A stretch of DNA of 34,777 nt from Deltaproteobacteria bacterium (lineage in GTDB: Bacteria > Bdellovibrionota > Bacteriovoracia > Bacteriovoracales > Bacteriovoracaceae): assembly GCA_006226755.1 (NCBI GenBank), contig SBGE01000219.1, forward strand, positions 1 to 34,777. The letters run 5' to 3'. The notes under the pieces are model-generated. The model did not search any database and was not told where the DNA came from. It saw only the letters and a list, made by a program, of their open reading frames with translations. Position 1 is the first letter of the stretch; each line of letters starts with the position of its first letter. Below, one piece after another: positions 1 through 34,777 of the stretch. A program made the translations under genes and the position numbers.

Positions 1-902
1 ACATTTTGTCCGTTTCTTTTGAAATAAACTGTCGATCCACTCTTGTACATATAGTTTTTGCATTGATCCTTTCCATCACTTCCAGCTGGCTGAATATTTG
101 GATCACGGATGCATAGGACTTCTTTGTCTCCGATCTTTGCTTTTTTGTAAGGCATGACGGCGTGATCACCAAGCTTTCCTCTTGGTCCTCTGATGCCTAA
201 GTAAGGAAGCTGTCTTTTTTCAACTCTACTCACAACTTCATTCCACTGATCAACTGTAGAGTTACCGGTTCTTGTCGTGATTGTAGGACTACTGACGTTG
301 TATTTGTAGTAATAAGACTTGGCCTTGCTTCTTAGAAGAGTTTGAATATAAGGATCTTTTGAAAATTCATGTAATCCTTTGAAGCCTGGAATCTCTGCCA
401 CTTTATAATCGTAAACATCATTGATCAGCTTTTTATAGAAGTCTTTGCACTTGGTGTTCATTGGTTTTCCCTTGCCACAGTCGTGTGGGTTGGCACCTTT
501 TCCAAAGTCGGCAAGCATATTAAACTGTTGTTGAGTAATGGTCATTCCACGACAACGACCAATGCGATCTCCCCAGTTGCTGTTACCAAAAGCAAAGTGT
601 CCATAAGGATCGACTTCATCTAGAGGTTTCAGAGCTGTGTAGTTCTTTTCACATTTCTTGCTGCACATGACGTCGTCAACGCCACCAGTTAGATCACCAA
701 TCGGATCATTCTGGTTACCACCATTGGTACAGTGGGGATCTGGTTTCACCACATCTGTTTGATCAACTCTGTCTGGATTGTTAATGGAATCGTAATCAGG
801 ATTGGGACCGTTATCGGGAAGAGGAAGGTTCTCTTCTTTACAGGCCATCGTGACAACAAGTACTAATGCCAAAAGGAATTTCATCATCAACTTCAACTTC
901 AT
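1..902 (-). CDS. Lipoprotein, putative papain-like cysteine peptidase (3' end outside window)
   Basis: An open frame of 300 codons runs from ATG 902-900 off the left edge, so the C-terminus is missing. A GAGGAG site lies 8 nt before the start. The N-terminus is a lipoprotein signal ending in TMAC, with the lipid-attachment Cys at residue 21, followed by a low-complexity Pro/Asp/Asn linker to about residue 70. Candidate catalytic residues, by position and local motif, are Cys117 in GRCRGMT, His247 in GDHAVMPY and Asp267 in CIRDPN. That order and local context (Cys box, then HAV, then DPN) is what papain-fold bacterial peptidases such as the C58-type group show. Several further cysteines (58, 80, 84) could form disulfides. 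Reading frame and lipoprotein export are directly visible; peptidase activity is inferred from three short motifs. It might instead be a non-catalytic papain-fold protein. Confidence 0.75.
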   Translation of the reverse strand, partial: MKLKLMMKFLLALVLVVTMACKEENLPLPDNGPNPDYDSINNPDRVDQTDVVKPDPHCTNGGNQNDPIGDLTGGVDDVMCSKKCEKNYTALKPLDEVDPYGHFAFGNSNWGDRIGRCRGMTITQQQFNMLADFGKGANPHDCGKGKPMNTKCKDFYKKLINDVYDYKVAEIPGFKGLHEFSKDPYIQTLLRSKAKSYYYKYNVSSPTITTRTGNSTVDQWNEVVSRVEKRQLPYLGIRGPRGKLGDHAVMPYKKAKIGDKEVLCIRDPNIQPAGSDGKDQCKNYMYKSGSTVYFKRNGQN

Positions 903-1167
903 CTCAACTACTCCTCAAACAGCTATGAACTGCACTCCCTTGACTCATTCTAAAATGTTTATCGGTCTGGAGTGAAATTTCGAGAATCTTTGTTAACGAT
1001 CTGAAATCAAAGGGAATATTTTTTCTAACAGAAGTGAAAATAGAGAGTTAAAACCAATAAAAAAACTCGGAAAAAATTTAAGTAGTTAAAATCAGATGGA
1101 ATACTCAGTTGGAAAATTGCCCACAATCTGTGGCTTGGACACTTGAAGTTGTTGAAATGAAAGAAGA

Positions 1168-1189
1168 TGGCCCGAACTTAGTCGGGCCA
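1168..1189 (-). terminator. Probable terminator downstream of the 1202-1486 gene
   Basis: An 8-bp perfect inverted repeat, TGGCCCGA / TCGGGCCA, has a 6-nt loop. It lies 13 bases past the stop of the minus-strand gene ending at 1202. On the minus strand it is followed by a pyrimidine-rich but interrupted tract (TCTTCTTTC) rather than a clean U-run. The remainder of the 903-1201 gap is AT-rich, and I see no gene or other clear signal in it. Confidence 0.6.
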
Positions 1190-1201
1190 AAAAATCTAGA
1201 A

Positions 1202-1486
1202 TTAGTGACTATCGTGACACTCAAATGGTTCATTCGCTGAATGTCTGTGACATGCGTACTCTACTTCACCACGTGTTTTCATATAGACCTTAACTTTCAC
1301 TCCACCGCTAACTGGCCATGATTTTATACCCTTGAAATCTGCAATTTGGTCTGCAGAAGAGTTGGCTTTGAAGTAATCAAGTGCTTCCGAAGTTGCTTCA
1401 GCAGTATCAACTAATGCGTCTGTTGTGTGGTGTTGAGCAAAAGTGTTCAGTGAAAAAAGTAGAGCAATTGTCATAAGGTATTTCAT
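1202..1486 (-). CDS. Small secreted protein with C-terminal Cys/His residues
   Basis: A 94-residue protein with a clear signal peptide (start MKYLMTIALLFSLNTFA, probable cleavage after TFA). The start is supported by AAGGAG 7 nt upstream. The mature part is about 77 residues. It begins with His-His and ends with two Cys residues among His (YACHRHS and FECHDSH), suggesting a disulfide or metal site. It lies 17 nt downstream of the cytochrome lipoprotein gene on the same strand and is probably co-transcribed with it. I do not recognise a family. Export to the periplasm or beyond is well supported; function is unknown. Confidence 0.75.
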   Translation of the reverse strand: MKYLMTIALLFSLNTFAQHHTTDALVDTAEATSEALDYFKANSSADQIADFKGIKSWPVSGGVKVKVYMKTRGEVEYACHRHSANEPFECHDSH

Positions 1487-1503
1487 TATTATCTCCTTGG
1501 TTG

Positions 1504-2010
1504 TTAGAAAGAATCTCCAAAATCGTCATCTCCAAAATCGTCATCGTCTCCGAAGTCATCATCATCTCCATCATCAGGATCAGAACAATTCACTTCATCG
1601 CTTTCAAATTCTGGTGCACATTTTTCAATCCATTTTTTTATATAATCTATTTCACTTTGATGTAGTCTCGGACCCTTAGGGGGCATTTCTCCTGAAACAA
1701 TAGATTTTAAGAGTCGACTTTTTTCAGGTTGTCCCTTAATCAATAGAGGAACAAATCGATCTTTCATTGTCGTTTCGTAACTTGAAAAATCAATATCAAG
1801 ATCTGGCTCAGGGGGAGAGTGGCAAGAGAGGCATTTTCTATCAAGAATTCTCTCTTTTAGTATTTCAAAACTTATAGGAGTTTTCTCGTTAACACTTGGT
1901 CTTAAAGTCCGATCGTTGATTTTAAATTCAACGGGACTTTTTTCTCCTGGTAGACAGGAAGATAGAAATATTAAAAGTATAAAAATGTATGCCTTAGACA
2001 TATACCCCAT
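1504..2010 (-). CDS. Mono-heme c-type cytochrome lipoprotein with Asp/Gly/Phe repeat tail
   Basis: A 168-residue lipoprotein (lipobox LSSC, Cys19). It carries one heme-attachment motif, CLSCH, at residues 60-64 and a probable axial Met at 109 in the GEMPPKGP segment. This arrangement (CxxCH, then a short spacer, then MPPKG followed by an EIDYIKKWIEKCA helix) matches the small planctomycete-type cytochrome c domain seen in many Gram-negative secreted proteins. The last 25 residues are almost only Asp, Gly and Phe in DDFGD-like repeats, which would be very acidic and possibly bind cations. ATG 2010 has AGGG at a suitable distance; ATG 2001 (MSKAY) is an alternative. The gene is divergent from the LVIVD gene at 2215, so electron-transfer partners could be encoded nearby, but none is identifiable. 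Confidence 0.8.
   Translation of the reverse strand: MGYMSKAYIFILLIFLSSCLPGEKSPVEFKINDRTLRPSVNEKTPISFEILKERILDRKCLSCHSPPEPDLDIDFSSYETTMKDRFVPLLIKGQPEKSRLLKSIVSGEMPPKGPRLHQSEIDYIKKWIEKCAPEFESDEVNCSDPDDGDDDDFGDDDDFGDDDFGDSF
1514..1576 (-). repeat. Short in-gene tandem repeat encoding DDFGD units
   Basis: Three to four imperfect copies of a 15-18 base unit (plus-strand form TCTCCAAAATCGTCA) lie within the 3' end of the cytochrome lipoprotein gene. They encode the acidic Asp/Gly/Phe tail. Unit length is always a multiple of three, so copy-number change would lengthen or shorten the tail without breaking the frame. Confidence 0.8.
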
Positions 2011-2214
2011 GGGGGTACCCTAGCAGTTGAATCTTTTATTGTTAAGCTTAATGATATTTTTATATGCTCCCTCCTTGTGACGGTGCATTATGTCGTTGAG
2101 ATCGCATGAGGATTAGGGACTAATATGTTCTTACATGCTGATTATTCGCTCTTCACAAAGTGTGAATACAGATATCATTTACTGGTAATAAAAACTGTAT
2201 CAAGGATGATCAGC

Positions 2215-3246
2215 ATGCAAAGAATGATTCTGCTAGTAGTATTACTTTTCTCAATTGATGTATTTGCATCAACTCAACTTTCGGCCCTTGGGCAATTTAA
2301 GAAAAACAGATCTATCGAATACAATGACGTTTGGGGATATGAAGCTCCAGATGGAAAAGAGTATGCTCTACTCGGTGTTCAAGATGGAACGAGCATTATT
2401 GATGTTTCAAATCCAGCGAACTTGAAGGAGATCAAATTCATCCCATCGAACAGATCAACTTGGAAAGACATTAAAACTTTCGGTCACTATGCTTACGTTG
2501 TGAATGAGAGCGGTGGGGGAATGCAGATTTTGGATCTTTCTAAACTGCCAAATGATGTTCCTGTTGCAGCAACTTATACCGGTTTCACAACTTCGCACAA
2601 TATTTATATCGATGAAGAGAGAAAACTGCTTTTTGCTGAAGGAAATCACTCTGAGCCAGTAAGAATTCTCTCTCTTGAAAATCCTCTCGCTCCTAGACAG
2701 CTTTCGAGCCTTGGAGTTGAATGTCATGATATTTATGCAAAAGATGGACTTCTTTATGTTTCAGAAGGTGGACATGGAACAATCGGGATTTTTAATTACG
2801 ATGATCCGTCCAATCCAACTCTTGTTTCACGCTTTCAAATCAGAAGAGCAGGTTATGTCCACAATGCGTGGTTGACAGAAGATGGACGCTATTTGATGAC
2901 CACTGAAGAGAACACCGGAAAGACCATGAAGATGTTTGATCTGGCTGATCTTAACAATGTTCAGCAAGTCGGCGAAGTTCTGGCACCTGGGAAACTTGCC
3001 CACAATACTCATATCAAAGGTAACTTTGCATACGTTGCTCACTATGGATCAGGACTTCGTATTTACGATATCTCAAATCCAGCCAGTATGAGTGAAGTGG
3101 CGTTTTGGCAAAAAACAGCAACTCCTGGAAGAGGCTTTGTCTCAGCATGGGGAGCTTATCCATTCTTCAAATCTGGAAAAATTTTGATCTCAGATATTGA
3201 GGATGGATTGGTTGTTGTCTATCACGAATCAGCTGCGAGAAATTAA
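2215..3246 (+). CDS. Secreted LVIVD-repeat / choice-of-anchor-B type protein
   Basis: A 343-residue secreted protein built from beta-propeller-like repeats. Characteristic segments are DVWGYEAPDGKEYALLG, GTSIIDVSNP, STWKDIKTFGHYAYVVNE, GMQILDLSKL, IYDISNPASM and a late HNTHIKG strand. These match the LVIVD repeat / choice-of-anchor-B family, which are secreted proteins of mostly unknown ligand. The frame is open from 2125, but the signal peptide (MQRMILLVVLLFSIDVFAS) begins at ATG 2215, which has AAGGA 9 nt upstream; ATG 2206 is too close to that site. The stop is 1 nt before the next start, so the pair is probably one transcript and translated in sequence. The family assignment is by sequence pattern; the role is unknown. 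Confidence 0.85.
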   Translation: MQRMILLVVLLFSIDVFASTQLSALGQFKKNRSIEYNDVWGYEAPDGKEYALLGVQDGTSIIDVSNPANLKEIKFIPSNRSTWKDIKTFGHYAYVVNESGGGMQILDLSKLPNDVPVAATYTGFTTSHNIYIDEERKLLFAEGNHSEPVRILSLENPLAPRQLSSLGVECHDIYAKDGLLYVSEGGHGTIGIFNYDDPSNPTLVSRFQIRRAGYVHNAWLTEDGRYLMTTEENTGKTMKMFDLADLNNVQQVGEVLAPGKLAHNTHIKGNFAYVAHYGSGLRIYDISNPASMSEVAFWQKTATPGRGFVSAWGAYPFFKSGKILISDIEDGLVVVYHESAARN

Positions 3247-3247
3247 T

Positions 3248-4183
3248 ATGAAAACAGCGCTCTTCTTTCTTTTCTTTTTGTTTGCCGGGCAAAGCTTTGC
3301 TTCGAATCTTTTAGATACGACTTTCACTATTGATGGGGGAAGAAGTCTTGGGATGGAAGCAGGAGAGAAGTCAGAATGGCGCTTTTTTTATGTCAATCCC
3401 ACAAATGGAATGAAACACAAGATGTTCATGAAGATGCATGCCAAGCCAATGCATATGATCATCATTCGAGACGACTATTCTCATATCGCTCACGTTCATC
3501 CTTATTTTGATATGATGAAAGCGGAATTTTCACTGGATTTGAATGTGGCGACAAGTCCTGATTTTGATAATCAGAATGTCGTTGGAGCGATACCTACAGG
3601 AGGACGTTATTTCGTTTTCACTGAAGTGATGCCAATGGGACTTTCAAATGAAAATCCGATGGTGATGAATCGATTTGAAGTTCAGGCCAGTGGCACTCCA
3701 GCTCCTGAAGCGCAGCTAGACTATCCTGAAGGAAAAGATGGAATTGATCTGTATTTCAATTCTAATGGAGAAAAATCATCTGAAGGGGCCATGTATAAAG
3801 TGACTTTCACTTACGAGCAGTTTGATTTCTGTAGTATGTGGCTTCCAAAGTTTTATTTCGAGTGGTTCAAGAAAGAGAGAAATGGAACTTATATGAGAGC
3901 TGACAATTTTGAGCGTTGGCTTGAAATGGGGGCACACTCAATACTCATCGACAATGACCATCAGAATCTTGCAGATAAGATTTTTTATCACCTCCATGCA
4001 TTTCTTCCAATGAGTACCAAAGGAGAATTCGTTTTCCCTTATCATGATCACAAAAGAGAACTTCCTGAAGGTCGTTATAAAATTTGGGGTCAATTCAAAA
4101 GGGAAGGGAAAGTCTTTACTGTTCCAGTCTCTTTCTCTTATACAAGACCAGCGGATTTCCCTCTAAGCAATAAATGCAAATGA
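3248..4183 (+). CDS. Secreted His/Met-rich protein, putative metal binding
   Basis: A 311-residue protein starting at ATG 3248, directly after the stop of the LVIVD gene; an in-frame upstream extension exists but overlaps that gene and lacks a signal peptide. The N-terminus MKTALFFLFFLFAGQSFAS is a typical signal peptide. Near residues 55-90 there is an unusually dense run of Met and His (segments KHKMFMKMHAKPMHM and HIAHVHPYFD). A later part has YHLHAFLP and FPYHDHKRELPEG, the latter resembling a beta-sandwich strand pattern. Such Met/His clusters are common in periplasmic copper-handling proteins. Metal binding is an inference from composition; I do not recognise the family with certainty. 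It converges with the following minus-strand gene with no intergenic base between the two stop codons. Confidence 0.8.
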   Translation: MKTALFFLFFLFAGQSFASNLLDTTFTIDGGRSLGMEAGEKSEWRFFYVNPTNGMKHKMFMKMHAKPMHMIIIRDDYSHIAHVHPYFDMMKAEFSLDLNVATSPDFDNQNVVGAIPTGGRYFVFTEVMPMGLSNENPMVMNRFEVQASGTPAPEAQLDYPEGKDGIDLYFNSNGEKSSEGAMYKVTFTYEQFDFCSMWLPKFYFEWFKKERNGTYMRADNFERWLEMGAHSILIDNDHQNLADKIFYHLHAFLPMSTKGEFVFPYHDHKRELPEGRYKIWGQFKREGKVFTVPVSFSYTRPADFPLSNKCK

Positions 4184-5332
4184 TTATTGTCCTTGAGACA
4201 TCTCTTTGAGTTGTTTGCGATCAGCTTTTTTCACACTTGCGGGAAGCTTTGAGTATTCTTTCAAGGCGAGATCGATAAAACTTTTGTCCATTGGTTTGCA
4301 TCCATTTAGATACTCTTCCATTTTTGGAGCAATGGCCTTGGCATAGAGATCAATAGAAGGAACGTTATACCAAGGCTCTCTTGGTTTTTCTCCAGTGACC
4401 TTTTTATAGGCCCAGACATTTCCAGCAATAGTGGCAATGGCCTCTTCAAAATTCAAAAAAGCGAGTTCTGCTTGTTCTCCTTCTCCGAACCATTTTTTCA
4501 TTTCTTCGTATTTCTTGGTTCCTTGAGTGTGAAAGAGAGTATGGAATTTTTCATGAAGAACAACACTTAAGTCTCCATGGATATCATTTGAAGTAGGATC
4601 GACAGCTAGAATTTCTACTCCCACAAAAGACTGACCGTCTACTGCACCTTGTGAAGTTGAAGGATAGAGACCAATCGGAGAGTTAGCTGCTGCAGCGGGA
4701 TTGGATCTTGTGAACTTTGCTAGACATTTTGTTTTGTCTTTCATTTTCCACTTGCAGCCTTCTGATTTGAGAGTTTTTAAGTAACCCTTTAAAGCAGAAG
4801 TCTGTTTGTCCTCTACGAGATTTTTATATATAGGTTTAAATCTGTTATAGAATTTTGAGAATTGTCGAAAGCTCGAGTTTCCAAGTTTCTTCTTTGCTGC
4901 TTTCAAAAAATCTTTTTCATTCTCAGTCGTCGCTGCAAGTTTGACTAACTCTTGGGTTGTATCCATTCCGGCCTGCTCTTGAGGAGCTGAAGAATTTTTA
5001 GTTTTTTCATGCCACTTCAAAAACCGTTTGAGCATTCTTTTATTTTTAGATGTGGCATATCTCGAACCCATAAAGTCCTGGTAAAAACTCTCAGGTCTTC
5101 CCATTTCTCCAATGAGTCCTTCCATAAATGTCATAACACCAAGTGGAGTTGTCACTCGAACATCGAGATTGTCTTCATCATTTTCACATTGATCACCGGC
5201 CACATTATCGGCCAGGCTGGAAATCACTCCCGGAATGGATTCTGCAGGTGTTTGTCCACCATTGGCGTGAAGACATTCTGCTGAGTGGAGATTGAATGAA
5301 AATAGGACGAGAAGACACGCTAATTTATGCAT
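4184..5332 (-). CDS. Secreted protein with HExxH motif, putative metallopeptidase
   Basis: A 382-residue secreted protein with signal peptide MHKLACLLVLFSFNLHSA. The centre is helical and rich in Lys (residues about 90-200, including repeated K/A segments). At residues 260-264 is HEKFH within VVLHEKFHTLFH, a textbook HExxH zinc-peptidase motif. It is followed about 30 residues later by FEEAIATIAGN, a plausible position for the third zinc ligand or a glutamate of gluzincin type. Five cysteines, mainly in the N-terminal half and at residue ~345, suggest disulfides. The start codon has only a weak AAGAAG site. The gene lies 30 nt downstream of ilvE on the same strand and may be transcribed with it. 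Peptidase activity is inferred, substrate unknown. Confidence 0.75.
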   Translation of the reverse strand: MHKLACLLVLFSFNLHSAECLHANGGQTPAESIPGVISSLADNVAGDQCENDEDNLDVRVTTPLGVMTFMEGLIGEMGRPESFYQDFMGSRYATSKNKRMLKRFLKWHEKTKNSSAPQEQAGMDTTQELVKLAATTENEKDFLKAAKKKLGNSSFRQFSKFYNRFKPIYKNLVEDKQTSALKGYLKTLKSEGCKWKMKDKTKCLAKFTRSNPAAAANSPIGLYPSTSQGAVDGQSFVGVEILAVDPTSNDIHGDLSVVLHEKFHTLFHTQGTKKYEEMKKWFGEGEQAELAFLNFEEAIATIAGNVWAYKKVTGEKPREPWYNVPSIDLYAKAIAPKMEEYLNGCKPMDKSFIDLALKEYSKLPASVKKADRKQLKEMSQGQ

Positions 5333-5362
5333 GTCTTCTTATCGGCTAAATAGCTAATTTAT

Positions 5363-6442
5363 TTAGTGGACTGTTTCAACAGGAACGACCCATCCGTATT
5401 TGTCTTCAAGTCGTCCTTCCTGTAGTCCTAGCAAGGTTTCCTTGATCGAGAAGGCCACCGGACCATTGTTGTTTGGAAGTACCCATTTGTTTCCAGAGAG
5501 ATCTCCAAATTCAGCGATTGGAACGACAATCGCAGCAGTTCCACACATGAAGGCTTCGGTACAGGCCCCGTCGTTGATTTTTTGGAGTAGCCAGTCAATT
5601 TCCATAACTTCTTCAACAACTGTTTTTCCAAGATCTTTCGCCAATTGAATGATTGAGTTTCTCGTGATTCCATCGAGGATAGAATCATTCAGTTTTGGCG
5701 TATAAAGTTTGTTATCTACAAAAGCAAAGAAGTTCATACCTGAAAGTTCTTCGATATATTTCTTGTGAAGACCATCAAGCCAAAGTGTTTGGTGAAATCC
5801 TGCTTTGTTGGCCTCAACTGCTGCCAATAAACTTCCGGCATAGTTACCACCTGTTTTGGCGTTTCCTGTTCCACCTGGGCAAGCACGAGTATATTGTTTT
5901 TCAATTTTAACTTTCACGTAGTCAGCGCTGATGTAGGCACCACTTGGAGAAGCGATAACCATGAATTTCATTTTTCCTGCAGGCTTGATTCCAAGGTGTT
6001 CTTCAGTTGCGAACATGAATGGACGAATGTAGAGAGATTCACCTGATCTTTTAGGAATAAAGTCAGCACAGTAGGAAGTGATTCCTTTTACTGCTTCCAT
6101 GAAAAGATCTTCAGGTACTTCAGGCATTCCCATTCTTCTGGCTGAAAAATTAAATCGATTGAAATTTTGTTCTGGTCTGAAAAGGAAAGGTCCTTTTCCT
6201 CCGGTACGATATCCTTTCATCCCTTCGAAAATTTCTTGTCCGTAGTGTAGAACTTTGGTCGTAGGATCGAGAGAGATGGGACCGTAAGGGATCATTTCAA
6301 GTGGACCCCATTCTCCGTTATCAAAATCACTGACAATCATTACCGGAACCATGACTTTTCCAAAGACCAGTTCACCTTGAGGTGCGGAAAAGTTTTTGAT
6401 GGCCTCAATGGCTTCAGGGGTGACTTTGAGTCGGTTGAACAT
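5363..6442 (-). CDS. ilvE: Branched-chain amino-acid aminotransferase (fold-type IV PLP enzyme)
   Basis: Catalyses reversible transamination of Leu, Ile and Val with 2-oxoglutarate (EC 2.6.1.42), the last step of their synthesis and first step of breakdown, in the cytoplasm. The 359-residue length and the motifs fit the type II BCAT subfamily. These are LHYGQEIFEGMKGYR, NRFNFSARRMGMP, YIRPFMFATE, the PLP-lysine segment GGTGNAKTGGNYAGS (Lys196), the EELSGMNFF strand, and LNDSILDGITRNSI near the C-terminus. The ATG at 6442 is chosen because GGAGGAG sits 6 nt upstream; an in-frame ATG at 6457 would begin before that site. No other leu/ilv genes are adjacent, so it is an isolated housekeeping gene here. 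Confidence 0.97.
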   Translation of the reverse strand: MFNRLKVTPEAIEAIKNFSAPQGELVFGKVMVPVMIVSDFDNGEWGPLEMIPYGPISLDPTTKVLHYGQEIFEGMKGYRTGGKGPFLFRPEQNFNRFNFSARRMGMPEVPEDLFMEAVKGITSYCADFIPKRSGESLYIRPFMFATEEHLGIKPAGKMKFMVIASPSGAYISADYVKVKIEKQYTRACPGGTGNAKTGGNYAGSLLAAVEANKAGFHQTLWLDGLHKKYIEELSGMNFFAFVDNKLYTPKLNDSILDGITRNSIIQLAKDLGKTVVEEVMEIDWLLQKINDGACTEAFMCGTAAIVVPIAEFGDLSGNKWVLPNNNGPVAFSIKETLLGLQEGRLEDKYGWVVPVETVH

Positions 6443-6527
6443 AATGGGCTCCTCCAAGCATTTGAAATTCGAGAAACTCTACCAAATTCTGGAGCATTTC
6501 TGTCGGGACGATGCAGTAGAGATGAAG

Positions 6528-6570
6528 AAAAAAGAAAAACCCCGTACTGTCGCAATGCGCGTACGGGGTT
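6528..6570 (-). terminator. Rho-independent terminator after the 6582-7364 gene
   Basis: Read on the minus strand, a 10-bp stem (AACCCCGTAC / GTACGGGGTT, plus-strand arms 6538-6547 and 6561-6570) with a 13-nt loop is followed by TTTTTCTTTTTT. It begins 12 nt past the stop codon at 6582. The loop itself can form a small CGC/GCG inner hairpin. Confidence 0.92.
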
Positions 6571-6581
6571 AGTTATTGAAA

Positions 6582-7364
6582 TTACTTAAGAAGTGCGGCT
6601 CTTAGAGCGTCGAAATCGTTGGTTCTTGGAATAATTTTGAAGTTAATTCCAGTTCTACCAGTAAACATCAGACCAATACCAAGGCCAAAACCTTCGTCAT
6701 CACCTTCAAATTCTCCAGCACCAGCAGGACCAATTCCAGCAGTGATCATGACATTGCTGTTGAAACGTTGAACGTTATTGTCACGGTAGTAAGCATCGTG
6801 AAGGAAGTAACCAAAAGAGTTAGATCCAACGAGAGCGTGGAATCCACCACCAATTCCAAATTCAGTTTCCGGAGCAATTCCAAAAAATCTTTTTCCGTTA
6901 GTCGCTTTACATGATGCTACTTTCATACCAACACCGATCGCAATTCCAACACCAACGTTGACGTTGGCACCAGCAAGATTACATTTAACGTATGGGTGAG
7001 TGAATGTTTTAAGGATGCTTTGAACTGCTTTGTTGTCAGTTACTGTGTTCTCTACTTCTGCTTGAAGTTCGCCCCAAGTAACATCTTTTTGTCTATCTAG
7101 ATCAAGTCTCTCATCGTTACAGGCTTTATAAAGGGCCTTAAGACCTTTTACATCACCTTTGATTTCTTGAGCTTTTGTTAGATACTTTGAAGCCAATTCA
7201 ATTGAAAAAAGTCCGCCTCTTTTTTGATCAACAGCTTTTCTAGCACATTTCAAAACTCTGTCTGTGTAACGAGCTTGAAGTTTCATGTCTCTTTCTGAAA
7301 GATTCGCATGAGCATTTGCAGACGCAAGAACAATTGCAGCAGCAACTAGTGATTTAAGTTTCAT
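6582..7364 (-). CDS. Secreted protein: helical N-terminal half, Gly-rich C-terminal half
   Basis: A 260-residue protein with a signal peptide (MKLKSLVAAAIVLASANAHA). Residues ~22-120 are predicted helical with two cysteines in a CARKAVDQ / KACNDERLD arrangement likely to form a disulfide. Residues ~125-260 are rich in Gly, Ile, Val and Phe in alternating patterns (for example NVNVGVGIAIGVGMK and FGLGIGLMFTG), as in membrane beta-strands or a YSC84-like beta fold. It contains a Cys pair around CNLAG and ASCKATN. The start is preceded by AGGGGG and by a good promoter at 7397-7425, and the gene ends in a strong terminator, so it is monocistronic. I do not recognise the family; outer-membrane or periplasmic location is an inference. 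Confidence 0.8.
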   Translation of the reverse strand: MKLKSLVAAAIVLASANAHANLSERDMKLQARYTDRVLKCARKAVDQKRGGLFSIELASKYLTKAQEIKGDVKGLKALYKACNDERLDLDRQKDVTWGELQAEVENTVTDNKAVQSILKTFTHPYVKCNLAGANVNVGVGIAIGVGMKVASCKATNGKRFFGIAPETEFGIGGGFHALVGSNSFGYFLHDAYYRDNNVQRFNSNVMITAGIGPAGAGEFEGDDEGFGLGIGLMFTGRTGINFKIIPRTNDFDALRAALLK

Positions 7365-7396
7365 ATTTCCCCCTATGAGTGTTTGTTTCTGGGGGA

Positions 7397-7425
7397 GTTA
7401 TAGCGAGTGAGTGGAAAGTCATCAA
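7397..7425 (-). promoter_or_regulatory. Sigma70-type promoter for the 6582-7364 gene
   Basis: On the minus strand TTGATG (7425-7420) and TATAAC (7402-7397) are separated by exactly 17 nt, placing the start of transcription about 25 nt before the ATG at 7364. A 6-bp inverted repeat, TCAACG / CGTTGA (7422-7438, 5-nt loop), overlaps the -35 box and could be an operator. Confidence 0.6.
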
Positions 7426-7551
7426 CGCTTCTCGTTGACGGAAAAACTCGGTTATTGTCAAAGCTAAGATATTTCAGCAGGTTGGATAATTTTAGAGAGG
7501 CCCAAGGGTCGGGAATTTTTGCCTAGAAGTCCTTGATATTACATCTTCGGA

Positions 7552-7557
7552 TACAAT
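7552..7557 (+). promoter_or_regulatory. -10 element close to the start codon of the 7564 gene
   Basis: TACAAT ends 6 nt before ATG 7564, which would put transcription start on or next to the A of the ATG. No Shine-Dalgarno sequence is seen between it and the ATG, and no good -35 at standard spacing. See the leaderless-mRNA finding. Confidence 0.45.
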
Positions 7558-7563
7558 TATCTT

Positions 7564-8766
7564 ATGAGGACATCTACGCTTATTGCGATCACAATTATTC
7601 TCGCTCTTTTGAACTTTAAGGCCCAGGCTTCTCCTTTTCTTAATCGTAGTTATGAAGTCTCTGTGACTGGAAGTGATGAAAGTATCGAATACCTAAAACT
7701 CAGTGCAGATTATAAAACACTCAAAAGTACAAAATACTGTCGCGGAGCTTTTCTTCCTGTCGGAAGAGGTGAGTGGTGGTGTTCAGAATCCGCAAAAGGA
7801 AAACAGACCTGTACTCGTACTTTTCAATGTGCCCGAGTTTCAAAATCACGCTCACTCGTAACAGAGTCTCGAAGAATCAAAGAAGAAATGAAAGAAGTGA
7901 AGTATAGAGTTTCTGGCAAGCATCGCATTTGGGTAAGTAAAGCACCTGGCACAGTCAGTAAGAGACTCAGAAAGTATAAAAATGAAAAAGAACCTGAAGA
8001 TTTCTCAGAAGTTCAATATATGGGCGCAGGACCAATCAGAGGTAAAGTTGTTCAACGTAAGAAGAAAGAAACTCAACAAGATAATGAATTTAAGATAGCC
8101 CAATCAGAAACTAAGAAGGCCATCGAAAAGAAAAAAGAAAGACAGTATACCGCTCTTGAAGAAATGGAAGCTCTTTATCAAGAAGAAAGAAAGCAAACGG
8201 AAGTGGAAAGAGAGAAGGCTTTATTGGGGGGACCTAATTGGGAATTCCTCATGGAAAAATCCACTGACGATGACACCAAATTCTACACGGTTGTTCAAAA
8301 AGATAAAGAAGATGGAAGTGAAGAGCCTCTTTTCAAGTTTTTAAGTTTTGCCGGAGGGTTAGTCAAAATCACAGACTCTAGTAATTCTGTTGCGACAATC
8401 AATGTTGCATGGACTCCGACAGTTAAATTTGGCCGAGGAAGTAAATGGGGACTTCGTGGAATCATCGGTGTTCAACAATATCAACTTCCTGAGACAACAA
8501 CTACTGCCAGTGAAAAATTTCTGATTACTGAGACTGAAATTCTTCTCTATCGAATGTTGGGTAGGGCCTATTTGGAATTTGGTGTTGGTCAACAGGCCTG
8601 GGGTGGAAGTGTTGGCGAAAGTTTTCAAACGATGACGGGAACTCTTGGGTACAAATTCAAACGTTTTCAATTAGCAGCAATGGAGCGAATTTTTGTGAGT
8701 TATTCAAGTATTGCCGCAACAGAATCAGCAACTGCGCTTAAGCTTGGAGTTGGTTTCGCTTTCTAG
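7564..8766 (+). CDS. Secreted protein with charged coiled-coil middle and beta-barrel-like C-terminus
   Basis: A 400-residue protein with signal peptide MRTSTLIAITIILALLNFKAQAS. Residues ~25-110 are a small domain with four Cys (YCRGAF, WWCSES, TCTRTFQCA). Residues ~110-225 are very rich in Lys, Glu and Arg and likely a coiled coil or helix. Residues ~235-400 show alternating hydrophobic residues, with Gly/aromatic strands (GLRGIIGVQQYQLP, AYLEFGVGQQAWGG, GTLGYKFKRFQLAAM). The terminal LGVGFAF ends in Phe, as expected for an outer-membrane barrel strand recognised by BAM. Outer-membrane insertion is an inference. It overlaps by 4 nt the stop of the convergent lipoprotein gene. No family recognised. 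Confidence 0.8.
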   Translation: MRTSTLIAITIILALLNFKAQASPFLNRSYEVSVTGSDESIEYLKLSADYKTLKSTKYCRGAFLPVGRGEWWCSESAKGKQTCTRTFQCARVSKSRSLVTESRRIKEEMKEVKYRVSGKHRIWVSKAPGTVSKRLRKYKNEKEPEDFSEVQYMGAGPIRGKVVQRKKKETQQDNEFKIAQSETKKAIEKKKERQYTALEEMEALYQEERKQTEVEREKALLGGPNWEFLMEKSTDDDTKFYTVVQKDKEDGSEEPLFKFLSFAGGLVKITDSSNSVATINVAWTPTVKFGRGSKWGLRGIIGVQQYQLPETTTTASEKFLITETEILLYRMLGRAYLEFGVGQQAWGGSVGESFQTMTGTLGYKFKRFQLAAMERIFVSYSSIAATESATALKLGVGFAF

Positions 8767-9134
8767 CTACCACACATATTGAATAATCTTCGATATCTCA
8801 TCAGCACCCGCTTTTCATCAAAATCAGGACGACTTTTTTTAATCATCGAAAGAATCAAAGCACTTTTTTCATGAAGATCATTATCTTCTTTATCAAAAAT
8901 ATGTTTTTGAAAGAACTTGTTTGAGATAAGCTCATCAAGATCCTGACGGGTAATCCCCAGCGCTTCGCGAATTTCCAATGATTCGGGAACCTCTGAAGAA
9001 ACTCTCTTTCCCGGAACCAAGTGGGAGACCAGTTCTAGACAAGTGCCTCCATCTGTAGCAGCTGGTGTTCTGACCGGTGAATGGCCACAGGAAGTCAAAA
9101 GAGTGAATAGAAAAATCAGACAGAGAATTCTCAT
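8763..9134 (-). CDS. Small lipoprotein of unknown function
   Basis: A 123-residue lipoprotein: signal MRILCLIFLFTLLTSC with lipobox LTSC, lipid Cys at residue 16. The mature ~108 residues are mainly helical and charged, with two more cysteines (GGTCLELV near residue 32, and CGS at the C-terminus). The C-terminal part reads like a packed helical bundle (RQDLDELISNKFFQKHIF, DFDEKRVLMRYRRLF). It is divergent from the 9225 gene and convergent with the 7564 gene. The family is not recognised. Confidence 0.75.
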   Translation of the reverse strand: MRILCLIFLFTLLTSCGHSPVRTPAATDGGTCLELVSHLVPGKRVSSEVPESLEIREALGITRQDLDELISNKFFQKHIFDKEDNDLHEKSALILSMIKKSRPDFDEKRVLMRYRRLFNMCGS

Positions 9135-9224
9135 CGCTAACTTATCGGAAATTTACTGAAACATTTGACCGACTGGCGAGGTCGGGTTTTCAAGACAAGC
9201 AACCGAAAGTCCGAAGAGCTTCTG

Positions 9225-10535
9225 ATGAGATCTTTTCTACTTTTCTTTTTATTTATCACTATGTCTGTGCACTCTTTTGCCGACGAAGGGTTGAAGGCCG
9301 AGTATCGCTTTTCATTGGAGTTCACCAATGTCATTTTGCAAATAGGTCATGAGATCGAAAGAGAGAATCCTGACATTACAAACTTCGAAGATATCGACAA
9401 ATTAAAATTTGAAAAGATCTTCAAAGAGAAGATTGATACTTATGCTAAATTTTATGCAGATAGTTTGGAAATTCCGCCCTCAAAGAAAAATATCTTTCTT
9501 GAACCATTCAGAGCGATGAAAGTTTCCAATATTTGGGAACTTTTTCAAGTTAGCTTTAAAAAAGTAAAAGTCCTTTTCAAGCGAAAAGGATTTGGTGTCG
9601 CTATCGCAGTGATGATGGGAATGATCTCTGATTATGTCGTTCCAGGAATCCTTATCAATATTGGTCTACCTCAGCTTATACCGATTTCAGCGATGACCCC
9701 TTGGAGTATGATGTACTCCACAATTCCTGGTTCTGTTGAAAAGTTGGTAGTGAAGAGAAAGATCATCAATGCACTTGGTTCCAAAGAAAAGTATCTGCAG
9801 TATCGAGATCATCTTGAGACTGTCCAGAAAGAACTTCGCTTGAAAAACCCGGACAATTTTCTTTTTCCTCTTAGGCAATTGGGAGATGAAACTGAAGTGG
9901 TGGTTGTCGCCAGAAAAACCTGGGTTAAATCGATGATGGGTAAGCTTGGCTTTTTTCAAGACTCCGTCAGTTATCAATCGCTTTTAAGATTCATGGTAGG
10001 GAATGGTATTACAAATGATTACGTTCAGTACGTGATGACACTCAAAGTGGATCGCAAAGTCAAAACTACTTTGCTAATTCAACATATTCTCAGTAGCGAT
10101 GATGAGCAATTGAAGCTTTCATTCCGTAAGACTTACTCTAAACAAATATTTAAACTTAAAACTAGAGATCAATGGGCAGGTCTCATGGAATGGACCAGGA
10201 AGATGATGGATGCCGGGAATATTGATGAGATGAATAAACTAATGAATCAGATTCCTGACCAGTTGGATAGTCGAGAGATAACCGCATTATGGGAACATAT
10301 GATCCTTCCGAGATATGCTGAAGAATTTGATATCGATTACGTTGAATACCGAAAATTGGTTCGCAACTTTGAAGCAATGAAGGCACGTCTGAATGAAGAG
10401 ATCGACAAATCATTCAAAGAAGCTGGCAGAGATCTCTTCTTTAATTATTTTTCAAAGAGTTTCAATGGTACTTCTATCGGAGGCTGTTCTAGAACTCACG
10501 ATCAAGTACTCAAAGCACTGGTGGAAGCACTGTGA
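9225..10535 (+). CDS. Large secreted protein of unknown function
   Basis: A 436-residue protein starting at ATG 9225, supported by GAAGAG 6 nt upstream and by a signal peptide (MRSFLLFFLFITMSVHSFAD). The frame extends upstream to 9165, but that part lacks signal-peptide character. The mature protein is mostly helical. A stretch around residues 125-165 (GVAIAVMMGMISDYVVPG and following) is hydrophobic enough to be a membrane segment or buried helical hairpin. The C-terminus ends in a Cys-containing GGCSRTH segment. Its stop overlaps by 4 nt with the GTG of the DCC-family gene, implying translational coupling and perhaps a shared role in envelope thiol chemistry. No family is recognised. Confidence 0.75.
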   Translation: MRSFLLFFLFITMSVHSFADEGLKAEYRFSLEFTNVILQIGHEIERENPDITNFEDIDKLKFEKIFKEKIDTYAKFYADSLEIPPSKKNIFLEPFRAMKVSNIWELFQVSFKKVKVLFKRKGFGVAIAVMMGMISDYVVPGILINIGLPQLIPISAMTPWSMMYSTIPGSVEKLVVKRKIINALGSKEKYLQYRDHLETVQKELRLKNPDNFLFPLRQLGDETEVVVVARKTWVKSMMGKLGFFQDSVSYQSLLRFMVGNGITNDYVQYVMTLKVDRKVKTTLLIQHILSSDDEQLKLSFRKTYSKQIFKLKTRDQWAGLMEWTRKMMDAGNIDEMNKLMNQIPDQLDSREITALWEHMILPRYAEEFDIDYVEYRKLVRNFEAMKARLNEEIDKSFKEAGRDLFFNYFSKSFNGTSIGGCSRTHDQVLKALVEAL

Positions 10536-10930
10536 AAGATACAGAAATTATTCTCTTTTTTGATGGTGTTTGTAATTTGTGTAACGAATTTGTGGATTTC
10601 TCTTTGAAATATTCTGCCGATGACAAAGTTAAGTTTGCTTCGCTGCAAGGAGAAACGGCCGCCAGACTTCTTCCTAGTGAAATAGTGAAAGATCTTGATA
10701 CTGTATGCCTTTATATTGATGGTCATACTTATACCAGATCCGATGCTGTAGCCCATCTTGCCACACATCTACGTTTTCCATGGAGTCTTCTCAATTGGAT
10801 CAGAATATTTCCAAGACCAATAAGAGATTGGGGCTATAAGTTTATCGCCAAAAATAGATACCGCTTGTTTGGACAAAAAGAAACATGTCGTCTACCTACT
10901 CCAGAGGAGAGAGGACGGTTACTTTCCTGA
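10532..10930 (+). CDS. DCC-family (DUF393) thiol-disulfide oxidoreductase-like protein
   Basis: A 132-residue protein of the DUF393 / 'DCC' family, named for the N-terminal DxxCxxC motif; here DGVCNLC with Asp11, Cys14, Cys17. A thioredoxin-like redox role is predicted for the family but rarely proven. Later family features are the VKFASLQGETA strand, the DTVCLYIDG segment with another Cys, a LLNWIRIFPRPIRDWGYKFIAKNRYRLFG stretch and a final Cys. The start is GTG in a GTGA overlap with the preceding gene. There is no signal peptide. The 3' end overlaps the convergent SGNH gene by 12 nt. Confidence 0.85.
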   Translation: MKDTEIILFFDGVCNLCNEFVDFSLKYSADDKVKFASLQGETAARLLPSEIVKDLDTVCLYIDGHTYTRSDAVAHLATHLRFPWSLLNWIRIFPRPIRDWGYKFIAKNRYRLFGQKETCRLPTPEERGRLLS

Positions 10931-12553
10931 CATGACATTGATGATCTGAGTAGCCAGCCATTCACCGGCCAACTTGTGTCCTTCATTATTGAAATGAATA
11001 AAGTCCCAGAAACGAAAATCTCCAGCAAACTCTTGCTTGGAATTCATGAAAGAATTCAAATCTAGAATATGTATATTTTCTCCTGCCAGACTCGAAAGGA
11101 ACTCTCTTCTTTGGTCAAGGTGAATATCAGACTCACTGCTTATTGCTTCTTGAACGATAAAAATTCGAGATGCCTTTTTCATTCCAAGTTCGAGGAAATT
11201 TTTCAATCCCTTAAAGTAATTGAAATCATCTCCATTATTGACGAGATTGATGATGAGAATTTCTGGGGAGAGAATCTCAATATTTTTTTGATACTTTTCA
11301 AAAATCATCTGTGGGTTTGTACCAGACTCACTTAAATTGAGTGAAACAAGCCTACTCCCTTTGAGCTGTTGTTGGATTTGTTTGTGAAGAATCGTGAAAA
11401 AGGTCTTGCCCATGGATGAAGCTCCTGCGCCGATACTCTGAGAAGTTCCTACTAATACAAGGTTGGAATTACCTCTGGAGATGATATGGGCAGCAGTCTC
11501 TATTCTTCTATAATTACATTGTTGAAGCGTACAAACGATAGGCCCTTCCCAAATTCGGTCTTTTGGATAACCTCTATTGGCGAAGACTGTGGAAGAAGGT
11601 ATTTCTCCTGGGGGATTCAGAGCGAGAAAGTGAAACAGTCCCCAACGAAACTTTTCCAATTTGTTGCCAATAGAAGTGACATCTTTTCCATCTCGTATTT
11701 TACTGAATGGACTAAGTTCGTATTTGGAAAGGAAAAAGCGGTCTGCAGCATAATAAATAGACTGAAAAATAAGAAGTACTAAAAAAAGTAGTTGGGCGAT
11801 TTTGATATCCATCCCCGGGACAAAAGCTACCAAAGACATTTTGACTGCAACTAAAAACAACATCCAGAATAAGGTCAATCCCAGCGCCTTTTTGATGTCG
11901 AAGAACCCTTCATAGAAAGTTTCACCTTTTTCATTAACTAAAAAAACATCATCGACCAAAGCTCCCGTAAGTCCTGATTGCAAAGTCAAAGAGGAGTAAG
12001 TGTAAGGAGAGTTCAGGGTCAGTTGGTGAATCTCTTTGCCATTTAATTGAAAACGAACAACTCTTTCCTTTATATCTATGTCAAGAAAGCTCCAACGGCC
12101 ATCAAGTTTCAGATCGAGCTTGTTACGGGTATAAATGCTTTTCCCAAAAAAAACATTTGAGGCCTTTTCCGATCTCGACATTACTATGCCGACGTCGGAG
12201 TAGGATTTGTCGTTCAGTTTGATGGAGAGGATCTGTCCTTCTTCTAGTTTGAATTTCAAGCGAACACTGTTCAAATCTTTCAATTCCAAAGAACGGACGG
12301 CTTGATGTCCGTACCATTTTCCTAGATTGAGTACACCTTCGAAGAGGGGGGCTCGTGTTGAAAGATATTCATCACTTCCTGTCAGTCCAAAAAGCTTTTC
12401 CCTTTTCTCGACTATCCATTTATTGGAATGAAATAGCGTATTTGTTCCCAACGCAATCTGAAGCCCAAGCAATGAGGCGCTCATGACTACCAAGAAGACA
12501 CTCCTTAAGAATATTTGTTTCGGATGGCTTTCCGAAGGGTATTTAGAAGTCAC
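10919..12553 (-). CDS. Membrane-anchored SGNH/GDSL-like hydrolase
   Basis: A 544-residue protein starting at GTG 12553, inside the last codons of the histone-fold gene (11-nt overlap). Hydrophobic segments lie near residues 15-35, then around 215-240 and 245-265. The region between the first and second segments looks beta-rich and could be a lectin-like, extracytoplasmic sandwich. The C-terminal ~190 residues have SGNH hydrolase blocks: block I LVGTSQSIG with Ser as nucleophile, a block III-like NLVNNGDD, and the final WDFIHFNNEGH, where DxxH supplies the catalytic Asp/His. Substrate is unknown; O-acetyl groups on envelope glycans are a common target in this fold. The fold call is fairly strong, activity is inferred. 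Confidence 0.75.
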   Translation of the reverse strand: MTSKYPSESHPKQIFLRSVFLVVMSASLLGLQIALGTNTLFHSNKWIVEKREKLFGLTGSDEYLSTRAPLFEGVLNLGKWYGHQAVRSLELKDLNSVRLKFKLEEGQILSIKLNDKSYSDVGIVMSRSEKASNVFFGKSIYTRNKLDLKLDGRWSFLDIDIKERVVRFQLNGKEIHQLTLNSPYTYSSLTLQSGLTGALVDDVFLVNEKGETFYEGFFDIKKALGLTLFWMLFLVAVKMSLVAFVPGMDIKIAQLLFLVLLIFQSIYYAADRFFLSKYELSPFSKIRDGKDVTSIGNKLEKFRWGLFHFLALNPPGEIPSSTVFANRGYPKDRIWEGPIVCTLQQCNYRRIETAAHIISRGNSNLVLVGTSQSIGAGASSMGKTFFTILHKQIQQQLKGSRLVSLNLSESGTNPQMIFEKYQKNIEILSPEILIINLVNNGDDFNYFKGLKNFLELGMKKASRIFIVQEAISSESDIHLDQRREFLSSLAGENIHILDLNSFMNSKQEFAGDFRFWDFIHFNNEGHKLAGEWLATQIINVMSGK

Positions 12554-13007
12554 GATCCATCAATGTTTTTCGGCCATCAGCGATGGCCTTTTCGCAGGCC
12601 TTGTCAGCTTCATAGCGAATGATATCAGATAGAGCATCCATCACATTTCCTGAGGTGTTAAGGTCATACTTGGCCTTAACATAGGCCTTGAGTTTACTCG
12701 CCACTACTAAAACTTCTTTTGGAATATCGCCTCTATTGGCAGCAGCTGAAGTCGTGGCCGATGGCTTACTTGAAGAAACGATTTTTCTGATTGGTGCCCT
12801 CATTTCAGTTTCTTTAGGCGGAGCAGTTTCTTCTTCGGCCCAAGAGTTTTTATGATTCATGACTGGATTGTGAATATCCCAACAGTCGACACTGCACCAA
12901 ACGGATTTGCGACAACTAGAGACGCTACATTTTTGATAGATGCCACGATAAGGAATTTCTTTTCCACAGGTGGCACACTTGCGCCAATAAGTTCTTTCTT
13001 CTGACAT
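12543..13007 (-). CDS. Zinc-finger plus histone-fold DNA-binding protein
   Basis: A 154-residue cytoplasmic protein (start ATG 13007, GGGAG 5 nt upstream; ATG 13019 is less likely). N-terminal residues 10-52 carry ordered Cys and His: CATC (11-14), Cys27, Cys32, Cys38, Cys42, His46, His52, a treble-clef or ZZ-like zinc module. After a Ser/Ala/Thr/Pro linker (about 65-93), residues 94-154 match a single histone fold. It ends with ADGRKTLMDRDF, very close to the HAGRKTIKAEDI of archaeal HMf histones, and the fold is cut at the start of helix 3. Histones with an N-terminal zinc module are known in prokaryotic surveys (the 'ZZ' class), and Bdellovibrio has other histones. DNA binding is inferred, target unknown. 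The stop overlaps the SGNH gene. Confidence 0.8.
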   Translation of the reverse strand: MSEERTYWRKCATCGKEIPYRGIYQKCSVSSCRKSVWCSVDCWDIHNPVMNHKNSWAEEETAPPKETEMRAPIRKIVSSSKPSATTSAAANRGDIPKEVLVVASKLKAYVKAKYDLNTSGNVMDALSDIIRYEADKACEKAIADGRKTLMDRDF

Positions 13008-13085
13008 GAATTCTCCCATTCAGTAACTTCAGAGGGTAAGTAATTTATTGGAATATTCTAAACTAAATTGGAGGGAAGTGAAAAA

Positions 13086-13162
<77 letters not shown>

Positions 13163-13241
13163 ACATTTTTAAAGAGTTGAAAATATAAGGTCGGGAAGGG
13201 CCCTTGTCAATCCAAACGTCGTAATCTTGGCAATGCGTTAA

Positions 13242-13270
13242 TTGCCTGAATCTTTTAAAAGAACTATAGT
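13242..13270 (+). promoter_or_regulatory. Sigma70-type promoter for the ABC exporter genes
   Basis: TTGCCT (13242-13247), a 17-nt spacer and TATAGT (13265-13270) sit directly before ATG 13280. The -10 box ends 9 nt before the ATG, so transcription should begin within a few bases of the start codon. No Shine-Dalgarno sequence is visible. Confidence 0.6.
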
Positions 13271-13279
13271 CATTTCCTC

Positions 13280-14932
13280 ATGAAAAACCGACTCGATAGA
13301 AGTCTCACTTCACTCCTACTTTTGCAGTTCAAAGAATACTGGTACTACTACACAGTAGCGTTTGGTTGTCTTTTTTTGACTCATTATATTGGAAGCCAAC
13401 TGCCGTTTCTTGCCAAAGAGTTGGCCGAGAAAGTTGGAAACGGTCTGGAAAATCAGCCGGTGGGAATCTTTTTTCTTTTGGCCTTGGGAATCATTGTCTT
13501 TAGAACCAGCTCCAGACTCAGCTTTTTTTATCCAGCTAGGGTAATGCAAAAAAACCTGCGAGTTGAACTTGTGGAGAAACTCGAAACGGTATCACCTCTA
13601 CGCTATAAAGAATTTTCATCTGGGCAACTTTATCAAATTATTCAAAACGATATGGATCAGCTTCGGGCCTTGATAGGGTTCGCGCTTTTACAGCTAGGGA
13701 ATATTGTGGTTGCCCTTGCAGTTTTAATTCCAAAAATTTCAAGTTTTAATCCGGCCTTGGTGAAGGCCCTTTCTCCTATGCTGATTTCTTTTATCTTCTT
13801 TACGTTAATCGTGAGTAAGAATAGAAAGTACTACAAACAGACTCAGGACTATCAAGGTGAAGTCCAGAATTTCATCATGGAAAGTTATCTTGGGAAAAAA
13901 ACCATCAAGAACTTCCATGCCGAGCAATCTTTTATTGATCTTTTCGACCGAGGCTCATTTAAAGAATTGATTGCCTTCTATAAGGCAGGATTGGGGATTG
14001 CTTTTTCAATTCCCATGATTCCTCTCGGAGTAGGGATGTCATTGATCTGGGGTGCATGGATCATCAGATCCTTAGATTTGGGAGCCCCTGGTCTGGTTCT
14101 GTTTTCTGGGTTTATCTTTCTTTTTCTTGAACCATTGATGTTTGTCAGCTGGATCGGTGTCGTTTTTGCTCGATCTGGAGCTTCTTGGACAAGAATCAGA
14201 GGACTAGTTTCTAAACTTGAAATGCCTGCAGAAGATGAAATGAAACTTCTTGAAATGAATCCGCATAAGATCAAAGAACAGATGACTTTTAAGGTTAACT
14301 TCTGGAATCAGTGGATGAATCTGGAAATCAAACGTGGCGAGTGGACAGTTCTGATTGGTAAGACAGGATGTGGTAAATCAGAAGTCTTGAAACAATTGGC
14401 AGAAGTCATCAAGAATCAAGGAGAGAAGATTTCTTATGTCGCTCAAAGTCCTTACCTCTATAATGATACTATCTCTGCTAACATCTTTCTGGGCAAAGAA
14501 ATTACAGAAGAGCTCGAAGAGCGCGCCTTCAATCTACTGAAGATCATGGGATTGGATTATTTGGCCGATAATCGAGAAGAACTCATGAAGCTTGAAGTAG
14601 GAGAGAATGGAAAGCGTCTTTCCGGAGGTCAGGCCAAGAGACTTTGTTTGATTAGAAGTTTAATGGCCGAATCTTCAATTCTTCTTTGGGATGACCCTTT
14701 TTCCTCAGTTGATTTGATTCTTGAAAAACAAATTGTCGAGGACCTTAGAAAGTCCGGGCTTATACAACACAAAACAATCATTTTGACGTCTCATCGATTG
14801 ACTACAGTCAGACTGAGCCATCACGTTGTCTTTCTAGAAAAAGAAAATGGAATTATTGAAGAAGGTCAGATTGCAAATCTTCTTTCAAATAAGAGTAAAA
14901 CTTATGAGTACTTCTCAGATCAAATGGTTTGA
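13280..14932 (+). CDS. ABC exporter half-transporter, degenerate-site subunit
   Basis: A 550-residue fusion of a six-helix exporter-type membrane domain (about 1-310) and an ABC nucleotide-binding domain (about 330-550). Motifs: Walker A GKTGCGKS (Lys366), Q-loop VAQSP, signature LSGGQ (447-451), Walker B ILLWDD with Asp471, and H-loop His505. The catalytic Glu that normally follows the Walker B Asp is replaced by Asp472. The stretch between Walker A and Q-loop is unusually short (about 25 residues). With the next gene this looks like the degenerate/consensus pair of heterodimeric exporters such as TM287/288. Substrate cannot be told. A promoter is immediately upstream, and the next ATG (14904) lies inside this gene. 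Confidence 0.9.
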   Translation: MKNRLDRSLTSLLLLQFKEYWYYYTVAFGCLFLTHYIGSQLPFLAKELAEKVGNGLENQPVGIFFLLALGIIVFRTSSRLSFFYPARVMQKNLRVELVEKLETVSPLRYKEFSSGQLYQIIQNDMDQLRALIGFALLQLGNIVVALAVLIPKISSFNPALVKALSPMLISFIFFTLIVSKNRKYYKQTQDYQGEVQNFIMESYLGKKTIKNFHAEQSFIDLFDRGSFKELIAFYKAGLGIAFSIPMIPLGVGMSLIWGAWIIRSLDLGAPGLVLFSGFIFLFLEPLMFVSWIGVVFARSGASWTRIRGLVSKLEMPAEDEMKLLEMNPHKIKEQMTFKVNFWNQWMNLEIKRGEWTVLIGKTGCGKSEVLKQLAEVIKNQGEKISYVAQSPYLYNDTISANIFLGKEITEELEERAFNLLKIMGLDYLADNREELMKLEVGENGKRLSGGQAKRLCLIRSLMAESSILLWDDPFSSVDLILEKQIVEDLRKSGLIQHKTIILTSHRLTTVRLSHHVVFLEKENGIIEEGQIANLLSNKSKTYEYFSDQMV

Positions 14933-16670
14933 TATTTTCAAGTTCAAGGGGATAGGTCCTTTGATGCTTGTCGTTCTGACATGTTTGGGGATCTCCGCCT
15001 TCCTCGGGAGTCAGATTCCCGGATTGATCGCAGAGTTGAGTCGTACCTATGACGACCTCAGTTTGTTCAAGCAATCACTTATCAACTTAAGTGTCGTTTT
15101 TATTGGTGTCTATCTCAACCGAGCCATATATCAAGTTGGGGTGAATAAGTTCATTCAGCTTCTGGTAAGAAGAGTGAGAAATTTCTGTTATGAGAAATGG
15201 CTTCTTCATTACGATGTTCAAAGCAGTAAGGATAAAAAAACTGAAGCCTTTCCTCAGGGAGAAGTACTTGCCAGGATCATGAATGATACTGAGGCCTTTA
15301 GAGAACTCATTACTTCAGGAACATTTGGGATTTTTATCGATCTCTTTTTTGTGATTTCATGTTTAGTCAGCTTCTTGAAAATCAATCTGATTTCTGGAGG
15401 ATTCTTGATGGCGATCGAAGTCATCGCATCTGTTTCCTTGATTTGGCTGAGTAAATACATGCGTGCCATATACCTCTCAGTACGAAATGCCCATGGGAAT
15501 ATGTCTCGAGCGGTGGCCAATGTGGTGGGAGGGATTTCAGAAACTCACTATACAGAACATCAGATGTACGCCTCAAAAAGTTGTGAAAAAAGATTTACTG
15601 ACTTTCTCAACAAGCAGTTGGTTTCGAACATTTGGGACGCTGGCTACTACTCTTTGGCAGAGAGTTTGTACCCAATGCTTTTGGCCTGTGTAGTTTTGAT
15701 TTTTCCCTACTCAAAGATTACAGAAGTGGCAGTCATTTTTGCGATTGTTGATTTGATTCAACGTTCAATTGGTCCCATTAAAGATATCTCCGGTAAAATT
15801 GCCAACGTTCAAAGAGCGATTACTGGCTTTCAAAGAATTGGTGGATTTATCAACCATCTCGAAGATGGTTTTTCTTCGGATAAAAGAAGTGCTCTTGGTG
15901 AGGCGGTTCTCTTTGATGAACTTGAAGTCAATATCGATCATTTTCAGTACTTTTCTACCAAGGGACAGAGTGCTTTCACTCTGAAGGACATACACTTTGT
16001 TGGGAACAGAGGGGAGTTGATTGGACTGGTTGGATTATCGGGCTCTGGGAAATCCACGCTCCTTAACATTCTTGCTGCCAACATTATTCCAGATAAAGCT
16101 GACATCAAACTCAAGAGTCAAAACAGCAATACCCATCATTCGTATCCGGGAGAAGGACCGATGGATGTGGTTCGTTATCGTGAGCAGATTGGAATCGTGT
16201 CTCAAGAGTCTCACGTTTTTACTGAAACTCTGGCCTTTAATATTACCTTGTCAGATCAAATACCAGAGAACTTCAACAAATTTTGGGCATGGATTGAGGA
16301 GCAAATTCCTTATTTTAGAGAATGGGGAATAAAGGCCGATACAGTTATCAAACCGGAAGAGCTTTCTTCTGGGCAAAAGCAACTTTTAGCGGCAGTTAGG
16401 TCATGCTACCTTAAAAAGACCATTGTCCTTTTTGATGAAATCTCATCTGGTCTTGATGGCTCTTTAGAGGCTGCCCTTAGAAAAGTGGTCCTTTTGGTTC
16501 AACAGAATTCTTTGACCATTATTGTGGCGCACAGAGTTGAAACCATTATAGATGCCGATAAGATTCTGGTCCTCGATGAAGGATCGCTGGTCTCCATGGG
16601 GCAGCATGCAGAACTTCTCCAAACTAGTCAGACATACGCCCAGTTTCTTCAGGAGCTGTCGCCTTCTTAG
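14904..16670 (+). CDS. ABC exporter half-transporter, consensus-site subunit
   Basis: A 588-residue partner of the preceding gene, with six predicted membrane helices in the first ~320 residues and a nucleotide-binding domain after about 350. Motifs: Walker A GLSGSGKST (Lys383), Q-loop IVSQES, signature LSSGQ (487-491, with Ser where the usual motif has Gly), Walker B IVLFDE with Asp511 and catalytic Glu512, and H-loop His543. The start is ATG 14904, which overlaps the 3' end of the upstream gene by 29 nt; the frame is open further upstream to 14847. In a heterodimer, its intact Walker A/B would face the partner's LSGGQ, and its LSSGQ the partner's degenerate site. The transported substrate is unknown. 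Confidence 0.9.
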   Translation: MSTSQIKWFDIFKFKGIGPLMLVVLTCLGISAFLGSQIPGLIAELSRTYDDLSLFKQSLINLSVVFIGVYLNRAIYQVGVNKFIQLLVRRVRNFCYEKWLLHYDVQSSKDKKTEAFPQGEVLARIMNDTEAFRELITSGTFGIFIDLFFVISCLVSFLKINLISGGFLMAIEVIASVSLIWLSKYMRAIYLSVRNAHGNMSRAVANVVGGISETHYTEHQMYASKSCEKRFTDFLNKQLVSNIWDAGYYSLAESLYPMLLACVVLIFPYSKITEVAVIFAIVDLIQRSIGPIKDISGKIANVQRAITGFQRIGGFINHLEDGFSSDKRSALGEAVLFDELEVNIDHFQYFSTKGQSAFTLKDIHFVGNRGELIGLVGLSGSGKSTLLNILAANIIPDKADIKLKSQNSNTHHSYPGEGPMDVVRYREQIGIVSQESHVFTETLAFNITLSDQIPENFNKFWAWIEEQIPYFREWGIKADTVIKPEELSSGQKQLLAAVRSCYLKKTIVLFDEISSGLDGSLEAALRKVVLLVQQNSLTIIVAHRVETIIDADKILVLDEGSLVSMGQHAELLQTSQTYAQFLQELSPS

Positions 16671-16722
16671 ACCTTCTAGGTTACAATTCCATAGATTTAT
16701 TTGATCAATGAAGGAGTATACG

Positions 16723-17775
16723 ATGAACAAGAAAGGACTCTTGGCCACGTTGGTTTTGGCCATTATCGGAGGAAGTTTTCTTCTCTCCTGTTCAAAAGAT
16801 GTAGAAAGTAAACCAAACTACATTTTCAAACCTGCCCCTAATGACAATACTGCTGCCAAAGTTGGAAACATCGAAGTTTCTTATGCTGAACTTTACAGAG
16901 GTGTAGAGTCTGACATCTATGATGCTGAACTCAAGGTTTGGGAAATCAAAATGAACCGACTTCAATCAGTGGTTCTAGAGAAACTGATGGAAATGGATCC
17001 TAACAAGAAGGGAATGACAAACGATCAGTATCTTGAAAAGTACATCACCAAAGGAGCTCAGCCGACTGATAAAGATGTTGAGGCCTTTATTCAAGAAAGA
17101 AAAATCCCAGCAGAACATATCAATGATCAGATGAGAGAGAGAATCAAGAAGTTCCTTGAAATCGAACTTAAGAAAAAATATATCGAACAGTGGATTGGTC
17201 AGAAAACGGCCAAGAGCCCGGTTGAAGTTTACATGAAGCAACCACATCGTCCTGTGTTTGAAGTTCAAGTGGGAGACGCTCCATTTATCGGTGCCGCTGA
17301 TGCTAAAGTGACGATTGTCGAATTCTCAGATTTTCAGTGTCCATTCTGTAAGAAAGGGGCAACTGTCATGGACGAGTTGAAAAAGAAGTATGGAAATAAA
17401 ATCAAAATTGTTTTCAAACAGTTTCCACTTCCTTTCCATAATCATGCTCATCAAGCTGCTCAAGCTGCCCTATGTGCACATGAGCAAGACAAAGCAAAGT
17501 TTTGGAAGTTTCACGATGCGATGTTTGATGATCAAACCAAACTCGATGCAGATGGACTCAAGAAAACGGCAGCAACTCTTGGCTTGAATGCAACTGACTT
17601 TGATAAATGTCTTGGTTCAGGAAAGATGGCCGCCAAGGTCAACGCTGACATGGAAGAAGGTAAAAATGTCGGAGTAAAATCGACTCCTACTTTCTTCGTG
17701 AACGGTCAGATGGTCAACGGAGCACATCCTGTTGAAACTTTTTCTGAAATTATTGACGCAGAACTCGCCAAGTAA
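16723..17775 (+). CDS. Lipoprotein with SurA-like N-terminal part and DsbA-like thioredoxin domain
   Basis: A 350-residue lipoprotein starting at ATG 16723 (AAGGAG 6 nt upstream), lipobox LLSC with Cys23. Residues ~45-165 form a helical region (IEVSYAELYRGVESDIYDAE, DKDVEAFIQE and ERIKKFLEIELKKKYIEQW) that resembles the N-terminal chaperone part of SurA/PpiD-like proteins. Residues ~180-345 are a DsbA/Thioredoxin_4 domain. The active site is CPFC (206-209) in FSDFQCPFCKK, the cis-Pro loop is STPTFFVNG, and the family's FKQFPLPFHNHA segment is present. Probable role: oxidation or isomerisation of disulfides in secreted proteins, which are abundant in this window. It follows the ABC exporter genes by 52 nt and may be co-transcribed. 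Confidence 0.9.
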   Translation: MNKKGLLATLVLAIIGGSFLLSCSKDVESKPNYIFKPAPNDNTAAKVGNIEVSYAELYRGVESDIYDAELKVWEIKMNRLQSVVLEKLMEMDPNKKGMTNDQYLEKYITKGAQPTDKDVEAFIQERKIPAEHINDQMRERIKKFLEIELKKKYIEQWIGQKTAKSPVEVYMKQPHRPVFEVQVGDAPFIGAADAKVTIVEFSDFQCPFCKKGATVMDELKKKYGNKIKIVFKQFPLPFHNHAHQAAQAALCAHEQDKAKFWKFHDAMFDDQTKLDADGLKKTAATLGLNATDFDKCLGSGKMAAKVNADMEEGKNVGVKSTPTFFVNGQMVNGAHPVETFSEIIDAELAK

Positions 17776-17796
17776 CCAAAATCACGCTCTTTCGTA

Positions 17797-17823
17797 GGGG
17801 CGTGGCAATAATTGCCACGTCCC
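17797..17823. other. Strong intergenic hairpin
   Basis: A 12-bp stem with one G-T pair: GGGGCGTGGCAA on the left and TTGCCACGTCCC on the right, with a 3-nt TAA loop. It lies 21 nt after the stop of the DsbA-like gene. No U-tract follows in either direction, so it is a poor intrinsic terminator; it may protect the 3' end of the mRNA or bind a protein. A TATAAT sits 20 nt further on (17844-17849) and could be the -10 of the coiled-coil gene. Confidence 0.6.
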
Positions 17824-17900
17824 AAATCAATTGACCCATATTGTATAATGAAGTGGAGTGGCTAGGAAGGCCTTAAATGTCTACAAGGACAAATCGTTAA

Positions 17901-19841
17901 ATGGATGTAACGGACTACAGCGCAAAACTTCAGGAAACTCGTAATAAGTATGCGAAGCAAGCTGAAGACATGCGTGAGACTTACAAGCAGAATCAAGAGC
18001 ATGTTGAGGAGATGGCAGATAACAAGGCCAAGACTCAACAAGCTAATTACATGAAAGAACGTCAGGAGATCAAGGATCAATTTGAGAAAGCTTCTGAACG
18101 TTATTCTGCTGAAGCCAAGGCCCAAATCGAAGAGAGAACTGAAGATTACAGAAAGAGGAATGAATCTCAGCTTCAAGAATTCAATAGAGAAACAAATAAG
18201 ACCAAGCTTGATTACGATAAGCAACTTTCTAATATCAGTGATGCTTTCAATAAAACAGTTGAATCAAAATCTCGAGCTTTTCAACAAAAACTTGAGAATG
18301 CTCAAAGCCAGTTTGATGAAAGATCAACTAGAGCTGAGTCAGCTTCTCAAGATAAAGTCAGGCAGATTGACCTGCAGACCCAGAACTCACTGGCTGAACT
18401 TCAAAATGAAAACAACAAAGAAAAACATAAGATCATTCAAGATAACGTGACTGAAGTTCAAACTGTCCACAGAGATAACAGAGAGAAAAACAGTCGTATT
18501 GAAGATCAAAGACAAGAGCAGTTTAGATCACTGAAAGACGCTCATGAAGGAACTCTGTCCCAACTTAAAAAGCATCAAAGCGACAACGTGATGCGAATAA
18601 AGGAAGGGAAGGAAAGAGAAGTACGCGATCTCAAACAAAACTTCCAGGATTTGACTGACAAGATGTCTGAAAAGAATCGTCAGAATAATGAACTAGAAAG
18701 AAGAGAGACGAAAGATAGAATTCTAAGAATGCAATCTGAGCACGGACGTCAATTGCAAACTCTTCGTAACACTACAAAAGAAAAAATCACTGGTGGATCC
18801 CAGCTTGATGTTCAAAAGCAAAAAGAGCAGAGAATTGTCGACGGTTACGAAAACCGATTGAGACACCTTCGAAATAAAATGGACGAAGTCCAATTTGCGA
18901 CTCAGGAAGATAAAGAGCGTATAAACACTATGAATCAGGCTCAATTGACTGAAAATGATAGAGCTCACAATAAAGAAATCGAAAAGAAAAACAAAGATAT
19001 GCGTGATTATAAGGAAAAAGTCGTGATGAAATCTCAGGAAGAGATGCAAAACACGATTAATACTTATAAGAAAGAATTGAAGAGTACAAAAGACTCCTCA
19101 ATTCAGCAGAATATTTCTCAGCAAGAAAAATCCAAGAGAATGCTTTCAACTCAAAGACAAGAGTTTGCTCGAAACGTGATTGAGATGAGTGATCAAAACA
19201 GATTGCTGGTCAACGATCTTCAAGAGCAACACGCTGCTGAGAAAACAGAATTCATCCAAGCTCAAAGAAAAGAAAACTACGAGCAACGTGAAGATTTGAA
19301 AAAAGAGCTGGCAAGTACTTATTCCAAGCGTGAAGAAAGTCTTGAAAAGAAACTTGATTACGCAATAAAAGAGAACCAGCAGCAAAGAGCTTCTTATGAA
19401 CAGAAGATCTCGAACTTGAAGAATAAGTCTTCAGAAGAAATTCAAAATATCAGAACATTGGCCGATGATAGAAGAAAAGCGGACATGAAGAACTTCAGAC
19501 AGGAATTTGAAGGTCTACAAGTTCAAATGCAACAAGAGCTTCTTCGAATCAAAGGTGAATTCCAAAAGCAACTAGGCGACACTAAGACTGAGTCTGATCT
19601 CCAGTTGGCCAAACTCACTCAAAGATATGAGGGAATGCTGGCCAGAGAGAGAAGTGAGGCCCAGAGGACGCTACAGTCCAAGATGTCCAGTTCAAGAGCT
19701 GAGTACGATCGTCTTTATAAGAAATCTGAGCTAGAGAAGGCCACGATGAAGCATCAATTTGAAATTCAGATGCAGAACGTTAAGCAATCGATAGCAGATA
19801 GAGAAATCGAACGAGCTAAAGACGCCAATAAAGACGCATAA
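17901..19841 (+). CDS. Long coiled-coil protein (646 residues)
   Basis: The 646 residues are almost only Glu, Lys, Gln, Arg, Asn, Ser and small hydrophobics, with no signal peptide, no membrane segment and very few Pro or Gly. This is the composition of a nearly continuous coiled coil. The start (ATG 17901) has AAGGA 12 nt upstream, rather far. Only short breaks (for example around the TKEKITGGSQ segment near residue 300) interrupt it. A filament-like or scaffold role in the cytoplasm, comparable to the IF-like coiled-coil proteins known in Bdellovibrio, is possible but not shown. Composition alone does not establish homology. It is followed after about 100 nt by pyk. Confidence 0.8.
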   Translation: MDVTDYSAKLQETRNKYAKQAEDMRETYKQNQEHVEEMADNKAKTQQANYMKERQEIKDQFEKASERYSAEAKAQIEERTEDYRKRNESQLQEFNRETNKTKLDYDKQLSNISDAFNKTVESKSRAFQQKLENAQSQFDERSTRAESASQDKVRQIDLQTQNSLAELQNENNKEKHKIIQDNVTEVQTVHRDNREKNSRIEDQRQEQFRSLKDAHEGTLSQLKKHQSDNVMRIKEGKEREVRDLKQNFQDLTDKMSEKNRQNNELERRETKDRILRMQSEHGRQLQTLRNTTKEKITGGSQLDVQKQKEQRIVDGYENRLRHLRNKMDEVQFATQEDKERINTMNQAQLTENDRAHNKEIEKKNKDMRDYKEKVVMKSQEEMQNTINTYKKELKSTKDSSIQQNISQQEKSKRMLSTQRQEFARNVIEMSDQNRLLVNDLQEQHAAEKTEFIQAQRKENYEQREDLKKELASTYSKREESLEKKLDYAIKENQQQRASYEQKISNLKNKSSEEIQNIRTLADDRRKADMKNFRQEFEGLQVQMQQELLRIKGEFQKQLGDTKTESDLQLAKLTQRYEGMLARERSEAQRTLQSKMSSSRAEYDRLYKKSELEKATMKHQFEIQMQNVKQSIADREIERAKDANKDA

Positions 19842-19943
19842 CGTCTAAACTTCTCAAACAATCAAAAATCAAGTGCAGCAAAATGTTGTTGGCCCATTGT
19901 AATTTTGCTAAATTGAGAATTCGGGAAGTTCAAAAGGTATTAT

Positions 19944-21626
19944 ATGCGTCGGGCCAAAATTCTTGGGACCTTGGGTCCCTCTTCAAACACTATCGAGAAA
20001 ATTGCAGAACTAATTGATGCTGGTCTTAATGTGGCCAGAGTTAACATGAGTCACGGAACTCATGAAGGTCATAAAGAATTGATCTCCAATATCAGAGAGG
20101 CCTCGAAGAGAACCAATAAAGAAATTGGAATCATGATCGACCTGCAAGGTCCTAAGATCAGACTTGATAAAGTCGATAAACCACTTGAACCCAATGAAGG
20201 TGAAGAGTGGGTGATTGGTCAGACGAAAGATAAAGACAAATATCCAGAGTATAAAGATTGCTATATCCCAACCATCTACGACAAGTTGGTCGATGATTGT
20301 CACGACGGTGCCAGAATTCTTTTTGATGACGGCCTTCTGCAAGCCACAGCTGTTGAAAGGGATCGCGATGTTTATAAAATCAAATTCACAGTAGGTGGAA
20401 TTTTAAAATCAAATAAAGGGATTAACCTACCAGATTGTGAAGTTTCAGCTCCTGCTTTTACTGAAAAAGATAAAGAAGATCTTCTTTTTGCCTTGGGACA
20501 AGATATAGATTTTGTCGCTCTCTCTTTTGTTCGAAAGGCCGAAGACATTCTTCAAGTGAAGACTCTTCTTCACAAACTTAAAATGAACGTTCCCATCGTA
20601 TCTAAGATTGAAAAGCCCCAAGCAGTAGATAACTTGGAAGAGATCCTGAAGGTAACTGACATCGTGATGGTGGCCAGGGGAGATATGGGTGTTGAAGTTG
20701 GGAACCATCTTGTTCCAGCTATTCAAAAACATATCATCAGACTTTGTAATACCAGACACGTGCCTGTGATCACTGCTACTCAGATGCTTGAGACAATGAC
20801 GGAGAACCCCACTCCAACCAGAGCGGAAGCTTCCGACGTTGCCAACGCAATTTGGGATGGAACTGATATCGTCATGCTCTCTGGAGAGACGGCTGCCGGA
20901 AAACATCCGGTCAAAGTTGTCAAAATGATGAGTAATATTATTGAAGAAGCAGAGAAGTCTCCAAAAGATAGACCACTTCTTCGTCATATGGACCTCTCCA
21001 ACGTCAATGCCTCAGTGATGGTTGCTGCATCCATGATCGCCGAAAAGATTAAGGCCAAAAGAATTCTTTGTGTGACTGAATCAGGAAACTCTTGTCGAAA
21101 GATTTCCATGTTCCGTCCACTTACTCCTGTTCTTGGGATCACCAATTCCATTCAGACGGCGAGAAAAATGTGTATGTACTGGGGAGTTTATCCTTTTTAC
21201 ATCCACGAATTCGACGAAGATAATTTTGATTTTCAAATTGATGTTTTGAATAAAGTCAAAAATGATGGCAGTTTTCATAATGGAGACAAAGTTGTTATCA
21301 CCCGTGGTGATGGCAAGTTCTTTTCTCGTGGTTCTTCAAACTCAGTAAAAGTTGAAATCCTCAACGATCTTCCAGGTGTACCTGGAAGTGGAGAAGGAAT
21401 GGAGAAGGCCAGTGATGACAAGAAAGATATTCACCTCGACACATCTGTTTGCGCTTCTTGCAACAACTGCATCAGCGTTTGCCCTCATGGGATTTGGACA
21501 CTGACTAATGATGAGTCAAAACGGACCACCATTGCTAAAGACAAAATAGGTGCTTGTACTATCGACATGGAATGTGTTGAAAAATGTCCAACTGGGGCCA
21601 TTGAGATCATTTCTAAATTTCTATGA
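19944..21626 (+). CDS. pyk: Pyruvate kinase fused to a C-terminal two-cluster ferredoxin domain
   Basis: Pyruvate kinase converts phosphoenolpyruvate and ADP to pyruvate and ATP. Family motifs present: TLGPSS, RVNMSHGTHEGH, the MIDLQGPKIR strand, VSKIEKPQAVDNLEEI, VMVARGDMGVEVG, TATQMLETM, RAEASDVANA and SGETAAGKHP. Usual bacterial enzymes are about 470-480 residues; this one is 560. The last ~65 residues add a ferredoxin domain. Cluster 1 motif is CASCNNCISVCP (Cys503, 506, 509, 513). Cluster 2 motif is CTIDMECVEKCP (Cys538, Asp541, Cys544, Cys548), where Asp replaces the second Cys. The AAAAGG site is 6 nt before the ATG. The stop overlaps the ATG of queG by 4 nt. The whole reading frame is intact. 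Confidence 0.95.
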   Translation: MRRAKILGTLGPSSNTIEKIAELIDAGLNVARVNMSHGTHEGHKELISNIREASKRTNKEIGIMIDLQGPKIRLDKVDKPLEPNEGEEWVIGQTKDKDKYPEYKDCYIPTIYDKLVDDCHDGARILFDDGLLQATAVERDRDVYKIKFTVGGILKSNKGINLPDCEVSAPAFTEKDKEDLLFALGQDIDFVALSFVRKAEDILQVKTLLHKLKMNVPIVSKIEKPQAVDNLEEILKVTDIVMVARGDMGVEVGNHLVPAIQKHIIRLCNTRHVPVITATQMLETMTENPTPTRAEASDVANAIWDGTDIVMLSGETAAGKHPVKVVKMMSNIIEEAEKSPKDRPLLRHMDLSNVNASVMVAASMIAEKIKAKRILCVTESGNSCRKISMFRPLTPVLGITNSIQTARKMCMYWGVYPFYIHEFDEDNFDFQIDVLNKVKNDGSFHNGDKVVITRGDGKFFSRGSSNSVKVEILNDLPGVPGSGEGMEKASDDKKDIHLDTSVCASCNNCISVCPHGIWTLTNDESKRTTIAKDKIGACTIDMECVEKCPTGAIEIISKFL

Positions 21627-22618
21627 AACCTGCGGAGCTTTTTGACAAAGATTTGCTCGAAAAGCTCTCCGTTAGGGAAGTCGGCTATAGCGAACTCAGT
21701 GAACCATTGAGTTATGATAAGTTTCTTGAATGGGTAGATAAAGGTAACCACGATCCTTTGGGTTATCTAGCCGATCATCGAAAAGAGTTACGTTCAGATT
21801 TAAAAAATTATTATCCTGATTTTCAATCGGCTCTGGTCTTTGCATTTGATTACTCTGATATCAAAAAATCACTAGATAATTTTTATGAAACGGATGCCAG
21901 TAATGGGCTGAAAATTTCCAGTTATGTATTTGGATTTGAAGGTCAGGACTACCACATTGAACTTCGTGAGAGAATGAATCTCATTCTCGAAACTCTGAAA
22001 GGCAAATATCCGGAAATTTCATCATCTTATACTCTCGATATGCATCCAGTCCTCGAGCGAGATCTTGCTTTTAAATCCGGTCTTGGTTGGTTTGGAAAGA
22101 ACTCCATGTTGATCAATCGAAAGTTTGGAAGCTTCTTCATGATCGGTTCACTCTTGCTTGATAAAAGACTGGATCTCGACGCTCTTCAGGTCGAGACTGA
22201 TCATTGTGGAAATTGCACCGCCTGTGTTGATGCCTGTCCGACAGATGCTATTGATGTGGAAAACAGGACTATTATTTCCAAGCAATGTATTTCAACCTGG
22301 ACGATTGAGCTTTTTGACGAGGCTCCGGCCATAAGAGGACATGCTGAATCGGGAAGTGGTGAAATTTTTGGCTGTGATATTTGCCAGGATGTTTGTCCTT
22401 GGAACATCAAACAACTAGAGAAAAGTCCCGGACAACCTTTAAAAGGTGAAAGTACACATCTTCTTAAATCATTTTTTTTGGAGAGACCAATCGATCAAGT
22501 AGAGCAGGAGCTTGAAGGTCTATCTAACAAAGGATTCATTCGAAAGTTTAAAGGCACAGCTCTTGAGAGAACTGGTCGCAAGGGACTTCTTAAAAACATC
22601 AAATTATTCAGTTTATAA
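21623..22618 (+). CDS. queG: Epoxyqueuosine reductase QueG
   Basis: QueG reduces epoxyqueuosine in tRNA to queuosine, the last step of queuosine synthesis, using cobalamin and two [4Fe-4S] clusters in the cytoplasm. The 331-residue length is a little under the usual ~350-380. Motifs: HPVLERDLAFKSGLGWFGKN, and CGNCTACVDACP with Cys195, 198, 201 and 205. Then come KQCISTW (Cys222) and CDICQDVCPWN with Cys251, 254 and 258, followed by a shorter tail. These Cys sets match the family. The ATG overlaps pyk by 4 nt, so it is translationally coupled to the pyruvate kinase-ferredoxin gene. This coupling is unusual and may only reflect genome compaction. Confidence 0.94.
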   Translation: MKPAELFDKDLLEKLSVREVGYSELSEPLSYDKFLEWVDKGNHDPLGYLADHRKELRSDLKNYYPDFQSALVFAFDYSDIKKSLDNFYETDASNGLKISSYVFGFEGQDYHIELRERMNLILETLKGKYPEISSSYTLDMHPVLERDLAFKSGLGWFGKNSMLINRKFGSFFMIGSLLLDKRLDLDALQVETDHCGNCTACVDACPTDAIDVENRTIISKQCISTWTIELFDEAPAIRGHAESGSGEIFGCDICQDVCPWNIKQLEKSPGQPLKGESTHLLKSFFLERPIDQVEQELEGLSNKGFIRKFKGTALERTGRKGLLKNIKLFSL

Positions 22619-22762
22619 CTGCTCGTAATTATATTTAATCGAACTCCTTTTTCACAGAAAGTGTAAAAAACGCTCTTTTTTTTCTGTCTTTTTTACCTCT
22701 TATCCTAGTTGAGTTTCAATTCTTTGATAGTTTGGCATCGACCTAAAACGAAGGAGACGCGC

Positions 22763-23191
22763 TTGAATTTCAAAACACTTTTTATTCTTTTTAGCTTACT
22801 CTTTTCAGCCTTTGCTTTCTCTCAGGAAAGTGATGATCTGGCAGAGACACTTCATTCGCGGATGGAGATGCGAACGCCTAACTTATTTGAAGGGGCAGCT
22901 TTCGAATTGGTAGATGTCATTCCTGATCAAGTACAAGAAGTCCGACAAAAAGCACTCCAAGAACTTCTGGATTTTGCTACGGACTATGAACTTTTTGATT
23001 TGGGGTTCTCTTATAAATTGGATGAACGGACTTATTCTGTAACCAATCAACAAGGTGTGGTTGTGGCCTATACTGTCTCGGTTTGGATTTCAAAAAATGG
23101 AGAGCCGATGACCAGAAGATTTTCAATTTTACATCGTCGAGTAGATGGGATCTATTACGTTGGAAGAATTGTGAATTACGATTTGTTCTAA
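22763..23191 (+). CDS. Small secreted protein of unknown function
   Basis: A 142-residue protein from TTG 22763, chosen because AAGGAG lies 7 nt upstream and because the signal peptide (MNFKTLFILFSLLFSAFAFS) starts there. The frame is open upstream to 22709. The mature region is short, mixed alpha/beta, with no Cys; segments such as RTYSVTNQQGVVVAYTVSVW suggest a small beta-sheet domain. No family is recognised. Convergent with the katG remnant, with a terminator between them that serves the opposite strand. Confidence 0.7.
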   Translation: MNFKTLFILFSLLFSAFAFSQESDDLAETLHSRMEMRTPNLFEGAAFELVDVIPDQVQEVRQKALQELLDFATDYELFDLGFSYKLDERTYSVTNQQGVVVAYTVSVWISKNGEPMTRRFSILHRRVDGIYYVGRIVNYDLF

Positions 23192-23229
23192 AAAAAACCG
23201 CTGCCAAAGAAAGTCTCTCCAGCAGCGGT
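23189..23229 (-). terminator. Rho-independent terminator downstream of the katG remnant
   Basis: Minus-strand stem ACCGCTGC / GCAGCGGT (plus-strand arms 23197-23204 and 23222-23229), loop 17 nt, followed by a run of eight T. Its T-tract overlaps the stop codon region of the plus-strand small secreted gene. Persistence of the terminator next to a broken gene fits recent decay. Confidence 0.88.
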
Positions 23230-23236
23230 CGCTTGA

Positions 23237-23810
23237 TCATCTAAGGTCGAATCTGTCGAGTCTCATGACTTTGGTCCAAGCTTTTACGAAGTCATTGACG
23301 AATTTAGCTTTCCCGTCATTGGCCGCATAAACTTCACCAACTGCACGAAGCTCAGAGTGTGATCCAAAAGCAAGGTCAACTGGAGTTGCTGTCCATTTAA
23401 CTTTTCCAGTTCTTCTATCAACACCATTGTAAATACCTTCAGTCGCTGACTTTTCCCACTTCGTGGACATGTCATAAAGGTTTACAAAGAAGTCATTGCT
23501 TAGAGTTCCTGGCTTGCTGGTGAAAATTCCGTGAGTTGAATTTCCAGAGTTCGCTCCAAGAGCTCTCATCCCACCGACTAGAACTGTCATTTCAGGAACT
23601 GAAAGTTCCATCATTGCGGCTTTATCCACCATCATTTTAGCAGGAGACATATGAGCTTCAGTAGAAAAGTAGTTTCTAAATATCTGGCTACCAATACTCA
23701 TTAGGGTTGGATTGTCCCATTCCAATACTGCTTCTCGTTTGTTTATCCCCAGACGAACAGCTTGCAACAGATAGGATCAATGCCAACGCGAAAATTTTTG
23801 TTTTCAACAT
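23237..23810 (-). pseudogene. katG: katG remnant (catalase-peroxidase, C-terminal fragment with a frame-shifted 5' signal peptide)
   Basis: Minus-strand residues from [20 protein letters not shown] through [41 protein letters not shown] and [17 protein letters not shown] match the last ~140 residues of KatG, the end of the C-terminal domain. Normal KatG is about 700-740 residues; the N-terminal heme domain and most of the rest are missing. Upstream, ATG 23810 starts a lipoprotein-like signal ([18 protein letters not shown]) in a frame offset by 1 nt from the KatG part; that frame stops about 40 codons on. So a large internal deletion plus a frameshift have probably left a non-functional fragment. 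Whether the signal peptide belonged to the original gene cannot be told from here. Confidence 0.85.
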
Positions 23811-23982
23811 GATTCTCCCTTTTGTTGGATTACAAATTTATTGAATTAAGCGTATTGGGGAACCCTGGTGAAGTCGAATAGTGGAATCCTATTCTGATAT
23901 AGTTTTAACCTATTGTTCGACACTGCTATCTATAGCTAAAGAAGAGATTTTTTATGTAATTTCGGCTTGTTGGAGCGGCTTT

Positions 23983-24011
23983 GGCAACAGCTTCGCTGAC
24001 TAACTGTTGCC
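23983..24011. other. Intergenic hairpin after the metal-operon genes
   Basis: Perfect 8-bp inverted repeat GGCAACAG / CTGTTGCC with a 13-nt loop, about 43 bases beyond the stop of the minus-strand gene at 24054. It is followed in neither direction by a T-run, so a classic terminator is not shown. It could serve as a processing or terminator signal for that operon. Confidence 0.4.
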
Positions 24012-24053
24012 ACGGCCTGAAAGTGGTATGAAACTAACTCAATAAAATTGTAT

Positions 24054-24428
24054 TTATTTGCCTGTAAAGTTGGCTGCAACAAATTTTCCAGAGAGGGTAA
24101 GAAAGATATACAACTTTTTTCCTTTTTTACCCTTTTCATTATCAAAAGTGACAACCCATTCTTGTTGCTTCCCAAAAGTTTTCTGCTCAGTAGTTCCTAT
24201 AAGTGATTTACTCCAAGACTCATCAATCTTTCCATTTTTGATTAATCTGTGAACATGTTGCTTTCCGATCAGACCTGCCTCTTCTTTTGAAACGGGCTTC
24301 ATTTTCTTTTCACTATGAGAGTGACTATGTCCATGGTCATGACTGTGTCCGTGACTGTGATTCGAGCCAGGCCCAGCATACAATAAAAAAGAGAAAGAGA
24401 GAGCAAGTGTAGTTAAAATCGTTTTCAT
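24054..24428 (-). CDS. Secreted His-rich protein, metal-handling context
   Basis: A 124-residue protein starting at ATG 24428 (AGGAG 6 nt upstream), with a signal peptide ending near LLYAGPG. It is followed by a His-rich block at about residues 23-40 (repeats of HSHGHSHDHG type), likely to bind divalent metal. The remaining ~80 residues form a small alpha/beta domain with ESWSKSLIGT, KQQEWVVTFDN and KLYIFLTLSGKFVAANFTGK; the pattern resembles the DUF6488-type domain, assignment by recall only. It is 9 nt downstream of the HupE-like gene and two genes downstream of another His-rich gene, in one probable operon. Metal (Ni, Co, Zn or Cu) cannot be told. Confidence 0.8.
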   Translation of the reverse strand: MKTILTTLALSFSFLLYAGPGSNHSHGHSHDHGHSHSHSEKKMKPVSKEEAGLIGKQHVHRLIKNGKIDESWSKSLIGTTEQKTFGKQQEWVVTFDNEKGKKGKKLYIFLTLSGKFVAANFTGK

Positions 24429-24437
24429 ATTATTCTC

Positions 24438-25214
24438 CTAGAGATTGTCATGTTGATAGTTATTAGTTTTCGGAGGATCCATTTTCATATGATGGTGACT
24501 GTGGTTATCTTCACTGAATCCGTAATCGTCTGGGGCACTTGTATGTAAATATCCATGAAGTTGCATCAACATCAAAAGAAAACCTGCGAGAACAAGTCCA
24601 TCATTGGCCACTTTGGTAAATCTTTTGAACACTTGAGTATGTCTAACTCCTGAAAGGATCAAGAGCATAATTGTAAGCGCACCAATTTGTCCCAATTCCA
24701 CTCCGACGTTGAAAGAAATGATTCTCATAAGCATTTCACTTCCTTTTTCTCCGAGTGGAAGCTGTTGAAGTCTAGTGGAAAGTCCGAACCCATGAATGAG
24801 CCCAAAGATAAAGACCATCAAGAGAAGGTTAGGAGCTTTCTTCATTCCTAAATAACTTTGAAACCCTCCGTTGTTGTCAAAACCCTTGTAACATACACTT
24901 ATCGCAATCACGGCATCGACGAGCCAGTAGTTAGCCGTTATGCCCATGAATGTAGCAAATATCAATGTGATACTGTGGCCAAGAGTGAATATACTGATGA
25001 ACTTAACGATATCTTTGAATGTCGTTAGAAAAAAGATTACACCGAATAGGAACAGAAGGTGATCATATCCAGTAATCATGTGTTCAGCACCAAGCCATAC
25101 GTACTTTAGGTAGCTACCTTCAAGCATGGCTTTTTTAGCATCTTCACTAATTCCATGTGCAAATAGCACAGGTGAAAATGAGAATCCCAAAATGAGGGAA
25201 AATATCTTAAACAT
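24438..25214 (-). CDS. HupE/UreJ-type membrane protein
   Basis: A 258-residue protein with a signal/first helix (MFKIFSLILGFSFSPVLFA) and about six further hydrophobic helices. The HupE/UreJ_2 family pattern is clear: AEHMITGYDHLLFLFGVIFF, FTLGHSITLIFATFMG and IHGFGLSTRLQ, with conserved Tyr-Asp-His and His-Ser. Family members are implicated in nickel or cobalt transport. The C-terminus is His-rich (SEDNHSHHHMKMD). The start has AAGGAG 8 nt upstream. It lies between two His-rich secreted proteins, supporting a metal-uptake or metal-tolerance unit; the actual metal is an inference. Confidence 0.88.
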   Translation of the reverse strand: MFKIFSLILGFSFSPVLFAHGISEDAKKAMLEGSYLKYVWLGAEHMITGYDHLLFLFGVIFFLTTFKDIVKFISIFTLGHSITLIFATFMGITANYWLVDAVIAISVCYKGFDNNGGFQSYLGMKKAPNLLLMVFIFGLIHGFGLSTRLQQLPLGEKGSEMLMRIISFNVGVELGQIGALTIMLLILSGVRHTQVFKRFTKVANDGLVLAGFLLMLMQLHGYLHTSAPDDYGFSEDNHSHHHMKMDPPKTNNYQHDNL

Positions 25215-25250
25215 TTTAATACTCCTTAATTAATTTTTAGTTTGAAACAT

Positions 25251-25628
25251 TTAAATCAAGGAGATTGGCGGCCGAAATAAGTTTGAAGGATAAGCACTTG
25301 AGTTATGAGTGATGAAGACAAATTCAGGTAAAGGCTTCAAGTAAGTCATTACAATTCGATAAAGTTCACTCATTGAAGGAAGGTTGTGGTCATGATTCAC
25401 ACTTGTATGGGAATGATTGTGGTGGTGTTCTTCACCTTCTTCATTATGTTTATGAGAGTGAACGTGAACCGGGTCATCGATATTATCGTGATGAGTGGTT
25501 GAATAAGAAAACTTTTCAAGATGCTCTTGAATAATTTTGTTCTCAAGGTTTTGAACCAAGCAATGATTCACAGAAGCTGAAACAGCAAAAAGAAAGAATA
25601 ATATGGCCAAAACAAACCTAGAGTACAT
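25251..25628 (-). CDS. Small His-rich secreted or membrane protein
   Basis: A 125-residue protein with an N-terminal hydrophobic segment (MYSRFVLAILFFLFAVSASV), then a charged segment and a dense His block (VHVHSHKHNEEGEEHHHN and following). It ends in a region with LPEFVFITHNS and RPPISLI. His clusters suggest metal chelation in the periplasm. It is the first gene of the three-gene group, 36 nt upstream of the HupE-like gene. No ribosome-binding site is obvious before ATG 25628, so the mRNA may be leaderless or the start mis-set. Family not recognised. Confidence 0.7.
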   Translation of the reverse strand: MYSRFVLAILFFLFAVSASVNHCLVQNLENKIIQEHLEKFSYSTTHHDNIDDPVHVHSHKHNEEGEEHHHNHSHTSVNHDHNLPSMSELYRIVMTYLKPLPEFVFITHNSSAYPSNLFRPPISLI

Positions 25629-25672
25629 GCAATAAGCGTAATCGAAAAAAGATGAGAAAAGTATTTAAAAGA

Positions 25673-25748
25673 TGGTGCCCGGTCGCGGATTTGAACCACG
25701 GACACAGGGATTTTCAGTCCCTTGCTCTACCAACTGAGCTAACCGGGC
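25673..25748 (-). tRNA. tRNA-Phe(GAA)
   Basis: A 76-nt cloverleaf on the minus strand: acceptor GCCCGGT / ACCGGGC followed by encoded ACCA, D-arm TAGCTCAGTTGGTAGAGC, anticodon stem AGGGA / TCCCT with loop CTGAAAA giving GAA (Phe), T-arm GGTTCAAATCC. It stands alone between two minus-strand protein genes. Confidence 0.97.
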
Positions 25749-25871
25749 ATCATTGGAAATTTGATGAAGTCAAAATTTAATTGATGCACAAACAACCGTC
25801 AATTCAAATCTGTAAAATGACTGAGACTTTTTGTCTGAGCATTGCAGCAAGAAGCCTTAAGACTAGATGGG

Positions 25872-26723
25872 TCATAAGCAATGACTGTTTAAATTGAAGC
25901 TTATTCCGTTATTTTCGGCCCACTTTGAGAGGTAATGATTCATCGCTTTGACGTTCATCGCCTCAGTAGGAACTTCCACAAATCGACAAAGACCTTGTCC
26001 AATCTGTTTAATCTGAACAAGATCAACTTTAACTTGGGCCACTTTTTCTAGAACTTCGAGAATAGTAAAGCTGTCTTTTTCTTTTCCAAGTAGTTCAATA
26101 GAGTCAATCAAGTTGCCGCGATTTTCATCATTGATTTCTGTGAGAAGATCTTCAATTGCGTCACCCGCACCATAACCTTCGAGGTCACGAGTTTTTTCCA
26201 AGATGGCTTCAAACGCTTGAGCACCTTTAAGTTTCATTAAATTTTGTAGAGCAGCTTTTCTAAGTGATCTGTTGTCTGAAGTGAGAAACTCAGTCAGGGC
26301 CTCTTCTGTCAGCCAGTCTTTTGCCTGAGTTTTTTCAAAATTGGCCGCTGTTGCTTCTAGTACTCTTTTGATCGTTGTTGTGGCCACAGTAAGAGAAGGG
26401 TCATAAAAGCCATCGTAGTCAGCTTCTTGTCCACATCCTGTCTGATAACAGCTTGAGAGTGTTTCGAATGTTTTTTGAAGGAGCTCTCTTGATTCAGAAG
26501 CATTAAGATTATTGGTTATCTCATTTGCTGGTGTTGCAGCCAGAAGCTGTTGATAGCCTTTGCTCGCAGTAACTTCTTTGGGAAGTACTTTAGAAAGTTG
26601 ATTCTCTTTGATAGAGGAGGTGTTGATAGGACTTACAATCTCAATTTCCGAATCAGAGCTGGCGAGAAAGAAAACTCCTCCCGCCAGTACCAATGAAATT
26701 GTGATGATTGCAAGTTTCTTCAA
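25872..26723 (-). CDS. Secreted helical-repeat protein of unknown function
   Basis: A 283-residue protein with an N-terminal hydrophobic segment (MKKLAIITISLVLAGGVFFLAS) that could be an uncleaved anchor or a signal peptide. The body is all-helical; residues ~145-235 show repeated short helices with LRKAALQNLMKLKGAQAFEAI and following segments, similar in rhythm to HEAT-type repeats. Four cysteines (CYQTGCG near residue 92, and two in the C-terminal third) suggest disulfides and therefore an extracytoplasmic location. It starts 13 nt after the stop of the lysozyme-fold-like gene, so the two are probably co-transcribed. No family is recognised. Confidence 0.75.
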   Translation of the reverse strand: MKKLAIITISLVLAGGVFFLASSDSEIEIVSPINTSSIKENQLSKVLPKEVTASKGYQQLLAATPANEITNNLNASESRELLQKTFETLSSCYQTGCGQEADYDGFYDPSLTVATTTIKRVLEATAANFEKTQAKDWLTEEALTEFLTSDNRSLRKAALQNLMKLKGAQAFEAILEKTRDLEGYGAGDAIEDLLTEINDENRGNLIDSIELLGKEKDSFTILEVLEKVAQVKVDLVQIKQIGQGLCRFVEVPTEAMNVKAMNHYLSKWAENNGISFNLNSHCL

Positions 26724-26736
26724 CGTTTAACTCCAC

Positions 26737-27711
26737 TTACTTGGCCAGAAGAGTATCTAGGGCCAAAGACTTGTCAGATTTGTTTTCGAAGTTTTCGACA
26801 ACTTCCTCAACAGCTTTTCTCACTTCTGGAGAAAGCTCTAATTCAGCGTCTTTGTTAAATCCAAAGTACCCACCATTATTAAGAGCAAAAGTCTTATCGA
26901 GGTTTCCTTTGAATCCCTTGTCTTTAGGAGCATGTGGATCTTCAGGATTGTTGAATCGACAAAGCTGGGCAGGTCCACCGTTATAAGCTGACCAAGTCCC
27001 TCTCATCAGGTTCTGGAAGTTAGGACTTCCATCTTCGTTTGAGAAACATGAGAAGCTTGAATACTTACGAACAGCTCTCTTATATCCTCTCATAAGGTAA
27101 GTCAGACCGTATCTGATAGTCTTTTGAACAGACTTATAGTCGCCTTTATCCAGGAATTCGTCGAAGTGCCATAGAGAACTTAATTGAAAGACACCAACAT
27201 CACTACCATCAGCTCCACCTACGATCAATTGTCTGTATTTTCTTTCGCCTTCGAGCTTGTCACATTTTACAAGGAAGTCTTGCTTTAAAATTCCATTGAA
27301 AGCTCTTTTAAACTGAAGCTTGGCCTTCGTTGAAAGGATGCCTTCACCAGTAGACCTTGAGTCGGTACAGTATTGGCTTTTCCCTTTCACTTCTCTGAAG
27401 TGAACAAACAGACCCTCGTGATTAGGTACAGTCAGGGCCAAGGCAAGAAAGCCGTAATAAGCTTCGATATTTCCTTCGTTTTTGAAACCGACAGCTAGCC
27501 TGTGAGCTTCTTTCAATAGAAGTGAGGCGATCTGATCACCATATTTTTCTTTGTTACGATCTTTATGTCTGTAAATAGGACCATCAATTGTGGCGTTTTT
27601 GTTGATATTGGCCGTCACGTTATCGAGAATTTTTTCAATAAGTGATGCAGCTCTGGTTTCAAAGGATAGCGTTGCCAAAAGTGCGACAACCAACACACGT
27701 TGAACTTTCAT
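26737..27711 (-). CDS. Secreted lysozyme-fold-like protein, putative murein transglycosylase
   Basis: A 324-residue protein with a signal peptide (MKVQRVLVVALLATLSFETRAAS). Elements typical of lysozyme-fold/SLT domains appear in order: a helix with ALALTVPNHEGLF where a catalytic Glu could sit (the Glu in NHEG), GVFQLSSLWHF, GLTYLMRGYKRAV, and WSAYNGGPAQLC. The order (Glu segment, GVFQL, then AYNGGP) is as in soluble lytic transglycosylases, though no strict family motif was found. Four cysteines point to disulfides outside the cytoplasm. It is divergent from mepA, so two candidate peptidoglycan-cleaving enzymes face one another. The enzyme call is an inference. Confidence 0.75.
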   Translation of the reverse strand: MKVQRVLVVALLATLSFETRAASLIEKILDNVTANINKNATIDGPIYRHKDRNKEKYGDQIASLLLKEAHRLAVGFKNEGNIEAYYGFLALALTVPNHEGLFVHFREVKGKSQYCTDSRSTGEGILSTKAKLQFKRAFNGILKQDFLVKCDKLEGERKYRQLIVGGADGSDVGVFQLSSLWHFDEFLDKGDYKSVQKTIRYGLTYLMRGYKRAVRKYSSFSCFSNEDGSPNFQNLMRGTWSAYNGGPAQLCRFNNPEDPHAPKDKGFKGNLDKTFALNNGGYFGFNKDAELELSPEVRKAVEEVVENFENKSDKSLALDTLLAK

Positions 27712-27853
27712 TTTTCCCCCATAGATCTATCTGATTCCTAGGCGTTTTTTAACCTGAGAGGGCCTAATGCGCATCGCGGTATGAAGAAGTTATAGGGTAA
27801 TTTGGGACATTTTTTCACAAATGGGACGATTAACGCAGTGCTCATGTGAAAGT

Positions 27854-27883
27854 CTGCCATGGTCTTCAAACTCCGGCTACAAT
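27854..27883 (+). promoter_or_regulatory. Possible promoter for mepA
   Basis: CTGCCA (27854-27859), an 18-nt spacer and TACAAT (27878-27883). The -10 box ends 6 nt before ATG 27890, so transcription would begin at the start codon. No Shine-Dalgarno sequence is seen upstream of ATG 27890. Confidence 0.45.
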
Positions 27884-27889
27884 AGATCT

Positions 27890-28573
27890 ATGAAAACTTT
27901 ACTAGCTTTTAGTCTATTCTTAAGTCTAGGTTCTCATGCAGGGGAGCCTGTCGGTTATTACTCTAACGGTTCATTGAAGGACTCCCATTCCATCGATGAT
28001 TACAAGTACCATGGGGTGGTGAAACTCTATCGCTCAAGAGGCCAAAACTTTGGCACGAGTGAGATCATGCAGGCCTTAAGTGGTCTTGCCGAGTTCATGA
28101 AAAAGCGTTTTCCTACCATTGAAAAAACCCAAATCGGTGACATTGCAGCTGCGGATGGGGGACGAATTCCTCGCCACGCCAGCCATCAAAATGGCCTGGA
28201 TGCGGATGTGGTTTATTATCGTGTAAACGAACTCTCGCAATCTCCAGAGTATCCAGAGTGGGCTGAAGACTTTGTCTTAAAAGGTAAGTTGACGACCAAT
28301 TTTCATCTTGAAAGAAATTGGGAAGCTATGAAATACCTGATTCACAATCACAATGTTGGTCGAATATTCGTCGACAGTGCCATCAAGAAAGGTCTATGTG
28401 ATTTTGCCAAAATGAAAGGCGAACAGGATAGTGAATCAGAAGTTTTAAGAAGGCTTCGAAGAGAAGATAAAGTTCATATGCATCACTTTCATCTTCGACT
28501 TAAATGCCCTGCTGGCAGTCCAGATTGTATAGAACAAGTGGAGCCGCCAGAAGGACATGGATGTAATTTTTAA
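27890..28573 (+). CDS. mepA: Penicillin-insensitive murein endopeptidase (M74)
   Basis: MepA cleaves the D-Ala-meso-DAP cross-link in peptidoglycan, in the periplasm, with zinc. The 227-residue protein (start ATG 27890, where the signal peptide MKTLLAFSLFLSLGSHAG begins) has the family motifs. ADGGRIPRHASHQNGLDAD carries His99 and Asp106, matching the E. coli zinc ligands His113 and Asp120, and HMHHFHLRLKCP near residues 196-206 supplies the last His ligands. The GCNF tail and the paired Cys near the end (CPAGSPDC) fit family disulfides. The gene overlaps the stop of the convergent 28570 gene by 4 nt. In Bdellovibrio-type predators such enzymes can act on host wall, but that role is only speculative here. 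Confidence 0.93.
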   Translation: MKTLLAFSLFLSLGSHAGEPVGYYSNGSLKDSHSIDDYKYHGVVKLYRSRGQNFGTSEIMQALSGLAEFMKKRFPTIEKTQIGDIAAADGGRIPRHASHQNGLDADVVYYRVNELSQSPEYPEWAEDFVLKGKLTTNFHLERNWEAMKYLIHNHNVGRIFVDSAIKKGLCDFAKMKGEQDSESEVLRRLRREDKVHMHHFHLRLKCPAGSPDCIEQVEPPEGHGCNF

Positions 28574-29838
28574 TACCACTTTTTACAGTTAGTACGTCCG
28601 AATTTTTTCTCACCCCATCTGTGCTCTAGAGAGTCGTTCGGGTGTGAAGAAAGTCTACCTTTTTCAAGTCTTTCCCACAGAGTCGCAAGGTTCATTGAAG
28701 CACCTTCTCTGTATTTCAAAGTACAAGTATTCGCTAGGTCTTCAGATACGTAAGGACCGTCATTATCGCCTTTGAAAATTGCTCTAAGAACTTCAATAAG
28801 TCTTTTCTTAACAAGAGTATCAAGTCCTCTGCTCACAACTTCGTCAAAGTCAGCTTCAAGTCTCTTGAAAGAGTTTTCCAAAGCTCTGTCTCTAGAAGGA
28901 GTTGAGTAGGCATCATAGTCTTCGTAGTCCATACATTTTCCACCAGTTCTTAGGTGGTGATTCCAACCTTGATTCACGTACTCGATTCTATCCATTGCTT
29001 CCTGACAAAGATCTTGAAGCTTTCTATAGAGAAGCTGTTGTGGGTTTTCGTCTTCTTCCTTAAGTTGGTTTTTTACAAATCTAAAGAACCTTTCTCCAAG
29101 CTTGTCTGCCATTTTGAACTGTTCTTCAGAGTACTCAAGCTCTCTTGGAAGTTCATCGTTTGATCTACCGTCGAACTCTGGCCAGATGAATCTTTTATAT
29201 CCCCAAGCTCCGTGTGGAAGGTTGGAGAAGTTGTGATTCATTCTTCTGATCATTGGAAGTTTGTCTTTAACGATCGCTTGAGTTGAGTAGATCACATCGT
29301 AGTCACCGTATTTGGTCACGTCTTTGATGTTGTAAGTGTGTCTGATGGCATTCTTGTGGTACCACTTCTTATACTTGTAAAGAAACAATGTTCCTGAGTC
29401 TACAGATTCGATTTTTACTGGATAAGTATCGTAATGGGCCAAATGCTCAGTTCCAACAGAGTCTCCAAGGTAGTTGATCATCGCAACAAGTCTGGCCTCT
29501 GGAGTACTGCCAGCACTGTCGAATTTATTGCTTCTGTTATCTAGGTGTCTATAGATTCCGTTACGTGAACCTGATGGGTTGATCACTTTGAATGGAAGTT
29601 TATTTTCAAGAGAAAAGATTGCTCTGATGGCATAAGCAGCATCAGCACAGTCTGGAAGCATTCCATGATATTTACTTTCTGGACTGATAAACAGATTCTT
29701 ATGAACGGCATCTGATTTAATCCATTCTTGATACTTAGCTTCCCATTCCATGGACCATGAATTGGTATCTTCCCAAACAGCAGCTTGTGAGATTGATGTT
29801 GTAATGAGCGTGAGCGAAAGCAAGATTAGCTTGAACAA
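28570..29838 (-). CDS. Large secreted protein, paralogue A, papain-like Cys/His pattern
   Basis: A 422-residue secreted protein starting at TTG 29838 (AGGGGGG 6 nt upstream; signal peptide MFKLILLSLTLITTSISQA). Candidate catalytic residues are Cys64 in PDCADAAYAIR at the start of a helix and His167 in IRHTYNIKD, followed by YDVIYST. This is the local pattern of papain-fold or transglutaminase-like enzymes but is not a proven active site. The C-terminus carries a conserved SHPNDS...HRWGEKKFGRTNC segment ending in KWY. It is very similar along its whole length to the gene at 30520-31785, so the two are paralogues. Function unknown; no domain family recognised. Confidence 0.8.
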   Translation of the reverse strand: MFKLILLSLTLITTSISQAAVWEDTNSWSMEWEAKYQEWIKSDAVHKNLFISPESKYHGMLPDCADAAYAIRAIFSLENKLPFKVINPSGSRNGIYRHLDNRSNKFDSAGSTPEARLVAMINYLGDSVGTEHLAHYDTYPVKIESVDSGTLFLYKYKKWYHKNAIRHTYNIKDVTKYGDYDVIYSTQAIVKDKLPMIRRMNHNFSNLPHGAWGYKRFIWPEFDGRSNDELPRELEYSEEQFKMADKLGERFFRFVKNQLKEEDENPQQLLYRKLQDLCQEAMDRIEYVNQGWNHHLRTGGKCMDYEDYDAYSTPSRDRALENSFKRLEADFDEVVSRGLDTLVKKRLIEVLRAIFKGDNDGPYVSEDLANTCTLKYREGASMNLATLWERLEKGRLSSHPNDSLEHRWGEKKFGRTNCKKWY

Positions 29839-29929
29839 GTTAGACCCCCCTAAATGTTGAAAACACCCCTGATTTATATGTCTTAACGAGCTATGTCAAT
29901 AATTTACTTTTAAAGCCATGGCAAGTTGG

Positions 29930-29935
29930 TATAGT
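29930..29935 (+). promoter_or_regulatory. -10 element before the 29944 gene
   Basis: TATAGT ends 8 nt before ATG 29944, so the mRNA would begin within a base or two of the start codon. No Shine-Dalgarno site is visible before it. The -35 region is weak at 17-nt spacing. Confidence 0.45.
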
Positions 29936-29943
29936 GAAGTTAC

Positions 29944-30519
29944 ATGAATAATAAAAAGAAAATTGTCACATTTTGTATAATTTTGGGTGCGGCCATTCTT
30001 TCTTATTTCTATGGGTTAAGAGACAGGGAACCAGCTGATTCTTCAGCACCTCCTGTGGTAAGGAAAACGCTTAAGAAGACTGAAGAAAGTAAGGTTGTAC
30101 ACTCCGAAGAGGCCAAGCCTTCGAAACCTCATCCCGTTTCAGATTTTTGTAGAAGTGAGAAACCATTTAGTGGCAGTGATATTGTTCATAAAGAGGCCTT
30201 TGCTGAAAATACTCACTTTAAGAAAAATGGTGAAGTGTACCGGATCAGAGTATTCGTTGAGGACGGGCAGAACACCAGTTTTAAGAAGCTGGTTTTTTTC
30301 AAGGAAGATGAAGATGGTTTTCCTCGAATTATTTCTACTAAAGGTCTGATTAATCCAACCAAAGAGCAGATTGGCGAGCTCCTCAAGGGGGGAGAGGTCA
30401 TTCACCGTGAAGCCGATATTTCAATTGAATTGAAGGATGGACGGGCCTTCAACTACTCGGAAGTCAACGGTGAAATCGTCAAAGTTCTCGACGGAAACAG
30501 TGGTTATTCCTGTCGCTGA
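29944..30519 (+). CDS. Membrane-anchored protein of unknown function, between the two paralogues
   Basis: A 191-residue protein with a single N-terminal membrane helix (about 7-24, IVTFCIILGAAILSYFYG) and no cleavage site, then a Ser/Pro/Lys/Glu linker. From residue ~65 a compact domain (YRIRVFVEDGQN, FKKLVFFKEDEDGF, ISIELKDG) looks like a beta-sheet fold. There are Cys at FCRSEK and near the C-terminus (SGYSCR), likely a disulfide outside the membrane. It is inverted relative to the two surrounding paralogues, and its stop is directly next to that of paralogue B with no base between. No known family. Confidence 0.75.
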   Translation: MNNKKKIVTFCIILGAAILSYFYGLRDREPADSSAPPVVRKTLKKTEESKVVHSEEAKPSKPHPVSDFCRSEKPFSGSDIVHKEAFAENTHFKKNGEVYRIRVFVEDGQNTSFKKLVFFKEDEDGFPRIISTKGLINPTKEQIGELLKGGEVIHREADISIELKDGRAFNYSEVNGEIVKVLDGNSGYSCR

Positions 30520-31785
30520 TCAGTACCATTTTCTACAACGAGTTCTACCTTCTGCAGTCTCTCCCCATCTCTGGGCGATACCATCATTTGGATGTGAAGT
30601 CATAAGACCTTTTGAGAGACGATCATAAATATGGTGTAGATTGACTCTCACACCACGTCTGTAATTGATGATACACATGGCATTGAGATCGTCTCTAACT
30701 GAGCTCTGAAAGAAATTATAACCTTTGAAAATACCCTTGATGGCGTCCATGATTCTTGGATTCACATAGTCTGATAGATTTCGGTAGATCACTTCATTGT
30801 AATCGGCCTTCAAAGTTTCGATCGACTTCCAAAGGTTTTCATCTCTAGCCGGAGTTGAATACGCATCGAATTCCTCATAACTCATACAACGGTTACCAAT
30901 TTCTCTTCTATAATCGAGTCCCTGGTTGACGTAAGTTGCCCTAAGTTGGGCCTCTTGGCATACCAGTTTGATCTTTCTAAGAAGCATGTCTTGTGGGTGT
31001 TCTTCTGATGTTTTCAGCTTGTCTTTAACGACTCTAAAAAACCTTTGGCCGTGCTTTTTAACTAGATCATATTGCTCGTAGCTGAATCCCATTTCCTCTG
31101 GAGGTTGATCGTTTTCCAGACCTTCTTGGCTTGGCCACTTCCAACGTCTGAATCCCCACGAGCCATGAGGAAGATTTGTAAAGATAAAGCCAGATTTTCT
31201 CATCATTGGAAGTTTGTCTCTAGCAATCGCTTGAGTCGAGTAAATGACATCAAAATTTCCATACTCAGAAATATCTTTGATGGAATAGGCGTGACGAATG
31301 AAGTTACCGTTTCCACCCTTGATTTTATAAGTGAAAAGCATTCCTGGGGCGATCTTGTCGATTTTCACAGGAACTGTATCAATATGACTTAAGTGTTCTG
31401 TACCAATACTTTTGCCGAGGTAGTTGATCATAGCAACCAATCGCTTTTCAGGAGTATCTCCGGCCTCGTCAAATTTATCTGTCTTATTACTTAGCTTTTC
31501 AAACAGCTCTGAAGAATTGTCTTTAGGAGCATGGACTTTAAAAGGTAGAGCGTTTTCCAGCGAAAAAATGGCCCGTAAGGCATAGGCGGCATCTGCACAA
31601 TCGGCGTTAATTCCATAATATTTACTTTTCTTACTGGTGAACATTCTAGTGTGAACTTTGTCGGTTTGAATCCACTTGGAATATTTTTTCTCCCAGTCCA
31701 TAGACCAGGTATTAGTGTCTTCCCAGACAGCGGAAAATGCTGAAGTGGCGGTTAGAAGTGTCAGTACCAGTGTGATGTATTTCAT
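30520..31785 (-). CDS. Large secreted protein, paralogue B, papain-like Cys/His pattern
   Basis: A 421-residue secreted protein; start at ATG 31785 (GGGGA 5 nt upstream), where the signal peptide MKYITLVLTLLTATSAFS begins; an in-frame ATG at 31827 is less likely. It matches paralogue A over nearly its whole length. Shared segments include AVWEDTNTWSMDWE, DCADAAYALRAIFSLEN with the candidate Cys nucleophile, RLVAMINYLG, IRHAYSIKD with the candidate His, and a C-terminal SHPNDG...RWGE...GRTRCRKWY. Cys positions differ little between copies, so fold and chemistry are probably the same. Duplication followed by insertion or inversion of the 29944 gene is one explanation. Function unknown. Confidence 0.8.
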   Translation of the reverse strand: MKYITLVLTLLTATSAFSAVWEDTNTWSMDWEKKYSKWIQTDKVHTRMFTSKKSKYYGINADCADAAYALRAIFSLENALPFKVHAPKDNSSELFEKLSNKTDKFDEAGDTPEKRLVAMINYLGKSIGTEHLSHIDTVPVKIDKIAPGMLFTYKIKGGNGNFIRHAYSIKDISEYGNFDVIYSTQAIARDKLPMMRKSGFIFTNLPHGSWGFRRWKWPSQEGLENDQPPEEMGFSYEQYDLVKKHGQRFFRVVKDKLKTSEEHPQDMLLRKIKLVCQEAQLRATYVNQGLDYRREIGNRCMSYEEFDAYSTPARDENLWKSIETLKADYNEVIYRNLSDYVNPRIMDAIKGIFKGYNFFQSSVRDDLNAMCIINYRRGVRVNLHHIYDRLSKGLMTSHPNDGIAQRWGETAEGRTRCRKWY

Positions 31786-31890
31786 ATGAGTCCCCAAATT
31801 AACGTCAAAAATGATTTTTCGAATCATAGCTCTCGTAGCAATAAATTCAATGGGATTACTTAAAAGAGTAATATTTCAATTTTTAGAAAT

Positions 31891-32496
31891 GTGATTGTGG
31901 GAGCGACTGGGAGCAATTACACTATAAAGATGAGAAGAGATCTTCCCCATGTTGTCCGTCAGGCCCAAATCGCAGCGAGAGCAGATGATGAGCTTAAAGA
32001 ACAGCTTAAATTCAATCTAAGAAAGATATCTGAATTTTCATCAGAGATTGAAAGAATTCAGTGGGTACGTAATGAAGTCGATCGTTTTTTAGAAGAATCC
32101 ACATCTGAATCAAAATGTCTAAAGGGCTGTCATTTTTGTTGCTTTCATCCTATTGCCCTTTCAACAATAGAAATGAAAGATATCCAAAAGGAAAGAGTTG
32201 ATCCGGAATTCCAACGTCTTAAAAAACAAAAAGAGCATTTTGAAAATCAAACAGATATATCTTATGAGGATAGAGCTTGTATCTATTTGAAGGAAGGAGA
32301 GTGTTCTGTTTACGATAAGAGGCCTTTGATATGCCGTCTGACTCATGTCAGTTCCAATCCTGAGGATTGCCATTTTGAAAACGATCAGAAACCCATTCAA
32401 CATCTTCCAGTCACCAAAGCTGCTTTGGTTGTAGGCGCTTTTTATATGGCCCATCCTAATGTCGAAATCATGCCGCTTTTGATTGAAGAGAACTGA
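31891..32496 (+). CDS. YkgJ-family cysteine-cluster protein
   Basis: A 201-residue (or shorter) cytoplasmic protein. The YkgJ/UPF0153 cysteine pattern is present: CLKGCHFCCFHP, then CIYLKEGECSVYDKRPLICRLTH, and a final DCHFEND. The RP..CR and CxxGxCxxY blocks are family hallmarks; the Cys likely bind zinc or an iron-sulfur cluster. The start is uncertain: GTG 31891, GTG 31897 and ATG 31930 are all in frame, and none has a good Shine-Dalgarno sequence at normal spacing. No signal peptide. It is followed closely by an alpha/beta hydrolase gene. The biochemical role of the family is not established. Confidence 0.85.
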   Translation: MIVGATGSNYTIKMRRDLPHVVRQAQIAARADDELKEQLKFNLRKISEFSSEIERIQWVRNEVDRFLEESTSESKCLKGCHFCCFHPIALSTIEMKDIQKERVDPEFQRLKKQKEHFENQTDISYEDRACIYLKEGECSVYDKRPLICRLTHVSSNPEDCHFENDQKPIQHLPVTKAALVVGAFYMAHPNVEIMPLLIEEN

Positions 32497-32527
32497 CAAG
32501 TAACAGAGAATCAGTTAATCTTTCACC

Positions 32528-33334
32528 ATGTCCATCAAAATAGAGAAAACATATTTGCAATTAGGATCCTGGAGAGTCGGAGCGATGGTCTTTTTGCCTG
32601 CTGCTGACAAACCCATTGCCAAAAGTATCGCCTTATTTACTCATGGATACACCAGTCACAAAGGATCTCTTTTGACGTGGCCTACGAGACTGGCCGAAGA
32701 AGGAATGACTTCAGTGATTTTCGACCTTCCAGGTCATTATCTTGGAACGTTTAGTGAAGTAGATAGTTTTGAATCTTTCAAAAATGATTCCACAAGATTG
32801 TTCGAATCAGCTTGGGATTTTGCTAAAGAAAAGTTTTGTGAACATTTCCCTCTCTATGAAAACTATTTTGGGGAGAATGATTTTGAAGTAGTGCTTGGCG
32901 GACATAGCTTGGGAGCCTTATTGGCGATAAAAGCTTTGGAACTCGAAACTTTCAAGCAGTTCAAACGTTCAGCTATTTGCGTGGGACTCGGGATGCCTGA
33001 GGAAAGCAAGACTCATTTATTTCAGACGCCTTTTTATAAAAGTACACTGGTGATCAGAGAGCAGTTAGTGTCACCTGAAATTTCTCCCGAAAAGATCTTT
33101 CCTTGGATCAAAGAGGAAAAGAAAAACTGCTCTGTTTCGAATCAAAAGATCCATATGATCTGTGGCAAGGATGATCTAGTAGTAGGAGAGGGCGGCGTTC
33201 AGCGCTTAGTTGAAGTTCTGGAAGCTCATGGAAATCATGTTTCAGTAGATGAGCCGACAAAACTTCCTCACCACACTCCTGAAGCAGCCGCTGGGCATAT
33301 CAAGAAGTATCTCAAATCCCAGGGTTTGATATAA
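32528..33334 (+). CDS. Alpha/beta-hydrolase-fold protein
   Basis: A 268-residue cytoplasmic protein of the alpha/beta hydrolase superfamily. It has oxyanion-strand LFTHGYTSHKGS, VIFDLPGHYLG, and the nucleophile elbow GGHSLGA (Ser127). The acid-bearing strand is MICGKDDLVVGEG and the final His is in the LPHHTPEAAAGH segment; the triad order Ser-Asp-His fits. No signal peptide and no lid domain is obvious. Substrate is unknown; the LPGHYLG strand and size are like small esterases or thioesterases. No Shine-Dalgarno sequence is evident before ATG 32528. It follows the YkgJ-family gene by 31 nt. Confidence 0.85.
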   Translation: MSIKIEKTYLQLGSWRVGAMVFLPAADKPIAKSIALFTHGYTSHKGSLLTWPTRLAEEGMTSVIFDLPGHYLGTFSEVDSFESFKNDSTRLFESAWDFAKEKFCEHFPLYENYFGENDFEVVLGGHSLGALLAIKALELETFKQFKRSAICVGLGMPEESKTHLFQTPFYKSTLVIREQLVSPEISPEKIFPWIKEEKKNCSVSNQKIHMICGKDDLVVGEGGVQRLVEVLEAHGNHVSVDEPTKLPHHTPEAAAGHIKKYLKSQGLI

Positions 33335-33421
33335 ATTAGATAGGATTCATTCTATTGTTCTAATTTGTGATTATCTGAAAACATGTTATTAAGACCCCAG
33401 AATTTAATCGGGGGGTTAAAA

Positions 33422-33766
33422 ATGAAAAATCTACTAGTTCTTGTCTCTTTACTTTTGTCTGTTCAATCATTTGCTTCAGATTGTCGTTACCTGGATTCTT
33501 TGGATGAAATCGCAGTTGTTACTTCAAGTGATAGAGTTGGCACAATTAAGATGCCTGAAAGATTTCTTGGTGATGATTGGGATGCTTCTTGTAATGTGAG
33601 AGTTGATGAAATGACAACTGAAGATGGAAGAATACTGATTCAGCTGACAACTTTCGAAGATGAATGTGATGGTGGTAATACTTACGGTTACATTCTTGAA
33701 GGTTCACTTGAAGGTGAGATTTTGGCAGAAATTCACGATGGGGATCTTTACAGCTGTAAAAGATAA
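33422..33766 (+). CDS. Small secreted acidic protein
   Basis: A 114-residue protein; start ATG 33422 chosen because GGGGG sits 6-7 nt upstream and the signal peptide (MKNLLVLVSLLLSVQSFAS) begins there; the frame is open to 33383. The mature part of about 95 residues is acidic and has four cysteines (near the start, mid, and in DECDGG and YSCKR), probably two disulfides, with a beta-rich pattern. It has its own terminator. Family unknown. Confidence 0.75.
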   Translation: MKNLLVLVSLLLSVQSFASDCRYLDSLDEIAVVTSSDRVGTIKMPERFLGDDWDASCNVRVDEMTTEDGRILIQLTTFEDECDGGNTYGYILEGSLEGEILAEIHDGDLYSCKR

Positions 33767-33794
33767 GTCGTCCTAGATATTGGGGCAGAGATAT

Positions 33795-33824
33795 AGGGTC
33801 AGAATTCTTCTGGCCCTTTTTTTT
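33795..33824 (+). terminator. Rho-independent terminator after the 33422 gene
   Basis: AGGGTCAGAA / TTCTGGCCCT stem (10 bp including one G-T pair), 3-nt TTC loop, then a T-run of eight bases. A textbook intrinsic terminator on the plus strand; it also excludes a start for the next gene upstream of 33825. Confidence 0.93.
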
Positions 33825-33845
33825 GTCCAGTGTTATTTCACCTTC

Positions 33846-34145
33846 ATGGAAATCAAAACATCACCTTTCAAACTTCATTATTTTGTCTGTGAACGTTGTA
33901 CTTACATGATCGATGATGAGCTTTGTCCAAAAGATACGGCCATGGATCTTAGGAAGAGACTCAAAGACATGGCCATGGAGCATTTTCCAAAGGCAGAGGT
34001 TCGTATCAATGGTTCTGGTTGTCTTGGACAATGTGAACACGGTATCGCTTCAATTCTCTATCCTAAAGGGGAATTTAGAACAGGATTACGACCTGGTGAT
34101 GAGACAAAACTGATTGAGTGGCTCAAAGAAGAATTCAAAAACTAA
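33846..34145 (+). CDS. Thioredoxin-like [2Fe-2S] ferredoxin
   Basis: A 99-residue cytoplasmic protein starting at ATG 33846, after the terminator. It matches the short TRX-like [2Fe-2S] ferredoxin family. Cys15 and Cys18 lie in FVCERCTY, Cys27 in DELCPKD, and Cys59 and Cys63 in GSGCLGQCEHGIAS. Family members usually keep four of these as cluster ligands; the exact set here is not decided. The remaining helix and the LYPKGEFRTGLRPGDETKLIEWL tail fit the fold. The electron partner is unknown. A strong terminator follows immediately. Confidence 0.88.
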   Translation: MEIKTSPFKLHYFVCERCTYMIDDELCPKDTAMDLRKRLKDMAMEHFPKAEVRINGSGCLGQCEHGIASILYPKGEFRTGLRPGDETKLIEWLKEEFKN

Positions 34146-34169
34146 AAAGCCCGCATTCGCGGGCTTTTT
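34144..34169. terminator. Bidirectional terminator
   Basis: AAAAAGCCCGC / GCGGGCTTTTT with a 4-nt ATTC loop. The A-tract on the left and T-tract on the right let it work for the ferredoxin gene on the plus strand and for the interrupted ORF ending at 34171 on the minus strand. Confidence 0.92.
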
Positions 34170-34170
34170 A

Positions 34171-34350
34171 TTAGAACACACATAAGTCGGCTTTTTTCAG
34201 GATGTCTTCTCGTCGGGCAACGATGGACACTTCGACTATTCAGGGATTTTTTAGAATTTCCGCTTTTGGAGCCGATGCTAAGATTGAGTAAGCATTAGGA
34301 CTGGCAAATAATACGAGGACCAGAAGAAATGCAGATATGATCTTGAACAA
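34171..34350 (-). pseudogene. Small secreted ORF interrupted by an in-frame TGA
   Basis: A reading frame from TTG 34350 (GGAG 7 nt upstream) encodes a signal peptide (MFKIISAFLLVLVLFASPNAYS) and then about 14 more residues. It stops at TGA (34242-34240). The same frame continues with 22 further codons of coding-like composition (IVEVSIVARREDILKKADL) and ends at TAA 34171, directly before the bidirectional terminator. Either the peptide is a real 36-residue product, or the TGA is a nonsense mutation that truncated a slightly longer gene. No selenocysteine signal was convincing. Confidence 0.35.
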
Positions 34351-34585
34351 AACGTAACTCCAAAAACAGAAATTTTGTTAAAGAAACGCTACCGAGAGCA
34401 AAATGATTGATCAATGGCCGTAAAAACATATTTCGTCATGTCATAATTCATGACTAGGCCTTTAACTTTCTTGAATTGATCGCTGCAAACTCGTCTCCCA
34501 ATTTTTTCACATTCGTCAGCCTATCTTCATTGGGAGGTCATTCAGAATAAAGAAGACATGTTTATGTAAAAACGGGGGTTTATCA
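34351..34585. other. Intergenic region, mainly non-coding
   Basis: No intact gene is seen. On the minus strand there is a short coding-like stretch ending at about 34455 (VKKLGDEFAAINSRKLKA, then a stop) without a start signal or upstream frame, perhaps decayed coding sequence. Direct repeats or mobile-element ends were not found. Confidence 0.4.
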
Positions 34586-34702
34586 ATGTATTTATCTCTC
34601 TTAATTTGTCTTGGGCCCATTAAAGACGGGCCAGTTAAACCTATTAAAAAGGGAAAAAAATTGAAGACTTTTTCACATTTTAAGCACGTCAGCAAAATTT
34701 AG
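34586..34702 (+). CDS. Possible 38-residue small ORF
   Basis: ATG 34586 has GGGGG 7 nt upstream, an apparent ribosome site. The frame runs 38 codons (beginning MYLSLLICLGPIK, Lys-rich in the middle, ending KHVSKI) to TAG 34702. Its stop lies inside a 7-bp hairpin (CGTCAGC / GCTGACG, 34687-34708). The peptide is basic with a short hydrophobic start. It could be chance, or the leader of a gene beyond the window. Sequence after 34708 contains AAGGAG (34743-34748), which may serve a gene starting past the right edge. Confidence 0.3.
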   Translation: MYLSLLICLGPIKDGPVKPIKKGKKLKTFSHFKHVSKI

Positions 34703-34777
34703 CTGACGAGAGAACTTTTGTAGGATGTAAAAATTCTGTCATAAGGAGTACATATTAGTTTTCCGTGCCTTGAGACC

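Follow-up and report, generated by a model that had tools for sequence, protein, structure and literature searches.

The window analysed here, a stretch of 34,777 nucleotides (contig SBGE01000219.1) from a member of the Bacteriovoracaceae, carries two similar genes on one strand and a third gene inverted between them. In the list of open reading frames, paralogue A (28570-29838, reverse strand) encodes 422 aa from a TTG start, comprising a predicted signal peptide (about residues 1-19), a putative catalytic half (about 20-260) and a helical C-terminal domain (about 262-420). P, which encodes a putative membrane-anchored partner of 191 aa, occupies 29944-30519 on the forward strand, and paralogue B, a member of A's family that retains the catalytic residues, occupies 30520-31785 on the reverse strand. 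The reading frame of B as listed is longer (30520-31827, reverse strand, 435 aa); the most likely start is the second Met, which gives the end at 31785 used in the preliminary description of this DNA. A gene for an M74 (MepA-type) murein endopeptidase (27821-28573, forward strand; Pfam E 3.3e-34), a conserved neighbor, is convergent with A.

The gene ends are tightly packed at both convergent junctions: the M74 gene overlaps the 3' end of A by 4 bases (28570-28573), and the TGA stop of P (30517-30519) directly adjoins the stop of B on the opposite strand (30520-30522), the back-to-back arrangement already described for the pair. A terminator scan found none at the A/M74 or P/B junction. A and P diverge from a 105-base intergenic region (29839-29943) that, by position only, would be a shared promoter region; a promoter scan found no site inside it.

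A and B are 53% identical across 405 aligned positions and are thus, as judged by their sequences, real paralogues that are alike throughout and flank the inverted gene, in agreement with the preliminary description. The helix with the Cys and the strand with the His that it pointed out are present in both, as DCADAAY and IRH[TA]Y respectively, and the common C-terminal tail also persists in relatives, as an R-W-G...C motif in which R407, G409 and C418 are each kept in 69 of 70. For residue conservation we used 113 distinct full-length A relatives of at least 385 aa, leaving out shorter copies. A hydrophobic 10-mer is present in 111 of these, and an AxA-like site (a permissive pattern) lies just ahead of the invariant Trp22 in all 113. 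With signal features in nearly all full-length relatives, the predicted export signal marks A and B as exported proteins, as had been proposed.

A predicted papain-like active site

An AlphaFold2 model of A was built from a 58-row alignment (mean pLDDT 93.4, pTM 0.89). In it, helix 64-78 has Cys64 in its first turn, and His167 lies on strand 165-174, with the next strand at 180-184. The catalytic half, as modeled, shows papain topology. Eight residues are invariant in the 113 full-length relatives (Trp22, Trp28, Asp63, Cys64, Asp66, His167, Gly213 and Gln240). The preliminary description had suggested a papain-like Cys/His pattern, and conservation of the two residues had been set beforehand as a test that could refute it; both are found in 113/113 full-length relatives, and in 5/5 short copies as well.

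The short copies, which occur in some Bacteriovoracaceae-type genomes, are 256-269 aa long, ending just behind the catalytic half. Each of the five distinct copies retains D63, C64, D66, H167, G213 and Q240 and is missing the four C-terminal cysteines. At position 186, 19 residues past His167, the full-length relatives have Thr (91), Ser (21) or Asn (1), and 5/5 distinct short copies have Asp; the stretch between His167 and 186 is gap-free in the alignment rows inspected. Papain-like enzymes were taken to have a third polar residue after the His (N/Q/D/E, sometimes S/T), a range that includes every residue found at 186. The swapping of Thr, Ser, Asn and Asp is as expected of a third catalytic residue, and natural variation therefore makes position 186 (Thr186 in A) the candidate for that role.

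The C-terminal domain is helical and has four conserved cysteines. In the model, residues 262-411 form a helical bundle with generic fold matches only. Disulfides may form among these cysteines, and also in P.

Relationship to known families

No Pfam or NCBIfam model matches A, B or P over its cut-off, whether single proteins or alignment members are searched, so that the earlier failure to recognize a family was right at curated cut-offs. The best sequence match is DUF4846 (PF16138), which 15 of 58 A-family members hit at E<=1 (best 2.1e-6), with a best score of 27.8 bits against a curated cut-off of 37. An excerpt of PMC10318531 classes DUF4846 as papain-like and, owing to its GD motif, possibly as an NlpC/P60-like wall enzyme. 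According to the same excerpt, an Arg on strand 5 is the partner of the Asp of the GD motif in DUF4846's cluster, and DUF1839 has a Ser/Thr hydroxyl in its active site (PMC10318531). In the A family, Gly149 is kept in 110/113 and Lys/Arg215 in 113/113 full-length relatives; unlike in DUF4846, the GD Asp (D150) is only partly kept (52/113) and is replaced in both A (GT) and B (GM). No DUF4846 proteins were found in 97 genomes or 14 controls.

Comparisons with other wall enzymes gave scores below significance. Pfam reports no NlpC/P60 (PF00877) match for A or B, and the model is absent among the Pfam matches listed for 47 and 58 A members. An hhalign comparison with seven NlpC/P60 proteins reached E 0.02 in an alignment of 16 columns confined to the GD strand, and one with two CHAP proteins reached E 0.13, both non-significant. 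The CHAP model (PF05257) touches 3 of 58 A members below the cut-off (best E 0.0011), one member scoring 22.5 bits against a cut-off of 26. Because all scores lie below the curated cut-offs, we assigned A and B neither to NlpC/P60 or CHAP nor to any other named family.

Fold searches with the A model gave a similar picture. Foldseek returned no match at E<=0.001 in PDB or BFVD; staphopain and CHAP are among its rows over the catalytic half (best E 0.96, non-significant), and VASH1 is also listed, below threshold. Against viral models the rows are weak (E 0.15 or worse), several of them named lysin, CHAP or peptidoglycan hydrolase. A whole-protein VIA search was dominated by the helical C-terminal half of A; over the catalytic half the CHAPk domain of LysK ranks first (Z 6.1, 132 residues at rmsd 4.1, model positions 30-219; non-significant), followed by the streptopain SpeB (Z about 5, 144-158 residues aligned; sub-threshold). 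A PDB sequence search returned nothing of meaning. Because the fold matches to CHAP, streptopain and staphopain are weak, the papain fold rests on topology and conservation. Of what the preliminary description expected here, the papain-like core appears in the model of A, while the fold search itself gave only weak matches. Its "new class" of secreted cysteine enzyme was too strong; A and B look like a new family within the papain-like superfamily, near DUF4846 and closest to the NlpC/P60 side. They are very probably papain-type cysteine enzymes.

The Ser/Thr at position 186 raises a different possibility, that A and B do not hydrolyse but instead modify envelope proteins or lipids, as transglutaminase- or LRAT-like transferases or deamidases of the papain fold. 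Cys-His-Ser/Thr sites like the candidate site of A occur in vasohibins and in some transglutaminase-core proteins, as stated in an excerpt of PMC4866520, and Foldseek listed VASH1, as noted above. The Vasohibin model (PF14822), however, has matches in 2/144 genomes of the phylum, none of them at a listed A copy, and the short copies have an ordinary Asp at 186, which makes a transferase or deamidase role very unlikely. Vasohibin membership of A was set aside; the model is also absent among the best 25 of 38 Pfam rows for A members.

Distribution of the A family

The A profile finds relatives in 162/368 genomes of the phylum, and the pattern shared by A and B is thus far beyond chance. A scan of genome contigs yielded 190 relatives, from which 79 distinct loci were retained. 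Relatives occur in Bacteriovoracaceae, Halobacteriovorax and Bdellovibrio-type genomes, and in Thiotrichaceae (Leucothrix, Thiothrix, Cocleimonas); the organism names of genome groups (e.g., Bdellovibrio for g52) were inferred by matching named loci. Many genomes have several A-family copies. Two copies from one metagenome-assembled genome labeled "Aquificaceae bacterium isolate MAG 28" (L134 and L156) are nested deep inside the Thiotrichaceae clade, and are therefore probably the result of misbinning. A mobile-element or phage origin of A was considered and rejected, with no match in plasmids or phages and none confirmed in viral contigs.

The nearest tree relative of B is a lone copy in the sister genome (L089). 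Beside this A/B homologue is a gene for a small exported protein (L089:1132-1593, forward strand) with a CxxHDxCY motif that we take to be phospholipase-A2-like. A search of part of the literature found no paper on the A/B family, and the main text of PMC12546842 does not mention papain, cysteine or NlpC. Within those searches, the family is undescribed.

A putative membrane-anchored partner protein

Iterated profiles collected 59 distinct P proteins. They begin with a hydrophobic helix, followed by a linker that varies and a domain enclosed between two cysteines (conserved in 58/59 and 57/59), which are Cys69 and Cys190 in P. The model of P (pLDDT 87.3, pTM 0.62) has a helix at 3-26 and a beta-rich domain at about 80-190. 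The best fold rows are 2een_B, in our own reading a CYTH-like protein (Z 5.6, rmsd 7.6), and MHC-like sheets, with an rmsd of 5-8 for most rows; we believe neither assignment.

P lies within 400 bases of 48 of the 113 full-length A genes. In most of these P is co-directional and directly downstream of A, or divergent from it as at A 28570-29838/P 29944-30519. The P profile is found in 114/368 genomes of the phylum, 104 of which also have A, and 58 genomes have A without P; the overlap is a manual count, and other families may account for some of the weakest A matches. The 35-row A clade that holds the window copies is more uniform, with P in 31/32 genomes (hand-matched), the sole exception being the sister genome (G078). 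P and A have become separated in genera g3 and g16 and in two genomes of g17; the moved P copies inspected, from three genera, are directly before murJ or one gene from it. P was not detected in 8/8 Thiotrichaceae-type genomes, and A can therefore work without it. From the contrast between 31/32 clade genomes and 0/8 Thiotrichaceae-type genomes, the tie between P and A is lineage-specific and strong within one clade. The suggestion that the inverted gene encodes a membrane-anchored partner gains support from the conserved linkage (48/113) and the co-occurrence (104/114).

A second P-like subfamily, P2 (about 255-270 aa; L182, L183, L191, L192, L195 and L200), occurs in Bdellovibrio-type genomes. 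Its copies lie far from A, near genes that by eye appear valS-, TrmO- and 2OG-oxygenase-like rather than wall-related, and we regard these neighbors as uninformative about the role of P.

Alternatively, A and P may be neighbors through inheritance only, P having no functional tie to A. This would fit the 65/113 A genes that P is not beside, the distant P2-like copies, and the sister genome, which has an A/B homologue and no P. It would not account for two linked orientations, for the relocation of P near murJ or for the presence of P in nearly all genomes of the A clade, and we consider neighborhood by inheritance decidedly improbable. Instead, we lean slightly towards P acting directly on A, which would involve physical contact between the two; inhibition and tethering are inseparable here.

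Cell wall genes in the neighborhood

An M74 endopeptidase gene is near A in 19/113 rows (the A and B of the window share one); these rows come from several genera in the family of the window and from a single genome outside that family (L051). M74 is scarce, being present in 12/39 relatives, and the gene at 27821-28573 is the single M74 copy of genome G000. The surrounding DNA examined for 94/113 A loci has no M74, so that the two genes tend to be close without always being so. In Thiotrichaceae, A follows murJ and a DUF945 gene in six loci and is near glmU/glmS in four.

Two other parts of the window were noted. The gene at 26737-27711 (reverse strand) encodes a 324-aa exported protein that by eye reads like a presumed lytic transglycosylase; no Pfam model of that kind matches it, and a PDB sequence search gave two unrelated-looking matches only. 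At 24054-25214 (reverse strand), a HupE/UreJ_2 membrane protein is encoded beside a DUF6488 protein, possibly a metal-handling pair.

The neighborhoods also bear on whether A and B might be proteases similar to streptopain or staphopain, secreted to digest protein of the prey or the environment, with P protecting the producer as an inhibitor held in the membrane. Staphopain (Foldseek) and SpeB (VIA) are indeed among the weak catalytic-half matches, and the presence of several A-family copies in many genomes would suit such a role. However, the recurrent neighbors are wall genes, the nearest sequence family is the NlpC/P60-like DUF4846, and the A family also occurs in Thiotrichaceae, which are not known to be predatory. 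Protein digestion is thus an unlikely function. Peptidoglycan is the probable substrate of A and B, as suggested by the similarity to DUF4846, M74 near A, P near murJ, and Thiotrichaceae A near murJ or glmU/glmS. Counted against a wall hydrolase are the lack of any family over cut-off, the non-significant hhalign and Foldseek results and the presence of the GD Asp in only 52/113. Further points against a wall hydrolase partnered by P are the 94/113 A loci without M74, the Thiotrichaceae without P, the 10/114 P genomes without A, and the neighbors of P2.

Proposed function

With moderate confidence, we propose that A and B are hydrolases of the papain fold that are exported and act on the peptides of peptidoglycan, and that P is their membrane-held partner. 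A and B would be exported and would use a papain-fold site formed by Cys64, His167 and Thr186 to cut peptidoglycan at its peptide (amide) bonds, either in the periplasm or in the prey, like NlpC/P60-type endopeptidases. P would be anchored in the inner membrane by one helix, with its small beta domain and conserved Cys pair facing the periplasm. There it could tether, activate or restrain A and B near the producer's own wall, as a dedicated regulator or self-protector.

Parts of this arrangement resemble known systems. MepS is an NlpC/P60 enzyme. In the pair of MepS and NlpI, a membrane-held adaptor handles a papain-like wall enzyme of the periplasm, as P may do for A (excerpts of PMC11211486 and PMC7049810). 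The A family, in contrast, has no significant hhalign relation to the seven NlpC/P60 proteins compared, and NlpI is an outer-membrane lipoprotein, unlike P with its N-terminal membrane helix and its beta domain. In predators, the wall endopeptidases Bd3459/Bd0816 are neutralized by a dedicated self-protection protein, Bd3460, according to an excerpt of PMC4686830; these are DD-endopeptidases and an ankyrin protein, unlike the putative cysteine enzymes A and B and the predicted membrane-anchored beta domain of P. The CHAP domain (CHAPk of LysK) gives the best catalytic-half VIA row, but its scores lie below the cut-off and the profile match is not significant.

A more specific scenario, which we consider speculative and rather doubtful, is a wall-cutting system of predatory Bdellovibrionota, in which a cysteine-braced helical domain was added to papain-fold endopeptidases, P provides membrane-tethered self-protection with a new beta fold, and the third catalytic residue changed from Asp (short copies) to Thr/Ser (long copies).

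Implications

Predatory bacteria must cut the prey wall while sparing their own. The known wall enzymes of predators include DD-endopeptidases, lysozymes and deacetylases, the first of which are described in the excerpt cited above for Bd3459/Bd0816. The A family is widespread in the phylum, yet named by neither Pfam nor NCBIfam, and the A/P locus offers a concrete enzyme, active site and partner. With the change from Asp to Thr/Ser at the putative third catalytic position, nature has already set up an experiment on catalysis of the papain type. The problem of telling the own wall from that of the prey would gain a further layer through a family of cysteine enzymes that has a membrane-held partner of its own.
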